Source: Halomicroarcula saliterrae
GTDB lineage: Archaea; Halobacteriota; Halobacteria; Halobacteriales; Haloarculaceae
Reading direction: 5' to 3'
Length of the DNA: 64,000 nucleotides
Assembly (NCBI RefSeq): GCF_031624395.1
Contig: NZ_JAMQON010000004.1
Coordinates: 240,988 to 304,987, forward strand
Below, piece by piece: positions 1-64,000 of the stretch. The notes below the pieces were generated by a model. The model did no database searches. It was given only the letters and a program-made list of their open reading frames with translations, and was not told the DNA's origin. Both the position numbers and the translations under genes were made by a program. Position 1 is the first letter of the stretch, and every line of letters begins with the position of its first letter.

Positions 1-48
1 ACGCGGCTCGTCCCGGTCTGCCTGTGCGTCCGGCAGGTCGGCGGCCAT
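1..48 (-). CDS. Urease accessory gene, 5' end only (possibly ureD)
   Basis: An ATG on the minus strand at 46-48 overlaps the ureG stop codon in the arrangement ATGA. It opens a frame that runs off the window edge, and only 16 codons are visible ([16 protein letters not shown]). The four-base overlap indicates translational coupling to ureG and membership of the urease operon. In haloarchaeal urease operons the gene after ureG is commonly ureD/ureH, the scaffold that delivers nickel to apo-urease with UreF and UreG. The visible residues are too few to prove identity; ureE or ureF are alternatives. Confidence 0.45.
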   Translation of the reverse strand, partial: MAADLPDAQADRDEPR

Positions 49-671
49 CAGGCGAACAGCACCCCCTCGCGGACGTGCTCCAGGACTTCGTCGATACCGT
101 CGTCGGCCTTGCAGTTGGTGAAGACGAACGGGCCGTCCCGGACCTCGTCGGCGTCCCGCTCCATCACGTCCAAGTCCGCACCGACGTGGGGCGCGAGGTC
201 GGTCTTGTTGACGACGAGCAGGTCGCAGTCGACGACACCGGGGCCGCGCTTGCGGGGGATGTCGTCGCCCTCGGCGACGCTGATGACGTACAGCGAGTAG
301 TCGGCCAGTTCGGGGTTGAACGTCGCGGCGAGATTGTCACCGCCGCTCTCGACGAGCACGAGGTCCAGCTCCGGATGGGTGTCGACGAACGCGTCTATCT
401 GCTGGAGGTTCATCGACGGGTCCTCGCGGATGCCGGTGTGGGGACAGGCCCCGGTCTCGACGCCGGCGACGAGGTCCTCTGGGACGACGCCCGCGAAGCG
501 CTCGCGCAGTTTGTTCGCGTCCTCCTGTGTGAGGATGTCGTTGGCGATGACACCGACGTCCAGACCGTCGTCGCGCAGGCGGGGGACGAGCTCGGTCAGC
601 AGCGAGGTCTTGCCCGAGCCCACGGGCCCGCCGATACCGACCGTCGCCACGTCGCGGTGGGTGAGGCTCAT
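48..671 (-). CDS. ureG: Urease accessory GTPase UreG
   Basis: 207 aa, full length for the family. UreG is a SIMIBI-class GTPase that binds nickel and drives its insertion into the urease active site together with UreD, UreE and UreF. The P-loop GGPVGSGKT lies at residues 14-22, the nickel-binding CPH motif at 76-78, an ESGGDN switch motif near 109, and the guanine-specificity motif NKTD in the C-terminal half. There is no His-rich N-terminal tail, so it has no obvious nickel-storage function. Its start abuts the ureA stop, and its own stop overlaps the next accessory gene, so the operon is tightly coupled. Identity is clear. Confidence 0.95.
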
Positions 672-1045
672 TATTCCGCTTCGGCCTCGTCCCCGCCGTC
701 GGCGGTGCCGTCTCCCGCTGCGTCGGCGGTGCCGACGCTATCCGAGCGAATCGGGTCGTGGACGGTGACGAGCTTCGTGCCGTCGGGGAAGACGGGCTCG
801 ACCTGAATCATCCCTATCATCTCGGGGACGCCGTCCATCACGTCCTCGCGGCCCAGTAGCTGGGACGCGCCGGAGCGAATCTCGGCGACCGAGTCGCCGT
901 CACGCCCGCGCTCGATACACCAGTCGCTGATGTAGGCGACGGCTTCGGGGTGGTTCAGCGGGACGCCGCGCTCCTTGCGGCGCCGCGCGACCTCTGCGGC
1001 GGTAAAGACCGTGAGTCGTTCCTCCTCTTTGGCTGTGAGTTTCAT
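671..1045 (-). CDS. ureA: Urease gamma subunit
   Basis: 124 aa. The first 100 residues are a standard urease gamma subunit ([11 protein letters not shown], then a [12 protein letters not shown] segment, and a VHDPI motif near residue 96). UreA packs against UreB and UreC in the (alpha-beta-gamma)3 holoenzyme that hydrolyses urea to ammonia and carbamate in the cytoplasm. The last 25 or so residues are an acidic Ala/Gly/Asp/Glu tail not found in bacterial homologues, probably a haloadaptive extension. The start overlaps the ureC stop (ATGA-type). The order B-C-A-G differs from the usual bacterial A-B-C order and is typical of halophilic archaea. Confidence 0.96.
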
Positions 1046-2748
1046 AGCAGGTACCGCTGTGCGAGTGGTATCTCCGAGGACGGTTCACAGGTGACGTGTT
1101 CGCCGTCGACCTGTACCTCGAACGTTTCGGCGTCGACCTGGATGTCGTCGGGACAGTAGCTGTTGTACACCATGTCGTCTTTACCGGGCGTGCGGGTGCC
1201 CTCGACGGGGACGACTGGTGTGTCGAGGCCGTACTCCTCGCCGACGCCGCGTTCGGCGGCGGCCGGCGAGACGAACGACAGCGAGAGCCCGTGTTTGGCC
1301 TTGCCGACGGCGCCGGCCCGCTCGCGCTGTTTGATGGGTTCGCAGGTCATCAGCGAGCCGTTGGCTTCGCCCATCTCGGAGTGGACCGGGAAGCCGCCCT
1401 TGAACGTCATCGCGGGCTTGATACCGAAGAACGCCGGGTCCCACAGCACTACGTCGGCTAGTTTGCCGGGTTCGAGCGTGCCGACGTACGGCTCGATGCC
1501 CGCGGAGATCGCGGGGTTGACGGTGTACTTCGAGATGTAGCGTTTGATTCGGTGGTTGTCGGCACCGGAGCCCTCGTCTTCGGGGAGCGGGCCGCGCTGG
1601 GACTTCATCTTCGAGGCCGTCTGCCACGTCCGGGGGACGAGTTCGGCCATCCGGCCCATCGCCTGTGAGTCCGTCGTCATCATCGAGATGGCGCCCATGT
1701 CGTGGAGCACGTCCTCGGCGGCGATGGTCTCGGCCCGCACGCGCGACTCCGCGAAGGCCACGTCCTCTGGCACGTCGGGGTTCAGATGGTGACACACCAT
1801 CACCATGTCGAGGTGCTCGTCGAACGTGTTGTCCGTGTAGGGCATCGACGGGTTGGTCGAGGACGGCAGCATGTTGGGCTGACCGACCATCTCCATGATG
1901 TCCGGGGCGTGGCCGCCGCCGGCGCCCTCGATGTGGAACAGGTGCATCGTCCGGCCGTCCACGGCGTCGAAGGTGTTCTCGACGAAGCCGGCCTCGTTGA
2001 GCGTGTCCGTGTGCATACACACCTGTACGTCCTGCTCCTCGGCCACGTCGAGGGCGGTGTCGATGGCGTCTGGCATCGACCCCCAGTCCTCGTGGAGCTT
2101 CAGCGTGCAGGCGCCGGCCTCCAGTTGCTCGACCAGCGGCTCGGGCTTCGAGGCGTTGCCCTTCGCGTAGAACCCGGTGTTGACCGGCCAGTCCTCCGCG
2201 GCCTGCAGGTGGCGCTTGACGTTCTCCGGACCGGTGGTACAGGTGGTCGCACCGCCGCCGTAGCCGCCCCCGAGCATCGTCGTGATACCGCCCGAGAGGG
2301 CGTGTTCGTGGAGCTGTGCGGAGTTCCAGTGGACGTGGATGTCCAGCGCGCCGGCCGTCGCGATCTTCCCCTCGCAGGGGTAGACGTCCGTCGACGGGCC
2401 GACGACCATGTCGACCCCGTCCATCGTGTCGGGGTTGCCGGCCTTGCCGATGCCGGCGATTTCGCCGTTGCGAATCCCGATGTCGGCGGCGACGATGCCG
2501 AGTACGGGGTCGATGATGGTCGCGTTCGTCAGCACCCAGTCCATCGCGCCCTCTTCCTGCGTGACGCCCGGGGCCTGCCCGAGGCCGTCCCGCAGGGTCT
2601 TGCCGCCGCCGAAGACGGCCTCGTCGCCGTGGGTCCGGAGGTCGTCCTCGACCTCGGCGAACAGCTCGGTGTCGCCGAGCCGGATCTTGTCGCCCTCGGT
2701 CGGGCCGTACAGCGAGGCGTAGGCGTCGCGGTCCATCTCGCGGGTCAT
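1042..2748 (-). CDS. ureC: Urease alpha (catalytic) subunit
   Basis: 568 aa, normal family length (about 567). It is an amidohydrolase-fold subunit holding the di-nickel centre. Ligands visible in the translation are His138 and His140 (HVHWNS), the lysine to be carbamylated at Lys217 (KLHEDWG), a downstream [12 protein letters not shown] histidine motif, the [12 protein letters not shown] segment, the flexible-flap MVCHHLNP Cys-His motif, and Asp360 (TTDSQAMGR). All essential residues are present, so the enzyme should be active. The start overlaps the ureB stop by four bases. It depends on the accessory genes downstream and presumably on nickel delivered by the transporter encoded upstream. 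Confidence 0.98.
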
Positions 2749-3131
2749 TCCTCGCCTCCAGTGTCACCGAAGCCGGCCGCTCGGAGCCGTTCGAGCGCGT
2801 CGCTCGGGTCGGCGTCGACGCTGCCGTTGACCATCCCGTTCATCCCGTGGGCGACGCGCTTGCCGCCGATATCGACGAGTTCGACGGTCTGCTGGTCGCC
2901 GGGCTCGAACCGGACCGCGGTGCCGGCCGGGATGTTGAGTCGCATCCCGAAAGCGGTCTCGCGGTCGAACTCCAGTGCGGCGTTGGCCTCGAAGAAGTGA
3001 AAGTGCGAGCCGACCTGAACGGGCCGGTCGCCGGTGTTCCCGACGGTCACCTCGGCCGTCTCGCGCCCTTCGTTCAGCGTGACTGTGCCCTCGCCGGTGA
3101 CGACCTCACCGGGCGTGAGATTATTACTCAT
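2745..3131 (-). CDS. ureB: Urease beta subunit
   Basis: 128 aa from the ATG at 3129-3131 ([15 protein letters not shown]). A start 15 bases upstream is possible in frame, but the GGAGG Shine-Dalgarno-like run at about 3132-3144 fits the inner ATG and family N-termini begin here. UreB is the small beta-rich subunit that binds UreC. The segment [19 protein letters not shown] and the [21 protein letters not shown] motif are diagnostic. It is the first gene of the urease operon and overlaps ureC by four bases. Confidence 0.96.
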
Positions 3132-3206
3132 GGAGGGTCCCTCCAACGAGTATTTCCGAATGTTTGTCCAACATCTGGGTTATCCTTTGAACACCTATTA
3201 TAACCC
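3132..3206 (-). promoter_or_regulatory. Urease operon promoter and leader
   Basis: Read on the minus strand, a TATA-like TTATAATAGG lies at 3194-3203. Transcription would start about 26 bases downstream, near 3173, giving a leader of about 40 nt. The leader holds ATGTT-N5-AACAT (3160-3174), an AATACT hexamer (3149-3154 on the plus strand as AGTATT), and a perfect palindrome GGAGGG-T-CCCTCC (3132-3144) that includes the Shine-Dalgarno sequence. No start site is known; positions are inferred from haloarchaeal promoter spacing. Confidence 0.45.
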
Positions 3207-3301
3207 GATTCGTTTCGGTGCAATTACCGCCAGGGAAAATCGAGTTCCGTGATAATCTACAGTTACGCCCCGTTCAGATGAACGATTGTCCAAAGGACGG
3301 G

Positions 3302-4093
3302 TCAGCGCTCGTCCAGGCGGCGCCGCGCCTCCGCGACGGTGAGGGGGATATCCCCGCGACCGTCGAACAGCCGGACGACCTGTGGCGGCCGGAGGTCGCA
3401 GTCGGTCAGGAGCTCGGTGTCGGTCAGAATCTCGCGGGTCGAGCCCCGTGCGGCGACCGTCCCGGTCTCGTCGAAGAGGACCACGCGGTCGGCGACGTGG
3501 GCCACGAGTTCGGTGTCGGGGGTCGAGGTGACCAGCGTCACCCCGTCGGCGGCGAGTTCCGAGAACAGGGCCAGGACCTCGGCGCGGTTGGCGGCGTCGA
3601 CGTTGCTCACCGGTTCGTCGAGCAAGAGGAGGTCCGGCTCGACGGTGAGCGCGCTCGCGAGCGCGGCGCGGCGCTGCTGGCCGCCGCTGAGCCGGAACGG
3701 CGGTTTCGACAGCAGCTCCCCGAGGTCGAGCCGGTCAGCGACGCGTTCGACGCGGCGGTCGACCTCGCTCTCGGAGCGGTCCTGCTGGGCCGGACCGTAG
3801 CGGAGGTCCTCCCGTACTGTGGGGTTGAACAGGTAATCGGCGGGGTTCTGGGTGAGGACGCTCAGCCGGTCGCGGACGGCGTCGGCGTCGGTCGTCTCGT
3901 CGAAGTACCGGACGGTCCCGGCGTCGGGGTCGATGAGGCCGCCGAGCAACTGGAGGACGGTGCTCTTGCCGGCGCCGTTCGGTCCCAGCAGCGCGACGCG
4001 CTCACCGGTCTCGACGGTCACGTCGACGCCGTCGACCGCCAGCGTCCCGTCGGGGTAGCTGTACCGGAGCCCGGTGGCGTCGAGAGCGGTCAC
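3302..4093 (-). CDS. nikO: ECF-type nickel/cobalt transporter ATPase (NikO/CbiO)
   Basis: 263 aa ABC ATPase that powers group-I ECF metal uptake together with the T and S components encoded just upstream. The Walker A motif GPNGAGKST is at residues 37-45, the signature LSGGQQRR is mid-protein, and Walker B LLLLDEP is followed by the D-loop. The N-terminal LRYSYPDGTLAVDGVDV is typical of CbiO/NikO/EcfA. Its start overlaps nikQ by four bases. Nickel rather than cobalt is inferred from the flanking urease and nikR genes. It lies 171 bases upstream of ureB in the same direction, but ureB has its own promoter. Confidence 0.87.
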   Translation of the reverse strand: MTALDATGLRYSYPDGTLAVDGVDVTVETGERVALLGPNGAGKSTVLQLLGGLIDPDAGTVRYFDETTDADAVRDRLSVLTQNPADYLFNPTVREDLRYGPAQQDRSESEVDRRVERVADRLDLGELLSKPPFRLSGGQQRRAALASALTVEPDLLLLDEPVSNVDAANRAEVLALFSELAADGVTLVTSTPDTELVAHVADRVVLFDETGTVAARGSTREILTDTELLTDCDLRPPQVVRLFDGRGDIPLTVAEARRRLDER

Positions 4094-4881
4094 GGGAGCA
4101 CCACCCAGACCGTGGCGACCACGACGACCCCGAATGCGGCGTCGGCCCGACCGAGGGCGACTGACGGCCGGCCCGGTGTCGGGCCGGTCCCGCCTCTGGC
4201 CCGGGCGGCGCGCTGGACGCGCTCCCCGCGTTCGAGGCTCCGCAGCAGGAAGGTCCCGAGGAAGTTCCCGGAGTCGCGCCAGGTCCGGCGGAGGGCCGGA
4301 TCGGCGAGTGTGCGGCTCCGGCGGGCACGGACCATCCGTTCCAGTTCCGCGAAGAAGAGGAGCAGATAGCGGTAGGTTATCGACAGCATGGCGACGGCGA
4401 TAGCGGGGACGCGGAGGCGTCGGAACGCCCCGAGCAGGTCGACGAACCGCGTCGTCAACAGCAGGACCGACAGGAAGCCCACGCAGGCGGCCACCCGCAT
4501 CGTGAACGTGGCGACGTAGGTGACGCCGGCGGCCGACAGCGGGAGGCCGGACAGCGGTGGCCCGCCCATCAACACCGCCTGCGGTGCGACGACGACCAGC
4601 GCCATCGCCGGCGGGCCGGCCAAGCGACCGAGGAACGTCCGGACGGGAACACGCGAGCTGACGGCGAGGACGGCGGCCACGCAGGCGAGCGCCGTCACGG
4701 TCGCGAGCTCGCGCTGGGCGACGGTGACAGCGACGAGCGCGACGACGCCGACAAGCTTCACAGCGGGGGCGACCGCCTGGAGAAAGCCGTCGCGTTCGGG
4801 GACATCCTCGGCGAGGAGCACCCAGCGAGCGTGCGCCGCGATGGCCCCGACAGTGCGGTCGAGCAGGTCGGTCCGGGTCAC
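4090..4881 (-). CDS. nikQ: ECF-type nickel transporter membrane T-component (NikQ/CbiQ)
   Basis: 263 aa hydrophobic protein with about five to six membrane segments, matching the EcfT/CbiQ family in length and layout. The coupling helices that contact the ATPase are visible in the C-terminal half as MVRARRSRTLA and RVQRAARARGG, corresponding to the Ala-Arg motifs of the family. It links the ATPase to the substrate-binding NikM unit. The gene lies between nikN, two bases away, and nikO, which overlaps it, so the four genes form one unit. The metal is inferred from context. Confidence 0.86.
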   Translation of the reverse strand: MTRTDLLDRTVGAIAAHARWVLLAEDVPERDGFLQAVAPAVKLVGVVALVAVTVAQRELATVTALACVAAVLAVSSRVPVRTFLGRLAGPPAMALVVVAPQAVLMGGPPLSGLPLSAAGVTYVATFTMRVAACVGFLSVLLLTTRFVDLLGAFRRLRVPAIAVAMLSITYRYLLLFFAELERMVRARRSRTLADPALRRTWRDSGNFLGTFLLRSLERGERVQRAARARGGTGPTPGRPSVALGRADAAFGVVVVATVWVVLP

Positions 4882-4883
4882 GG

Positions 4884-5180
4884 CTAGCGCGGGTCGTCGG
4901 CCCCCAGCAGTCGGCCCAGCGCGCCGGCGACCAGCAGCGTCAGCGCCGTCCCCACGACCGCCGAGAGGAAGGTGCCGGCTGTGCTCTCCAGCCCCGGGAC
5001 GCCGTAGTCCGAGAGCGGCGCGACGCCGACGCTCTCGGCGTCGTCGGTCGCTCCGGTCGCCTCGGCGGCGTTCTCCAGCGGTTCGGCGTAGCCCACCTGT
5101 CCGGCGGCCCAGCCGAAGACCGGTGCCAGAAGGACCAGCACGAACAGTATCGCCAGGCCGCGCGGGAGCCAGTCGTCCAT
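4884..5180 (-). CDS. nikN: ECF nickel transporter small subunit NikN (PDGLE type)
   Basis: 98 aa with one membrane helix near the N-terminus (residues 8-28) and one near the C-terminus (about 70-92), separated by an extracytoplasmic acidic loop. The loop contains PLSDYGVPGLES, which resembles the PDYGxPG/PDGLE signature of the N components of nickel and cobalt ECF importers. These small proteins assist metal loading of the M subunit. The start codon overlaps the nikM stop. Sequence conservation of N components is low, so the call relies partly on position between M and Q. Confidence 0.75.
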   Translation of the reverse strand: MDDWLPRGLAILFVLVLLAPVFGWAAGQVGYAEPLENAAEATGATDDAESVGVAPLSDYGVPGLESTAGTFLSAVVGTALTLLVAGALGRLLGADDPR

Positions 5181-5818
5181 CAGGCGCTCACCTCCGGGCC
5201 GCCGTTCGGGCGGAGGTCGGGCCGGGCACGGGCGAGATAGCGGTAGACGACCGCCGTGATGGCTCCCTCGACGAGCCCCAGCAGGAGGTGGCCGACGCCC
5301 ATGATGAGCAGCGTCGTCACCAGTTCGTACTCGAAGGCCGAGGACAGGCCCAGCTGGACGCCAGCGGTGAGCGCGCCGGCAGTGATGCCCAGCCAGCCGG
5401 CGACGAAGGCGGCCCGGAACTCGCCGTAGGGCGCGAGCAGCCGGTAGAGCGCGTAGCCGACGTACACCTCGACGATAGCCATGTTGAACACGTTCGCGCC
5501 GAGCACGACGAGACCGCCGTCCCCGAACACGAGGGCCTGAATGGCGACGACGGTGGCGACCGACAGCGCGCCGAGGTGGGGGCCGAGCATGATGGCGGCG
5601 AACGCCCCGCCGACGAAGTGTGCGCTCGTCCCGCCGGGGATGGGCCAGTTGAGCATCTGTGCGGCGAAGATACCGGCGGCGACGACGCCGAGCAACGGCG
5701 CGCGGGCGTCGGGTATCTCGCCGTCGACGCGCCGGGCGGCCAGGGCGAGCACCGCGACGGAGAGGAGGCCACAGAAGACCGCTATCGGCAAGTCGACGTA
5801 TCCGTCCGGAATGTGCAT
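5180..5818 (-). CDS. nikM: ECF nickel transporter substrate-binding membrane subunit NikM (CbiM family)
   Basis: 212 aa membrane protein starting MHIPDGYVDLP. The N-terminal Met-His motif is the metal-binding end of CbiM/NikM, where His2 and the free amino group coordinate nickel or cobalt. About six to seven membrane helices follow, including the conserved GGTSAHFVGGAFAAIMLGPH segment with metal-ligand histidines. It is the first gene of the nikMNQO unit and is divergent from nikR. The promoter TATA element at 5841-5848 (minus strand) would start transcription at or next to the ATG, so the mRNA is probably leaderless. NikR repression is inferred. Confidence 0.88.
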   Translation of the reverse strand: MHIPDGYVDLPIAVFCGLLSVAVLALAARRVDGEIPDARAPLLGVVAAGIFAAQMLNWPIPGGTSAHFVGGAFAAIMLGPHLGALSVATVVAIQALVFGDGGLVVLGANVFNMAIVEVYVGYALYRLLAPYGEFRAAFVAGWLGITAGALTAGVQLGLSSAFEYELVTTLLIMGVGHLLLGLVEGAITAVVYRYLARARPDLRPNGGPEVSA

Positions 5819-5840
5819 ATCTACGACCTGCCCGGCGCGC

Positions 5841-5895
5841 TAAATAATACTTCCTGCTAGCGCAGTATTACCGGCGGGTGGCCACGCATATTACA
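5841..5895. promoter_or_regulatory. nikM-nikR divergent promoter with candidate NikR operator
   Basis: A perfect inverted repeat TAATACT (5845-5851), N12, AGTATTA (5864-5870) lies between nikM and nikR. The left arm overlaps the TATA-like box of nikM (ATTATTTA on the minus strand, 5841-5848). For nikR, CATATTA (about 5887-5893) lies about 27 bases before its ATG. Both genes would therefore be leaderless. NikR of E. coli binds a spaced dyad (GTATGA-N16-TCATAC), so a spaced dyad here is plausible, but binding is not shown by the sequence alone. Confidence 0.5.
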
Positions 5896-5916
5896 CCCAC
5901 CCGACTAGTGGGGGAC

Positions 5917-6327
5917 ATGACAGACGACATCGACCGCATCAGCCTGACGCTGCCGTCGTCGATGGTCGACCGACTCGACGGCATCGTCGCCGACTGGGAG
6001 TACGACAGCCGGTCGGAGGCCATCCGGGACTCGCTGCGTGACTTCTTCGCGAACTACGAGTGGGAGAGCGGCGGCGACGAGCGCCACCACGGCACCATCG
6101 TCGTGGTCCACGACCACCACGTCGCGGGGGTCGCCGACGACCTCCAGAGCGTCCAACACGAGATGGCCGACGCGATAACCTCGGTCCAGCATATCCACCT
6201 CTCACACGACACCTGCATGGAGACGCTGGTCGTCGAGGGGTCGGCCGAGGACATCACCGAACTGGCGAACCGACTCCGCGCGCTCACCGGCGTCCAGCAG
6301 GTCAAGGTCGTCGTCGTCGACGAGTAG
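5917..6327 (+). CDS. nikR: Nickel-responsive transcriptional regulator NikR
   Basis: 136 aa from the ATG at 5917 (MTDDIDRISLTLP); a longer frame from 5878 would begin before the promoter. The N-terminal 45 residues form a ribbon-helix-helix DNA-binding domain. The C-terminal ACT-like domain carries the nickel-site residues: the histidine in VVVHDHH and the H-x-H...C set in HIHLSHDTCMETLVVEG. This is the standard NikR layout and length. It probably represses nikMNQO when nickel is plentiful, and may act on the urease and urea genes. It is transcribed away from nikM. Confidence 0.94.
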   Translation: MTDDIDRISLTLPSSMVDRLDGIVADWEYDSRSEAIRDSLRDFFANYEWESGGDERHHGTIVVVHDHHVAGVADDLQSVQHEMADAITSVQHIHLSHDTCMETLVVEGSAEDITELANRLRALTGVQQVKVVVVDE

Positions 6328-6634
6328 CACCTACCGGCAGTAGTCACCGATAGCTCGTTGCCCGATCCGTATTTTCGCGTTTATCGAGTAATTCTGCAAG
6401 AGATTAATTGAATACTCACGTATTTTGCGTTCTCCTAGCATATCCTTATACACAAGCCACCTTCTCAATGAGAGTATAAGATTAAATTGGTAAACCTTAT
6501 CTATGTACTATTGAACCGAAATTTGTGAGCACGATGCTGAACAAACGTACGCATTCCGAGGAGTATAGTGCAGTTGTGTGTGGTAATTTGACGAACGGAC
6601 ACCGCTTTGGAAACGGCGGGCCGGGTGTTCGCGT
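6328..6634 (+). promoter_or_regulatory. AT-rich control region upstream of urtA
   Basis: 307 bases without a gene, much more AT-rich than the surroundings. It contains AATAC-TCAC-GTATT (6411-6424), sharing the AATACT hexamer with the nik dyad. A perfect dyad CTTATAC (6445-6451), N22, GTATAAG (6474-6480) encloses a second small palindrome TCTCA-A-TGAGA (6463-6473). GTATAAG and GAGTATAG (about 6559-6566) are both possible TATA elements; the second would give a leader of about 45 nt. The promoter actually used cannot be decided by reading. Confidence 0.45.
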
Positions 6635-7912
6635 ATGACGGAGCGCCTGACGAGCCGTCGTCGCTTCGCGGCGTCTACCGCCGCGCTCGCCGGGACGGCC
6701 CTCGCCGGCTGTCTGGGCGGGTCGGCCTCGGGAGGCAACAGTATCAAGCTGGGTGTCCTGGAGGACCGCTCCGGGACGTTCGCGCTCAACGGCGACCCCA
6801 AACACAAGGCCTCGCTGCTGGCCATCGAGGAGATAAACAACGACGGCGGTATCGACGGCCAGCAGATCGAGGTGTTCGACCCGGACCCGCAGTCCGACAA
6901 CGCCCGCTATCAGGACCTGACTCGACGGGCCATCAAGCAAGAGCGCGTCGACGCGCTGTGGGCCGGCTACTCCTCCGCGACGCGTGAGGCTATCCGCCCC
7001 ATCATCGACCGCGAGGACCAGCTGTACTTCTACACGACCCAGTACGAGGGCGGCGTCTGTGACCACAACGTCTTCGCCGTCGGGCCGACGGCCCGCCAGC
7101 AGCTCGGGAGCGTCCTCCCGTACCTCGTCGAGGAGTACGGAACGGACATCTACACCATCGCCGCCGACTACAACTTCGGCCAGCTGTCGGCCGACTGGGT
7201 GAAGGTGCTCGCAAACGAGAACGGCGCGAACGTCATCGGCGAAGAGTTCATCCCCCTGTCGAACTCGCAGTTCGGCTCGACCATCAACCGCATTCAGGAG
7301 GCCGACCCGGACTTCGTGATGTCGATGCTCGTCGGGGCGAACCACACCTCGTTCTACGAGCAGAAGGCCTCGGCCGGGCTGGAGGTTCCCATCGGGACCT
7401 CGACGGCGATGGCCCAGGGGTACGAACACGTCCGGCTCGACCCGCCGGCGATGGCCAACATCTACGCCGGCGTCAACTACATGGAGGAGATTCCGACGAA
7501 GCGAAACACCGAGGAGGGCGGGTTCGTCGACCGGTACTACGAGAAGTTCCCGGACGCGCCGTACATCAACGAGGAGGCCCAGACGAACTACTTCTCGATA
7601 TACATGTACAAGCAGGCGGTCGAACAGGCCGGCACGACCGACCAGGAAGAGGTCAAGGCGGCCCTGGAGTCGGGCATCACCTACGAGGCACCCGAAGCGC
7701 CGGAGGGCGAATCTATCAAACTCGACGGGGCGACCCACCACGTCGACCACCACATGTGGGTGATGCGGGCCGACGAGGAGCACAACATCGAGGCGGTCGA
7801 AGACCGCGTCATCCCCGAGACGTTCCTCTCCGAGACGGTCGGCTGTGACCTCACTCAGGAAGACGAGGAGACGCAGTACACCCCACAGGACTTCTACGAG
7901 GAGGCGGGATGA
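6635..7912 (+). CDS. urtA: Urea ABC transporter substrate-binding lipoprotein UrtA
   Basis: 425 aa. The N-terminus has a twin-arginine motif (TSRRRFAAS) and a lipobox ending LAGC near residue 26, so it is a Tat-exported lipoprotein anchored outside the membrane. The rest is a type I periplasmic-binding fold of the Leu/Ile/Val and amide family (IKLGVLEDRSGTFALNG, EEINNDGGIDGQ, FYTTQYEGGVCDHNVFAVG), the last segment being characteristic of UrtA/FmdD-type urea or short-chain amide receptors. The four genes downstream complete the importer. Urea as ligand follows from the adjacent urease operon; short amides are the main alternative. Confidence 0.87.
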   Translation: MTERLTSRRRFAASTAALAGTALAGCLGGSASGGNSIKLGVLEDRSGTFALNGDPKHKASLLAIEEINNDGGIDGQQIEVFDPDPQSDNARYQDLTRRAIKQERVDALWAGYSSATREAIRPIIDREDQLYFYTTQYEGGVCDHNVFAVGPTARQQLGSVLPYLVEEYGTDIYTIAADYNFGQLSADWVKVLANENGANVIGEEFIPLSNSQFGSTINRIQEADPDFVMSMLVGANHTSFYEQKASAGLEVPIGTSTAMAQGYEHVRLDPPAMANIYAGVNYMEEIPTKRNTEEGGFVDRYYEKFPDAPYINEEAQTNYFSIYMYKQAVEQAGTTDQEEVKAALESGITYEAPEAPEGESIKLDGATHHVDHHMWVMRADEEHNIEAVEDRVIPETFLSETVGCDLTQEDEETQYTPQDFYEEAG

Positions 7913-7913
7913 G

Positions 7914-8852
7914 ATGGTAAACGGCCTCAACCTCCTGTTCCAGTTCCTCGATAGCTTCGCCTTTATCGTGCTGGCAGCCGCCGGGTTGGCCATCATCTTC
8001 GGCATCATGGGCGTCATCAACCTCGCCCACGGCGAGTTCATCATGCTGGGCGCGTACGCGACGACGCTCGCCAACATCCAGTACGGGCTCCCGCTCCCGG
8101 CGGCGATGGCCGCCGGCGTGGTCGTCACGGCCCTGTTCGGCCTCGTGGTCGAGCGGGTCATCATCTCGGGGTGGCTCCCCAACGCCATCAGTCAGTTCGC
8201 CCTCGGCCGGGACATCATCGAACCCCTGTACGACCGGCTGGCCGACTCGATGGTCGCCACGTGGGGCCTGAGCCTCGTCATGGTCCAGGGGGTCCGTATC
8301 CTGTACGGCAACTCCCTCGACCAGATCGGGACGCCGCTCGGTAACATCGCCTACAGCGGCTTCTCCTACTCGACGTACCGCGTCTCGCTCGCCGGCGTCG
8401 CCGTCGCGGTGCTGTTCGTGACGTTCCTCGTCTTCCGGTACACCGAGTACGGGATGCGCGCGCGAGCGACCATTCAGGACGAGGACACGGCCCGCGCGAT
8501 GGGCGTCGACACCGAGCGCACGTACGTGACGACGTTCGCAATCGGCTCGGGGCTCGCCGGCCTGACCGGCGCGCTGTACGCGCCGACGATAACGATGGTG
8601 CCCGGACTGGGCAGTTCGTTCCTCGTCGAGGCGTTCGTCGCCGTCGTCGTGGGCGGACCGAGCGTGGTACTCGGCACGACGCTCGCCGGCGGCCTGCTCG
8701 GGAGCATCAACGCCGTGTTCTCGAACATCTACGGGACGTTCTTCGGCCGCATCGCCCTGCTCGTGACCGCCATCGTGATGATACGGTTCCTGCCGGAGGG
8801 TATCACGGGGTTCGTCGAGCGGGTTCGCAAACGCCGACAGGAGGGCGCGTAG
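7914..8852 (+). CDS. urtB: Urea ABC transporter permease UrtB
   Basis: 312 aa from the ATG at 7914, one base after the urtA stop; an upstream in-frame start at 7845 would overlap urtA by 68 bases and reads through non-family residues. It is a LivH-type permease with about eight membrane helices. The EAA-like segment NLAHGEFIMLGAYA is near residue 40 and ARATIQDEDTARAMGVDTERTY is in the cytoplasmic loop contacting the ATPases. It pairs with UrtC in the membrane. It is tightly packed in the operon, with urtC starting at the next base after its stop. Confidence 0.88.
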   Translation: MVNGLNLLFQFLDSFAFIVLAAAGLAIIFGIMGVINLAHGEFIMLGAYATTLANIQYGLPLPAAMAAGVVVTALFGLVVERVIISGWLPNAISQFALGRDIIEPLYDRLADSMVATWGLSLVMVQGVRILYGNSLDQIGTPLGNIAYSGFSYSTYRVSLAGVAVAVLFVTFLVFRYTEYGMRARATIQDEDTARAMGVDTERTYVTTFAIGSGLAGLTGALYAPTITMVPGLGSSFLVEAFVAVVVGGPSVVLGTTLAGGLLGSINAVFSNIYGTFFGRIALLVTAIVMIRFLPEGITGFVERVRKRRQEGA

Positions 8853-9983
8853 ATGGCCGCTGAGACGGACGCAGACGCCGGGCCGCTCGACCGACTGGTC
8901 GGCTGGTTCGACCGACGAGTCGGCCGGTTCGAGGGGCCAAACACCGTCGGCAACAGCCTCCGGTTCTGGGTGCTGTTCTTTCTCGGCGCCGTCGCCCTGG
9001 CTCTCGGGCCCGTCCTGTTTGGCCCCTACTGGGCGTTCCAGTCGTCGCTGTTTCTGGTGTACGCCTTCCTGGGGCTGTCCCTGTCGGTCGTCTGGGGGTA
9101 CACGGGCGTCCTGTCGTTCGGACAGGTCGTCTTCTTCGGCGTCGCCGGCTACACCTTCGGCGTCGTCTCCGTGAACTTCCAGACGCCGCTGGGCATCACC
9201 GGCGGGTTCGCCGCCGGCGTCCTCGGGGGCGCGCTGATGGCCGCGGTGCTCGGCTACTTCATGTTCTACGGCGGCGTCCGAAACGTCTACGTGACCATCA
9301 TCACGCTGGTCTCGACGCTCGTGTTGCACACGTTCATGGCCCAGACCGCCGGTGACGAGTGGACCATCGGCGAGGCGGCGCTTGGCGGGTTCAACGGGAT
9401 GCCCACCATCCCGAACCTCGCGCTGGGCGTCGAGGGGGCCGCGCTGACGTTTACCGACGTGACCTTCTACTACTTCGTCCTCATCCTGTTGCTCGCGACG
9501 TATCTCGGGCTCCGGGCCCTCGTCAACTCCGACTACGGCCGCGTGATGGTCGCGATCAGGGAAGACGAGGACCGCACCCGGATGTTCGGCTACGACGTCA
9601 AACGGGTGAAACTCGCCGTCTTCACGCTCGGTGGCGCCCTCGCGGGGGTCTCGGGCGTGTTGAACGCCACGCTGAACAACTACATGAGCCCGGGCGTGTT
9701 CGAGCTCACGTTCGCGTCGCTGCCGGTCATCTGGGTGAGCGTCGGCGGCCGCAAGAGCCTGCTCGGCGCGCTCGTCGCCACCCTCGGCGTCGAGTTCCTC
9801 CGGTTCTCGCTGACCGGGGAGCTGGCGTTCATCATCGTCGGCGCGCTGTTGCTCGTGTTCATTCTCGGCCTGCCGGGCGGCATCGTCCCGTGGGTCGACG
9901 AGACGCTGCTCCCGTGGCTCAAACGGACCGTCGGGTCCCGACGGCCGAGCGCGGCTGCGACCCCAGCGGAGGAGAGCGACTGA
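8853..9983 (+). CDS. urtC: Urea ABC transporter permease UrtC
   Basis: 376 aa LivM-type permease with about nine to ten membrane helices after a charged N-terminus of about 40 residues. Family motifs include SVVWGYTGVLSFGQVVFFGVAG and the cytoplasmic loop VMVAIREDEDRTRMFGYDVKRVKL, which couples to the ATPases. It forms the heterodimeric channel with UrtB. The ATG follows the urtB stop directly and the stop overlaps the urtD start (TGATG). The length matches bacterial UrtC. Confidence 0.88.
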   Translation: MAAETDADAGPLDRLVGWFDRRVGRFEGPNTVGNSLRFWVLFFLGAVALALGPVLFGPYWAFQSSLFLVYAFLGLSLSVVWGYTGVLSFGQVVFFGVAGYTFGVVSVNFQTPLGITGGFAAGVLGGALMAAVLGYFMFYGGVRNVYVTIITLVSTLVLHTFMAQTAGDEWTIGEAALGGFNGMPTIPNLALGVEGAALTFTDVTFYYFVLILLLATYLGLRALVNSDYGRVMVAIREDEDRTRMFGYDVKRVKLAVFTLGGALAGVSGVLNATLNNYMSPGVFELTFASLPVIWVSVGGRKSLLGALVATLGVEFLRFSLTGELAFIIVGALLLVFILGLPGGIVPWVDETLLPWLKRTVGSRRPSAAATPAEESD

Positions 9984-10774
9984 TGAGTACGAACGACACG
10001 GCGGGCAATCCGAACGTCCGCCAGACGGCCGCGGAACTCGCAACGGGCGACCGAACGGACACGCTGCTCGCGACGGACGACCTCCGCAAGGACTTCGGCG
10101 GGTTCACCGCCACCGACGAGATAGACTTCTCCGTCGCGGAGGGGGAACTGCGCTGTCTCATCGGCCCCAACGGGGCCGGCAAGTCGACGCTGCTGAACCT
10201 CGTCACCGGGTCCTACAGCCCGACCGCCGGAAGCGTCTACTACAACGGCCACGATATCACCGAGCTGGCCCCGCACAAGCGCGTCCAGCGCGGCATCAGT
10301 ATGAAGTTTCAGGTGCCGTCCGTCTACAGCGACCTGACCGTCCGCGAGAACGCGCGACTGCCCATCCAGCGGTTCGCCGACGGGGACGAGCGCCGACGGC
10401 GCGTGGACGAGGCCATCGACTCGGCGGGGCTGGCGGGCTACGAGGACGTCGACGCCAGTCAGCTCTCACACGGCCAGCAACAGCAGCTGGAAATCGGGAT
10501 GGCCGCGGCGCTGGAACCGGAGCTACTGCTGCTTGACGAGCCGGTGGCGGGCCTCGACGTGGCCGAGCGCGAGACCATCGCCGAGCGGATCGTCCGGCTC
10601 AACGAGGAGCGCGACATCGCGTTCGTCGTCATCGAACACGACACCGACTTCGTCGCGAGTATCGCCGAGAAGGTAACCGTCCTCCACAACGGCGAGATAT
10701 TCCGGGAGGGGACTGTCGAGGAGATCGAGTCCGACCCGGAGGTCCAGCGCATCTACCTCGGAGGTGAGAAGTGA
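9983..10774 (+). CDS. urtD: Urea ABC transporter ATP-binding protein UrtD
   Basis: 263 aa from the ATG at 9983, which shares one base with the urtC stop (TGATG). It is a LivG-type ATPase with Walker A GPNGAGKST near residues 60-68, an unusual signature LSHGQQQQLEIG, and Walker B LLLLDEPVAGLD followed by the switch histidine in VVIEHDTDF. LSHGQ-type signatures are common in UrtD. About 25 residues precede the ABC domain. It heterodimerises with UrtE to drive urea uptake. Confidence 0.9.
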   Translation: MSTNDTAGNPNVRQTAAELATGDRTDTLLATDDLRKDFGGFTATDEIDFSVAEGELRCLIGPNGAGKSTLLNLVTGSYSPTAGSVYYNGHDITELAPHKRVQRGISMKFQVPSVYSDLTVRENARLPIQRFADGDERRRRVDEAIDSAGLAGYEDVDASQLSHGQQQQLEIGMAAALEPELLLLDEPVAGLDVAERETIAERIVRLNEERDIAFVVIEHDTDFVASIAEKVTVLHNGEIFREGTVEEIESDPEVQRIYLGGEK

Positions 10775-11472
10775 TGCTCGAACTCGACGGCGTCACGGCC
10801 GCCTACGACTCGACGCCCATCCTCAGAGAGGTCGACCTCTCGGTCGCGGAGGGGGAAATCGTCGGCGTGATGGGCAAAAACGGCGTCGGCAAGACCACGC
10901 TGATGAAGACCGTCATCGGGCTGTTAGAGCCGACTGGGGGCACTATCAGCTACGCCGGGGAGGACGTGACCGAGGCCTCGGCCGACGAACGCGCCCGCAC
11001 CGGCATCGGCTACATCCCGCAGGGTCGGGACGTGTTCCCGAAGCTCACGGTCACACAGAACATCCGGATGGGCGAGACGGTCAACGCGGACAGCGACCGC
11101 ACGCTGTACGACCAGATATACGACTACTTCCCGGTGCTCGAAGAGCGCGCTGGCCAGCAGGCCGGCACGCTCTCGGGGGGCCAACAGCAGATGCTCGCCA
11201 TCGCGCGGGCGCTCGTCTCCGACCCGGACCTGCTCCTGCTCGACGAGCCCAGCGAGGGTATCCAGCCCTCCATCGTCGACCAGATCAGCCGGGACATGCA
11301 GACTATCAACGACGACCTCGGGACGACCATCCTGTTCGTCGAGCAGAATCTGGGCGTCATCCGGGAGATGGCCGACCGCTGTTACGCGATGGAACGGGGC
11401 GAAATCGTCGACGAGATCGGGCCGTCGACGCTGGCCGACGAGGACGCCATCGCGGAGTACCTCGCGGTGTAG
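10774..11472 (+). CDS. urtE: Urea ABC transporter ATP-binding protein UrtE
   Basis: 232 aa LivF-type ATPase. The ATG at 10774 is chosen over the adjacent in-frame GTG at 10771 because GGAGGTGA (10760-10767) lies at an ideal distance from it; the urtD stop overlaps this start. Walker A reads GKNGVGKTT, the signature LSGGQQQML, and Walker B LLLLDEPSEGIQP, the last being characteristic of LivF/UrtE. It ends the urtABCDE operon. It provides one of the two nucleotide-binding subunits of the importer. Confidence 0.9.
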   Translation: MLELDGVTAAYDSTPILREVDLSVAEGEIVGVMGKNGVGKTTLMKTVIGLLEPTGGTISYAGEDVTEASADERARTGIGYIPQGRDVFPKLTVTQNIRMGETVNADSDRTLYDQIYDYFPVLEERAGQQAGTLSGGQQQMLAIARALVSDPDLLLLDEPSEGIQPSIVDQISRDMQTINDDLGTTILFVEQNLGVIREMADRCYAMERGEIVDEIGPSTLADEDAIAEYLAV

Positions 11473-11515
11473 GCCGGAGCGAAACACACGTATTTCCCGC
11501 GGTCCATCTCCCCAC

Positions 11516-11959
11516 GTGTTCCCCCGCCGCGACCGTGGGCTGTTCGTTCCCGAGCCGATACGGGACCGACTCGAAGCGAGCGTCGCAGACGCCCATCCGG
11601 TTGAAGCCGGCGGCTTCCTCGCCTGTGAGCGCGACGGGGACTGGCTGCGGGCGGTCGACCACGTGGCCCTCGCGAACGAGGCCACCGACCCCACGCGCCG
11701 GTTCCGGGCGACGGTCGACGAGCGGGCGCCCGGTCGTCCACGCGTGTTCTATCACTCACACACGTCCGCGGCGTCGCCGTCGGGGCTGACGGACACTGAC
11801 CGCCGACACATCCCCGAGCGGTTCGCACTCGTCGTCTTCGCTCCCCACGGCGACGCCTACAGCTACCGGCTGTTCAGGCGCGGACTGGTCAGGTGGCGCG
11901 AGCTGGCCGTCGCGCCCGCGAGGACCGTGAGTCAGGCGACGCTCCCCCGGCTCCCGTGA
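11516..11959 (+). CDS. JAMM/MPN+ family metalloprotease-like protein
   Basis: 147 aa JAB-domain protein. The zinc-site elements are visible: Glu30 in VEAGGFLA, His80 and His82 in HSH, and Asp93 eleven residues after His82, matching E...H-x-H-x10-D. The conserved Ser of the usual H-x-H-x7-S-x2-D is replaced by Gly90 with a Ser at 89. Haloarchaeal JAMM proteins include desampylases that remove ubiquitin-like SAMP modifiers, and other family members act in sulfur-carrier maturation. It lies 43 bases after urtE in the same direction, so it may be co-transcribed, but a role in urea use is unproven. Confidence 0.75.
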   Translation: MFPRRDRGLFVPEPIRDRLEASVADAHPVEAGGFLACERDGDWLRAVDHVALANEATDPTRRFRATVDERAPGRPRVFYHSHTSAASPSGLTDTDRRHIPERFALVVFAPHGDAYSYRLFRRGLVRWRELAVAPARTVSQATLPRLP

Positions 11960-12228
11960 GGCGACGCCTAGTATTCTCGAAGGTCTCCTAGGGGAGAAGT
12001 GTGGGCATGAACTGTTCGAGTGTCCAACTATCTGCATGTACGGTCCTTGTCCGTTGGGGCACGAACTAACACGGTAAACAATGTCAGGAAAAGCCCTTTT
12101 TGCAGTGAGTGGATTTTCACTTCTGTTCCAAAAATGCGACCGAAGCCATATCGATTGCGCGCAGTAAGTTTTGATTCGGAATCGAGTGACGGACTGCACC
12201 ACGCGTTTGTCAACCGCGGTGGCCGGCG

Positions 12229-13791
12229 ATGAGTGTCATCATCTACGGGCTCGCGGCGATTATCCTGCTGATGATGGGCGTCGGGCTCTACGTCGCCAAG
12301 AAGATCAAAGGCGACAGCGTCAACTACATCATCGCCGGCCGGGGGCTGATACTGCCACTGGCCGCGGCGACGCTGATGGCGCAGTCGCTCGACGCCAACG
12401 CGACGCTCGGCAACACCGACCTCACGGCGTCGTTTGGCTTCTGGGCGGGGGCGGCGCTCCCCATCGGCCTCGCGCTGTGTCTGTTCATCACCGGGCTGTT
12501 CTTCGCGAAGCCAATGAACCGGATGGACCTCATCACGCTGCCAGACTTCTTCCGACGGAAGTACGGGCGGGCGGTCGAGCTACTCGCGAGCGCGATCATG
12601 GTGGTGAGCTACGCCTTCCTGCTGGCCGGGAACCTGGTCGCGGGGGGGTTCCTGTTCCAGATATTCGTCGGGACGAGCTACACGACCGGCGTCGTACTCA
12701 TCGCGGCCATCATCTTCACCTACACCATCGCCGGCGGGCTGTTCGCGGTGGCCTACACCGACGTGATTCAGGCCTTCGTGGCGCTGGTCGGCTCGGTCGC
12801 GCTCATCGTCTTCGTCGCGGCCAACTACGGCATCACCATCCCCGAGGGGATGGGCCCGACGGCGCTGGGCCAGCTCACCGACCCCTCGAAAGGCGCCTAC
12901 GTCAACCTCGCGACGATAGCCGCCCTGGGGCTCGGTGACATCGTGGCCATCGACTTCATGGAGCGGGTGTTCGCGGCCGACAGCCCGGAGACCGCACAGA
13001 AAGCCTGCTTCATCGGGAGTCTCGGGACCCTCGTCATCGGCATCCCCTTCTCCATCGTCGCGCTGTCCTCCGGGGCGATTCTCAGCTCGCTGGGCGTGGA
13101 CCCGGGCAGTCAGGCGGTGCTGTACGTCCTGTTGCAGGAGGCCGTCCCGCCGTGGCTCGCGGCGCTCGTGCTGGCGGGCATCGTGGCGGCCTCCTTCTCG
13201 ACCGGCGACGGGGCCATCCTGGGCACGTCCTCGGTCATCGCCCGCAACATGGTCGGCATCCGCATCGACGAGAGCGAAACCGCCGAGCGGTCCGAGTCGG
13301 TCGCCACCGACGGCGGTGGCCTGCTGGGCCACGATAGCGACAAGCTGCTCAAGGTCACCCGGCTGATGGCGATTCCCATCACGGTGCTGGGCATCTTCTT
13401 CGCCCTTCGGGTCCCCGCGACCGGGATGTTACTGGTGCTGGCGTTCGATATCATGTTCGCCGGCGCGCTCGTCCCGCTCGCGCTCGGTATCTACTGGCCG
13501 GACGTCTCCACCACGCCCGCCGCGCTGGCGTCGATGGTCAGCGGGAGCCTGACCCGTCTCGGCTTCTTCGTGCTGATTCCGGTCACGTACGGCTACGAGA
13601 ACAGCCTGCTGTACATCCGGAACGACGTCTTCACCGCGGCCTTCGACGGCATCCCGACGTTCATCGCGCCGACGGTGGCCCTCGTCGTGTTCCTGGCCGT
13701 CGGGTTCGCCACGAAAGACAGCTACGGCGTCCGGACGCTCGACAGACAGGGTCAGCGGACCATCGTCGCCGGCGGCGACGACGAGGAGTGA
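12229..13791 (+). CDS. Sodium:solute symporter (SSS family)
   Basis: 520 aa with about 13 predicted membrane helices, the length and layout of SSS transporters (proline, pantothenate, urea and others). Family features include RGLILPLAAATLMAQSLDANATLGN near the N-terminus, the YTIAGGLFAVAYTDVIQAFV segment with the sodium-site region, and ASFSTGDGAILGTSSVIARN late in the protein. The substrate cannot be read from sequence. Its place between the urea importer and a ureohydrolase gene suggests urea or a guanidino or nitrogen compound. It has its own 269-base upstream region. Confidence 0.82.
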   Translation: MSVIIYGLAAIILLMMGVGLYVAKKIKGDSVNYIIAGRGLILPLAAATLMAQSLDANATLGNTDLTASFGFWAGAALPIGLALCLFITGLFFAKPMNRMDLITLPDFFRRKYGRAVELLASAIMVVSYAFLLAGNLVAGGFLFQIFVGTSYTTGVVLIAAIIFTYTIAGGLFAVAYTDVIQAFVALVGSVALIVFVAANYGITIPEGMGPTALGQLTDPSKGAYVNLATIAALGLGDIVAIDFMERVFAADSPETAQKACFIGSLGTLVIGIPFSIVALSSGAILSSLGVDPGSQAVLYVLLQEAVPPWLAALVLAGIVAASFSTGDGAILGTSSVIARNMVGIRIDESETAERSESVATDGGGLLGHDSDKLLKVTRLMAIPITVLGIFFALRVPATGMLLVLAFDIMFAGALVPLALGIYWPDVSTTPAALASMVSGSLTRLGFFVLIPVTYGYENSLLYIRNDVFTAAFDGIPTFIAPTVALVVFLAVGFATKDSYGVRTLDRQGQRTIVAGGDDEE

Positions 13792-13841
13792 ACTGTTAAA
13801 CGCTAGTCGCCGATAATTGGACGTTCTAAACCTAGCTTCCG

Positions 13842-13911
13842 ATCCAGTCCTGCATTTCGGCTACGAGAGGGAAAATTGCTTTGCATCGGGACATTGTATA
13901 GAGGACTGGAT
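13842..13911. repeat. 10-bp perfect inverted repeat upstream of the AbrB-PhoU regulator
   Basis: ATCCAGTCCT (13842-13851) and AGGACTGGAT (13902-13911) are exact reverse complements separated by 50 bases. They lie between the symporter stop and the regulator ATG at 13975 and bracket a TTGTATAG element (about 13894-13901) that could be its TATA box. This could be a pair of operator half-sites or a terminator stem for the symporter gene; the function is unknown. Confidence 0.5.
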
Positions 13912-13974
13912 GAAAGCCTCGACGCCGTCACAGCCACGCGGGTGGTTCGAGCCGTGACGCCAGCCCCGATACGA

Positions 13975-14997
13975 ATGAAGCGGAAAGTCCAGCAGCTCGG
14001 CTCCTCGACGCTCGCGGTGACCGTCCCGGCCGACTGGGCGCGCCACCACGAGATCGAGAAGGGCGACGAACTCATCGTCCAGCGCGACGAGAACGGCGGT
14101 TCGCTGTTGCTGGTGCCCGAGCAACCGACCATCGAAGACGTGGAAGCGACCGTCGACGCGGACGCGCTGACGCCCGACGCCCTCGAACGAGCCATCGTCA
14201 CACAGTACGTCCTGGGGCGCCAGCTCATCCGCATCGAGGCCACGACCCCGCTGAGCCTCGAACACCGCAACGCCGTACTGGCCGCCGAGAGTCGGCTGAT
14301 GGGACTGGGCATCGTCGAACAGGCCGAAACCACGGTCACCGTTCGCTGTTCGGTCGCGCCGGGCGATTTCAACCTCCCGACGCTGCTCGGCCGACTCAGC
14401 CGAACTGAGGCGATGATACGCTCGGAGGCGGTGGGGGCGCTCGTCGACGGGAACGTCGAGGCCGCCAGTCGGGTCAGCGACCGCAGCGAGCAGGTCGAGA
14501 AGCTGTTCTACCTGTTCCTTCGGCTGGTGTTTGCCACCTATCGGAACCCGCGGCTCAACAGCGCCGTCGGACTGGAGACCGGCTTCCCGCTCATCGGCTA
14601 CCGCTCGGTCGCACAGGACATCGTGTTGATGGCCGACGCCGCGACCGAGATCGCGACGCTCGTGGCCGACAGGGACGGCACGGCCCCCGACGAGACGACG
14701 GCAGCGAAGCTCCGGACGCTCGGTGACGCCCTCGACAGCGCCGCCAGTGCCACCAGAACCGCCGTCACCACGCCGGATTACGAGACCACCGAAGAGGCCC
14801 GGACCGCGTTCGCGCTGGTCGACGAACACGTCGCGGCGCTGAACGACCACCTGGCCGCCGAGCGGCCCGAGCCGCTGTTGACACTCCAGCGAACGGTCGT
14901 CCTGCTCGAACGCAGCGCCCGACACGCCCGTGACAGCCTCTCGGTCGCGACGCATCTGGCCTTCCGCGACGACCCCGACCTCGTGACGAGCGAGTGA
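13975..14997 (+). CDS. AbrB-PhoU domain transcriptional regulator
   Basis: 340 aa from the ATG at 13975 (MKRKVQQLGSSTLAVTVP); the longer frame from 13876 crosses the upstream inverted repeat. Residues 1-50 are a SpoVT/AbrB swapped-hairpin DNA-binding domain (TLAVTVPADWARHHEIEKGDELIV). The rest is two PhoU-like helical repeats. Haloarchaea carry several such proteins, usually annotated as phosphate uptake regulators, though many are not near phosphate genes. Here it lies between a symporter and a ureohydrolase, so control of nitrogen genes is a reasonable guess. Confidence 0.78.
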   Translation: MKRKVQQLGSSTLAVTVPADWARHHEIEKGDELIVQRDENGGSLLLVPEQPTIEDVEATVDADALTPDALERAIVTQYVLGRQLIRIEATTPLSLEHRNAVLAAESRLMGLGIVEQAETTVTVRCSVAPGDFNLPTLLGRLSRTEAMIRSEAVGALVDGNVEAASRVSDRSEQVEKLFYLFLRLVFATYRNPRLNSAVGLETGFPLIGYRSVAQDIVLMADAATEIATLVADRDGTAPDETTAAKLRTLGDALDSAASATRTAVTTPDYETTEEARTAFALVDEHVAALNDHLAAERPEPLLTLQRTVVLLERSARHARDSLSVATHLAFRDDPDLVTSE

Positions 14998-15213
14998 GTC
15001 GGGTTCCCGTTTTCGACACGCCGACGGTGAGCGACAGCCAATGGGGTAGTCCTAGAACACCTAGAGGAGGGTCGAACGGTACATGCCTACGCATGGTCAT
15101 CGGAGTGGGTATTACACATCCGAAGGAACGCTTTTCAGTTTCACGCGGGCATCCAGTATTGTCGCGATAATCGGGCGAAACGCGCCCTGAACGCGGTAGA
15201 AATCACACAAACC

Positions 15214-16323
15214 ATGACCGACGACCGAAACGGCGACGACATCTACGGCGAGAAGCACAAGGAAGCGAACGAACCGATATTCAGCGGGATTCCGACGTTC
15301 CTCAAACTGCCCGAAGTCGAGCGGGACGAACTCGACGAGGAGAACGTCGACATCGGGATTCTCGGGGCGCCACTGGACACGGCGACGACCATCCGTCCGG
15401 GCACCCGATACGGCCCGCGAGCGGTCCGAGCGGCCTCGACGGTCCCCTCGCCGCCCTACGAGCACTTCAACATCGAGACGGGCGTCGACCCCTTCGACAC
15501 CTTCAGCGTCGCCGACACCGGTGACGCGGCCGTCTCGCCCGGTGACACGCGACAGAGCCAGCTCAACATCGAAGACGCCGTCTACGAGGTCAGCGAGCAG
15601 GCGACGCCCATCGTCATCGGCGGCGACCACTCCATCTCCTATCCGGATATCAAAGGGTGGGCCGAGGCCAACGGCTACGAGGACGTGGGCCTGATCCACT
15701 TCGACTGTCACGCGGACACCGGCGACGAGGGACTGACCGGCTTCGAGTACGACCACGGCGCGTGGGTCAAGCGGGTGTTCGACGACGGGCTCGTCGCGGG
15801 CGAGAACTACACCCTCATCGGTCCCCGCGGCTTCTGGCCCGGCCCGGACATCTACGAGGAGATGCGCGAAGCCGGGATGAAGTGGTACACCGCTATGGAG
15901 GTCGCCGGCATGGCCCTCGACGACATCGTCGCCGACGCCGTCCAGCGCGCGACCGACGGCACCGACGCGGTCTGGGTCTCCTTCGACGTGGACGTGATGG
16001 AGCCCGCCTACGCGCCGGGGACCGGCGAACCGGAGCCCGGCGGACTGGTTCCCCGGGAGGCCATCTACATGGTCCGGGAAGTCGTCAAGGCGCTCGACCC
16101 GGCGGACTTCGGCTTCGACGTTGTCGAGGTCTCGCCCGCCTACGACGTGAGCGACACGAACTCCTACAACGGCGGTATCACCAGCGGCTTCGCCAACCGG
16201 CTCATCATCGAGGTCATGGGCAGCATGGCGCTGGCCGAGAAGGGGCTCGAATCGGGCGACCCCATCAAGCCAAAGGAGCCACTCGGCCCCAGCGACGCCG
16301 CCGAGACGCCGGCCGACGACTGA
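15214..16323 (+). CDS. Ureohydrolase (agmatinase/guanidino-hydrolase family)
   Basis: 369 aa arginase-superfamily enzyme that should hydrolyse a guanidino compound and release urea. All binuclear-metal ligands are present: His139 (GGDHS), Asp164, His166 and Asp168 (HFDCHAD), Asp258 and Asp260 (SFDVDVMEP), with Glu305 in VEVSPAYD. The N-terminal segment FSGIPTFLKLP is typical of the agmatinase, guanidinobutyrase and guanidine-hydrolase branch rather than arginase. A cysteine replaces the usual small residue in the HFDxHAD motif. Downstream of urea and nickel uptake genes, its product urea would feed the urease. Substrate and metal (manganese or nickel) are undetermined. Confidence 0.85.
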   Translation: MTDDRNGDDIYGEKHKEANEPIFSGIPTFLKLPEVERDELDEENVDIGILGAPLDTATTIRPGTRYGPRAVRAASTVPSPPYEHFNIETGVDPFDTFSVADTGDAAVSPGDTRQSQLNIEDAVYEVSEQATPIVIGGDHSISYPDIKGWAEANGYEDVGLIHFDCHADTGDEGLTGFEYDHGAWVKRVFDDGLVAGENYTLIGPRGFWPGPDIYEEMREAGMKWYTAMEVAGMALDDIVADAVQRATDGTDAVWVSFDVDVMEPAYAPGTGEPEPGGLVPREAIYMVREVVKALDPADFGFDVVEVSPAYDVSDTNSYNGGITSGFANRLIIEVMGSMALAEKGLESGDPIKPKEPLGPSDAAETPADD

Positions 16324-16455
16324 GACGCCGATTTCCGTGTGGGCCGACCGGGGACCGCTGTCTTGCCACTGCGACGGCCCAGCAGGCTGTCGTCCGGCCC
16401 CGACAGGCCCGTTCGTATCACGACCCTTATCCGTCGACAGGTCCGTATCTCGGAT

Positions 16456-18333
16456 ATGGAAATCGTCCCGGACACGAGCGTGGTCATCGACGGCCGCGTG
16501 TCCACACAGATTGCAGCCGACGCCGACCCCGACAGCGAGGTCGACGGCATGGGCTTTGCGGGCGCGACGGTCGTCGTCCCCGAGGCGGTCGTCGGCGAAC
16601 TCGAAGCACAGGCCAACGACGGCCGTGACACCGGCTGGGAAGGGCTCGAAGAGCTCCAGGCGCTCATCACGCTGGCCGACGAGGGCACTATCGACGTGGA
16701 GTACGTCGGCCGCCGGCCCGACGCCGTCGAGAAGCGCGACGCCGGCGAGGGCGAGATCGACGCGCTCATCCGCGATATCGCCGGCGACCGGGGCGCGACG
16801 CTGGTCACGAGCGACGACGTCCAGGCCGAGGTCGCCCGGTCGAAAGGCCTCGATGTGGAGTACATCGAGCCGCGGGGCCGCGCGGTCGACCGCCTCGAAA
16901 TCGAGAACTTCTTCGACGAGGGGACGATGAGCGTCCACCTCAAGGTCGGGGTCAGCCCCTACGCCAAGAAGGGCTCTATCGGCGACATGCACTACCAGCC
17001 CATCCGGGACGAGCCGGCGACGGAGGCGGAGCTTCGGGGCTACGCCGACGAGATAGTCGACGCCGCCCGTGACTCGCCCGACGGCTTTCTCGAACTGGAC
17101 GAGCCGGGGATGAGCATCGTCCAGTTTCGCGACCTGCGAATCGCCATCGCCCGCCCGCCGTTCTCGGACGCCCGGGAGATTACCGCGGTGCGGCCCATCG
17201 TCAAGACCGAACTGGACGACTACGACCACGCCGACGAGCTCCGCCAGCGCTTCACGGAACACCAGCGGGGCGTCCTCATCGCCGGCTCGCCCGGCGCCGG
17301 GAAGTCCACGTTCGCACAGGCGGTCGGCGAGTTCCTCGTCGATTCGGACTACTCCGTCAAGACGATGGAGAAGCCGCGGGACCTGCAGGTCGGCCCCGAG
17401 ATAACCCAGTACACCGCGCTGGGCGGGTCGATGGAGAAGACCGCCGACTCGCTGCTGATGGTCCGGCCCGACTACACCATCTACGACGAGGTCCGCAAGA
17501 CCGACGACTTCGAGGTCTTTGCCGACATGCGGCTGGCCGGCGTCGGGATGGTCGGCGTCGTCCACGCGACGCGGGCCGTCGACGCCCTCCAGCGGCTCAT
17601 CGGCCGCGTCGAGCTCGGATTGATACCACAGATAGTCGACACCGTCGTCTACATCGAGGCCGGTGAAGTCCACACCGTCTACGACGTCAAGACCGAGGTG
17701 AAGGTCCCGCAGGGCCTGATGGAGGAGGACCTCGCGCGCCCGGTCATCATGGTCCGGGACTTCGAGACCGGCCAGCCCGAGTTCGAGATCTACACGTTCA
17801 ACCGTCAGGTCGTCACCGTCCCGCTCAACGAGGACGAGGACGAACAGGACTCGGGCGTCGACCGCCTCGCGAAACAGGAGGTCGAGCGCGAGATTCGCTC
17901 CATCGCCCGCGGTCACGTGGACGTGGAACTGCGCGGCCCCAACAACGCCGTCGTCTGGGTCGAGGAAGACGACATCCCGCAGGTCATCGGCAAGGGCGGC
18001 GGTCGCATCACCGACGTGGAGAACCGACTGGGCATCGACATCGACGTGCGGACCCTCGACGAGAAACCCACGGGGCCGTCGGGCGGCCCGCAGAAAGACA
18101 GCGGCGGCGGACAGGGCGAAATCGTCCAGCCGGAGGTCACGTCCCGGCACGTGATGATTCCGCTCGACGGGCACGCGGGCGACACCGTCGAGGTGCAGGC
18201 CGACGGGGAGTACCTCTTCACCGCGACCGTCTCCCGGGGCGGCGAGATTCAGGTCTCCCGTGGCTCCGGCATCGCCGAGGAACTGGAGCGGGCCATCGAC
18301 CGCGCCAGTACGATTACGGTCGTCCCGTCGTAG
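16456..18333 (+). CDS. PIN domain-ATPase-KH domain protein
   Basis: 625 aa from the ATG at 16456 (MEIVPDTSVVIDGRV). The N-terminal ~140 residues are a PIN nuclease-type domain with acidic residues (PDTSVVIDG, EGEIDALI, TSDD). The centre is a PilT/VirB11-like ATPase with Walker A GSPGAGKST at 277-285. A KH RNA-binding domain with the VIGKGGGRI loop begins near 510. This three-domain family is conserved in archaea; its role is thought to involve RNA but is not established. It is probably unrelated to the nitrogen genes upstream. Confidence 0.88.
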   Translation: MEIVPDTSVVIDGRVSTQIAADADPDSEVDGMGFAGATVVVPEAVVGELEAQANDGRDTGWEGLEELQALITLADEGTIDVEYVGRRPDAVEKRDAGEGEIDALIRDIAGDRGATLVTSDDVQAEVARSKGLDVEYIEPRGRAVDRLEIENFFDEGTMSVHLKVGVSPYAKKGSIGDMHYQPIRDEPATEAELRGYADEIVDAARDSPDGFLELDEPGMSIVQFRDLRIAIARPPFSDAREITAVRPIVKTELDDYDHADELRQRFTEHQRGVLIAGSPGAGKSTFAQAVGEFLVDSDYSVKTMEKPRDLQVGPEITQYTALGGSMEKTADSLLMVRPDYTIYDEVRKTDDFEVFADMRLAGVGMVGVVHATRAVDALQRLIGRVELGLIPQIVDTVVYIEAGEVHTVYDVKTEVKVPQGLMEEDLARPVIMVRDFETGQPEFEIYTFNRQVVTVPLNEDEDEQDSGVDRLAKQEVEREIRSIARGHVDVELRGPNNAVVWVEEDDIPQVIGKGGGRITDVENRLGIDIDVRTLDEKPTGPSGGPQKDSGGGQGEIVQPEVTSRHVMIPLDGHAGDTVEVQADGEYLFTATVSRGGEIQVSRGSGIAEELERAIDRASTITVVPS

Positions 18334-18531
18334 GGCCCAGCAGGCGCGTTTTCAGCGACGGTTTTCGGGGGAGCGGCGCGAGCACCGAGCTGCGTCTTCA
18401 GTAGTTTTACCCCGACAAACTGCTTGTATTTCCCAAGTTCGCCCGCAGATAAGTAGATACCAATAGTGTATAAGGTAATTCACAGACGTATGTCCACAGC
18501 ACTTTTGTACCGGTTCGTGGTTGTCTCTCAC

Positions 18532-18693
18532 ATGGCAGTGAACGAATCACACACGATGTCGGCCGGCGTCGCCGACACCGGCTCCGCAGAGATGACCAGC
18601 GACCGCTACTGTCGACACTGCGCCGAAATCGCACTGGTGTACGACACGACCGCGAGTCGAGCGCGCTGTCGCTCCTGTGGAGAACTGGCATGA
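18532..18693 (+). CDS. Small zinc-ribbon protein
   Basis: 53 aa from the ATG at 18532. Earlier in-frame starts (18466, 18490) are disfavoured because a TATA-like TGTATAAGG at about 18467-18475 places transcription start near 18500. The C-terminal part has two CxxC pairs (YCRHC and RCRSC) separated by about 16 residues, forming a likely zinc ribbon. The N-terminal part is low-complexity and Ser/Ala rich. Its stop overlaps the start of the next tiny gene as ATGA. The function is unknown; nucleic-acid or protein binding is possible. Confidence 0.6.
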   Translation: MAVNESHTMSAGVADTGSAEMTSDRYCRHCAEIALVYDTTASRARCRSCGELA

Positions 18694-18809
18694 GCGCTCG
18701 CAGACGGATTCGAGCGGCGGTGCAGGCTCGGTCGAGTAACGGCTGTGGGTTCTGTGGGCAGCGGTTCGGTTGTCCGGCCTGCGGCGAGACAGGAAGCGAC
18801 AGTCAGTAA
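18690..18809 (+). CDS. 39-residue double-CxxC micro zinc protein
   Basis: The ATG at 18690 overlaps the TGA of the preceding zinc-ribbon gene (ATGA), so translation is probably coupled. The 39 aa product starts with a basic stretch (MSARRRIRAAVQARSS) and then has C19-x2-C22-x5-C28-x2-C31, a compact metal knuckle pair. The basic tail plus a metal-binding core would suit nucleic-acid binding. Its TAA lies one base before the end of the convergent regulator gene at 18811. No family was recognised. Confidence 0.5.
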   Translation: MSARRRIRAAVQARSSNGCGFCGQRFGCPACGETGSDSQ

Positions 18810-18810
18810 G

Positions 18811-19077
18811 CTAATCCGAGATGGCGGCGTCGGCCTGATCGGCGGGCTGGTCGGTCAGTTCGTAGAGATTCTGTCGCGCGTCGGCAAAGTAGACGTCCTC
18901 CTCGATAACGCCGACCTCGTCGAGTCGTTCGAGCGCATAGCGGACCGTGCGCGCCGAGAGCATCGACTCCTCGACGATGCCCTTCTGGGTCAGCGGCCCG
19001 TCGTACTCCAGTACCTTGTAGACGAGCTTCGCGCTGGGCGGGAGGTCCGTGATACCCTCGCCATCGGTTTCCGTCAT
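18811..19077 (-). CDS. Small winged-helix transcriptional regulator
   Basis: 88 aa, a compact winged helix-turn-helix of the MarR/ArsR-like type frequent in haloarchaea. The segment PPSAKLVYKVLEYDGPLTQKGIVEESMLSARTVRYAL (residues about 13-49) gives helices 1 to 3, with SARTVRYAL as the recognition helix. GVIEEDVYF follows as the wing. The C-terminal tail is acidic. There is no ligand domain. It is convergent with the zinc-ribbon pair and divergent from the EMC6-like gene by 131 bases, so it could control either itself or the membrane gene. Confidence 0.78.
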   Translation of the reverse strand: MTETDGEGITDLPPSAKLVYKVLEYDGPLTQKGIVEESMLSARTVRYALERLDEVGVIEEDVYFADARQNLYELTDQPADQADAAISD

Positions 19078-19208
19078 TAGCTGCTACGAATGTCGCCGGA
19101 TGCATAAAGATTGAGGAGTGTCTTCGGCAGACGGGCGCTCGCGCGGGTTCTGTGCGGGCCGGTCCCGGAACCGCGCCCCTTTTGGTGGCGGGTGGTCGAA
19201 CTGTGGGT

Positions 19209-19505
19209 ATGGCCACGGATACGGCGGACGGAATGAGTTCCCATATGCGGGGGCTCACTGTCACGACGATAACGGCGATCGCCGGTATCGGCGCGGCGTT
19301 CGTATCGAACGCCGTCGCGAGCGGTGCGACCGATACGGTCGCGTTGCTCGTCGTTCTCGCCGCCATCTTCGCGCAGCTGCCGCTGTTACGGGGAATCGGT
19401 ATCCTCGACGACGACTTCTCGGGGAAAGACTATCTCTACATCTCCTTTATGACGTTCGCGCTCTGGTTCGTCTCCTGGGGGATTCTGCTGACAGCGGGGG
19501 CCTGA
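19209..19505 (+). CDS. EMC6-like small membrane protein
   Basis: 98 aa from the ATG at 19209. Three hydrophobic segments are visible (about residues 17-37, 44-60 and 77-97), with a short polar loop DDDFSGKDYLY before the last. Archaeal proteins of this size and layout are annotated as EMC6-like, related to a core subunit of the eukaryotic ER membrane protein complex that inserts membrane proteins. The stop lies two bases before the ABCE1 start, so the two are co-transcribed. The family assignment is by resemblance and is not certain. Confidence 0.55.
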   Translation: MATDTADGMSSHMRGLTVTTITAIAGIGAAFVSNAVASGATDTVALLVVLAAIFAQLPLLRGIGILDDDFSGKDYLYISFMTFALWFVSWGILLTAGA

Positions 19506-19507
19506 AC

Positions 19508-21346
19508 ATGGCGGAGGACAGCATCGCAGTGGTCGACCTCGACCGGTGCCAGCCCGACCGCTGTAACTACGAGTGTATGAACTACTGCCCGCCCAACCGG
19601 AGCGGGAAAGAGTGCATCGTCAAGCGCGGCGACACCTACGAGGACGACGAGGAGTTCGAGGGCAAGCCCGACCAGGTCCGCATCTCCGAGGAGATCTGTC
19701 TGGGCGAGAGCTGTGGTATCTGCGTCAACAAGTGCCCCTTCGACGCCATCGAGATCATCAATCTGCCACAGGAGCTGAACGAGGAACCGGTCCATCGCTA
19801 CGGCGAGAACGCCTTCGCGCTGTACGGCCTGCCCACGCCACAGGAGGGACAGGTCACCGGGATTCTCGGGCCGAACGGTATCGGGAAGACCACCGCCGTG
19901 CGCATCCTCGCCGACGAGATGGCGCCCAACCTCGGCCAGTACGGTACCGAGCCGAGCTGGGACGAGATCCTCGACGAGTACCGCGGGACCGCGCTGCAGG
20001 ATTACCTCGAAGACATGCGCGACGGCGACGTGAGCGTCGCCCGCAAGCCCCAGTACGTCGACCGCATCCCCGACCAGTTCGACGGGCCGGCCCGTCAGTT
20101 GCTGGAACAGACCGACGAGCGGGGGGTCCTCGACGAGCTCGTCGACCGCACGGGTATCCGCCCGGTCGTCGACAACCACATCGACGAGCTCTCGGGCGGG
20201 GAGCTCCAGCGGGTCGCGCTCGTCGCCACCCTCGCGAGAGACGCCGACTTCTACTTCCTCGACGAGATCACGCCCTACCTCGATATCGGCCAGCGGATGA
20301 CCGCCGCCCGGCTCATCCGTGAACTCGCCGAGGAAGGCGACCGCTCGATGCTCGTCGTCGAACACGACCTCGCCATTCTGGACCTGCTCGCGGACAACAT
20401 CAACATGGCCTACGGGTCGCCCGGGGCGTACGGTATCATCACGCCGCCCAAGTCCACGAAGAAGGGCATCAACCAGTACCTCTCGGGCTATCTCGAGAAC
20501 GAGAACATGCGCATCCGGCAGACGGAAATCGAGTTCGAGGAGCACGCGCCACGGAGCGCCTCGACGGGCGACGTGGTCATCGAGTACCCCGACCTCACCA
20601 AGTCCTACGGCGACGGCGAGTTCACCCTCGACGTCGACGCCGGGACCATCCGCGAGAGCGAAGTGCTCGGCGTGGTGGGTCCCAACGGTATCGGGAAGTC
20701 GACGTTCGCGAAGATGCTCGCCGGCCGGCTGGAGGCCACCGAGGGCAGCGTCGACGCCGACCTCGACATCGCCTACAAGCCACAGTACATCGAGATCGAC
20801 CAGCCGATGCGGGTCGACGCCTTCCTCGCTTCGATTACGGACGACTTCGGCAGCTCCTACTGGACGACCGAAATCGCGGACCCGCTCCAGCTAGACGCGG
20901 TGATGGAACAGCAGCTCACCGACCTCTCCGGCGGGGAGCGCCAGCGGGTCGCCATCGCGGCCTGTCTCTCGAAGGACGCCGACCTCTACCTGCTCGACGA
21001 GCCGTCGGCCCACCTGGACGTCGAGCAGCGGGTGCTCGCGACGTCGGCGATTCGACGCTACGCCGAGAACCACGACGCGACGGCGATGGTCATCGACCAC
21101 GACATCTACATGATCGACCTGCTCGCGGACCGCCTGCTCGTCTTCGACGGCGAGCCCGCAAAATCCGGCCACGCCGCCCCGCCACAGGGGATGCGCGAGG
21201 GGATGAACGAGTTCCTCACGAACCTCGATATCACCTTCCGCCGGGACGAGCGCACTTCCCGACCGCGCATCAACAAACCCGGCTCGCAGCTCGACCGGAA
21301 ACAGAAGAACGCCGGCGAGTACTACTACGCGCCCGACGAGAGCTGA
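19508..21346 (+). CDS. Ribosome recycling ATPase ABCE1 (Rli1)
   Basis: 612 aa. The N-terminus holds two iron-sulfur clusters (CQPDRCNYECMNYCP and CLGESCGICVNKCP). Two ABC domains follow, with Walker A GPNGIGKTT and GPNGIGKST and signatures LSGGELQRV and LSGGERQRV. ABCE1 splits 70S ribosomes after termination. The start at 19508 is two bases after the upstream membrane gene. The last codons and the downstream 60 or so bases are repeated 154 bases further on (see the repeats at 21314-21559). Essential in archaea; identity is certain. Confidence 0.97.
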   Translation: MAEDSIAVVDLDRCQPDRCNYECMNYCPPNRSGKECIVKRGDTYEDDEEFEGKPDQVRISEEICLGESCGICVNKCPFDAIEIINLPQELNEEPVHRYGENAFALYGLPTPQEGQVTGILGPNGIGKTTAVRILADEMAPNLGQYGTEPSWDEILDEYRGTALQDYLEDMRDGDVSVARKPQYVDRIPDQFDGPARQLLEQTDERGVLDELVDRTGIRPVVDNHIDELSGGELQRVALVATLARDADFYFLDEITPYLDIGQRMTAARLIRELAEEGDRSMLVVEHDLAILDLLADNINMAYGSPGAYGIITPPKSTKKGINQYLSGYLENENMRIRQTEIEFEEHAPRSASTGDVVIEYPDLTKSYGDGEFTLDVDAGTIRESEVLGVVGPNGIGKSTFAKMLAGRLEATEGSVDADLDIAYKPQYIEIDQPMRVDAFLASITDDFGSSYWTTEIADPLQLDAVMEQQLTDLSGGERQRVAIAACLSKDADLYLLDEPSAHLDVEQRVLATSAIRRYAENHDATAMVIDHDIYMIDLLADRLLVFDGEPAKSGHAAPPQGMREGMNEFLTNLDITFRRDERTSRPRINKPGSQLDRKQKNAGEYYYAPDES

Positions 21347-21405
21347 AACTGAGCACCGTTTCACTCGACCGAGCGGAGCGAGGGAGAGCCTTTTTCGCCC
21401 ACGTT
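21314..21405 (+). repeat. Direct repeat copy 1: 3' end of the ABCE1 gene plus downstream T-tract
   Basis: 92 bases covering the last 11 codons of the ABCE1 gene (ending YAPDES-stop) and the following sequence through GAGAGCCTTTTTCGCCCACGTT. It matches copy 2 (21468-21559) with 7 differences by eye. The T-tract after GAGAGCC may be the transcription terminator. Confidence 0.8.
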
Positions 21406-21467
21406 TTTCGAGGAGTGGGTCCCGCAGGCCGCGGAGCGGCCGAGGAACCCCGACGCTGAAAAAGGTG

Positions 21468-21559
21468 GGCGAGGACGACTACGCGCCCGACGAGAGCTGA
21501 AACTGAGCACCGTTGCACTCGACCGAGCGAAGCGAAGGAGAGCCTTTTTTCCCCACGTT
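21468..21559 (+). repeat. Direct repeat copy 2: displaced copy of the ABCE1 3' end
   Basis: Lies exactly 154 bases after copy 1 and retains the reading frame text DYAPDES-stop, although no gene precedes it. The 62 bases between the copies contain GGTCCCGCAGGCCGCGGAGC-type GC-rich sequence. It looks like the remnant of a segmental duplication or of recombination with a second ABCE1 gene copy. It also ends in a T-tract (21545-21550), so two terminators may stand in tandem. Confidence 0.8.
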
Positions 21560-21573
21560 ACAGACGCTACAGC

Positions 21574-21951
21574 ATGGCACGGAGCAAACGCGCGGTCGTC
21601 GCCCGGGACCTGTTCGTCGGCACGTCGAGCGTCGTGACTGCCGGACTGATAGCTGCTTCGCTCGACGGACCGACGCCGTGGCCGCTCGGAGCCTTCGCTG
21701 CCGCGTTCGGTGTCGTTCTCTGCGCAGCGGTCGACCGAAGCAACGCGGGGGTCTGGGGACTCACAGCCGGGGTATCGGGTGGTATCCTCGCGTTGGCCGC
21801 GGTGCTGTGGTGGCTCGTGCCCGACACACCGGACGGGATGTTACCACCGCTGCTGTTCGGCCTCGGCGTCGGAACGGCGGCGAACCGACTGCTGTTCGGC
21901 GTCGTCTATCCCCTGCCCGACGCACGTCGGGAGCGGGAGAACGTCGCGTAG
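21574..21951 (+). CDS. Hypothetical membrane protein
   Basis: 125 aa with four predicted membrane helices (about residues 15-31, 37-53, 59-82 and 88-110) and short charged ends. No motif was recognised. The ATG at 21574 follows the duplicated ABCE1 terminator region by 14 bases. Length and topology suit a small integral membrane protein. It is convergent with the acidic gene at 22016. Confidence 0.6.
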   Translation: MARSKRAVVARDLFVGTSSVVTAGLIAASLDGPTPWPLGAFAAAFGVVLCAAVDRSNAGVWGLTAGVSGGILALAAVLWWLVPDTPDGMLPPLLFGLGVGTAANRLLFGVVYPLPDARRERENVA

Positions 21952-22015
21952 TTACTCGGTAGCGTTCTGAAAGGGTGTGGGGAGAACACACGGGGCCGCG
22001 TCGGTATGGGGGTAC

Positions 22016-22231
22016 CTACGCGGCGGGGTCGCTCGTATCGCCGGTTTCGGAACCGGCGACGGCATCGTCGAGCCCGTCAGCGACCTCGTCGGGGTCGAAC
22101 TCCTCGTCGGGTCGGAGCTCCCGGTCGGGGGAGTCCCCCGCCTGTGTTTCGGTGACCGATTCGTCGCCCGTGACCGCGACGAAGATGTCACCGAGCTCTG
22201 CAATTCGGTCGCTTGACTGACTCGTGCTCAT
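22016..22231 (-). CDS. Small acidic hypothetical protein
   Basis: 71 aa from the ATG at 22229-22231 (MSTSQSSDRIAELGDIFVAV). The N-terminal 25 residues could form a short amphipathic helix. The rest is strongly acidic (RPDEEFDPDEVADGLDDAV) and probably disordered. A longer frame begins at 22336 but overlaps the archaemetzincin end and lacks typical composition. Such short acidic proteins are common in haloarchaea; no function was recognised. Confidence 0.55.
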   Translation of the reverse strand: MSTSQSSDRIAELGDIFVAVTGDESVTETQAGDSPDRELRPDEEFDPDEVADGLDDAVAGSETGDTSDPAA

Positions 22232-22305
22232 CGCGATTGTATCGAAACACTGGGTGAAGGTAGCTTGGCCACCTAACACGTTAGGAACGTCGCCGTCCGG
22301 CGAAT

Positions 22306-22827
22306 CTAGAGGACGCTGCGCTGGCAGGAGCCACACAGCGACGACTCCTTGACGTCGACCTGGCGGACCGTCGGGGAGAAGTTCATCACGCAGCGCTTGT
22401 TGTCACAGTGTTCCAGCCCGAGGGTGTGGCCGATCTCGTGGACGACCTCCTTGCGAACCCGGGCGGAGAAGATGTCGCTGGCCGACTGGTTCGAGAAGCC
22501 GCCGTCCGAGGAGGTCTGGAGTCGGTACGTGGAGATGACGCTCCCGGAGCCACTGAGGTAGGCGAGTCCGAAGACGTAGTTTCGACGGCGGTAGAAGAGG
22601 TCCTTGGGAGTGATAGCGATGTTCTTGTCGCCCGAACCGACGCGGCGCGCGAGGTCGATGAACTCCTCGGCACGGTACTGGTCGCGGTCGCTGTGGTACG
22701 CACCGGCGGGGACCGACTGCGGCTCGTGCATCGAGACTTCGCAGTCGTAGGTCTCCCGGAGGCCCTCGGAGGCCTCGCGCTTGACGAGGCTCGAGACCTC
22801 GCCCACCGGTACGATGTCGACGTGCAT
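22306..22827 (-). CDS. amzA: Archaemetzincin family zinc metalloprotease
   Basis: 173 aa from the ATG at 22825-22827. The catalytic zinc motif is HEIGHTLGLEHC, the HExxHxxGxxH form of metzincins, followed by the Met-turn region CVMNFS. A second zinc site is formed by four cysteines (EHC, KRC and the C-terminal CGSC). This is the full archaemetzincin layout. The substrate in archaea is unknown. It is transcribed away from the UPF0146 gene with only 39 bases between starts, so the two promoters overlap. Confidence 0.92.
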   Translation of the reverse strand: MHVDIVPVGEVSSLVKREASEGLRETYDCEVSMHEPQSVPAGAYHSDRDQYRAEEFIDLARRVGSGDKNIAITPKDLFYRRRNYVFGLAYLSGSGSVISTYRLQTSSDGGFSNQSASDIFSARVRKEVVHEIGHTLGLEHCDNKRCVMNFSPTVRQVDVKESSLCGSCQRSVL

Positions 22828-22866
22828 GCGAACCCCTAAACGCCACCGGGCCATAAGTTTCCCGCC

Positions 22867-23265
22867 GTGACTGAGCCCGAGACAGCGCTGATAAACCGGC
22901 TGTCCGCGGTCGGTTCCGTCGTCGAGGTCGGCGTGGGGAACCGGCCGGACGTGGCCGCCGGGCTGGCCGCCCGGGGTGTCGACGTGACGGCGACCGACAT
23001 CCGCGAGCGGCCGGTCCCCGAGGGGGTCAGCTTCGTCCGGGACGACGTGACCGACCCGACGCTGTCGGTGTACGAAGGGGCCGATATCGTCTTCGCCCGG
23101 CATCTCCCACCGGAGCTCCAGCGACCCGTTCGTCAGGTCGCCCGCCGCGTCGGGGCGGCCTGCTGGTTCACGACGCTCGGCGGGGACCCCCCGGTGGTGC
23201 CGGTCGAGCCCGAGCAGTTGCCGGGCGGTGTGACGCTGTACCGGACCGTCGACGGCCCGGGATAG
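22867..23265 (+). CDS. UPF0146 family protein
   Basis: 132 aa starting at GTG 22867. A Rossmann-like start is visible ([28 protein letters not shown]), resembling the nucleotide-binding core of class I methyltransferases, but the protein is short and lacks the full fold. UPF0146 proteins are archaeal and uncharacterised. It is divergent from the archaemetzincin gene and 34 bases upstream of the HAD gene, probably in one transcript with it. Confidence 0.8.
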
Positions 23266-23299
23266 CAAGCGGCTTGAACGAGCACACAGACGGGCGAGT

Positions 23300-24160
23300 A
23301 TGCAAGTCGACGCTGTCGTGCTGGACATCGACGGGGTGCTCGTGGACGTGGCCGACTCCTACCGCCGGGCCATCGTCGAGTCCGTCGAACGGGTGTACGG
23401 CGACACCATCGCGAAGGGGGCGATTCAGCGGTTCAAGAACGCCGGCGGGTTCAACAACGACTGGGAGCTGACCGACGCGGCGGCGCTGTTCGTCCTCACG
23501 ACCCGCGAGACGGACGTGGACGTGGCGGCTTTCACCGACGCTATCGCCGAGCAGGGGGGCGGCCTCGACGCGGCGAAAGCGGTCGTCCGTGACCGCCTCG
23601 GTGCGGACGCCGACGGCGTCTTCGCGGCGTGGGACCCCGAACGGCTCCGCGAAGTGTTCCAGACGCTGTATCTGGGCAGCGAGCTGTATCGCGAGCTGGA
23701 AGGCGGCGAACCCGCCTTCGACGCGCCGGGGTACATCAACGACGAGCCGAAGTTGGTGAGCGAGGCGACTCTCGACACCCTCCAGAAGCGCTACGCGGTC
23801 GGCGTCGTCACCGGCCGCCCGGCGGCGGAAGCCGACATCGCGATGGAGCGGGTCGGCCTGTCCGTTCCCGACGAGCATCGGTTCACGATGGACGACTGGG
23901 AGCAGGGGAAACCCCACCCACACGCGTTGCGGTCGCTGGCCGAGCGCTTCGACGCCCGACGTATCGCCTTCGCCGGCGACACGCTCGACGACATCCAGAC
24001 GGCCGTCAACGCCGACGACGAGGACGACGACCGGGTGTACTACGGCATCGGCGTGCTGACCGGCGGGCTCACCGGCGAGGACGGCCGGCGGACCTACGCC
24101 AGTGCGGGCGCCAGCGCCGTCGTCGAGAGCGTCGAGGACCTGCCCGGCCTGCTGGAGTGA
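23300..24160 (+). CDS. HAD-superfamily hydrolase, archaeal IA type
   Basis: 286 aa. Motif I is DIDGVL with the nucleophile Asp9 and acid Asp11; motif II is the Thr of VVTGRP in the middle; motif III and IV appear as GKPHP and [11 protein letters not shown]. The N-terminal region matches an archaeal HAD-IA family (TIGR01548-like) often linked to histidine biosynthesis annotation, but the substrate is not known. A long cap domain separates motifs I and II. It is probably co-transcribed with the UPF0146 gene. Confidence 0.84.
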
Positions 24161-24437
24161 GCGGCGAGCAGTAGCGTCACTGGCGGCGACGCCACTGACA
24201 GACGTTGTACGTTCGGCCGTAGCGCGGCCGCTCGGGAATGTTAGAGAGACGGTTTAGGACAGACCGCGTACCCGTACGTGTAGCCACGTTCGGGCTGAAA
24301 GGTGCCGTCTGACCGTGCCGCCTACCAGAACAACGCCAGTGTCCGTACAAAAGGCCTCCGGTACCCGAGTGTGACAGCGACCGACTGACACCCGTCGCAC
24401 ACGGACATTGATATCTGCCCGCGTGGTAGAATTTGTC

Positions 24438-25766
<1,329 letters not shown>

Positions 25767-25772
25767 GGTGGG

Positions 25773-27134
25773 TCAAAACACCATCCCGGTGACGTTCCTG
25801 ACGACGATTATCCAGACGATACTGGCGACGCCGAGCACGAGCGTCGCGAGGGTCCAGGCCCGGTAGGCGGTCGCCGTCTCCATGTCCGAGAACTCCGTGA
25901 TGATCCAGAAGTACGAGTCGTTGGCGTGGCTCACAGTCATGGCGCCGGCACCGATAGCCAGCACCGCGAACACCCGCCCCAGCTCGCCCGCCAGCCCGAG
26001 CGTCCCGAGCAGCGGGTTGATGAGACTCGCCGTCGTGAGGATGGCGACCGTCGAGGAGCCAAGCGCCGTCTTGAGCGCGGCGGCGATGACGAACGCGGCG
26101 AGCAGCCCGACCCCGAGCCCGCCGAAGGCGTTGCTGACGAGGTCCTGGAAGGGGAGTTCGCCGAGGACGTTGCCGAACGCGCCGCCGGCTCCGGTGACCG
26201 CGAGAATCACGGCCGCGTTCTTCAGACCGTCGCTGACCCAGTCGTCGATTATCTCCGACCCGTAGGTCGGGACGATACCGAAGGCGACGAACGCCCCGGC
26301 CAGCAGCGCTACCGCGGGGTCGCCGACGAACAGGAGCCAGCGCTGGACCGGGCCGGTGATATACGCCGGGTCGTCAGCCGACGGGAACGCGGCGATGCTC
26401 CCGATGGCGATGAGGACGATGGGGACGATGAGCGGCGCGAAGGAGGCGCCCTTCGAGGGGAGGTCACCGTACTCGTTTTTTATCTCTTCGACGGTTCGTT
26501 CCGGGTTGGGGTCGATGTGGAAGCGTGAGGCGACCCGCTGGGCCCACTGTGCAGCGACGAACGTGACGGGGATGCTGATGACGATGCCGGCGATCATCAC
26601 GAGCCCGATGTCCGCCCCGAGAATCCCGGCGGCGGCGATGGGCCCGGGCGTCGGCGGGACGAAGACGTGGGTCACGTAGAGGCCGCCAGCGAGCGCGACG
26701 GCCAGCGTCGACAGCGACAGCTTCGAGCGCTCCGCGAGCGCGCGGTTGAGCCCCGAGAGAATCACGAACCCGGAGTCACAGAACACCGGGATGCTCACCA
26801 CGCTGCCGGTGACAGCCATGACCTCCTCGGTGTACTCCTCGCCGACGACGTCGAGGATGCTCTCTGCGATGACGACGGCCGCGCCCGACCGTTCGAGCAC
26901 CGTCCCGATAATCGTCCCCGCGAGGATGACGATACCGATGTACGCGAGGATGTCGCCAAAGCCCTCCGTGACGAGGTTGGCGGCCGACTGCGGGCCGATG
27001 CCACCGAGCAGCGCGGTGGCGTAGGCCGCGATGAGGAGCGTCAGGAACGCGTGCAGGTCGAGCTTCGCCGTCGCGACGATGATGAAGGCGACGGCACCGA
27101 CGAGCAACACGACGAGTGGAATACCTGTTAACAT
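25773..27134 (-). CDS. GntP-family gluconate/glycerate:proton symporter
   Basis: 453 aa from the ATG at 27132-27134 (MLTGIPLVVLLVG). It is a very hydrophobic protein with about 12 to 14 membrane helices, including VSIPVFCDSGFVILSGLNRALA and FVPPTPGPIAAAGILGADIG, both family signatures of GntP. Members take up gluconate, glycerate or related hydroxy acids. It ends six bases from the end of the glycerate kinase gene on the opposite strand, which suggests glycerate as a substrate, though this is inference. Confidence 0.86.
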   Translation of the reverse strand: MLTGIPLVVLLVGAVAFIIVATAKLDLHAFLTLLIAAYATALLGGIGPQSAANLVTEGFGDILAYIGIVILAGTIIGTVLERSGAAVVIAESILDVVGEEYTEEVMAVTGSVVSIPVFCDSGFVILSGLNRALAERSKLSLSTLAVALAGGLYVTHVFVPPTPGPIAAAGILGADIGLVMIAGIVISIPVTFVAAQWAQRVASRFHIDPNPERTVEEIKNEYGDLPSKGASFAPLIVPIVLIAIGSIAAFPSADDPAYITGPVQRWLLFVGDPAVALLAGAFVAFGIVPTYGSEIIDDWVSDGLKNAAVILAVTGAGGAFGNVLGELPFQDLVSNAFGGLGVGLLAAFVIAAALKTALGSSTVAILTTASLINPLLGTLGLAGELGRVFAVLAIGAGAMTVSHANDSYFWIITEFSDMETATAYRAWTLATLVLGVASIVWIIVVRNVTGMVF

Positions 27135-27269
27135 TTCACACACCTAGAAATACAGATACTATTCTGACACGATTGGCTCTTTCGGTGGCGTTCGCCACCC
27201 GGCGAGCGCGACGGTGGCAAACTCCTCCGGTCGCACAACGCTTATTCACGGTTCGCCCTTCGCCCCGGT

Positions 27270-27935
27270 ATGGATATCGCGTTACTCGGCGGCACCGGCG
27301 ACATCGGTGAAGGGCTCGCCCTGCGCTGGGCGGACGACACGAACCACACCGTCATCGTCGGCTCGCGTGACGCCGACAAGGCCGCGGCGAAAGCCGAGGA
27401 GTACGAGGCGGAACTGGACAGCCGCGGCCGCGAAGTCGAGATAGCCGGGCTGGCAAACGAGGACGCCACCGCTCGCGCCGACGTGGTCGTGACGGCCGTC
27501 CCGGCCTACCACCTCACGGACACCGTCGAGGCGGTCGCCGACGAGCTCGGCGACGCTATCCTCGTCTCCCCCGCCGTCGGGATGAAACGCGACGAGGACG
27601 GGTTCCACTACAACCGCCCCGGCGTCGGCAGCGTCACCCAGCTCGCCGCGAAGGCCGCCCCCGATGGGACGCCCGTCGTCGGCGCGTTCCACAACCTCGC
27701 GGCCGGCCGGCTGGCCGACCTCGAAGCGGAGCTGGAGTGGGACACCATCGTCGTCGGCGACGACAGGGACGCGAAGGCGACCGTCTCCGAACTCGCCGAG
27801 GGCATCGAGGGTCTGCGCGCGCTCGACGGCGGCCCGCTCGCCAACGCCGCCGAGGTCGAGGGGCTGACCCCGCTGCTCATCAACGTCGCCCGCCACAACG
27901 ACGGCCTGCACGACCTGGGCGTGCAGTTCCGCTAG
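27270..27935 (+). CDS. npdG: F420H2:NADP+ oxidoreductase-like protein (NpdG)
   Basis: 221 aa. The N-terminal Rossmann motif LLGGTGDIGEGLALRWA is followed by VIVGSRDADKA, the NADP-binding loop. DVVVTAVPAYHLTDTVEAVADEL and GAFHNLAAGRLADLE match the NpdG/F420-dependent NADP reductase family, which transfers hydride between coenzyme F420 and NADP. Haloarchaea make F420, so this is plausible. The gene stands alone, divergent from the GntP gene with 135 bases between, and is followed by the repeat region. Confidence 0.85.
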   Translation: MDIALLGGTGDIGEGLALRWADDTNHTVIVGSRDADKAAAKAEEYEAELDSRGREVEIAGLANEDATARADVVVTAVPAYHLTDTVEAVADELGDAILVSPAVGMKRDEDGFHYNRPGVGSVTQLAAKAAPDGTPVVGAFHNLAAGRLADLEAELEWDTIVVGDDRDAKATVSELAEGIEGLRALDGGPLANAAEVEGLTPLLINVARHNDGLHDLGVQFR

Positions 27936-27971
27936 CTACCTCGGTCGTTTTTCCGGGATAGAACCGATTGT

Positions 27972-28123
27972 CGACAGCCAGAACGCTCGCTAGCTACTGC
28001 TGCTCAATAGACCCCCGACAGCCAGAAAGTCCCGCTAGCTACTGCTGCTCGACAGGCCCCCGACAGCCAGAACGCCCCGCTAGCTACTGCTGCTCGACAG
28101 ACCCCCGACAGCCAGAAAGCCCC
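27972..28123. repeat. 45-bp tandem repeats, about 3.3 units
   Basis: GCTAGCTACTGCTGCTC starts at 27989, 28034 and 28079, an exact period of 45. Each unit ends with a variant of CCCCGACAGCCAGAAAG. A partial unit (TCGACAGCCAGAACGC) precedes the first. The last unit's end (ACAGCCAGAAAGCCCC) is also the outer stem of the structure at 28108-28364. Because 45 is a multiple of three, one frame reads a 15-residue repeat, but this is unlikely to be a protein. No unique spacers occur, so it is not a CRISPR array. Confidence 0.85.
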
Positions 28124-28364
28124 GCTTGGCTAAATTCGGGGGGCTCGCTGCGCTCCTCACTCGCTACACTCGTTGCGGTGCTTACATCGCCCGCCTTCGT
28201 TTAGCCAAGCGCCCCTTTCAGTCCCGCCCATGCCGGCTGGTCAAACAGCTACGGGCGGGACTGAAAGGGGCCGACCGCTCGACGGCTGCGACTCGCTGTG
28301 CTCCTCACTTCGTTGCGGTGCTTGCGTCGTCTCGCTGCCGAGCGGTCGGGGGCTTTCTGGCTGT
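28108..28364. repeat. Nested inverted repeats forming a perfect four-way junction
   Basis: Four perfect stems abut without an unpaired base at the junction. Stem A: 28108-28123 with 28349-28364 (16 bp). Stem B: 28124-28134 with 28200-28210 (11 bp). Stem C: 28211-28229 with 28253-28271 (19 bp, GCCCCTTTCAGTCCCGCCC). Stem D: 28272-28281 with 28339-28348 (10 bp). The loops of B and D are homologous to each other. The sequence lies between the F420 reductase gene and the J-domain ferredoxin gene. Function is unknown. Confidence 0.85.
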
Positions 28365-28468
28365 ACTGAACCGCTCCAGCAGCACTCACACCACCAAACC
28401 CAACCTTTCCCAGCCGCAATTTGGGGCGATTGCACACAGTTTTTGACGGCAGGGTCCTACGGGCCGGT

Positions 28469-29155
28469 GTGGCGTCCCCATACGAGATTCTCGGCGTCGA
28501 CCCCGACGCGGACGAGGCCGAGATAGTCGATGCCTACCGGGAGCGCGTCAAGGAGACCCATCCGGACCAGGGCGGGTCGACAGAGGCGTTCCTCGCAGTG
28601 AAAACTGCCTTCGAGCGCATCGAGAACGGCTGGCGACCCGGCGACGCCGTCCCGGAGAGCGACGTGCCCGGAGCGCCGACGGGGACCACGGACGCCGACG
28701 AGGCGGCCGGCCCAGCGGAGCCCTCGGAGCCCGAGGGCGTCAGGGTCGAGTATCTGAACTACGAGGTGATGGCGGACAAGCTGTGGGAGCTGACCGACGA
28801 CGACCTCTTCGAGAAGGCGGCCGACGGCGGGCTCACCCCCGAGGACTACGGGGAGTTCTACGTCCGGGACAGCGAGTCGCTGCTGGAGGCCGCCGAGCGC
28901 CAGGGGTACGCCTGGCCCTTCGCCTGTCGAGGCGGGGCCTGCACGAACTGCGCCGTCGCCGTCGTCGAGGGGGAGATGCCCTCGCCGTCGAGCCATATCC
29001 TGCCGAAGGAGCTCCACGACCGCGGCATCCGCCTCTCCTGTATCGTCGCGCCGGAGACGGACGCGAAAATCGTCTACAACGTCAAACACCTGCCGGCGGT
29101 CCAGGACCTCCTGCTTCCGGCCAGCCGGTTCGAGGCGTCGTCGTCGACCGATTGA
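28469..29155 (+). CDS. J-domain/[2Fe-2S] ferredoxin fusion protein
   Basis: 228 aa from GTG 28469 (codes VASPYEILGVD). Residues 1-50 are a J-domain with the HPD tripeptide (VKETHPDQGG) that would stimulate a DnaK ATPase. After an acidic linker, residues about 95-210 are a haloarchaeal plant-type ferredoxin with the cluster ligands CRGGACTNC and a fourth Cys in LSCIVAP. The fusion could deliver or repair iron-sulfur clusters, or simply localise the chaperone. A frame from TTG 28421 extends the N-terminus but lacks support. Confidence 0.83.
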   Translation: MASPYEILGVDPDADEAEIVDAYRERVKETHPDQGGSTEAFLAVKTAFERIENGWRPGDAVPESDVPGAPTGTTDADEAAGPAEPSEPEGVRVEYLNYEVMADKLWELTDDDLFEKAADGGLTPEDYGEFYVRDSESLLEAAERQGYAWPFACRGGACTNCAVAVVEGEMPSPSSHILPKELHDRGIRLSCIVAPETDAKIVYNVKHLPAVQDLLLPASRFEASSSTD

Positions 29156-29358
29156 GGAGCCCCGGCGGTGGCCGTGAGCGCGTTTCATCGCGCGAAGGCG
29201 GGGAAGGGCAGGCTGGCAGTGTGAGTGTTCTGCGCCGAACGCGCGGTTTCACCGAATCCTCGCTTCGCTCGGACTCGGCCGTTGTTCCCCGCGTTTTCGC
29301 GAGGCGGTCCCGCAGCCCGCCGTAGGTGGCAGAGGGGACCCGACGAAGTGAAAAGTGG

Positions 29359-29625
29359 CTACGCGGAGGCCTGCGTCAGCGCGTCCTCGATGTCCTCGGC
29401 CTGCGTGACGCCGACGAACCGCTCGACGATGCCGTCGTCGTTCTCGACGATGAGCGTCGGGAGCGACCGGACCTGGTACTCGTTGGCCACGTCCTGTTCC
29501 TCGTCGACGTCGATCTTCTCGAACTCGACGTCGCCCCACTCCTCCTCTAAGTCCTCGAGGATGGGGTCCTGTGTCTTGCAGGGGCCGCACCAATCGGCGT
29601 AGAAGTCCTTTAGCGTGACAGCCAT
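29359..29625 (-). CDS. Thioredoxin
   Basis: 88 aa from the ATG at 29623-29625. The active site WCGPCK is at residues 12-17 and the cis-proline motif LPTL is in the second half. This is a compact thioredoxin that reduces protein disulfides in the cytoplasm. The C-terminus is acidic. A frame extended to 29670 adds 15 residues with no counterpart. It is convergent with the ferredoxin fusion and divergent from the Sec61-beta gene by 104 bases. The gap 29156-29358 holds no gene. Confidence 0.92.
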   Translation of the reverse strand: MAVTLKDFYADWCGPCKTQDPILEDLEEEWGDVEFEKIDVDEEQDVANEYQVRSLPTLIVENDDGIVERFVGVTQAEDIEDALTQASA

Positions 29626-29729
29626 GGTTCTCTTCCGACTAAACTGTGCGTTCTGATAAGGATTGTCCATGTGGGCGCGAACAAAGCGAACCCGAAAAGC
29701 TTACTCCACGCGAGCGGAGACTGAGAGGT

Positions 29730-29903
29730 ATGAGCAGCGACAGCGGCGGACTGATGTCGAGTGCCGGACTGGTCCGGTACTTCGACGCCGAGGACCAGAA
29801 CACTATCCGAATCGACCCGCGTACTATCGTCGCCTTCGGTGTCCTCTTTGGCGCGCTCGTGCTCGTCCTGAACGCCATTATCCAGACCGGCAGCGGCCTG
29901 TAG
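29730..29903 (+). CDS. Preprotein translocase subunit Sec61-beta (SecG)
   Basis: 57 aa from the ATG at 29730. The sequence [18 protein letters not shown] followed by [18 protein letters not shown], with a single C-terminal membrane helix, is the signature of archaeal Sec61-beta. It associates with SecY and SecE in the translocon. The upstream frame from 29646 is not used because the family starts at MSS. The gene has its own promoter and is divergent from thioredoxin. Confidence 0.94.
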
Positions 29904-30014
29904 ACGCGGTACTTTCTGCCGATTCGGACGGTGAAGCCAGCGGCAGCGTCCGAGCGCTCCGGCTGGCCGCACGGAGTCCACGTGGCTTAATTTACTACGG
30001 CGCGACTGGCCGAT

Positions 30015-30389
30015 ATGCACTTCACGCAGCGCGAACAGGCCGCGCTCCGCGAGGCCGGGATGGACCAGGAGACCATCGCTGGGGCCTCCGAGGCGGTCGT
30101 CGCAGCGACCAGCGAGGCGGCCGACGAACTCGAAGCGTTCTTCGCCGACATGGAGACGGTGTACTCGGATATGGACATCGCTCACAGCAGCAGCGATATC
30201 CAGGAACACGCCCTCGACTACGTCGACCTGTACACCCACGCGGGCGACATCCGCGGCTACGTCCGCTTCGACACGTGGGGCGTCCCGGTCGAGGGCGGGC
30301 GGGTGTTGACCGACGGGAAAGTCGAGTTGACGCTGGGGCCGACGGTCGACGGGCGGGTCCGTTTTGCCGGCGACGAGGACGCTCTATGA
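30015..30389 (+). CDS. Conserved haloarchaeal hypothetical protein
   Basis: 124 aa, mainly acidic. The N-terminal half (FTQREQAALREAGMDQETI and an Ala/Glu-rich stretch) is predicted helical and could form a coiled coil; the C-terminal half is beta-rich (YVRFDTWGVPVEGGRVLTDGKVELTLGP). No domain was recognised. The stop overlaps the ATG of the FAU-1 gene (ATGA), so the two are translationally coupled; a role in RNA processing is possible but not shown. Confidence 0.65.
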   Translation: MHFTQREQAALREAGMDQETIAGASEAVVAATSEAADELEAFFADMETVYSDMDIAHSSSDIQEHALDYVDLYTHAGDIRGYVRFDTWGVPVEGGRVLTDGKVELTLGPTVDGRVRFAGDEDAL

Positions 30390-31786
30390 GCGTCCGGGTC
30401 AGGGGAATCTACGCGACGGCGCTGACCCGGCTGTTGACCGACGCCGGCGTCGACGTGGTGCAGGCCTCCGGTCCGATAGCGGCGCGCTTCGACGACGAGT
30501 TCGCGGTGGCACGGGCCGGCGCGACCGTCGAGACGACCGACGACGGGCAGGGCGTCGGCGTCAGCGGGGACCGCGAGACGGTCCAGCGAGTGCTCGGGGA
30601 GCTCCGCGGGGTGGGTCGGGACACGCTGGCGTGGGCCGACCCGCTCCCCGAGGGGGCCGTCTACGCCGGCGAGGTGACCGAGACGCTGGGGAGCGGCGCC
30701 GTCGTCGACTGCGGCGACGGCGAGGGGTTTCTCCCCTACTCGAACAGCGACGACCGCGTCGAGACCGGCGATCGGGTGCAGGTGCAGGTAGTCGACGGGG
30801 CCGCGCCGTGGACGGACGGCCGGCCGGTGCTCGACGGGACCGTCGCCGTCCGGGGCGAGCTGTTGACCCTGTCCCGTGGCGGGACGAACACGGCGACGGC
30901 GACCGGGCCGGCGATGCTCGACGTCGTCGCCGCCGACCCGCGGGAGGGGTGGGGCGTCTCGTGGGAAGCGGCCAGCGACGACGCCGGGTTCGACGCGCTC
31001 GCGGCGGCGCTGGAAGCGGCCAACGAGCGGGCGGCGGCCATCGACGACGCGCTCGGCGCTGCCGAGCCCGTCGGCGAGGGCGAGCCGCGCCGACAGGCCG
31101 ACGGCGGACGGACGACCTGGGTGTGGTTCGGCCGGGAGAGCCGCTTCGCGCTGGACGGGACGCGCCGGCAGGTGACCACGACGATGCGGGGCCATCACCG
31201 CGTGAAGGCGGGCTCCCGGAGCGCCAGTGCGGCCGTGGACTACGTCGAGGCGCTGTGTGACGAGCCCGGGAGCGACGCCGAGACGGACTTCCCGTTCGCC
31301 GTCACGGCCCGGCAGTTCGGCCCGCAGACCGGCGGCTCGCTCACGCTGGGCCACGGCAAGCCCGACGGGCGGCTCATCACCCTCGGCCGGGCGGACGTGC
31401 AGTCGGTCGACCCCGACGGAACCGTCACCGTCGAGCGCGAGATGAGCGCCGGCGGGAGCTACGACGCGCTGGGCGTCCCGAAGGAGGCCGGCGATGTCGC
31501 CGAGACGAAGCTGAAGGAGGGGCGGTGGTGGTATCCGACGGTGTACCGCGACAGCGAGGGCGCGACGAAGGGCACCTACGTCAACGTCTGTACGCCGGTC
31601 GAGATATTCCCGGACACCGCCCGCTACGTCGACCTGCACGTCGACGTCGTCAAACACGCCGACGGGACCGTGGAACGCGTCGACGACGACGAGCTCGACG
31701 CGGCGGTCGCGGCGGGCGACGTGCCCGAGGAACTGGCCGAGCAGGCCCGGAGCGTCGCGGCGGCGGTGGCGAGCGCGCTGTCGTAG
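30386..31786 (+). CDS. RNA-binding protein/ribonuclease FAU-1
   Basis: 466 aa from the ATG at 30386, overlapping the previous stop. An S1-like N-terminal part (GAVYAGEVTETLGSGAVVDCGDGEGFLPYSN) is followed by a long acidic middle and a DUF402-type C-terminal domain (GSLTLGHGKPDGRLITLGRADVQ, then EIFPDTARYVDLHVDVV). This is the archaeal FAU-1/AU-1 family, related to RNase E/G and shown in other archaea to bind AU-rich RNA and cleave rRNA precursors. The catalytic activity here is inferred. Confidence 0.85.
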   Translation: MSVRVRGIYATALTRLLTDAGVDVVQASGPIAARFDDEFAVARAGATVETTDDGQGVGVSGDRETVQRVLGELRGVGRDTLAWADPLPEGAVYAGEVTETLGSGAVVDCGDGEGFLPYSNSDDRVETGDRVQVQVVDGAAPWTDGRPVLDGTVAVRGELLTLSRGGTNTATATGPAMLDVVAADPREGWGVSWEAASDDAGFDALAAALEAANERAAAIDDALGAAEPVGEGEPRRQADGGRTTWVWFGRESRFALDGTRRQVTTTMRGHHRVKAGSRSASAAVDYVEALCDEPGSDAETDFPFAVTARQFGPQTGGSLTLGHGKPDGRLITLGRADVQSVDPDGTVTVEREMSAGGSYDALGVPKEAGDVAETKLKEGRWWYPTVYRDSEGATKGTYVNVCTPVEIFPDTARYVDLHVDVVKHADGTVERVDDDELDAAVAAGDVPEELAEQARSVAAAVASALS

Positions 31787-31787
31787 A

Positions 31788-33143
31788 CTACTGCCGGCGG
31801 GCGAGTCGCCACGCGCCCAGCCCGACCGCTGCGAGCGCCGCGGCGATACCGAACCCGTCGCCGCCCGCGCCCGTGGCGTTCTCGGTCCGGGTCGGTGCGC
31901 CGACGGCCGGGTCGGGGAACGTGTAGACGCCCGGCGAGATATCGGAGTCGAGGGCGGCGGTGTTCGCGGCCAGAAAACAGCCCGCACCCCGCTGGGCGGT
32001 CCAGAACGAGGTCGTCGAGCTGTCGCGCCACCGGAATATCTCCCGGGGCTGGCTCGGTTCGCGCACGTCGTGGACCCTGACGCCGCCCTCGTACCACGCC
32101 GAGTACAGGCGGCCGTCGGTGAGCTCGAAGTTGTGCGCCGTCGTCAACACGCCGCCCCGCGTCGGGTCGCTCGTCGGCGGCGGGTCGACGGTCGCGAGCG
32201 ACTCGGGTGCGCGCGGGTCGCTGATGTCGAACAGCTCGATGCCGCTGGGGCCGCCGCTGCCGTCGTCGTCGCGGTCCCAGGACTCCCCGCCCACTCCCAG
32301 CAGCGTCGCGTCCTCGTCGACCGTGACGTAGTGGTCGTTGCCCGGCGGTTCGGTGCGTTCGGTCCGGGGGTCCGAGACGGCCGCGAGCGCCTCGCGACTG
32401 CGCCCCCGAACGCGGGAGACGAGCGAGATATCCGCCGGGTCGGAGACGTCCAGAATCCACGTCCCGGCGTCCCAGTAGGCGAGGTAGGCGCGGTCGCCCC
32501 GGACCGTCACGTCGTGGAGCGGACGGAGGGAGGGCGAGACCTCGGCCCACCGCTCGTCGGCGGCACCCAGCGACCACGACCCGACCGCCTCGCCGGTTCG
32601 GGTGTCGACGACGACGAGCGGGTTGTCCGTGCGGCTGTTCGCGGTGACGTAAGCGTAGCGCCCGTCGAAATCGCAGTTGTGGACACGCGTGTCGAGTTCG
32701 ACGGCGGTGACCCGCTCTGGCGTCTGGCGGTCGCTCACGTCGAAGACGACGAGCCCGTGGGCGCCCTCGGCGGGGTTTGCGGGACCGACGACCAGCAGCC
32801 GGTCGTCCCGGAGGGCGAGGTCCTGGACCTCCTGCATCGGACCGTCGGCGCTGTCGGCGAGCAGGTCGGTCCGCTCGGCCAGTAGCCGGGGGTTGCTCGG
32901 AGAGACGACGTCGACCAGAGCGATGCCAGCCCCGGTGGCGACGTAGGCGGTGTGACCGTCGGGGCTGGTGACGAGCTCGCGGGCACCCGAGAGCGACAGC
33001 GTCCCCAGCGGCTCGCCCCCGGTCGGCGTCCCGGCCGGTGTCGAACTTCCGTCGTCGGTGGGGAGCGGGTGGGCGGAAGCAGTGCCGACGGCACCGCCGG
33101 CGCTCGCGGTCGCGAGCGACTGGAGGAGGGTGCGACGACGCAT
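31788..33143 (-). CDS. Exported LVIVD-repeat protein with PGF-CTERM-like tail
   Basis: 451 aa. The N-terminus MRRRTLLQSLATASAGGAVGTASA has the twin-arginine motif and a signal-peptide core. The body is a beta-propeller of LVIVD-type repeats (GLVVFDVSDRQTPERV, LVVVDTRTGEAVG, TWILDVSDPADISLV, IELFDISDPRAPESL). The C-terminus has a low-complexity linker and a hydrophobic helix with basic end (GFGIAAALAAVGLGAWRLARRQ), similar to the PGF-CTERM signal cut by archaeosortase A. It is probably surface-attached. The substrate or partner is unknown. Confidence 0.8.
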   Translation of the reverse strand: MRRRTLLQSLATASAGGAVGTASAHPLPTDDGSSTPAGTPTGGEPLGTLSLSGARELVTSPDGHTAYVATGAGIALVDVVSPSNPRLLAERTDLLADSADGPMQEVQDLALRDDRLLVVGPANPAEGAHGLVVFDVSDRQTPERVTAVELDTRVHNCDFDGRYAYVTANSRTDNPLVVVDTRTGEAVGSWSLGAADERWAEVSPSLRPLHDVTVRGDRAYLAYWDAGTWILDVSDPADISLVSRVRGRSREALAAVSDPRTERTEPPGNDHYVTVDEDATLLGVGGESWDRDDDGSGGPSGIELFDISDPRAPESLATVDPPPTSDPTRGGVLTTAHNFELTDGRLYSAWYEGGVRVHDVREPSQPREIFRWRDSSTTSFWTAQRGAGCFLAANTAALDSDISPGVYTFPDPAVGAPTRTENATGAGGDGFGIAAALAAVGLGAWRLARRQ

Positions 33144-33180
33144 ATCTGCGGAAGGGGCGGGAGAGAAAGAAGGCTTCCGA

Positions 33181-33765
33181 CTAGTTCCCCTGAATCGCGT
33201 CGATGACCATCGCCGCGGCGATGATGGGCTCTTTCGGGACGGTCGTGGAGTCGTCGATGGTGATCTCGTAGCGGTCCTTCAGCGAGAACTGGCCGTCGAT
33301 GTTGCCGACGTGGTTGCCGTCGACGTCCGTGATCTCGTACTTGTGGGGAATCCAGCCGCCGAAGGGAATGACGTTGCGGGCGATAGTCACGAGCGCGCCC
33401 TGGGAGTTTATCTCGGCGATTTTGGCCTCGGTCCGGGCGTCGCGAATCTTCCAGGTGTCCTGCAGGAGGGAGTAGTCGTTGTCGAGGATGACGACCTCCT
33501 CGCCGGTCTGGGCGTCGCTCAGCACGTAGTTACCGGCCACGTCGAGCATGCCGCCGGCCTTGACAGTGAACACCTCGTTGCCCTCGGCGTCGACGAAGGG
33601 GAACTCCTCTTTGAGCTTGAACATCTTCTGTTTCCCCCGGATGACGACGTTCCCGGCCTTGTCCATCGCCTTGTACTTGTTTCGGATGAGGCTCTGTTCG
33701 ACGACGTACTTGTCGTCGGTCAGCTCGATGCCCTGAATGTCGTAGGACCGCTCCTGCTGGCTCAT
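33181..33765 (-). CDS. LURP-one-related (LOR) family protein
   Basis: 194 aa, beta-rich. The protein matches the LOR/YxjI fold, a twelve-stranded barrel around a helix, seen in Tubby-like proteins, with segments such as [22 protein letters not shown] and [24 protein letters not shown]. The function of LOR proteins in archaea is unknown. There is no signal peptide and no obvious catalytic motif. It is divergent from uvrA with 117 bases between the starts. Confidence 0.78.
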
Positions 33766-33882
33766 ACCATCGAATTCTCGGATAGTAACTTGAAAGTTTG
33801 TACTGCTGTGGAGCTGGGATTACGCGAGCCACGGGGGTCAACCGACAGGGTTTCACGGCTACATTTCTTGGGAACGTCATAG

Positions 33883-36852
33883 ATGAGTAAGGACGTCATC
33901 GAGGTCACCGGCGCAGAGGAACACAACCTCAAAGACGTCGACGTGGAGATTCCCCGGGAGGAACTCACCGTCGTCACGGGGCTGTCGGGGTCGGGGAAGT
34001 CGTCACTGGCCTTCGAGACGGTGTACGCCGAGGGCCAGCGACGGTACATCGAGTCGCTGTCGGCCTACGCCCGGAACTTCCTCGGGCAGATGGACAAGCC
34101 CCAGGTCGAGAACGTCGAGGGGCTCTCGCCGGCTATCTCCATCGACCAGAAGAACGCCGCGAACAACCCCCGCTCGACGGTGGGCACTGTGACGGAGCTC
34201 CACGACTACCTCCGCTTGCTGTACGCCCGCGTCGGCGTCCCACACTGCCCGGAGTGTGGCCGCGAGGTCGGCGAGCAGTCCGCCCAGAACATGGTCACCC
34301 GGCTGCTGGAACTGCCCGACGGGACCCGTGCGAAGCTGTGTGCACCGGTCGTCAGGGACCAGAAGGGGGCCTTCGAGGACCTCTTCGACGACCTCGTCGG
34401 CGAGGGGTATTCCCGCGTCGAGGTCGACGGCGAGGAGTACGACCTCACCATGGACAGACCCGACCTCGACGAGAACTACGACCACACGGTCGACGTGGTG
34501 GTCGACCGCGTGAAGATATCGACCGAGGCCCGGTCGCGCATCAACGACTCCGTGGAGACGGCGCTCGGCGAGGCCGACGGGACCCTCAAAGTCGTCCTGC
34601 CGGACCCGCCGGAGGGCGCCGCCGACGCGCTGGGCGGGGCGACCGCTCGGGCGACCGGCGACCTCGCCGAGGCCGAGGAGTCGACGGACGAGCGCCTCGT
34701 CGTCGAGCTCTCGGAGGAACTCGCCTGCACGCACTGCGGTATCGACATCTCCGAGGTCGAGACCCGCTCGTTCTCGTTTAACTCCCCTCACGGCGCCTGC
34801 CCCGAGTGTGAGGGGCTGGGCGAGACCAAGGAGGTCAGCGAGGAGCTGGTTATCCGGGACTCCTCGAAGCCACTGAAACACGTCTTCGAGCCCTGGAGCT
34901 ACGACCGGACCTACTACTCCAGACAGCTCGACAACGTCGCCGAGCACTTCGGCGTCTCGCTGTCGACGCCCTTCGAGGAGGTAGACGAGTCGATTCGGCG
35001 CCAGTTCCTCTACGGCACCGACGACCTGGTCCACTTCGAGTGGCGCACGAAGAACGGCACGCGCGAGAAGAACGAGCGCTTCGAGGGCGTCATCCCGAAC
35101 CTCGAACGCCGCCACGTCGAGACGGACTCCGACCGCGCCCGCGAGCACATCGAGGAGTTCATGGCGACGACGGAGTGCCCGGCGTGTGAGGGCACCCGTC
35201 TCAAGACCGAGTCCCGCGCCGTCCTCGTCGACGGCACCGCCATCACCGAGGTGAACGAGCTGTCCATCGGCGACGCGCTGGCCCACTTCGAGGGGCTGGA
35301 AGCGGACCTCTCGGCCCGCGACAAGAAAATCGCCGAGGAGATTCTGAAAGAGATCCGCGCCCGGCTGGGGTTCATGGAGGAGGTCGGTCTGGAGTATCTG
35401 ACGCTGGACCGCGAGGCGTCGACGCTCTCGGGCGGGGAGAGCCAGCGAATCCGCCTCGCCACCCAGATCGGGTCGGGGCTGGTCGGCGTGCTGTACGTGC
35501 TGGACGAGCCCTCCATCGGGCTCCACCAGCGGGACAACGACAAACTGCTGAACACCCTCGAAGAGCTTCGCGACCTCGGGAACACGCTCATCGTCGTCGA
35601 ACACGACACCGAGACGATGCGGCGGGCCGACACGGTCATCGACATGGGGCCGGGGCCGGGCAAGCGCGGCGGCGAAGTCGTCGTCAACGGGCCACAGGAA
35701 GTGCTGATGGAGACCGACGAGTCGGTCACCGGGAAGTATCTCTCGGGCGAGCGGACGATTCCGGTGCCCGAGGAGCGCCGCGAGGGCGACGGGGCCCACA
35801 TCACGGTACGGGGCGCTCGCCAGCACAACCTCCGTGACCTGAACGTCGACTTCCCGCTTGGCACGTTCACGGCGATTACGGGCGTCTCCGGCTCCGGGAA
35901 GTCCACGCTGATGCACGACATCCTGTACAAGGGGCTGGTCCGACGGATGAACGACACCGACGTGAACCCCGGCGAGCACGACGACATCGACGGCATCGAG
36001 CACATCGAGACCGTGCGGCTCATCGACCAGTCGCCCATCGGCCGCACCCCGCGGTCGAACCCGGCGACCTACACCAACGTCTTCGACCATATCCGCGAAC
36101 TGTTCGCGGAAACCAGCCTCGCCAAACAGCGGGGCTACGAGAAGGGGCGATTCTCGTTCAACGTCAAGGGCGGCCGGTGTGAGGCCTGTGGCGGGCAGGG
36201 CACCGTCACCATCGACATGAACTTCCTCTCCGACGTGCAGGTCCCCTGCGAGGAGTGCAACGGGGCCCGCTACAACGACGAGACCCTCGATGTCACCTAC
36301 AAGGGCGCGACCATCGCGGACGTGCTGGAGATGAGCGTCGAGGAGGCCTACGACTTCTTCGAGAGCCACAGCGGCATCCGCCGCCGGCTGCAGCTCCTGA
36401 AAGACGTTGGACTGGACTACATGACGCTCGGCCAGCCCTCGACAACGCTCTCGGGCGGCGAGGCCCAGCGGGTGAAACTCGCCGAGGAGCTCGGGAAGAA
36501 GGACTCGGGCGAGACGCTGTACCTGCTCGACGAGCCGACGACCGGCCTCCACCCGGAGGACGAGCGCAAGCTCATCGACGTGCTCCACCGGCTCACCGAC
36601 GACGGCAACACCGTCGTGGTCATCGAGCACGAGCTCGACCTCGTGAAAAACGCCGACCACGTCATCGACCTCGGCCCCGAGGGCGGCGAAGGCGGCGGCG
36701 ACCTCGTCGGCGAAGGGACGCCCGAGGAAGTGGCGCGGACCGAGGAGTCCTACACCGGGCGATATCTGCGTGACCACCTGCCCGCGGTCGACCTGGAGGG
36801 GCCACGCGCCGAGCGGGACGGGAAGGCGGCGGCGAAGGCCGACGACGACTAG
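33883..36852 (+). CDS. uvrA: Excinuclease ABC subunit A (UvrA)
   Basis: 989 aa. Two ABC ATPase domains have Walker [12 protein letters not shown] near residue 35 and [11 protein letters not shown] near 667, with signatures LSGGESQRI and LSGGEAQRV. Zinc fingers are visible ([16 protein letters not shown]...CPECEG, CEACGGQ...CEECNG). UvrA recognises bulky DNA lesions and loads UvrB. Length is close to bacterial UvrA. Haloarchaea acquired UvrABC from bacteria. The C-terminal tail is acidic and Lys/Ala rich. The gene is not adjacent to uvrB or uvrC here. Confidence 0.97.
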
Positions 36853-36894
36853 TCGGTGGCGTGGAAGGCACTCACGACCGCTGGTTCGCGTCGG

Positions 36895-37086
36895 TCAGCG
36901 CAGCGCCTCGACGTCGTCGGCCAGTTCGGCGCCGTCGTAGTTCGACGGGATGTCACGCTCGTTCGCTTCGGTCATCATCTCCCCGATGCCGAGCCCGGCG
37001 AAAGCAGCCGCGTCACGCATTCCGAACTCGCCGATCTCGTACAGCCGGAAAGCGGTGCGGATGCGCTCTGACTCGTCGTGGTTCAT
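36895..37086 (-). CDS. UPF0175 family small protein
   Basis: 63 aa from the ATG at 37084-37086 (MNHDESERIRTAFRLYEIGEF). The pattern LYEIGEFGMRDAAAFAGLGIGEMM...ERDIPSNYD is typical of UPF0175, whose members resemble ribbon- or helix-type antitoxins (often paired with a PIN toxin). No toxin-like gene lies next to it; it is convergent with uvrA and divergent from the beta-propeller gene by 79 bases. It could be an orphan regulator. Confidence 0.75.
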   Translation of the reverse strand: MNHDESERIRTAFRLYEIGEFGMRDAAAFAGLGIGEMMTEANERDIPSNYDGAELADDVEALR

Positions 37087-37165
37087 GCGTTTGCTCACCA
37101 GAACACGATGCACTGTAAGCCTCGGTGACGACACACTTCTGTCCCGCGAGCCCGTACCGTGACCC

Positions 37166-38119
37166 ATGCCACCGTACTACGCCGCGCTCTCGGACCGGCT
37201 GCTGGTCGGCGACGGCGAGTGGACCGACCGACTCGTCGGGGAAACGCTCGAATGCGTCGCGGCCGACGAGCGAGTGCCGGACCGCGCCTTCGTCGGCACC
37301 GTCGACGCGGGGCTCCAGCGGACGACCGACGGCGGCGAGAGCTGGCAGCGGGCCCTCAGCGCGGGTGACAGAGCGACCAGCGTCGCCGTCAGTCCCCACG
37401 ACCCCGATACTATCTGGGCCGGCACCGAACCCAGCGCCGTCTATCGCTCGACCGACGGCGGCGACAGCTGGACCGAGCGCGAGGGACTCACCGACCTCGA
37501 CTCCACCTCGCGCTGGTCGTTCCCGCCGCGACCGCATACGCATCACGTCCGCTGGCTCGCGGTCGCACCCGACGACCCCGACCGGCTGTACGTCGCCATC
37601 GAGGCCGGCGCGTTCGTCCGGAGCCCCGACGGCGGCGACACGTGGCTCGACCACCCGGACGGCGGCCGGTACGACAACCACACGCTCGCCACGCATCCCG
37701 ACGCCCCGGACCGCGTCTACGCCGCCGCGGGCGACGGCTACGCGCTCTCGACCGACCGCGGCGAGACGTGGACACACCCGCAAGCGGGGCTCGACCACCG
37801 GTACCTCTGGAGCGTGGCGGTCCACCCCGACGACCCCGACACCGTCGTCGCGTCGGCGGCCCGTGGCGCGCGGTCGGCCCACTCGACGACCGGCGAGAGC
37901 TACGTCTACCGCACGACCGGCGGGACGTGGGAGCCGGCGATGGACGGCCTGCCCGGCCCGGACGGGTTGGCGCGTGCGGTGCTTTCGACCGACGAGCGCG
38001 GCGTCCTCGCGCTGACGAACCGCGGCCTCTTTCGCTCGCCGCGGGGGGCGGAGTGGGACCGCATCGGCGCGTGGGACGGGAGTTACGACCAGGTCCCGCA
38101 CGGGCTGGCGGTGGTGTAG
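37166..38119 (+). CDS. BNR/Asp-box beta-propeller protein
   Basis: 317 aa with at least four Asp-box or BNR repeats (QRTTDGGESWQR, YRSTDGGDSWTER, VRSPDGGDTWLDH, ALSTDRGETWTHP). This is a seven-bladed-propeller-type fold found in sialidases and photosystem assembly factors. There is no signal peptide and no catalytic sialidase residue set, so it is probably a binding or scaffold protein in the cytoplasm. The ATG at 37166 is 79 bases from the divergent UPF0175 gene. Confidence 0.78.
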   Translation: MPPYYAALSDRLLVGDGEWTDRLVGETLECVAADERVPDRAFVGTVDAGLQRTTDGGESWQRALSAGDRATSVAVSPHDPDTIWAGTEPSAVYRSTDGGDSWTEREGLTDLDSTSRWSFPPRPHTHHVRWLAVAPDDPDRLYVAIEAGAFVRSPDGGDTWLDHPDGGRYDNHTLATHPDAPDRVYAAAGDGYALSTDRGETWTHPQAGLDHRYLWSVAVHPDDPDTVVASAARGARSAHSTTGESYVYRTTGGTWEPAMDGLPGPDGLARAVLSTDERGVLALTNRGLFRSPRGAEWDRIGAWDGSYDQVPHGLAVV

Positions 38120-38179
38120 CTCACCGGCCCGCGAAATGTCGTCAGTTATTTTACACACGGCGGGGAATGCGGCGGTGAC

Positions 38180-39160
38180 ATGGACGTTCCGAAAGCCCGC
38201 ACTGAATGCGACGAGGTCCTCCAGACCGTCTCCGCCGCCGTCGTCGCCGACCAGTCCTTCCTCGAAACCGTACTGACAGCGGTGCTCTCCCGTGGTCACG
38301 TCCTCATCGAGGACGTGCCCGGCACCGGCAAGACGCTGACCGCGCGCAGTTTCGCCGACGCGCTCGGGCTCTCCTTTTCCCGCATCCAGTTCACGCCGGA
38401 CCTGCTGCCCGCCGACATCACCGGCACGCACATCTTCCGCGAGGACGGCGAGGAGTTCGTCTTCAGCGAGGGACCCGTCTTCGCGAACTTCGTGCTGGCC
38501 GACGAGATAAACCGCGCGCCCCCGAAGACACAGGCCGCCCTGCTGGAGGCGATGGCAGAGGGGCAGGTGACCGTCGACGGCGACACCCACGACCTCCCCG
38601 AGCCGTTCGTCGTCGTCGCGACCCAGAACCCCGTCGAGAGCGAGGGCGTCTTCCCGCTGCCGGCGGCCCAGAAGGACCGCTTCCTGGTCAAGACCGCGAT
38701 GGGGTACCCCGACGCCGCGGCCGAGCAGGGCCTGTTGCGGGCCCGCACGCGGCGGGACGCGCCGACGCCGTCGACCGACACCGCGCTCGACCCCGACGGG
38801 GTCCGCGCCCTGCAGGCCGTCCCCGAGACCGTCACCGTCGACGACGACATCCTCGGTTACATCGTCGACATCGTCGGGCGGACCCGCAGCGACCCCCGCG
38901 TCGAGGTCGGCGTCTCCCCGCGGGGCTCCCAGCGGCTGCTCGAAGCGGCCCGCGCCCGCGCCGTCGTCGAGGGGCGGGGCTACGTCCGGCCGGTCGACGT
39001 GACGACGGTGGCCCCGCCGGTGCTCGCCCACCGCCTCGTCCGCACGACGGACGCGACCGTCGACGGCACCGCGACCGCCGACATCCTCGACGACGTGCTC
39101 GACGCCGTGCCGGTGCCGACCGTGGCGGCCGAGGACGGCGAAGCGACCGTCGAGGGGTGA
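38180..39160 (+). CDS. MoxR-type AAA+ ATPase
   Basis: 326 aa. Walker A is EDVPGTGKT (about residues 45-53), Walker B LADEINRAPPKTQAALLEAM and sensor ATQNPVESEG; the C-terminal lid follows. MoxR ATPases act as chaperones for metal- or cofactor-containing or membrane proteins and are typically encoded with a DUF58 protein. Here DUF4129 and DUF58 genes follow in the same direction. The start ATG at 38180 follows a TTATTTTACAC promoter-like element about 30 bases upstream. Confidence 0.9.
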   Translation: MDVPKARTECDEVLQTVSAAVVADQSFLETVLTAVLSRGHVLIEDVPGTGKTLTARSFADALGLSFSRIQFTPDLLPADITGTHIFREDGEEFVFSEGPVFANFVLADEINRAPPKTQAALLEAMAEGQVTVDGDTHDLPEPFVVVATQNPVESEGVFPLPAAQKDRFLVKTAMGYPDAAAEQGLLRARTRRDAPTPSTDTALDPDGVRALQAVPETVTVDDDILGYIVDIVGRTRSDPRVEVGVSPRGSQRLLEAARARAVVEGRGYVRPVDVTTVAPPVLAHRLVRTTDATVDGTATADILDDVLDAVPVPTVAAEDGEATVEG

Positions 39161-39214
39161 CCCCATGACCGGAAGACAGCGTGCGGACGATTCCGGCTGT
39201 CCCTCGCGGGGGGC

Positions 39215-39880
39215 GTGAGCGTGCGGCGACTCGCGCCGCTGGCGCTCGCCGCGCTGGCCGTCGTCGCGCTGGCGACCGTCGCCACCTCGCTGGACAGCGT
39301 CTCGACGGAGCCGACCATCGACACCGAGGACCCGACGCTGACGGTGAAAAACGACTCAAGCGGTGGCGGCGGTTCGGGAACCGGAACGCCGGAGCGGGAG
39401 CAGCGCGACCAGCCCACGAGAACCGAAATCGCTGCCGAGAACGACAGTGACGGGGCCGACGTCCCGCTGTGGCAGGTCGTCGTCGGCCTCGGGCTGTTTC
39501 TGGTCGGGAGCGCCGTCGCGCTCTACGGGCTGACCCGCGGGGAAGACGGGGAGGGCACCGGCGACGGGCGGCCCGACCCCGAACCGACCGCGCCGTCGGC
39601 CGACAGCGTCGTCCTCGGGTCGGCCGTCCCCGCGTCGAACGACGTCTACCGGGCCTGGGCGGCGCTCTGTGGTGCGGTCCCGCTCGACCCGGACGGGCAG
39701 ACGCCCGCGGACGTGGCCGAGGCGGCGGTGGCGGCCGGCCACCCGCCCGAAGCGGTGGCGGCGCTGACCGACGCCTTCTGTGCGGTACGCTACGGCGACG
39801 CCGCACCGACGAGCGAGCGGGAGGCCCGCGCCCGCACACTGGCGAGCGAGCTGTCCCTCGACGTGGAGGGCGAGCCGTGA
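39215..39880 (+). CDS. DUF4129 domain membrane protein
   Basis: 221 aa from GTG 39215. A signal-like or anchor helix occupies residues 5-25, followed by an acidic/Ser/Gly-rich external segment, a second helix at about 86-108, and a cytoplasmic DUF4129 domain (DVYRAWAALCGAVPL...TPADVAEAAVAAGHPPEAVAAL). DUF4129 domains usually sit at the C-terminus of transglutaminase-like proteins; here it is separate. A 17-codon frame (39165-39218) ends in overlap with this start. Its stop overlaps the DUF58 gene. Confidence 0.75.
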   Translation: MSVRRLAPLALAALAVVALATVATSLDSVSTEPTIDTEDPTLTVKNDSSGGGGSGTGTPEREQRDQPTRTEIAAENDSDGADVPLWQVVVGLGLFLVGSAVALYGLTRGEDGEGTGDGRPDPEPTAPSADSVVLGSAVPASNDVYRAWAALCGAVPLDPDGQTPADVAEAAVAAGHPPEAVAALTDAFCAVRYGDAAPTSEREARARTLASELSLDVEGEP

Positions 39881-41763
39881 CCGACCGCCGCCTCGTCGCG
39901 CTGGGGCTGCTGGCCGGGCTGGGGGGCTTCCTCGTCGTCGCGGTGCCGGCGCTGGGCGCGGCGCTGGTCCCGACGGCCGCGGCGGTCGTGTTGACCATCG
40001 GCGTCGGCGTCGTCGCGGTGTGGCTGGCGGTGCGACAGCTCGCAGACGCCGACGAGCCGTTCGCGCTGCCGACGCCGGAGTCCCGGCCGGGCTACCGCGC
40101 TGTCGGCGGGGAGCTGGCCGACCTGTTCGCCGAGATGGGGCTGGCCGGGCGCCGGCAGGTCGAGAGTGAGGAGCTGACGGCCCGCGAGCGGCTCCGGGCG
40201 ACGCTCCGCGAGCTGGCGGTCGACGTGCTGGGCCGGACCGACGGCTGGGACGCCGAGACGGCCCGCGAGCGGCTGGCCGACGGGACGTGGACCGACGACG
40301 AGGCGGCCGCCGCCTTCTTCGCCGAGGGGTACGCGCCGCCGGTCTCCCGGCTGGCGTATCTCCCCGTCGGCCGCCCGGACCTCCCGTTCGCTCGGCGGGG
40401 CCGCCGCGTCGTCGCGGCACTGGCCGACCGCGTCGGCGGCCCGGTGCCCGACACCGAGGCGGCCGAGCGCCCGACAGTCCCGACCGACAGCTACTGGCCG
40501 ACGGGCGAGTTCCCGCGGGAGCGTTCGACCGGGCTGACGGCCGCCGTCGTCGCGGGCGCGCTGGCGATTAGCGCGGTCGGCGTCGTCTTCGGCCGGCCGG
40601 GAGTGGTCCTGACCGCGGCGCTGGGCATCGCGCTGGTCGGGGCCGCGCGGGCCTGGTCGCCCGAGCCGACCGTGGCACTCGACCGCTCGCTGTCGACGGC
40701 GACGGGCGACGAAGTGACGGTGACCGTCACCGTCAGGAACACCGGCGAGCGGACGCTGCCCGACATCCGCCTCGTCGACGGCGTCCCGGCCGGTCTCAGC
40801 GTCGTCGAGGGGAGCCCCCGCGTCACGACGGCGCTGCGGCCCGGGAAGGCGACCACCGCGAGCTACACCGTCGAGGCCGTCGCCGGCCGGCACACGTTCG
40901 AGCCGGGGGTCGTCGTCGTGAGCGACCCTATCGGGGCCGCTGAGACCGTGGCGACCGTCGAGGCGGCCGACGGGCCGACGGTACTGGACTGTGGCTTCGG
41001 CCGGCCGGCGACCGGCTCCGAGCCACCGCGCCGCCAGCAGACGGTCCAGCCCGGCCGGCGGCTCGGCGACGCCAGCGGCGCCGGCGTCGAGTTCGACACG
41101 CTGCGGGAGTACCGCCCGGGCGACCCGCCGGCCCGCATCGACTGGACCCACCGGGCGAAGACGGGCGAGCTCGCCACGGTCGAGTTCCGGGAGCCCCGGC
41201 TGTCGAAGGTGGCCGTCCTCGTCGACGCCCGGCCGGCCGCCTACGTCGCCGCGCCGGGCGGGGTGCCCGCGCCCAGACACGCCGCGCGCGCCGCCTTCAC
41301 CGTCGCCGGCGGGCTGCTCGCCGAGGGCGTCCCGGTCGGCGTGGGGACGATACCGGTCGGCGGCCACTGGACGCCGGTCGGGGCCGGCCCCGACCAGCGG
41401 GCGAGGCTGCGCGAGGCCCTCGCCGGCGACGACGCCGTCCCGTGGCTGCCCCCCGACTCGTCCCCGTCCGTCGCCGAGACGGTGGCCGCGCTCACCGCCC
41501 GGCTCGACCCCGACGTGCAGGTCCTGTTCGTCTCGCCCGTCGCCGACGAGGACAGCGTCACGCTCGCCCGCACGCTCGACGCCGCGGGCCACAGCGTCAC
41601 CGTGGTGAGCCCGGACTCCACGACCCCGGAGAGCGTGTCGGGCGCCTACGGCCGGCTCCGGCGGAGCCAGCGCCTGTCGGCCCTTCGGGGGGCCGGGATT
41701 CCCGTGACCGACTGGGACCCGGGCGAGGGTATCGTGGGGGTGAGCCACCGTGTCCGCGCCTGA
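39877..41763 (+). CDS. Membrane-anchored DUF58 protein with extra N-terminal domain
   Basis: 628 aa from GTG 39877, overlapping the preceding stop (GTGA). Two membrane helices near residues 5-45 are followed by a cytoplasmic helical region (to about 200). Two more helices (about 212-260) lead into a CARF-like beta domain and a von Willebrand-A-type DUF58 domain (GVEFDTLREYRPGDPPARIDWTHRAKTGELATVEFRE). DUF58 proteins are partners of MoxR ATPases. The fusion of the N-terminal helical region with DUF58 looks like a haloarchaeal arrangement. Confidence 0.8.
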   Translation: MTDRRLVALGLLAGLGGFLVVAVPALGAALVPTAAAVVLTIGVGVVAVWLAVRQLADADEPFALPTPESRPGYRAVGGELADLFAEMGLAGRRQVESEELTARERLRATLRELAVDVLGRTDGWDAETARERLADGTWTDDEAAAAFFAEGYAPPVSRLAYLPVGRPDLPFARRGRRVVAALADRVGGPVPDTEAAERPTVPTDSYWPTGEFPRERSTGLTAAVVAGALAISAVGVVFGRPGVVLTAALGIALVGAARAWSPEPTVALDRSLSTATGDEVTVTVTVRNTGERTLPDIRLVDGVPAGLSVVEGSPRVTTALRPGKATTASYTVEAVAGRHTFEPGVVVVSDPIGAAETVATVEAADGPTVLDCGFGRPATGSEPPRRQQTVQPGRRLGDASGAGVEFDTLREYRPGDPPARIDWTHRAKTGELATVEFREPRLSKVAVLVDARPAAYVAAPGGVPAPRHAARAAFTVAGGLLAEGVPVGVGTIPVGGHWTPVGAGPDQRARLREALAGDDAVPWLPPDSSPSVAETVAALTARLDPDVQVLFVSPVADEDSVTLARTLDAAGHSVTVVSPDSTTPESVSGAYGRLRRSQRLSALRGAGIPVTDWDPGEGIVGVSHRVRA

Positions 41764-42250
41764 GTCACCGACCGGCGGACTCCCGCGGTTCAGCGTCGGC
41801 GCCAGCGCGGTCGCCGTGCTGGTCGTCGCGGCGCTGGTCGCGCCGGCGCCAGCGCCGCTGGGAGTCGCCCTGCTGGGCGGAGGCCTCCTCGCGGCGGGGC
41901 TGGTCCGACGGCGGGACGCCCCGCTGGCAGTCGGCGCGGGGGCCCTCTTCAGCGCCGTCGTGCTGGCGGGCATCGACGGCAAGTCGACGGGGTGGTTGCT
42001 GCTCGCGGCGGTGCCCGCGGTGCTCGCGTGGACGAGCGCGCGCGACGCCGTCCGGCTGGGACGACAGGTCGGACGGGCGGCGTCGACGCTACGGGTCGAA
42101 CTCGTCCGGACCGTCTCGACGCTGACTGCGCTGGTCGCCGGCGGCGGCGCCGGCTACCTCCTCGAACGGACGCTGACCGGCGGCGAGTCGCCGCTCGCGC
42201 TCGCCCTGCTGCTGGTCGCCGTCGTCGCCTTCACGCTCGCGCTGCGCTAG
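41750..42250 (+). CDS. Membrane protein of the MoxR-DUF58 cluster
   Basis: 166 aa from GTG 41750, which overlaps the end of the DUF58 gene by 14 bases. About five to six hydrophobic segments are present (residues 15-50, 57-75, 78-92, 122-138 and 145-164). No motif was recognised, but similar proteins end MoxR-DUF58 clusters in other haloarchaea. It overlaps the convergent gene at 42247 by four bases. Confidence 0.65.
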   Translation: MSAPESPTGGLPRFSVGASAVAVLVVAALVAPAPAPLGVALLGGGLLAAGLVRRRDAPLAVGAGALFSAVVLAGIDGKSTGWLLLAAVPAVLAWTSARDAVRLGRQVGRAASTLRVELVRTVSTLTALVAGGGAGYLLERTLTGGESPLALALLLVAVVAFTLALR

Positions 42251-42633
42251 ACCGCGCCACCGACGAGGACGACCGGGACGGTCGTGAGGACGGTCAGCAC
42301 CGCGGCGACGGCGAGGATTTTCAGCGCCCGCTTGCGGTCGGCGGCGACGGCCTCGGCCTCGGCGACCGACCCCGTCTCCCCGCCCGAGCCCGAGAGGTCG
42401 TAGCGAGCCAGCGCGCCGAAGGCCACACAGAAGCCGTAGTAGTCCTGAACGAGCCCGACCCAGCCGCCGAAGGCGAGCGGGGCGGTGAGCCACAGCGCGC
42501 TCGTCGGGAGCACGTCGACGGCGACGGCGAGGACGACGCCGACGGCGAGGCCGAAGGAACCGATACCGGATAGCCGCCGGGCGCGGCGCTGGTCCGCGCC
42601 GATGTTACAGACACCGGGCTGGTACTCTGCCAT
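42247..42633 (-). CDS. Hypothetical membrane protein
   Basis: 128 aa from the ATG at 42631-42633 (MAEYQPGVCNIGADQRRARR). Three or four hydrophobic segments lie at about residues 22-40, 45-60, 62-75 and 105-126, with a cytoplasmic charged loop. The N-terminal CNIG plus a basic cluster is a feature of a haloarchaeal family with no known function. It is convergent with the MoxR cluster, overlapping its last gene by four bases. Confidence 0.65.
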   Translation of the reverse strand: MAEYQPGVCNIGADQRRARRLSGIGSFGLAVGVVLAVAVDVLPTSALWLTAPLAFGGWVGLVQDYYGFCVAFGALARYDLSGSGGETGSVAEAEAVAADRKRALKILAVAAVLTVLTTVPVVLVGGAV

Positions 42634-42727
42634 ACCCGCCGTTTGCGCTCCGACGTGAAAGCAGCGGGGGCCGATTCGGTTCACCGCTACCGGGAAGAAT
42701 TATGTCGTCCGAGCGTGATTTCCGTGC

Positions 42728-43159
42728 GTGTCCCTCCATAGTTCCCTCCAGCAACTGTCCGAGCGGTGGCGCTACGCCCTCCTCGGCGGTGTGCTCGCGG
42801 TTCCGTTCACGACGCTCAGCTACGCAGAGACCGGCAGAGAACTCGCACTCGGCGCGGTGTTCTGGGCCGCCTTACTCGTCGGCTACCTCGCCAAGCGCCG
42901 CGGGCTGTCGAGCACGCCGGTCGGCGCCCGCGCCGGGTTAGTCGGCTCGGTACCGGCGCTGTGGATGGTCGGCGACCTCGCGGTGGTCGTCCTCGGACTC
43001 GGTGGCCCCGCGTGGTTTCGCGCCGTCCAGCTGGCCGTCGTCGCCCTGTTGCTCCCCCTCATCGTCGGTCTGGGCGTGGTCGTCGGCGCGCTGGGCGCGC
43101 GGCTGGGCGGCTGGCTGGCTATGCGCAGTGGCCACCCCCGACCGGCCGCCGGATACTGA
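42728..43159 (+). CDS. DUF5518-like membrane protein, copy 1
   Basis: 143 aa with four predicted membrane helices. Its layout (an aromatic WRYALLGGVLAVPFTTLSY, a LVGYLAKRRG segment and a C-terminal GLGVVVGALGARLGGWLA helix) resembles that of the next gene, so the two are tandem paralogues. Members of this haloarchaeal group have no known function. The GTG/ATG choice is not critical; GTG at 42725 is also possible just upstream. Confidence 0.65.
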   Translation: MSLHSSLQQLSERWRYALLGGVLAVPFTTLSYAETGRELALGAVFWAALLVGYLAKRRGLSSTPVGARAGLVGSVPALWMVGDLAVVVLGLGGPAWFRAVQLAVVALLLPLIVGLGVVVGALGARLGGWLAMRSGHPRPAAGY

Positions 43160-43162
43160 CCC

Positions 43163-43600
43163 GTGGCCCCGATACTCCCGCGGCGTCGCACCGACCCCAC
43201 CACGCGGCGATACGCCCTCCTCGTCGGGCTGAGCTCGATACCGTTCGCCGTCCACAGCTATGTACAGCCCGGCGCCGTCACGTGGCTGCCGTTCTGGCCG
43301 GTTTTCGGGGCCGGACTGCTGACCGGCTACGTCGCCGGGCGCCGCGGCGAGTCCGGCGCTGCAGCGGGCTTCGACGCCGGGGAAGTCGGGTCGTTACCGG
43401 GCCTCTGGACGCTGCTCGACGTGTTCGTGTTCAGCGGCGGCCTCCTCGCGGAGCCGCTCGGCGTCGGCCTGCTCGTCGCTCTTCTCACGCCCGTCGTCGT
43501 CTTGCTCGGTGGCCTGACCGGGGCCGTCGGCGGCCGAGTGGGCGGGTGGATGGCCGAACTCCGCGGCCAGCCGCGCCAGCCTGCCGCAAACGGCACGTAG
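43163..43600 (+). CDS. DUF5518-like membrane protein, copy 2
   Basis: 145 aa from GTG 43163, three bases after the stop of copy 1. It shares with copy 1 the TRRYALLVGLSSIPFAVHSY start, a LTGYVAGRRGESGAAAG loop and the ending GLTGAVGGRVGGWMA. Four membrane helices are predicted. The tandem pair probably arose by duplication and has diverged. It is probably co-transcribed with copy 1. Function is unknown. Confidence 0.65.
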   Translation: MAPILPRRRTDPTTRRYALLVGLSSIPFAVHSYVQPGAVTWLPFWPVFGAGLLTGYVAGRRGESGAAAGFDAGEVGSLPGLWTLLDVFVFSGGLLAEPLGVGLLVALLTPVVVLLGGLTGAVGGRVGGWMAELRGQPRQPAANGT

Positions 43601-43653
43601 CCGGCCCGTTCGAATCGAGAAGGTATTTGCCCCCTGACACCCACGTCGTCGGT

Positions 43654-44739
43654 ATGCACGATGTCGTCGTCGTCGGCGCCGGCCCCGCGGGCTCGCGGTA
43701 CGCCCGCCGGGCCGCCCGGAACGGGCTCGACGTGCTCGTCTTCGAGCAGGGCGAGGTCGGGGAGCCACTCGCCTGTTCGGGCCACGTCAGCACGGACATC
43801 TGGGAGTTCACGGAAGGCGCTCGCGGGGAGCTGTTCCAGAACGAAATCAGCGGCGCGCGCTTCCACACCGGCGGCCCCGGCAGCGACGACCACCCGTTCT
43901 ACAAGGACGAGGTCATCTCGAACGTCATCGACCGCGTGGGACTCGACAAGCACCTCGCGGAGCTCGCTCGCGAGGCCGGGGCCGACCTGCGGGAGGGCCA
44001 CACTGTCGTTGCTGTCGAGGAGGACCGGCACGGCGTCACCGTCGAGGTTCGGGGCGACGACGGCGAGGTCCAAACGCATCGCGCGAAACTGGTCGCGGGC
44101 TGTGACGGCCCGAAGAGCCGCGTTCGCCGGGAGCTGTCTCTCCCCGAACCCGACGAATTACTCCACGGCGTGCTCGGCTTCGACGACACCGCCGACCACC
44201 AAGACTTCGTGGACGTTCACCTCACCGTCCCGAAGTTCTTCGCCTGGCGCATCCCCCGCGGCGAGGCCGGCGTCGAGTACGGACTGGCCGTGCCGCCGGG
44301 CGACGACGCCCGCGAGCGCTTCGAGGCGTTCTGCGATGGGTACGACGCCGACGTGACCCGGCGCTGTTCCGGACTCATCCCCATCGGCCCACCGAAACGC
44401 GTCACCGGCTCGCGGTCGTTCCTCGTCGGCGACGCGGCCGCCCAGACCAAGCCGTTCACCGGCGGCGGCATCCTCTACGGGATGACGGCGGCCGACCACG
44501 CCGCCCGGGAGATAGACCCCGACGACCCAGCGACGCTGGGCGACTACGAGCGGGCCTGGCGCGAGGACCTCCGGGACGATATCCGGCTGGGCCACGCCGT
44601 GCGGGCCGGCTACTCGGTCCCGAAGATGGTCCAGAAAGCCGGCATGAAAGCGTTCGAGGGCGAAATCGGGGTCCACATGGACCGTCCCTCGACGCTGTTC
44701 TCCCGCGAGCAGCTGAAGGCGCTGCTGTCGCGGTCCTGA
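43654..44739 (+). CDS. Geranylgeranyl reductase family flavoprotein
   Basis: 361 aa. The FAD-binding dinucleotide motif is VVVGAGPAGSRYARRAA at the N-terminus, with CSGHVS nearby, the GCDGPKSRVRR region, and the second FAD motif FLVGDAAAQTKPFTGGGI. These are the marks of the geranylgeranyl reductase family that saturates isoprenoid chains in archaeal lipids or quinones. This copy is shorter than the main digeranylgeranylglycerophospholipid reductase and may have another isoprenoid substrate. The ATG at 43654 is preceded by a TATTTG element. Confidence 0.85.
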   Translation: MHDVVVVGAGPAGSRYARRAARNGLDVLVFEQGEVGEPLACSGHVSTDIWEFTEGARGELFQNEISGARFHTGGPGSDDHPFYKDEVISNVIDRVGLDKHLAELAREAGADLREGHTVVAVEEDRHGVTVEVRGDDGEVQTHRAKLVAGCDGPKSRVRRELSLPEPDELLHGVLGFDDTADHQDFVDVHLTVPKFFAWRIPRGEAGVEYGLAVPPGDDARERFEAFCDGYDADVTRRCSGLIPIGPPKRVTGSRSFLVGDAAAQTKPFTGGGILYGMTAADHAAREIDPDDPATLGDYERAWREDLRDDIRLGHAVRAGYSVPKMVQKAGMKAFEGEIGVHMDRPSTLFSREQLKALLSRS

Positions 44740-44976
44740 TCAGTTCGCCGCGCCGCGGAGACCCAGCCACACCTGCCTGTAGCCGAGCATGTAGACGCCG
44801 ACGTACAGCAACAGTGCGCCCATGCCGACTTCCCAGAGGCCGAACACCGACTGGCCGGCGAGCAGGTCCGCGACGCCGGCATTCTCCGTGAGCGCGCCGA
44901 CGACCGTCAGCAAGGCGGCCGCCAGAGCGGCGAGTAGTCGTCCGAGCGGTTCGACGAGTGAGCCAAAGCCGTTCAT
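44740..44976 (-). CDS. Small two-helix membrane protein
   Basis: 78 aa with two hydrophobic segments (about residues 11-32 and 46-66). It ends directly at the stop of the flavoprotein gene on the opposite strand. No motif was recognised. It probably encodes a small integral membrane protein; codon use looks normal. Confidence 0.55.
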   Translation of the reverse strand: MNGFGSLVEPLGRLLAALAAALLTVVGALTENAGVADLLAGQSVFGLWEVGMGALLLYVGVYMLGYRQVWLGLRGAAN

Positions 44977-45057
44977 CGGCGGCTATAGGCCAAAGCCCGA
45001 CATATGCTTTCCGCCCGAAGCGAAAGCGGTTAGTCGAGTGGTGGCAACCCGGCGTGT

Positions 45058-45285
45058 ATGGGACAGTACAAGAGTATGGACCACGCGACGCTCGCCAAAC
45101 GCGGCTTCCTGCTCGGTGTCGGGCTGTTCGCGCTCGGCGCACTGGGGGAACTCGCCGCCCACGCGTTCGTCGGACCGCTGCCGGGCTGGGGGAACCTGCT
45201 GTTGACCGACATGGAAGCGCTGGGTATCCTGCTGGCGCTGTTCTCGCCACTCGTGTTCGGTATCGTTCTGCCGCTCGTCGAGTGA
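45058..45285 (+). CDS. Small haloarchaeal membrane protein
   Basis: 75 aa with the N-terminal motif MGQYKSMDHATLAKRGF and two hydrophobic segments (about 18-37 and 54-72). The N-terminal motif recurs in short membrane proteins in haloarchaea. No function is known. It is divergent from the previous small membrane gene (81 bases) and precedes the next in the same direction. Confidence 0.65.
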   Translation: MGQYKSMDHATLAKRGFLLGVGLFALGALGELAAHAFVGPLPGWGNLLLTDMEALGILLALFSPLVFGIVLPLVE

Positions 45286-45328
45286 GAGACGCCGAACCTG
45301 TTTACCGCGCGGGCCGCTAGCACGGGGT

Positions 45329-45736
45329 ATGGACGCATCGCGTTTCACCGTCGCATCGGGCGTCGTCGCACTGCTTGGCTGTCTGGTCGCGTTCGTCGCG
45401 CCGCTGGCGCTGGGCGCACAGCCGGGCATTCGCGGGAGCGTGACGCTCTCGGCCGTCGTCGGCGCGGTCTTTGCGGGGAAGAACTTCCAGACCATCCGCG
45501 AGCGGGGACTCCCGAGTTTCGCGGCCGGCGTCATGGCGACCGTCCTCGGACTCTGGCTCATCGTCGCGCCGCTGCAGTACGACTCGGTCGGGGCACCGCT
45601 GACCGCCCTGGTACAGTTCGGCGGCATGTGTCTGGCGGCCTTCTCCGCCTACACGGCGCTGGTCGCCGTCGAGGGCTTTTTCGGCGCCGGTGACACCGGC
45701 GAGACGGACGAGGGCGACAGAATCGGCTACTCGTAG
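45329..45736 (+). CDS. SPW-repeat-like membrane protein
   Basis: 135 aa with four predicted helices (about 7-28, 34-50, 63-85 and 92-117). The repeated pattern of LALGAQPGIRGSV and LWLIVAPLQYDS in two halves resembles SPW-repeat membrane proteins, although the Ser-Pro-Trp motif itself is absent. The acidic tail (TGETDEGDRIGYS) overlaps the end of the convergent YgfZ gene by ten bases. Confidence 0.6.
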   Translation: MDASRFTVASGVVALLGCLVAFVAPLALGAQPGIRGSVTLSAVVGAVFAGKNFQTIRERGLPSFAAGVMATVLGLWLIVAPLQYDSVGAPLTALVQFGGMCLAAFSAYTALVAVEGFFGAGDTGETDEGDRIGYS

Positions 45737-46812
45737 CTGGGCAGCCGCGCCGAGGCGGCCGACCCGTCGACGAACGGAAGCTCGCGCCGCTCGGCCGGGA
45801 GTGCCTCGCCGTCGACGCTGACCGTGAGGTCCCCGTCGGGCACGTCCCAGTCGACGCTGGCCATGGCGATAGGGGCCTCGCGGGTCGGGCTGTCGACGGC
45901 GCGGGTCACCTCGCCGACGTGCTCGTCACCGACCGACACGGCCGCCCCCGAGTCGGGGAGCCCGTCGAGCGCGAGCCCAACGAGCCGCGACCGCGGGTAG
46001 CCCTGGTTCTCGACGCGCGAGACGACCTCCTGCCCGACGTAACACCCCTTCTCGAAGTCCAGGGCGTTGCGCAGGCCGAGGTCGTTCGGGAGCGCGCCCT
46101 CGATTTCCGTGTCGAACAGCGGCGAGCCGGCCTCGAGCGTGAGCGTCTCCCAGGTACGGTAGCCGAAGGGAACCGCGTTGAGCCCACGGTTGACGAGCGT
46201 GTCGAAGACCCGTTCGGCGTCGTCGGCGCCACAGACCACGTCGTAGCTCTCCTCGCCGGCGAGGTTGTCGGTCCGGATGACCGAGACGCCGGCGTCGCCC
46301 AGCTCGCCGCGGTTAAAGGAGAGCGGCGCTTCCGGCGACGCGGCCTGATGCAGGACGCTCGCTATCTTCTCCGTCGCCTTCGGGCCGTGGACGCCGAACG
46401 TGGCGAAGTCGTCGGTCGCCAGCCGGATGTCGACGTCCTGGATGAACGTCTTGCTCTGCCAGTCCTCGGCGAGGGGCTCGGCCTCCTGTGGCGGGGTGAA
46501 AACGAGCAGTCGCTCGCCGGCGTTGTAGACGTACATGTCGGTCTCGACGCGGCCCTGCGGGTCCAGCAACAGCGCGTACACCCCCTCTCCGTCGGTGTCG
46601 GGGACGCGGTTCGAGACGGCGTTGTCCACGTAGTCGACGCGGTCCTCGCCGGTGACGACGAGGACGCCGTAGCCGAACTCACAGACGCCGACGACGTTAC
46701 GGACCGCCCGGTGGGTCCGTTCCGGCCGGCCGTACTCAGCGACGACACGGCGGCCACCGACCTCGCGGAAGCTGGCGCCGTGGTCGGTGTGCACGCCCTC
46801 GATAACAGTCAT
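45727..46812 (-). CDS. YgfZ/GcvT-like folate-binding protein
   Basis: 361 aa from the ATG at 46810-46812 (MTVIEGVHTDHGASF). The N-terminal aminomethyltransferase-like domain is followed by the signature KGCYVGQEV, the conserved cysteine motif of YgfZ/IBA57 proteins, which help assemble [4Fe-4S] clusters in a folate-dependent way. GcvT T-proteins lack this motif. A C-terminal barrel domain follows. It could also act as a glycine-cleavage-related enzyme, but no gcv genes are nearby. Confidence 0.85.
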   Translation of the reverse strand: MTVIEGVHTDHGASFREVGGRRVVAEYGRPERTHRAVRNVVGVCEFGYGVLVVTGEDRVDYVDNAVSNRVPDTDGEGVYALLLDPQGRVETDMYVYNAGERLLVFTPPQEAEPLAEDWQSKTFIQDVDIRLATDDFATFGVHGPKATEKIASVLHQAASPEAPLSFNRGELGDAGVSVIRTDNLAGEESYDVVCGADDAERVFDTLVNRGLNAVPFGYRTWETLTLEAGSPLFDTEIEGALPNDLGLRNALDFEKGCYVGQEVVSRVENQGYPRSRLVGLALDGLPDSGAAVSVGDEHVGEVTRAVDSPTREAPIAMASVDWDVPDGDLTVSVDGEALPAERRELPFVDGSAASARLPSYE

Positions 46813-46849
46813 GCAAACGAGTGGGAGCTTCGCGGCAAAAAACGTCCCG

Positions 46850-48082
46850 CTACCGGCGTCGGTACGCGACCAGCGAGAGCGCGGCGACCGCCGCGACGAC
46901 AGTAAGCGGCGTGAAGCCGGGGCCGTCCCCCGCGGTGGTCTCCGCGGCCGCGGGCGACGCAGTGGCCGATGGCGTCGGCGAGGCCGCCGGCGTCGCAGTC
47001 CCCTGTAGCTCGTTCGGCGCGAACACTTCGATAGTGACCGTCTCCGTGGTGTCACCGTCGTCGATGGTGTAGGTCACCCTCCCGGTCGACTCGGGGGTAA
47101 CTCTGACCACGCCGGCGTCGTCGGTCGTACCGACCTGCTCGCCGCCGCTGGTGACCGTCGCGCCGGTGACCGGCTCACCGTACTCGTCAGTGATGTCCAT
47201 CCTGACGGGCTGGTCGATGATACTCTGGTTCTGGGCGTCGACGTTTATCTCGTCGACCCGGGCGGTAGAGACGTTCACCGTCGTGTCGCTCTCACCGACG
47301 CGTACGGTCCGGGTCGCCTCCTGATAGCCGTCCGCGGTCACGACGAGGTCGTAGTTCGTGTTGACTGCTACTTGGGTCCCCGTCTGGCCGTCCGCACCGG
47401 TCTGGAGCGTCCCGACGGCCGGGATTCGGACGGAGGCGTTGAGGTCCGCCGGCGGTTCGAGCGTGTCGTCCGCGACCGAGACGGTGAGCAACACCTCGCC
47501 CTCCTCGATGGTGCGGTTCAGGCTGGCCTGCCCGGCGATGGCGACGCGCGAGCGGGTTGTGTAGTACCCCGCCTTCTGGATGCCGAGCTGGTAGGCCCCC
47601 GCCTCGATGGCCCCCGTCGCGACAGTGCCGTCGGCGCCGGTGCGCTGGTTGGTCACGATTTCGGAGCCGCGGTACAGAAAGACGCGGGCCCCCTCGACGG
47701 TCGCGTTGTCCGTGTTACGGACGGTAATCTCCGCGGTGGCCGACTGCGCGACCGGCACCTCGACCGATTCGGTGGACGCGTCCTCGACGGTGTACGGGAT
47801 GTTGCGGATGTACCGGTCGTCGTCGACCTGAATGGAGACGTTCGCTCCCTCGGGCACGTCGAGCAGGACCTGTCCGCTCGAAGCCGTCGTCTCGCTGACC
47901 GAGCCGCCGTCCCAGGTGGCCGTGACGCCGACGCCGCTGCCGACCGCCCGCCCGTCCTGGTCGACGATAGTGGCGGTGATAGTGACCCGGTCCTGCTGGG
48001 CGGTGACGGCCACCGGGACCACTGTGACTCCCCCCAAAAGCAGCACGATACAGAGGCTGATTGTAAGCCGTGTCGAACCCAT
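46850..48082 (-). CDS. Surface protein with carboxypeptidase-regulatory-like domains and PGF-CTERM
   Basis: 410 aa. A Sec signal peptide (residues 1-29) is followed by four to five CarboxypepD-reg or Ig-like repeats (GRAVGSGVGVTATW, NATVEGARVFLYRGSE, GEPVTGATVTSGGEQVGTTDDAG). A Thr/Ala/Pro-rich linker near residue 355 leads to GDGPGFTPLTVVAAVAALSLVAYRRR, of which the last part is a PGF-CTERM sorting signal cleaved by archaeosortase A with lipid attachment. It is probably an S-layer-associated or adhesive protein. Confidence 0.85.
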   Translation of the reverse strand: MGSTRLTISLCIVLLLGGVTVVPVAVTAQQDRVTITATIVDQDGRAVGSGVGVTATWDGGSVSETTASSGQVLLDVPEGANVSIQVDDDRYIRNIPYTVEDASTESVEVPVAQSATAEITVRNTDNATVEGARVFLYRGSEIVTNQRTGADGTVATGAIEAGAYQLGIQKAGYYTTRSRVAIAGQASLNRTIEEGEVLLTVSVADDTLEPPADLNASVRIPAVGTLQTGADGQTGTQVAVNTNYDLVVTADGYQEATRTVRVGESDTTVNVSTARVDEINVDAQNQSIIDQPVRMDITDEYGEPVTGATVTSGGEQVGTTDDAGVVRVTPESTGRVTYTIDDGDTTETVTIEVFAPNELQGTATPAASPTPSATASPAAAETTAGDGPGFTPLTVVAAVAALSLVAYRRR

Positions 48083-48177
48083 ACCCGAGTGGTAACAACG
48101 TACATCCTTAACAGTATGGCTCCCCTACTGATTCGGCGCCACCGGCTCGGAGACGCCGGAACAGCGGGCCGTCGGCG

Positions 48178-49119
48178 CTATCGGCCGTTCGATTCCGACG
48201 CCACGAGCCCCTCGACGTCGTCGGCTTCGAGCGGCGTCAGCGGACCGGACATCGTCCGGACCAGCGCCGCGGCCGCGGCCCCGTGTGCCAGTGCCTCGTC
48301 GGTCGCGGCGCCGGCGGTGAGTTGCTGGAGGACGGTGCCGACGAGGGCGGCGTGCTGGCCGGCGCTGTCGGTCGCGGCCGTCTCGAAGGCGTCCTGTTCG
48401 TGGAGGACGCCGTCGTGGTAGCCGACGACGCCGTACTCGTTTCGGGTGAGGACGACGTGGGAGAAGTCGTAGTCGCTGGCGATGGTGTGGACCAGTTCCC
48501 GGGGCGACCCCGTCCGGTCGAAGACGGCTCTGGCCTGGTCCTCGCTGGCAAACAGGAGCTCGACCGGGTCGAAGATGTCCGTGAGGGTGTCGTGGGCGTC
48601 CTCGGCGCTCCAGAGACCCGGGTGGAAGTCTAGGTCCAGCGCCCGGAGCCCCGGGGTAGACCTGAGGAGGGCGCCGGCCGTCTCGGCCGCCTGGTCCGAC
48701 AGCGCCGCCATGGAGCCCGTCGTGAACACCGCGTCGGCGTTCTGGATGCGCCCCATCGGGAAGTCGCCCGGCGTCACCGTCGCCATCGCCGTGTCGGCCC
48801 GGTCCTGAATGAGTCGGGACTCGCGAGGCGGGGTCCCGCTCTCGTGGAACTTCAGGCCGTGCCGACCGCTGTCGGCGTCGGCCCAGACGACTTCCGTCTC
48901 CAGTCCGTGCTCGTGGAGTTCGGCGACGGCGCGCCGGCCGAGCGGCGTGTCGGCGAGCTTGGAGAGCCAGACGGCGTCCGCGCCCAGTCGGCTGGCGACG
49001 GCCGCGGCGTTGCTCGACATCCCGTCGACGTGCAGCCCGACCTCGCGGGCGCTCTCGAAGCGTACCCCGTCCCGTGTCGAGAACCGCAGCGCCGTGTCAC
49101 CGAAGGAAACGATTGACAT
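48178..49119 (-). CDS. PfkB-family carbohydrate kinase-like protein with altered GAGD motif
   Basis: 313 aa. The N-terminal region (SFGDTALRF, HVDGMSSNAAAVASRLGADAVWLSKLADTPLGRRA) is a ribokinase/PfkB fold similar to 2-keto-3-deoxygluconate kinases. The usual C-terminal DTTGAGD motif reads ATDSAGQHAALVG, so the catalytic aspartate position carries Gln or His. The enzyme might be inactive, or use another residue. Substrate is unknown. It is divergent from nothing and follows the membrane glycosyltransferase region in the same direction. Confidence 0.78.
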   Translation of the reverse strand: MSIVSFGDTALRFSTRDGVRFESAREVGLHVDGMSSNAAAVASRLGADAVWLSKLADTPLGRRAVAELHEHGLETEVVWADADSGRHGLKFHESGTPPRESRLIQDRADTAMATVTPGDFPMGRIQNADAVFTTGSMAALSDQAAETAGALLRSTPGLRALDLDFHPGLWSAEDAHDTLTDIFDPVELLFASEDQARAVFDRTGSPRELVHTIASDYDFSHVVLTRNEYGVVGYHDGVLHEQDAFETAATDSAGQHAALVGTVLQQLTAGAATDEALAHGAAAAALVRTMSGPLTPLEADDVEGLVASESNGR

Positions 49120-49170
49120 GGTCCACCCATCGATTGACAGGGGTTTAGTTCAACCGGCTGTTTCAGGGAG

Positions 49171-50361
49171 TCATCCTACCTTCTCCGTGACGCGGAACTC
49201 CGTGGGCGGCGCGAGGATGCCCGCGACGGTCCCCATCGAGTGGACGACGGTGATGAGCGGAGCCAGCGGCACGGCGACGGCCAACGGGAGCTGCTCCCGA
49301 CCGTAGTAGCTGACGCCGCGGAGATACCAGAACAGCGTCAACGCGCCGAGTAGCAGGGAGACGGCGGCAAAGAGACCGCCGGCACCGGCACCGACGCCGA
49401 GCAGCGACAGCGGGACGACGACCATCGTCACGACCGGCGAGAGCGCCCACGCGTAGTTGCGCACGCGGGTCAACAGCTGGTAGCCCAGCGGGAGGTCGGT
49501 CGAGGCCTCGACGTTGCCGGCGGCCCAGCGCCGTCGCTGCTGGAGAATCTCGGTCAGCGACGGCGGGGCCTCGTTCCGGCAGGTCGTCGTCGCGAGCTCG
49601 AAGTCGATATCGACCTGCTGGGCGGCCGCCCAGACGAAGGCGGTGTCTTCGACGATGGTCTCCCGGTCCCAGGTGACCTCGTCTTCGAGGTCGCTGCGGA
49701 CGGCGATGCCGCCGCCCCATGCGAACAGCGGGATAGAGAGCCGCGCGAAGGCGCGCTGTTCGACCTGGACGCCCATCCGGTAGACGTCGGCGAGGTAGGT
49801 CCACACCGACCCCGTGCGGCGGGGCTGTTCGCGCAGCTGGACGACGTCGGCGGCCGGGAGCCCGTCGAACGAGTCGACGACGCTGTCCTCGTCCAGATAG
49901 CAGACGAACTCGCGCTCGCAGTCGAGCGTCCGCCGGGCCCACTCGATGGCCCGGCCCTTCCGGACCGCGTCGCAGTCGAACGCGTCGGGGACGACGTGGA
50001 CTGTCGCGCCCGCGACGTCGATGTCCGCTTCGGCGACGACGCGGACGTCGTCGAGTTCTTCGGGCAGCGAGTCGACGGTTTGCTGGACCACGGCCGCGGC
50101 GTCGACGGTCAGAATGCGGACCTGAATGTCGTCGCCGCCGTGGACGGGGTCGGGTTCCTCGTAGCCACGCCCGACGACGTAGGTCAGGACGATCCAGACG
50201 AGCGCGGTCCCGGTGAACAGCACCGTGGTCCCCCACAGCAGGTAGTTGAACAGCTGGTGCCAGTCGACGCCGCCGGGAGCCAGCGACGGGAGCAGCGTCG
50301 CGAGGGCGGCGACGAGGAACACCGCGCCGACCCCGGTCAGGGTGATACGTTCTATCTTCAT
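49171..50361 (-). CDS. Membrane glycosyltransferase, family 2 type
   Basis: 396 aa from the ATG at 50359-50361 (MKIERITLTGVGAVF). Two N-terminal membrane helices (about 7-27, 42-62) precede a GT-A domain with DEDS as DxD-like motif, EDTAFVWAA as the acidic catalytic motif and QQRRRWAAG as the Q-x-x-R-W motif of processive beta-glycosyltransferases. Two or three helices end the protein. It could synthesise or extend a cell-surface polysaccharide. The sugar is unknown. The gap 50362-50558 before mutL shows no gene. Confidence 0.83.
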   Translation of the reverse strand: MKIERITLTGVGAVFLVAALATLLPSLAPGGVDWHQLFNYLLWGTTVLFTGTALVWIVLTYVVGRGYEEPDPVHGGDDIQVRILTVDAAAVVQQTVDSLPEELDDVRVVAEADIDVAGATVHVVPDAFDCDAVRKGRAIEWARRTLDCEREFVCYLDEDSVVDSFDGLPAADVVQLREQPRRTGSVWTYLADVYRMGVQVEQRAFARLSIPLFAWGGGIAVRSDLEDEVTWDRETIVEDTAFVWAAAQQVDIDFELATTTCRNEAPPSLTEILQQRRRWAAGNVEASTDLPLGYQLLTRVRNYAWALSPVVTMVVVPLSLLGVGAGAGGLFAAVSLLLGALTLFWYLRGVSYYGREQLPLAVAVPLAPLITVVHSMGTVAGILAPPTEFRVTEKVG

Positions 50362-50558
50362 CGTACCAGATACGTACCATCCACCCACTTCATGCGGGTC
50401 GACGCTAAGCCCGTCTTCGGCCCGTTTTGGACCGAGTTAACGCCAACCGAAACGGATAAACGAGAATAAACGGGACACAGCCGACGCCAGTTGCCCCAGC
50501 CCGGACGACACGGAATCCACGGCCGACGCGACATCGCCTCGCGCGACGCGTCGACTTC

Positions 50559-52586
50559 TCAGTCCCGCCGCCCCGAGTGGCCGGGGTAGTCCCGCTCGAA
50601 TCGGTCTTCCAGCTCCGCGAACTCTACCTCGATGACAGTCGGTCGCCCGTGCGGGCACGCGTAGGGGTTCTCACAGTCGTCGAGCGCCGCCAGCAAATCG
50701 CGGACCGACCCCTCCGTCAGCGACGTGTTGCCGGTGACGGAGGGGTAGCAGGCGAGGTCGCCGAGCAGTTCGTCGGCGGCCGCTTCGACCGTCGTGGCGG
50801 CCTCGCTCTCCCCGTCGACGAAGGCACCCAGCACGTCGCGGACGATGTCGGGGCCGGCGGCGTCGGCGATGACACCCGGCAGCGTCCGTACTTCGACGGT
50901 GCGCTCGCCGGTGCGGGCGGTGTGAAAGCCCAGACTGGCGAGCGCGTCGCTGCGGTCCTCGAACACCGCGGCTTCCCTGGCGGTGAGTTCGAGCGCGACC
51001 GGTTCGGCGAGCGTCTGCGTCGTCGTCTCGCCGGCGAAGGCCGCCTGCAGGCGCTCGTAGTTGACCCGCTCGTCGGCGGCGTGCTGGTCGACCAGGACCA
51101 GCCCGTCGTCGGTCTCGGCGACGACGTAGGTGTCCTGCAGCTGGCCGAGAATCCGCATCGACGGCAGCGTGTCGTGGCGGGTCTCGGGCGCGTCGCCGAG
51201 GTGGGTCTGGTCGTGGTCGCCGGAGAACTTCCGCTCGGGGTCGGACGGGGTCGACTCCGTCGTCCGGGCCGACGACGCCGCCCCCGAGTTCGAGTCGTCG
51301 GGCGGGTCCGCCGGGTCGGCGGTGTCGCGGGCTGTCGACGGCGTGGAACTCCCCGAGCGCTCCTCGGTCGTTCGACCCGAAGCGGTGGTGTCGTCGGTCG
51401 CCGTCGACGCGGTGGTGTCTGCCGCCCCCGGTCGGTCCGCGCCGGTCCGCTCGGCATCCGCCGACTCGTCGCGCTCGGTCGCCCCGTCGGCTCCCTCCGC
51501 CGACCGCCCGGGCGTGATTTCGGTCTGCTCGGGCTGTGAGCGCCCCCGCGGGGCCGACGAGCGGAGCAGCCCGTCTTCCAGCAGGGCGTCTTCGACGGCG
51601 GTCCGGACCTGCTCGTGGACCCCGTCGTCGTCGACGAACCGCACTTCCATCTTGCGCGGGTGGACGTTCACGTCCACGTCGCCGGCGGGCACGTCGAGAA
51701 AGAGGACGGCGAAGGGGTAGCGGTCCGGCGCAATCTGGGTGCCGTAGGCGTCGACGACGGCATCGTGGGCCGTTTTGGCCCGGACGTAGCGGCCGTTGAC
51801 GTACGTCGAGAGGTACTCACGGCCCGCGCGAGTGGTCTCGGGATGTGAGACCAGCCCCGTAACGCCGTCGAGCGGGCCGTCGGGGAGGTTCGCACCCTCG
51901 ACCGCGATCATCGATTCGGCCACCTCCCGCCCGTAGACGGACATCACGGTCTCCCGCAGGTCGCCCTGACCCGTCGTGGCGAACGTCTCCCGACCGTCGT
52001 GGGAAAGCGAGACGGCCACGTCGGGGTTGGCCAGCGCGTAGCTGGTGACGATACTGTTGACGTGGGCGAACTCGGTCGAGGCCTGCTTGAGATACTTCCG
52101 GCGGGCGGGGACGTTGTAGAAGAGGTCCTCGATTTCGATGGTCGTCCCCTCGGGACAGCCGGCGGGGCCGACCGACGTGACCTCGCCGCCCTCGACGACG
52201 AGTTCGGTCCCCGTATCTCCCCCTCGCGGGCGCGTGGTGACAGTCAGTCTGGACACCGCGCCGATGGCGTGCAGCGCCTCGCCCCGGAACCCCAGGGTGG
52301 CGACGCCGCCCTCCAGGTCCTCGATGTCCCGGATCTTCGAGGTGGTGTGTTGCTCGACGGCGCGCTGGACCGCCGCCCGGTCCATCCCGATGCCGTCGTC
52401 GGTGACCCGGATACCCCCCCGGCCGCCGTCCTCGACGGCGACCGTCACCCGGTCGGCGTCGGCGTCGATGGCGTTCTCGACCAGTTCCTTCACCACCGAG
52501 GCCGGTCGCTCGACGACCTCGCCGGCGGCGATGCGCTCGACGGTCCGCTCGTCGAGTTGCTGGATGTCTCCTGGCGTCTCCCCCAT
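50559..52586 (-). CDS. mutL: DNA mismatch repair protein MutL
   Basis: 675 aa. The N-terminal GHKL ATPase has ERIAAGEVVERPASVVKELVENAIDA, DDGIGMD and TLGFRGEAL. A long acidic Ser/Thr/Asp/Pro-rich linker spans about residues 350-455. The C-terminal domain has the endonuclease motif DQHA-x2-E-x4-E (DQHAADERVNYE, Asp500) and the ending CPHGRPTVIEV. It should nick DNA, as MutL does in organisms without MutH. mutS is not in this window; it often lies next to mutL in haloarchaea. The N-terminus faces a small acidic gene at 52694. Confidence 0.96.
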   Translation of the reverse strand: MGETPGDIQQLDERTVERIAAGEVVERPASVVKELVENAIDADADRVTVAVEDGGRGGIRVTDDGIGMDRAAVQRAVEQHTTSKIRDIEDLEGGVATLGFRGEALHAIGAVSRLTVTTRPRGGDTGTELVVEGGEVTSVGPAGCPEGTTIEIEDLFYNVPARRKYLKQASTEFAHVNSIVTSYALANPDVAVSLSHDGRETFATTGQGDLRETVMSVYGREVAESMIAVEGANLPDGPLDGVTGLVSHPETTRAGREYLSTYVNGRYVRAKTAHDAVVDAYGTQIAPDRYPFAVLFLDVPAGDVDVNVHPRKMEVRFVDDDGVHEQVRTAVEDALLEDGLLRSSAPRGRSQPEQTEITPGRSAEGADGATERDESADAERTGADRPGAADTTASTATDDTTASGRTTEERSGSSTPSTARDTADPADPPDDSNSGAASSARTTESTPSDPERKFSGDHDQTHLGDAPETRHDTLPSMRILGQLQDTYVVAETDDGLVLVDQHAADERVNYERLQAAFAGETTTQTLAEPVALELTAREAAVFEDRSDALASLGFHTARTGERTVEVRTLPGVIADAAGPDIVRDVLGAFVDGESEAATTVEAAADELLGDLACYPSVTGNTSLTEGSVRDLLAALDDCENPYACPHGRPTVIEVEFAELEDRFERDYPGHSGRRD

Positions 52587-52693
52587 GCTCTTGTCCCCGG
52601 TAGCGGGCGTGCCGACTTGAGACTGTCCCAGTCGGCGACGGTAGTGTCAAGAGTTAACACACTCGGGGCCGTAGGGTGGACCGGTGAACGTGC

Positions 52694-52852
52694 ATGTGTC
52701 ACCACAGAGGCGACATCCCCGGTGAGATTTCCGACTGGACGACCGAGCGAACGGACACAGCGGACGAAGCGGAGGACGAGGAGCTCCCGGAGTTCCTCAA
52801 CGAGGCGGGCGACGACCTGTCCGTCCTGACGGACGGGGGCGACGAACACTGA
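52694..52852 (+). CDS. 52-residue acidic haloarchaeal protein
   Basis: A short frame from ATG 52694 (MCHHRGDIPGEISDWTTER). The 52 aa product is very acidic and ends FLNEAGDDLSVLTDGGDEH. Small proteins with this type of tail recur in haloarchaea and are annotated as hypothetical. It starts 108 bases from mutL and ends 57 bases before the HAD gene. Codon use follows the usual G/C-ended pattern, which supports coding. Confidence 0.6.
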   Translation: MCHHRGDIPGEISDWTTERTDTADEAEDEELPEFLNEAGDDLSVLTDGGDEH

Positions 52853-52909
52853 CTGACAGCCCATTTTTTCGACCGTACACTGAAGTATCGGCCCGCGGAC
52901 CTACCGGTA

Positions 52910-54148
52910 ATGGAGCAGTACGACCGACTCTACCGGCTGTACGAGACGGTGGATACGGAGACGTTGCGGGCCTATCAGGAAGTCGTCGACCTCTTTCCGC
53001 CGCTCAGTTCGACCGTCGCGCTGGACCAGTGGGAGCGCGCGAAGACGGAACTGGACGAGCGGAAGGCGGCCGTCGTCGAGCGGTTCCCCGAGCCCTACGC
53101 CGAACTCGCCGCGCGCCTGACCCGCGAGGAGGCCTTCACCGCGCTGGACCTGTACTCGAAGTACGGACGGACGGTGAACGTGCTGGTGCTCGACGTCGAC
53201 GAGACGCTCCGGTCGGCCGGCGACACCGACAACGAGATTCCCCGCCACACGCTGTATCTCCTGACGGAGTTCCACGAGCGGGGCGTCCCCATCGTCGTCT
53301 GTACCGGCCAGACGCTGGAGAACGTCAAGGGGTTCATGATACAGGGGCTGGGCAACGAGGTGGTCTCTTCGGGCTCGATGAGCATCGTCTACGAGACCGG
53401 CAACGCGGTGTTCACGCCGAACCACGGGGCCGACACCAAGCGGCTGCTCTACGAGCGACTGGACCCGGTCATCGTCGAGACGTTCGACGACGTGCGCGGG
53501 CGGGTGCTCTCGGCGGCCCCGGACAGCGTCCGCCACGGCTGTCACCTGCAGGGCAACGAGTTCAACGTCACCATCAAACCCAACGCGGAAGTCGGTAGCG
53601 ACGCCGCGGTGGCGGTCATCGACGAGGCCATCCGGTACTTCTGTGGGCTCATCGGCGAGTCACTCGCCGCGGCCGTCGACGTCGACGTGGCCGACCCCGC
53701 GTTGTTCGCCCGGACCTACTTCGCTACGGACCCCGAGATCGCGGCGGTGTTCGAGGCCGGCGGCGTGGCCCACGACGGCGACCTCGATTCGGCGCCGTCG
53801 GAGTTTCTGGACGCCCTCCGGCGCCTCGACGTGGGCTACTACGAGGGCGACGCCGCCGAGCTTGTCAGTCTGGAACTGGACAAACCGACCGGCGTGAGGG
53901 AGGCACTCGACGTGCTCGACATCGGCGACCCCTTCGCGCTGGCGATGGGCGACTCCAAGAGCGACCTGCGGGTGATGGAGTGGCTCGCCGACGCCGACTG
54001 CGGTATCGCCGCCGCCCCGTCCCACGCCTCACAGGCCGTACTCGACCACGTCAACGCCCGGGACGAACTGGTGTACGAGGCGGGCGAGGCGAGCACCGTC
54101 CTCCACATCGCCTACGGGATGGAGCTGCTGGCGGGCGTCGAGGAGTAG
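52910..54148 (+). CDS. HAD-superfamily phosphatase-like protein
   Basis: 412 aa. An N-terminal helical region of about 90 residues precedes the HAD motif I VLDVDETLRS (nucleophile Asp). Motif II is the Thr of VVCTGQT, and motifs III/IV are visible as GDSKSDLRVMEW with Asp, typical of type II (Cof-like) phosphatases. The helical extension is unusual. The substrate is unknown. ATG 52910 matches the start of the acidic-protein cluster upstream. Confidence 0.78.
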   Translation: MEQYDRLYRLYETVDTETLRAYQEVVDLFPPLSSTVALDQWERAKTELDERKAAVVERFPEPYAELAARLTREEAFTALDLYSKYGRTVNVLVLDVDETLRSAGDTDNEIPRHTLYLLTEFHERGVPIVVCTGQTLENVKGFMIQGLGNEVVSSGSMSIVYETGNAVFTPNHGADTKRLLYERLDPVIVETFDDVRGRVLSAAPDSVRHGCHLQGNEFNVTIKPNAEVGSDAAVAVIDEAIRYFCGLIGESLAAAVDVDVADPALFARTYFATDPEIAAVFEAGGVAHDGDLDSAPSEFLDALRRLDVGYYEGDAAELVSLELDKPTGVREALDVLDIGDPFALAMGDSKSDLRVMEWLADADCGIAAAPSHASQAVLDHVNARDELVYEAGEASTVLHIAYGMELLAGVEE

Positions 54149-54175
54149 GCCGACCCCGGTGACACACGCGACGCA

Positions 54176-54760
54176 TCAGGCCCGCTCGTACCCCTCGTCG
54201 AGGTCGAGGGAGTAGCCGGCGGCCCGGGCCAGCGGCCCCAGAACCCGCGCACCGAACTTCTGTATCGGAATCGGCAGCCCCGCGAGATAGACGTGCCCCT
54301 CGAACTCGTCCATCAGGAGGCCGAGCCGAAGCGGGTTCAGCGGGATGCCCGACGGCGACACGCGCCCGACCTGGGAGAGGCCGTAGGTGAACCGGATGAA
54401 CAGCTCGGCCTGCATCGCGGGACGCAGTTCGGTCTCGACGGCGAGTTCCCCGTCGCCGGCGTTCCAGAACGCGTGGGCGTCCCCCGGTTCGAACGTCACG
54501 GACTCGCCGGGGTACAGCGTCCCCCGGTTGCCGTTCTTTGCGACGCCCAGCACCCCCGACTGGACGGCGATGGTCTCGGTCTGGTGCGGGTGGACGTGCG
54601 TGACGGAGTTGCGTCTCGTCGCGTCGGCCGCGATAGTAATCGCGACCCGGGCGTACTCGCCGTCGGTCTCCGCGCCGGTCTGCAGGAACCGAATCGTCTG
54701 TCCCGTCGGGGGGCACGCGATAGTCTCTCCGGACCGGGCCACCGCGGACCAGGATGCCAT
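54176..54760 (-). CDS. Cupin domain protein
   Basis: 194 aa from the ATG at 54758-54760. The cupin motif 1 has HVHPHQTETIAV with metal-binding His and Glu; motif 2 has the PGDAHAFWNAG. It is a single-domain cupin with a C-terminal helical region. Substrate is unknown; such proteins often bind or modify small molecules. It is divergent from the methyltransferase at 54825, with 64 bases between the starts. Confidence 0.8.
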   Translation of the reverse strand: MASWSAVARSGETIACPPTGQTIRFLQTGAETDGEYARVAITIAADATRRNSVTHVHPHQTETIAVQSGVLGVAKNGNRGTLYPGESVTFEPGDAHAFWNAGDGELAVETELRPAMQAELFIRFTYGLSQVGRVSPSGIPLNPLRLGLLMDEFEGHVYLAGLPIPIQKFGARVLGPLARAAGYSLDLDEGYERA

Positions 54761-54824
54761 ATTTCGGCAATCAGCCGCGCAGTATTTAGTAGCTGGCACC
54801 GGTAGCTGACTACGACCAGACCGA

Positions 54825-55493
54825 ATGGGAGACACCGTCCGGTTCCACCCGTGGATTGCGCGGCTGTACGACTACATCAACGTCTACTTCGAACACCGGC
54901 AGGCGCCGAGACACCGGGAGTACCTGGCGAGTGGCTGTGCCGGGACGGTCGTCGAAATCGGGGCCGGAACGGGGACCATGCTGCCGTATCTCGACCGGGA
55001 GGCGGCGGCGCTGGAGACGTACTGCGCGGTCGAGCCGGACCCCGGGATGCACAGGCGGCTGGCCCGGCGGCTGACCGACGTGTCCTTCGACGGCGACGTG
55101 GTCGCGGCGCGTGCCGAACGGCTCCCCTTTGTCGACGACAGCGTCGACACCGTCGTCGCCAGCTGCGTGTTCTGTTCGATTCCCGACATCGACGGGGCGC
55201 TCGCGGAGATTGCGCGCGTCCTGAAGCCGGACGGGGAGTTTCGCTTCTTCGAGCACGTCCGCTCGTCGGGCCTCGTCGGCCGGTCACAGGACCTCCTGAC
55301 GCCGCTGTGGGCCCGTGCCGGCGGGAACTGCCACCTCAACCGGGAGTTCCTGCCGCGGATGGCCGACCACCCCGCCCTGGAACGTATCGAGGCGGAGACC
55401 CACACGGCGGGCCACTACCCGATTCGGGAGTTCGCCCGCGGTCGCGCCGTGCCGGTGGCACCGACGGCGGCGGAGCGCCGCCCCAACAGTTAG
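54825..55493 (+). CDS. Class I SAM-dependent methyltransferase
   Basis: 222 aa. The SAM motif I is VVEIGAGTGTMLPYL near residue 44, with acidic VEPDP at motif II and VSSV-type VVASCVFCSIPDIDGAL at motif IV. It matches the family 11/25 methyltransferases that act on small molecules or lipids. The substrate is unknown. It is divergent from the cupin gene and 24 bases upstream of the next gene in the same direction. Confidence 0.84.
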   Translation: MGDTVRFHPWIARLYDYINVYFEHRQAPRHREYLASGCAGTVVEIGAGTGTMLPYLDREAAALETYCAVEPDPGMHRRLARRLTDVSFDGDVVAARAERLPFVDDSVDTVVASCVFCSIPDIDGALAEIARVLKPDGEFRFFEHVRSSGLVGRSQDLLTPLWARAGGNCHLNREFLPRMADHPALERIEAETHTAGHYPIREFARGRAVPVAPTAAERRPNS

Positions 55494-55517
55494 CTGGCCC
55501 GGGCCCGTACTGCGGCT

Positions 55518-56024
55518 ATGAGTCTCGATACGGTGTTCGGGAAGGTGCCGGACCCGAGTTCCTATTCTTTTCCCGACTACGCACTGCCACAGGGCGACCC
55601 GGTTCGCCCGGTCGCCGTGACCGAGGCCGAACTGGCCGCGCTGCTGTCCCTCTACGAGCGGTTCGCCGCCGTCGACCCGACCGGCGTCGGCTCGAACCCG
55701 TTCGTGCGAGCGACCAGCGAGCTGCTGGAACAGACGTTCGGGACGACGCTCGAACGCCCGGACGAGCGGCTCAACGACGACATCGCGGCCATGCTCAACG
55801 ACTTCTCGGACGACCTCGGCGGCCGGTCGCTGGGCGTCGTCGACGCGACGCCGGCCCACCTCCGCACCCTCTACTTCTTCCTGACCAGCGCCAAGGCCTA
55901 CCACGTCGCCCCGTACATCGACTTTTCGCCCGACGAGGCCGCCGTCCGGACGCTGTACGAGGTGTACGAGCGCGTGATGGAGCAGGATTTCTACCTGAAG
56001 CGACCGCGGTCGGTCATGGAGTAG
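55518..56024 (+). CDS. Conserved haloarchaeal hypothetical protein
   Basis: 168 aa, mostly helical, with no motif recognised. It begins MSLDTVFGKVPDPSSYSFPDYALPQGDPVRPV and includes EAELAALLSLYERF and the ending YERVMEQDFYLKRPRSVME. It follows the methyltransferase after 24 bases. The stop abuts the convergent gene at 56025. It probably forms a haloarchaeal family of unknown function. Confidence 0.65.
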   Translation: MSLDTVFGKVPDPSSYSFPDYALPQGDPVRPVAVTEAELAALLSLYERFAAVDPTGVGSNPFVRATSELLEQTFGTTLERPDERLNDDIAAMLNDFSDDLGGRSLGVVDATPAHLRTLYFFLTSAKAYHVAPYIDFSPDEAAVRTLYEVYERVMEQDFYLKRPRSVME

Positions 56025-56783
56025 CTACCGTTCGGCCATCGGCGTCGAGCAGCGCAGACAGAGCGTGTGGTCGGTGACCCAGTTCACGTCGGTCGACCCG
56101 CAGTCCGGACAGCGGAAGCTCGCGTTGTCGTACTCGGTCGTCCCGCGCGGGGCGGCCAGATAGCCCGCCTCGACGGCGCGGTCGAGCAGACTCGGGAACC
56201 GCTGCCGTTTGAACCGCACGCGGTGGGCGAGAAAGCGCCCGACATCGGCGGGGTCCGGGCCGTGGAGGTCGTGCCACGACACCGCGACCTCGCCGTTTTC
56301 CAGCCCGCGGGCGACCTGCCGGAGCGCCCCCGCGGCGCCCTGAAACAGCGGCGTCGTCGTCAGCGCGTCGACCGACTCGACGGTGTCGGCGGCGTCCTCG
56401 TAGGCCACCCGGGCGTCGTCGTACGCCTCGCCGACGCCCTCCAGCCCGCCGGCGACCCGGAAGTCGGCGGCGAACTCCAGCAGACAGGCCCGCTGGGCGG
56501 GCTCCACGAGCGCGTTCCGGAGGTCCCGAGCCACCGCGACACCCTCCCGCGCCCGGGCGCTCGCGCGGTCGTCCAGCCCGGCGACGCGGTAGCAGACGCC
56601 GGCGAGGACCAGTCGCTGCAGCGCCCGTCCGACCCACCCCTTCTCGTCGGGGTCGAACGGCGAGCGGCCCTCGCGTGGCTCGGCCAGTCGGTCCCACCCC
56701 GCCCGGCTGTACTCGTCGCCGGCCCGCTCGTACTCGCGCTCGGCCAGTGCCCCGACCGCGACGGCCCGGTGGTCGCTGTCCAT
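56025..56783 (-). CDS. Helical-repeat protein with C-terminal zinc ribbon
   Basis: 252 aa from the ATG at 56781-56783 (MDSDHRAVAVGALAEREYERAGDEY). The body is a series of alpha-helical hairpins similar to TPR repeats (ALAEREYERAGDEYSRAGWDRL and RACLLEFAADFRVAGG). The C-terminal 35 residues form a zinc ribbon (CPDCGSTDVNW then CLRCSTPM). Such proteins are likely scaffolds or nucleic-acid binding. Family is uncharacterised. Confidence 0.7.
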   Translation of the reverse strand: MDSDHRAVAVGALAEREYERAGDEYSRAGWDRLAEPREGRSPFDPDEKGWVGRALQRLVLAGVCYRVAGLDDRASARAREGVAVARDLRNALVEPAQRACLLEFAADFRVAGGLEGVGEAYDDARVAYEDAADTVESVDALTTTPLFQGAAGALRQVARGLENGEVAVSWHDLHGPDPADVGRFLAHRVRFKRQRFPSLLDRAVEAGYLAAPRGTTEYDNASFRCPDCGSTDVNWVTDHTLCLRCSTPMAER

Positions 56784-56868
56784 ACCGGGTCCCGGGAGTG
56801 TAGCGACACAAGCGTTCCGTCCCGGCGAGCGCCCAACGACTGATACCGCGAGCGCCCCTAGCCCGCGT

Positions 56869-57465
56869 ATGGACCCCAACGAGGTACGCCGCGCCTGGGA
56901 CGAGGTGGCCGAGACGTACGCACAGCGGCGGGACCCCGACGGCTCGGACGCGGCGCTCGTCGACGACCTGCTCGCGGAGCTACCGCCGAATCCGACCGTC
57001 CTCGACGTGGGCTGTGGCGACGGGGCACGGACGCTTGCGAACCTCCCCGCCGGCGCCGTCGGGCTGGATTTCTCCCGGCGGGGGCTGGAACTCGCCCGCG
57101 ACACCGTCCCGGAGGCGCGGCTGGTCCAGGGCGATATGGCCGCGCTGCCCGTGGCCGACGACAGCGTGGACGGCGTCACCGCCTATCACGCGGTCTTTCA
57201 CGTCCCGCGGGAGCGCCACCCCGAGGTGTACCGTGAGTTCGCTCGCGCGTTGCGTCCCGGCGGGGTGGTTCTCACGACGCTCCCGAGCGGGGCCTTCGAG
57301 ACCGTCCGACGCGGGTGGATGGGCGGCTCGATGTTCTTCTCGGCGCCCGGCCGGCGGGCGACGCTGGACCAGCTCACCGACGCCGGCTTCGACGACGTGT
57401 GGACCGCGACGGCCGACGACCCGCTGGGCAGTTCGACCGAGTTCGCCTTCGCCCGGCTGGGCTGA
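56869..57465 (+). CDS. Class I SAM-dependent methyltransferase (UbiE/type 11-like)
   Basis: 198 aa. The SAM motif I is VLDVGCGDGARTL at about residue 44; the acidic motif II is GLDFSRRGLEL; motif IV is DDSVDGVTAYHAVFHV. The C-terminal half is typical of tRNA or small-molecule methyltransferases such as archaeal homologues of Trm9-like enzymes (PLGSSTEFAFARLG). The substrate is unknown. It is divergent from the zinc-ribbon gene (86 bases). Confidence 0.82.
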   Translation: MDPNEVRRAWDEVAETYAQRRDPDGSDAALVDDLLAELPPNPTVLDVGCGDGARTLANLPAGAVGLDFSRRGLELARDTVPEARLVQGDMAALPVADDSVDGVTAYHAVFHVPRERHPEVYREFARALRPGGVVLTTLPSGAFETVRRGWMGGSMFFSAPGRRATLDQLTDAGFDDVWTATADDPLGSSTEFAFARLG

Positions 57466-57504
57466 CGCCCCAGCAAATTTGTTAGTGGGCGGACAAGATA
57501 CCGC

Positions 57505-57915
57505 ATGGCACTCGACGTTTCACCGCCCGACCCGCCGTCGCTGACCGACCCGCAGTCCCGCGAGCGCTACGAAGCTATCGACGTCGACGAGGACGCGGGT
57601 GACGACTACCGCCGAGACGAACTCGAAGCGATGCTGGCCGACGGGGCGTGGGCCGACGGGTTCGAGGAGTGGACGACGGGGACGGGGCTGACAGAGAGCG
57701 AGTTCGAGGTGCTCGTGCGCCACGGCCTGTTCGACCAGCTGGACTTCTACTGGCACCCCGCGGACCGGGCGGTCGGCTACCGCGTGCCGGACCTCTCCGA
57801 CGACGCGCGCGAGGCGCTGGCCAGCGACGCCGCCGAAGTCGAGTCCGAACTGGAGTCGCTGTGCCGGGTGGTCTCGGAGACGCTGGAGAACGACTACCTC
57901 CTCCGGGACGAGTAG
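57505..57915 (+). CDS. Conserved haloarchaeal hypothetical protein
   Basis: 136 aa, acidic. The core LEAMLADGAWADGFEEWTTGTGLTESEFEVLVRHGLFDQLDFYWHPADRAVGYRVPDL is likely helical with a short beta hairpin and is similar to uncharacterised haloarchaeal proteins. No catalytic residue pattern was recognised. It follows the methyltransferase by 40 bases in the same direction and is convergent with the TrmB gene. Confidence 0.65.
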   Translation: MALDVSPPDPPSLTDPQSRERYEAIDVDEDAGDDYRRDELEAMLADGAWADGFEEWTTGTGLTESEFEVLVRHGLFDQLDFYWHPADRAVGYRVPDLSDDAREALASDAAEVESELESLCRVVSETLENDYLLRDE

Positions 57916-57936
57916 CCGGTCGGCTTCTCCGCCGGC

Positions 57937-58992
57937 TCAGTCGGCCCGTTCGAGCCTGATATCCAGTGCCTCGTACGCCTCGATGACCGACTTCACCCCG
58001 CCCACCGAGACCACGTCGCCCTCGTACTCGACGCAGATGCTGTTCTCCATGGGGAACTCGTTGGTGAAGGGGTCGAGCAGGCCCTGGCGAATCTCGACGA
58101 CCGGGACCGCTGCCATCTCGACTATCTCCCCCGACGTCGTCGACTCGGCCGTAATCGTCGCCGTCAGTTCGGCGCCGTCCCGCTGGTGCAGCGTCGCCTG
58201 AACGATGGCCTGTCGAAGCGTCGCGTACGACTGTGGCAGCTGGTCCCGCTCACAGCAGTACGCCTCCGTGGCGATCTGCCAGAAGTTGCTGAGATACGTG
58301 CTAAAGAGGTTCCCGGCGACGGCCGACCGGGTGAGCGATATCGCGCTGCCGCCGCTCGCGTCGACGAGCAGCTTCGGGTCGTCGAGCACCATGCGCTCCC
58401 TGTCGACCGTGAGCAGCGGGCGGGGTTCGTGTCGCCACGTCCGCGCGAGCGTCGCGTGGCCGTCGACGTCGCCCGGGTCGAACGCGTCCAGTCCCGGGTC
58501 GGTCACCAGCACGTAGACGGCGACCCCGCGGTCGATAGCGTCGGCCAGCCCGTCGCTGAACTGGGCGAACACCGCGGCGGGCAGGCAGAGAAACACCTCC
58601 CCGGTGGCCGACTCGATATCGCGCTGCCAGCGTTTGACCAGCGTCTGGCCGGACTTGATGAGCTCGACTTCCAGGTCCGAGACGTCCTCGTCCGCGAGTT
58701 CGCTGGCGATGTCGGCCTCGAGTTCGTCGAGGCGGCCGCCGATACTGCCGACGGCGCTGTCGGCCCGCTGGGCCCGGACGACCGACGGCCTGACGTGGTC
58801 GTTGAGGACGACGAGCCCCCGCTCGTCGAGCTGTTCGCACATCTGGTAGACGTGTCGCTGGGACACGTCGGACTCGTCGACGACCTGACTGACCGTGACG
58901 GTCCCGTGGTCGAGGATGGTCAGGTAGACCTCGACCTCCTTCGACGAGAGCCCGAGCAATCGGAGGTTGTCACGAAGGCGTTCCCGTGTCAT
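57937..58992 (-). CDS. TrmB-family sugar-responsive transcriptional regulator
   Basis: 351 aa from the ATG at 58990-58992 (MTRERLRDNLRLLGLSSKEVEVYLTIL). The N-terminal winged helix (VSQVVDESDVSQRHVYQMCEQLDERGLV) is the TrmB DNA-binding domain. A coiled linker and a C-terminal sugar-binding domain follow (VFLCLPAAVFAQF through MENSICVEYEGDVVSVGGV). TrmB proteins regulate sugar transport and glycolysis or gluconeogenesis genes in archaea. The gene is 66 bases after the ABC ATPase gene in the same direction, so it likely controls its own transporter operon. Confidence 0.88.
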   Translation of the reverse strand: MTRERLRDNLRLLGLSSKEVEVYLTILDHGTVTVSQVVDESDVSQRHVYQMCEQLDERGLVVLNDHVRPSVVRAQRADSAVGSIGGRLDELEADIASELADEDVSDLEVELIKSGQTLVKRWQRDIESATGEVFLCLPAAVFAQFSDGLADAIDRGVAVYVLVTDPGLDAFDPGDVDGHATLARTWRHEPRPLLTVDRERMVLDDPKLLVDASGGSAISLTRSAVAGNLFSTYLSNFWQIATEAYCCERDQLPQSYATLRQAIVQATLHQRDGAELTATITAESTTSGEIVEMAAVPVVEIRQGLLDPFTNEFPMENSICVEYEGDVVSVGGVKSVIEAYEALDIRLERAD

Positions 58993-59058
58993 TGATGGTG
59001 GCTTTCGGCTGAGTTCGTTAGTATGCACTGTTCCCGACGACACCGCGGCCGCCGTGGC

Positions 59059-60207
59059 TCAGGTGAGCTGTTCGGTGACCTCGGTCGTCTCCAGCGAGCG
59101 GTTGTGCAGCGCCGCCCCGGTCGTCGCGTCGAACAGGTGTATCGAGTCCGGCGGGAGCGTCGCGACGACGGGTTCGCCCGACTGGATGTGGCGCAGCCCG
59201 CTGATGGTCGCGGTGAACGTCTCGGGCTCCTCGACGCCCTGGTCGAAGGTCAGGTGGACGGTGTTCTCGTCGCCGCGGGGTTCGACCACGTCGACGAACA
59301 CGTCGTACTGGTGGCGGTCGCTGCCCTCGAAGCTGACCTCGATGTCCTCCGGGCGGATACCGAGCGTGACGCGGTCGGCGTCACCGACGGCCTCGCGCTG
59401 GTCGGGCGTGAGTTCGTAGTCGAAGCGGTCGCCGCGTAGCGAGCCGTCCCGGACGTCCATCTCGAAGAAGTTCATCGACGGCTCGCCGATGAACCCCGCG
59501 ACGAACTGGTTGTTCGGGGTGTGGTAACACTCCAGCGGCGTCCCGACCTGCTGGAGGACCCCGTCGTCGAGGATTGCGATGCGGTCGCCCATCGTCATCG
59601 CCTCGGTCTGGTCGTGGGTGACGTAGACGGTGGTGACGCCGAGTTCGGCCTGCAGCCGCTGGAGTTCGGTGCGCATCGTCGCCCGGAGCTTCGCGTCCAA
59701 GTTGCTGAGCGGTTCGTCCATCAGGAAGGCCTCGGGGTCCCGCACGATGGCCCGCCCCAGCGCGACCCGCTGTTGCTGGCCGCCCGAGAGGTCGGCGGGC
59801 TTGCGGTCGAGCAGGTCGCCGATACCCATCATCCCGGCCGTCTCCTCGACGGTCGAGGCGATGGCGTCGTCGGTCATGTCGGTCGACTCCTCCAGCCCGA
59901 AGCTCATGTTCTCCCGCACGGTCATGTGCGGGTACAGCGCGTAGGACTGGAACACCATCGCGATGTCGCGGTCCGCGGGCTGTTTCTCGTTGATTCGCTC
60001 GCCGTCGAGGGCGATTTCGCCGCGCGTGACGGTTTCGAGCCCGGCTATCATCCGCAGGGTCGTGGACTTGCCACAGCCCGACGGGCCGACGAGGACGAGG
60101 AACTCGCCGTCGTCGATGTCGACGTTCACCTCGTCGACGGCGACGATTTCGTTACCGTCGTCCTCGGTGAAGACCTTCGTTACGTTGTCGAGTGTTAGTT
60201 CTGCCAT
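59059..60207 (-). CDS. Carbohydrate ABC transporter ATP-binding protein (MalK/UgpC type)
   Basis: 382 aa. Walker A is GPSGCGKST near residues 39-47; the signature is LSGGQQQRVALGRAI; Walker B is EAFLMDEPLSNLDAKLR, with the MalK-type D-loop. The C-terminal 140 residues form a TOBE regulatory domain (LGIRPEDIEVS). It powers the importer formed by the two permeases encoded upstream. It is separated from the permease gene by 16 bases, in one operon. Confidence 0.93.
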   Translation of the reverse strand: MAELTLDNVTKVFTEDDGNEIVAVDEVNVDIDDGEFLVLVGPSGCGKSTTLRMIAGLETVTRGEIALDGERINEKQPADRDIAMVFQSYALYPHMTVRENMSFGLEESTDMTDDAIASTVEETAGMMGIGDLLDRKPADLSGGQQQRVALGRAIVRDPEAFLMDEPLSNLDAKLRATMRTELQRLQAELGVTTVYVTHDQTEAMTMGDRIAILDDGVLQQVGTPLECYHTPNNQFVAGFIGEPSMNFFEMDVRDGSLRGDRFDYELTPDQREAVGDADRVTLGIRPEDIEVSFEGSDRHQYDVFVDVVEPRGDENTVHLTFDQGVEEPETFTATISGLRHIQSGEPVVATLPPDSIHLFDATTGAALHNRSLETTEVTEQLT

Positions 60208-60223
60208 TGTTGTCGTGTTGGAA

Positions 60224-61150
60224 TCATGCCGCCACTCCCTTCGCGAACTTCTCGCCGAACAGCACGTACACGAGCAGCGTCGGGAGCGCGGCGACGAGTG
60301 CTCCGGCCATCCGGAGCGGGAAGTTCGTCCCCGACTGGGAGACGCCGATACCGACCAGCTCCTGAGTCACCACCGACGCGTCGCCGAACTGGACGATGGT
60401 GAGCGCAAAGAGCAGGTCGTTCCATATCTGGGTGAACTGGTAGATGAACACCACCGCGAACATCGGTATCGACAGCGGGAGGATGATACGGCGGTAGATG
60501 CGGTATATCGAGGCCCCGTCGAGCCGGGCGGCCTCGACCATCTCGTCGGAGAGCTTCTTGTAGTGGGCCCGGAACAGCAGCGTACAGATTGGCAGGCCGT
60601 AGGCCGTGTGGGTGACGATGAGCGCCACCAGCTTCCAGTGGTACTCCTGGACGAACGGCAACACGGTGAGTGGCTGGAACGCCGTCCGCAGCGGGACGAC
60701 GTTGTACCAGAACTGCGTCAGTGGCACGAGCACGGCCTGGTACGGGATGAAGATGCCCGCGACGAAGAGGATGTAGATAGCTATCTGGCCGCGCCAGCTG
60801 ATGGTCGTCAGCCCGTAGGCGGCCATGCTGCCAAGCAGCCCCGAGAGGATGGTCGCCGGGACGACGAGGATGAGGCTGTTGACGAGCCCCTGGCCCAGCA
60901 GGTCGAAGGCGTTGGTCCACGGCTGGACGGAGAACTCGCCGGTCCCGGAGACGAGCGGCTCCAGCGGCGGCAGATACGGGAACTGCCCGGAGTACGTCGC
61001 CGGGTCGGTAAAGGCCGTCACGACGCCGGTCTCGATGGGGATGAGGTAGAACACCGCCATCGCGGCCAGGAAGACGTACAGCCCGACGCGGCGCAGGGGG
61101 TAGCCGGTGTCCGTTCCGGCCTCCTCGTCGGTGGACGTGCCGAAGCTCAT
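60224..61150 (-). CDS. Carbohydrate ABC transporter permease (MalG type)
   Basis: 308 aa with six predicted membrane helices. The EAA loop is EMVEAARLDGASIYRIYRRIILPLSIP, the typical ATPase-contact motif of sugar permeases, lying about 100 residues from the C-terminus. It pairs with the MalF-type permease, whose gene ends in an overlap of four bases with this start. Substrate is unknown. Confidence 0.92.
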   Translation of the reverse strand: MSFGTSTDEEAGTDTGYPLRRVGLYVFLAAMAVFYLIPIETGVVTAFTDPATYSGQFPYLPPLEPLVSGTGEFSVQPWTNAFDLLGQGLVNSLILVVPATILSGLLGSMAAYGLTTISWRGQIAIYILFVAGIFIPYQAVLVPLTQFWYNVVPLRTAFQPLTVLPFVQEYHWKLVALIVTHTAYGLPICTLLFRAHYKKLSDEMVEAARLDGASIYRIYRRIILPLSIPMFAVVFIYQFTQIWNDLLFALTIVQFGDASVVTQELVGIGVSQSGTNFPLRMAGALVAALPTLLVYVLFGEKFAKGVAA

Positions 61151-62148
61151 AGCGCACCTCGCTTGTACTGCGAGTAGATGTACGGCGAGACGATGGCGAG
61201 GGCCATGACGAAGAGGACGACGGCGATGGCCGAGCCGTACGCCCAGTTGCCGTTGCTGTAGGCCTCACGGACCATCCGGGTCGCCAGGATGTCGGCGGAC
61301 GGGCCCGGCTGGTAGCCGTACATCGAGTAGAGGAAGTCGAACGCTTTCAGCGCGAACACGGTCAACACGACGAGCGCGCTGACCGTCGCCGTCCGGAGCT
61401 GGGGGATGATGACCCGCCAGTACATCCGAACGGTGCTCGCGCCGTCGACGCGGGCGGCCTCGAAGTGGCTGTCCGGGATAGCCCGCAGTCCGGCGAGATA
61501 CACCACCATCGCGTAGCCGCTGAACTGCCAGACCAGCGCGAACGCGACCGCGGCCAGCTTCAGGTCGGGGTTCTGGACGATCTCGACGGGGCCGATGCCG
61601 ACAGCGCCCAGCGCGATGTTGATGAGCCCGGTCTGGGGGTTGTACATGTACAGCCAGAACTTCGCCGTCACGACGAAAGAGAGGCTCATCGGCAGCAGGT
61701 AGATGGTCCGGAAGGTGTTCTCGAAGCGGATCTCCTGGTCGACCAGGATGGCGAGCAGGAGTCCGAGCACCAGACAGACCACCGCGAAGCCGACGATTAG
61801 CAGGACCGTGTTCTGGAGGGAGTTCCAGATAGGGTCGACCGAGAGCTCCGACCAGGACGGCGTCCCGCCCTGGAAGGCGACGACGTAGTTCTCGAAGTCC
61901 AGCGAGCCGTAATCGGGAGTGCCGAGCCCGCTGAAGTCCGTCAGTGACAGCAGGACGTTCCAGCCGATGGCGCCGTAGACGAACACGCCCACCAGCAGCG
62001 CCGGCGGGAGCCAGAACGGGGCCGAGCGGACCGAGTCGCGGTCGAGCAGCGAGTTGCCATCGTCGGCGGCGCTCGCTGTCCCGCCGTCTGTGCGGACATC
62101 CCGCCCCCCGGGCAGGCGGCGTCGAAGTATTGTCAGTGGGTTACGCAT
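61147..62148 (-). CDS. Carbohydrate ABC transporter permease (MalF type)
   Basis: 333 aa with six predicted membrane helices. A cytoplasmic N-terminus of about 40 polar residues precedes the first helix. The EAA loop is SHFEAARVDGASTVRMYWRVIIPQLRT. It forms the channel with the MalG-type subunit. Its gene lies 18 bases after the binding-protein gene and overlaps the next by four. Confidence 0.92.
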   Translation of the reverse strand: MRNPLTILRRRLPGGRDVRTDGGTASAADDGNSLLDRDSVRSAPFWLPPALLVGVFVYGAIGWNVLLSLTDFSGLGTPDYGSLDFENYVVAFQGGTPSWSELSVDPIWNSLQNTVLLIVGFAVVCLVLGLLLAILVDQEIRFENTFRTIYLLPMSLSFVVTAKFWLYMYNPQTGLINIALGAVGIGPVEIVQNPDLKLAAVAFALVWQFSGYAMVVYLAGLRAIPDSHFEAARVDGASTVRMYWRVIIPQLRTATVSALVVLTVFALKAFDFLYSMYGYQPGPSADILATRMVREAYSNGNWAYGSAIAVVLFVMALAIVSPYIYSQYKRGAL

Positions 62149-62166
62149 AAATTGGGGAGTGCCCGG

Positions 62167-63444
62167 TTAGTTGAACGATTCGAGGAGCGCGTCGGCAGTC
62201 GCGTCGGCGTCGTAGCTCTCCAGGAAGCCGCTGAACGCCGAACTGATGTTCGTCTTGATACCCGGCGAGACCGCCAGCCCGTGCTCGACGGACGGCGGCT
62301 GGTTGTCGGCGTTGTTGAAGTCCTCGTACTGGTCCTGCTGGAACTGGTTGAGCTGGGAGACGTCGGCGTCGCTGCGGGGCGGAATCGACCCCTTCTCGGC
62401 GTTGAACAGTACCTGTCCCTCGGCGCTGCCACAGTAGCTGAGGAACGTCTTGGTCGCTTCCGGCGACGGGTTGTTCGCGAGGAACGGGAACGAGTCCATG
62501 TTCAGCAGGTAGCTCCCGCTCGTCCCGGGATAGGTTATCTGGCCCCACTGCTCGCCGTAATTGAAGCCGTCGGCGTTGCCGTAGGCGCCGGCGGCCCAGT
62601 CGCCCTGGTGGATGAACGCGGCGTTGCCATCCATCACCAGCGTGTTGGCCTCGGTGAAGCTCAGCGAGGAGGCGTCGCTGGGGTAGTACTCCGACAGTGC
62701 GACGACGGAGTCGAGCGCCGCCTTGACGTCGGAGCGGTTGCCGTTACCGTTGGTAAAGGCCTCGTAGCCGTCGATACCGCCCTCGGCGAGCAGGATGGTC
62801 TCCCAGAGCTGGGTCGTCGACCAGGTGCCGCTGGTCTGGTGGGCGAAGGGGACCGCGTCGGTCTCTTGGGAGATTGTCGCACAGGCGTCGACGACGTCGC
62901 TGGGACTGGACAGCGAACTCGGGTCGACGCCCGCGTCGTCCAGCACGTTCTGGTTGTAAAACAGGTTGTTGATGCGGTGGATGTTCAGCGGCACCGTGAC
63001 GTAGGTGCCGTCGAGCTGGGCCTGTGCCTGTGGCCCCTCCAGATAGTTGTTCTTGAGGTCGTCGTTCCAGACGTCGCCCTCGATGTCCGCGTAGGCGTCA
63101 CCGAACTTGTTCAGCGTCTCGCCCGGCCAGGTCTGGAACGTGCTCGGGGGGTCGTTGGCCTGCAGTCGGTTCTGGACGACTTGGTCGAGGTTCGAGCGCG
63201 CGGCCCCGTTGACCGGTTCCTCGGCGAACTCGACGTCGGGGTGGGCCTCCTGAAACCCGCCGATGAGCGCCTCGATGGCCGCGTTCCCGTCGCCGTCTGA
63301 CCACGCGTGGAGCAGTTCGATGCTGTTGGCACCCGAGTCACCGCCGCCGCCGCCACAGCCGGCCAGTCCGGCGGCCGCAGCGACACCGGCCGACTGGAGC
63401 ACGCGACGGCGGGAGAGACCGGAATCACCGTCTCCGGCCGTCAT
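62167..63444 (-). CDS. Carbohydrate ABC transporter substrate-binding lipoprotein
   Basis: 425 aa. The Tat signal LSRRRVLQSAGVAAAAGLAGC ends in a lipobox cysteine near residue 30, with a Gly-rich spacer (GGGGGDSG) before the mature protein, so it is anchored to the outer face of the membrane. The body is a family 1 solute-binding fold (IELLHAWSDGDGNAAIEALIGGFQEAHPDVEF; AAFIHQGDWAAGAYG). It captures a sugar or sugar derivative for the two permeases. It is the first gene of the operon, and TrmB ends it; the sugar is unknown. Confidence 0.92.
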   Translation of the reverse strand: MTAGDGDSGLSRRRVLQSAGVAAAAGLAGCGGGGGDSGANSIELLHAWSDGDGNAAIEALIGGFQEAHPDVEFAEEPVNGAARSNLDQVVQNRLQANDPPSTFQTWPGETLNKFGDAYADIEGDVWNDDLKNNYLEGPQAQAQLDGTYVTVPLNIHRINNLFYNQNVLDDAGVDPSSLSSPSDVVDACATISQETDAVPFAHQTSGTWSTTQLWETILLAEGGIDGYEAFTNGNGNRSDVKAALDSVVALSEYYPSDASSLSFTEANTLVMDGNAAFIHQGDWAAGAYGNADGFNYGEQWGQITYPGTSGSYLLNMDSFPFLANNPSPEATKTFLSYCGSAEGQVLFNAEKGSIPPRSDADVSQLNQFQQDQYEDFNNADNQPPSVEHGLAVSPGIKTNISSAFSGFLESYDADATADALLESFN

Positions 63445-64000
63445 CGTCCTGCCTCCGGACGTGTCAGCGTAGCGTTCGCAGCTGCGGTCTCGGTCGAGCG
63501 GCTATATTTGCGACTGTTTGGCATACACCCACACCATTGCGAACATGTGCATTAAAAATTGGGATACTCTAATTGCTAAACGGTTTGCAACGGTCAGAGC
63601 GTGGTTCGAACGTCCGTTTGCCCACCAAATAGCGACGATAGCACATTATTTCTGTTCACAACACCCCTAATTAAGTCGAATTAATCGTGTAGGATGGGGC
63701 GTTTCGCGTCAGTGAACTGCCATTTCGTTGGCTATAGTTTTGTGATATCAGTATAATTCTTTTCGGCCGATGCGCAGAGCGCGAACTGGCAGGTCGCTCC
63801 CCCGGAACGGAGAAAACGCCGCGCTGTCCCGGACTGTCGCTCGAAGAACTGTTACAGCCGTGACAGCGGGACGTGTTCGTCGCCGCTCGCGCGGAGTTGT
63901 GATACGAGAACACGACAGGTCGTCGTCGACGACGAACACTGACGGGGTCGGCTCCGCCCAGCCGAGACGGGTAGCTCCCGACCTGTCCGTTCGACTGCGA
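63445..64000. other. Upstream region of the sugar transporter operon, no gene found
   Basis: 556 bases. On the minus strand two TATA-like elements face the operon: AATTTTTAAT (63551-63560, leader about 80 nt) and AAATATAGC (63501-63509, leader about 35 nt). The part 63540-63760 is AT-rich and contains AATTAAGTCGAATTAAT-type dyads. No TACT-N7/8-GAGTA TrmB-type site was found. Frames present on the minus strand (63671-63939) lack haloarchaeal codon bias, so they are not called genes. A gene further upstream may begin outside the window. Confidence 0.5.

Follow-up and report, generated by a model that had tools for sequence, protein, structure and literature searches.

A class-wide palindromic repeat of Halobacteria: a probable new family of small DNA elements that carry no gene and seem to be recognised by shape

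At positions 28108-28364 of the window (the whole stretch of 64,000 nucleotides of Halomicroarcula saliterrae that was analysed), four stems enclose a four-way junction. Related copies are dispersed through the same genome and across the class Halobacteria, their variable stems change with compensation around mismatches that do not change, and the junction arises from inverted pairs of one hairpin. Together these copies have the look of a family of small DNA elements, not described before, that contain no gene and are told apart by shape. The window copy is probably one member of an interspersed palindromic DNA repeat found throughout the haloarchaeal class, non-autonomous, gene-free and addressed through its shape. 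A more specific reading is put forward tentatively, in which a haloarchaea-wide, shape-addressed DNA family has an invariant C3/C3 (G3/G3) loop and replaceable, compensated stems, is spread and remodelled by a class-specific recombinase or replication mechanism, and forms the junction where units stand as inverted pairs.

Results

Architecture and folding of the window element

The element sits between two genes on the same strand, for an F420-dependent NADP oxidoreductase and a DnaJ-plus-2Fe-2S ferredoxin protein. The features of the locus are as follows.

27270-27935, same strand as the downstream gene: upstream gene, F420-dependent NADP oxidoreductase (PF03807).
27932-27935, + strand: CTAG including the stop codon of that gene (from the sequence; CTAG outer ends recur).
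27974-28123, + strand: tandem A-arm array, copies at 27974, 28018, 28063 and 28108 (spacing 44, 45 and 45 bp).
28108-28364, no strand assigned: complete four-way-junction element in the order A-B(H)-C-D(H)-A' (from copies in relatives and folding).
28108-28123, + strand: left arm of stem A, ACAGCCAGAAAGCCCC, the 16-bp outer stem with core GAAAG and the C-rich loop CCCC of unit 1 (sequence, fold, conserved in 88 copies).
28124-28210, + strand: hairpin B, an H module in + orientation (R1 model match, 100.1 bits).
28211-28271, + strand: hairpin C, with a 23-nt apical loop (sequence, fold, conserved in copies).
28272-28348, + strand: hairpin D, the second H module (R1 model match, 61.8 bits on +).
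28349-28364, + strand: right arm of stem A, GGGGCTTTCTGGCTGT, 16 bp (sequence, fold).
About 28472-29155, same strand as the upstream gene: downstream gene, DnaJ domain fused to a 2Fe-2S ferredoxin domain (PF00226 and PF00111).

By sequence and folding, stems A, B, C and D abut exactly, with 0 unpaired bases at the junction. Stem B was formed by 28124-28134/28200-28210 (11 bp, with T/G at the 12th position), stem C by a perfect 19 bp, GCCCCTTTCAGTCCCGCCC, at 28211-28229/28253-28271, and stem D by 28272-28281/28339-28348 (10 bp). RNAfold of 28100-28370 gave -161.5 kcal/mol (z = -10.2), a value equalled by 0 of 200 dinucleotide shuffles, and the opposite strand gave -162.1 kcal/mol (z = -11.9). 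With DNA parameters, the four-way junction was within 0.7 kcal/mol of the optimum. The branch point is movable by one base pair, because 28123 C pairs alternatively with 28211 G. A sequence-only reading of this DNA had described four abutting perfect stems with no base unpaired at the junction, and the coordinates of all four were reproduced, no shuffle being as stable; its statement that this cannot be chance is supported by the many dispersed copies across the class and by the strong compensation of changes in their stems. The window gave 0 matches to known RNA families in Rfam 15, and a tRNA scan found nothing.

The unit of the A-arm array is the 16-bp arm followed by a 29-bp spacer starting GCTAGC (45 bp; one unit of 44). 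As the left A arm of the window element is the last of four tandem copies, the right arm has several possible partners. At other loci, the 45-bp A-arm spacing occurred 23 times among non-redundant pairs. The 45-bp period was seen with unrelated spacers in many other loci, with five A-arm copies in L033 and an array on both sides of the element in L101. Covariation within the 29-nt array spacer is not claimed, its inverted symmetry being weak (0.50 vs. 0.16-0.32 in alternative registers).

The outer ends are inverted and of CTAG or GTGTTTA type, and no target duplication was visible at them by eye. CTAG is the motif at which many other copies start or finish, and that at 27932-27935 is the probable left outer boundary of element-derived sequence. 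Frequently, CTAG outer ends overlap TAG stop codons of adjacent genes, which suggests a CTAG target preference. Outer ends of another class, distinct from CTAG, have the sequence GTGTTTAGTTA / GTGTTTACTTT and lie ~30 nt outside stem A; they were found in the flanks of L064, L106, L107, L118, L135, L139, L141, L145 and L147.

The same junction with other stems in relatives

Among Haloarcula relatives, a gap-free stem A with three perfect hairpins was present in 33 of 88 arm-delimited copies, and a further 9 of the 88 had at most 6 unpaired junction bases. Stems A and C keep their sequence across copies; B and D change completely and retain their pairing. In nearly all copies B and D are one hairpin (H) in opposite orientation, D being inverted; by copy comparison and by R1 matches on +, D of the window is oriented like its B.

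The closest genomes compared share ~85-90% identity in the flanking genes. At the orthologous site, Haloarcula rara, genome G002, carries a perfect junction. Its B is GACTGGCTCCGG and its D CGCGCTCTCGAC, the window's counterparts being GCTTGGCTAAA and CGACCGCTCG, and all of these stems pair perfectly. A third pair of B/D stems stands at this site in genome G009, in reversed order when read in gene direction; the site is truncated in G007, and the orthologous intergenic region of G001 holds no form of the element. Two observations had been named as counting against the sequence-only reading. Stems broken in relatives without compensation were looked for and not encountered. Arms assembled from dispersed repeats in variable order were seen in part: the arms are built of dispersed modules, and window D is flipped relative to nearly all other copies.

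Full, truncated, solo-arm or further-nested versions were found at orthologous sites in three Haloarcula-group genomes. Site turnover was seen, together with nesting, remnants and one empty-like site; with one genome per species, the comparison gave no clean pair of an empty and an occupied site sharing the same flanks. Site positions are often common to several species, so many copies may be old.

A double-hairpin module, GTCGTTCG[CGAGAGAGC..GCTCTCTCG]TGATGA[CGAAA..TTTCG]AACGAC, was inserted within hairpin loops. It is nested inside a copy of itself at G002:C1:1019640-1020340 (L176/L177), and occurs also in L002, L013, L016 and L033.

The hairpin unit

Class-wide flanks delimit the basic unit as one hairpin of ~115 nt with GAAAG..CTTTC ends. 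It consists of a 5-bp GAAAG:CTTTC stem, a CCC/CCC loop, a covarying pair, a 12-13-bp hypervariable stem and, at the apex, a part in which a mismatch is conserved. The internal loop is 3x3 C.C, or G.G on the other strand. Changes in the outer 5-bp stem are compensated (CAAAG:CTTTG, CGAAG:CTTCG), and loop sequences are conserved class-wide.

Hairpins for covariation were collected by loop motif alone. In a fixed register, all 12 pairs were Watson-Crick in 51 of 113 hairpins and 11 of the 12 in another 28; dealing the arms among copies, as a control, gave 1.4 and 2.8 hairpins, respectively. An alignment of 108 hairpins had 93.8% of its cells paired and 553 cells with two-sided changes (164 when shuffled); covariation was 0.643, against 0.176 ± 0.009 for shuffled arms and at most 0.09 when the arms were slid.

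Units were found singly in several families, and inverted pairs (H-C-H') give the junction. The CCC of one unit pairs with the GGG of the inverted unit, so that stems A and C form and the four-way junction is gap-free. Two separate unit hairpins, if forced, were ~17 kcal/mol (DNA) worse than the junction (mean of 33 copies). On the most plausible reading, the junction is a simpler hairpin unit present twice, in inverted orientation, on either side of the palindromic segment C.

Dispersal and taxonomic range

The window sequence matches ~20 other places in its own genome, and was matched in 44 of the 60 genomes searched, its own counted. The exact A-B-C pattern was found in Haloarcula, Halomicroarcula, Halorussus, Haloarchaeobius, Halovenus and Halobacteriales MAGs. 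With model R1, the H hairpin (B/D) was found in 228 of 292 Halobacteria genomes and 64 of 77 genera (one genome per species, with a hairpin alignment that started from close kin of the window copy), and in 0 of 85 sampled genomes outside Halobacteria. At E<=1e-6, H copy number ranged from 3 to 128 among 30 genomes. Five pattern matches occurred in viral contigs, of which the hairpin model confirmed 0.

A relative of another family (G063) holds ~40 copies with 75-94% identity over some 220 bp, which points to fairly recent spread. These copies align beyond the hairpin, the H unit lying within a longer repeat that has its own conserved ends (L360-L380). The dispersed, class-wide, multi-copy family supports the earlier suggestion of a mobile non-autonomous element, whose movement itself we infer.

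Discussion

A structured RNA as an unlikely alternative

Covariation this strong normally signals RNA. If the intergenic element were transcribed, either within a UTR or as a small RNA, and its RNA fold were under selection, then the very strong covariation, the low free energy of both strands and the intergenic position would all be expected. The pairs themselves, however, contain few G-U: these made up 23 of ~1,204 paired cells (~2%) in the 12-bp variable stem, most columns of which vary freely. Class-wide they made up 3 of 564 cells, counted in R1 matches that were top-scoring and thus biased to well-paired copies; high G+C could itself reduce both figures. Moreover, H and inverted H' within one element leave no single sense strand, and a match in Rfam is absent.

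Orientation to genes also tells against an RNA. Of the 20 sites in Haloarcula regions (1.2 Mb), 19 were intergenic. By home-made gene calls (codon-position G+C, also used for G063), tandem, divergent and convergent sites numbered 11, 5 and 3, resembling all intergenic regions (410, 191 and 135), and unit orientation in tandem contexts of G063 was balanced (4 vs. 4). Copies are intergenic, without clear gene-orientation bias. A structured RNA, another suggestion of the sequence-only reading, is weakened by the Watson-Crick-only covariation and by this lack of bias, and is an unlikely explanation. A terminator or 3'-UTR role was also rejected, since convergent sites are not in excess in the Haloarcula regions; in G063 they are frequent (13 of 30).

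A possible site for chromosome organisation

A regulatory or chromosome-organising DNA site in the manner of BIMEs, binding gyrase or a nucleoid protein or blocking transcription or replication, could have spread passively. Class-wide retention at intergenic positions agrees with such a site, as does an orthologous intergenic position that is often identical. Copies per haloarchaeal genome, however, range from 0 to over 100, and the element decays to single arms; both are odd for a site that the chromosome needs, and we regard this role as improbable.

Self-perfecting palindromes

Template switching at replication forks could keep correcting inverted repeats and so give perfect variable stems with no selection on shape. 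Watson-Crick perfect stems altering on both sides together would follow, and small hairpins nested in hairpin loops fit the same process. Such correction should nevertheless erase the CCC/CCC loop as well as the T.T/G.T mismatch that covarying pairs enclose, and both persist, beside loop sequences conserved class-wide. CCC stands opposite CCC in 46 of 47 hairpins at two of the three positions and in 39 of 47 at the third. Within the apical part, column 32/76 is non-Watson-Crick in 107 of 108 hairpins, in a collection whose motif constrains column 76 and leaves column 32 free, and the columns flanking it (31/77 and 34/74) covary. Invariant non-pairing (CCC/CCC, 32/76) beside covarying pairs argues against passive palindrome correction. 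The invariant mismatches rule it out as a full explanation, and we give the process little credence as the origin of the family; template-switch correction may contribute to the joint change of the arms.

A recombination or resolution site acting as a Holliday-junction-like cruciform is highly improbable: it agrees with the exact four-way geometry of 33 of the 88 copies and with both module orders at one orthologous site, but other families widely carry single units that form no junction, so that the cross does not define the element, no recombinase was found linked to it, and nothing was found that shows the recombination (Holliday-junction) or replication structure first suggested for this DNA.

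Preferred explanation

In the explanation preferred here, that of an interspersed palindromic element recognised by shape, selection on DNA shape is indicated by three features: G-U is nearly absent, copies show no preferred orientation to genes, and they are numerous. The element would act as DNA and be mobilised or exchanged by some factor. While single-stranded during replication or repair it would fold into a hairpin or a cross, and a haloarchaeal protein would read its shape (the invariant loop and mismatches) and not the stem sequence. Whole hairpins would be copied or moved between intergenic sites by this shape-reading protein, and shape selection together with hairpin exchange would hold both arms in step. 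On this view, Halobacteria would have in common an ancient repeat family that has not been described before, probably together with a protein that reads it; what mobilises transposase-free haloarchaeal repeats would become testable with a defined substrate; and one reason why archaeal DNA yields spurious 'structured RNA' predictions would be flagged.

Comparison with known systems

The element is like MITEs in being short and non-autonomous, with inverted outer ends (CTAG or GTGTTTA type). It differs in the conserved hairpin architecture inside, beyond terminal repeats alone; inspection of its outer ends turned up none that match a transposon, and no target duplication was seen by eye. The attC sites of integrons and the ends of IS200/IS605 are folded single-stranded hairpins recognised by unpaired features, not by stem sequence. 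The element may work like these and is not filed as a member: it is interspersed and not arrayed, and no linkage to an integron integrase or TnpA was seen.

No haloarchaeal palindromic repeat of this kind was found in the open-access literature; the archaeal G4 repeats of PMC8044849 concern Methanomicrobiaceae. The nearest described haloarchaeal elements, by description, are the SMRs of Haloquadratum walsbyi, which in the passages devoted to them are ~80-110 bp with identity commonly over 95% within a type, and whose mobilisation without a transposase is called enigmatic (PMC3119063). SMR-A/B and PATEs are likewise haloarchaeal and gene-free; they show no target duplication, as judged by eye for the element here, and they too have inverted ends unlike known transposons and insert into palindromes of other elements (same passages). 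Compensated variable stems and four-way junctions were not found in those passages, a comparison of descriptions and not of the HqIRS40-43/55 sequences (PMC3119063).

REP elements, REPINs and BIMEs are 20-40 bp; as a rule they go with a RAYT (Y1 HUH) transposase and have a GTAG/CGTC tag at one end (PMC3116915, PMC2817692, PMC3733652). No match to Y1_Tnp (PF01797) was found in the window genome or in the element-rich G027, G063 and G258, and PF01797 does occur in some of the genomes where H was not matched (G050, G068, G070 and G086), a pattern that does not support RAYT/IS200 mobilisation. Since neither the window genome nor several genomes rich in the element have the Y1 transposase, membership of the REP-RAYT system is not claimed. 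The unit here is ~115 nt with GAAAG..CTTTC ends, not 20-40 bp with a GTAG/CGTC tag; its stem sequence is free, its shape fixed, and its pairs form a four-way junction. Shared with REPs, REPINs and BIMEs are short, gene-free, intergenic, interspersed high-copy palindromes that stand as mosaics and often as inverted pairs (H-C-H'), and in being an inverted pair of palindromic units the element works like a REPIN or BIME.
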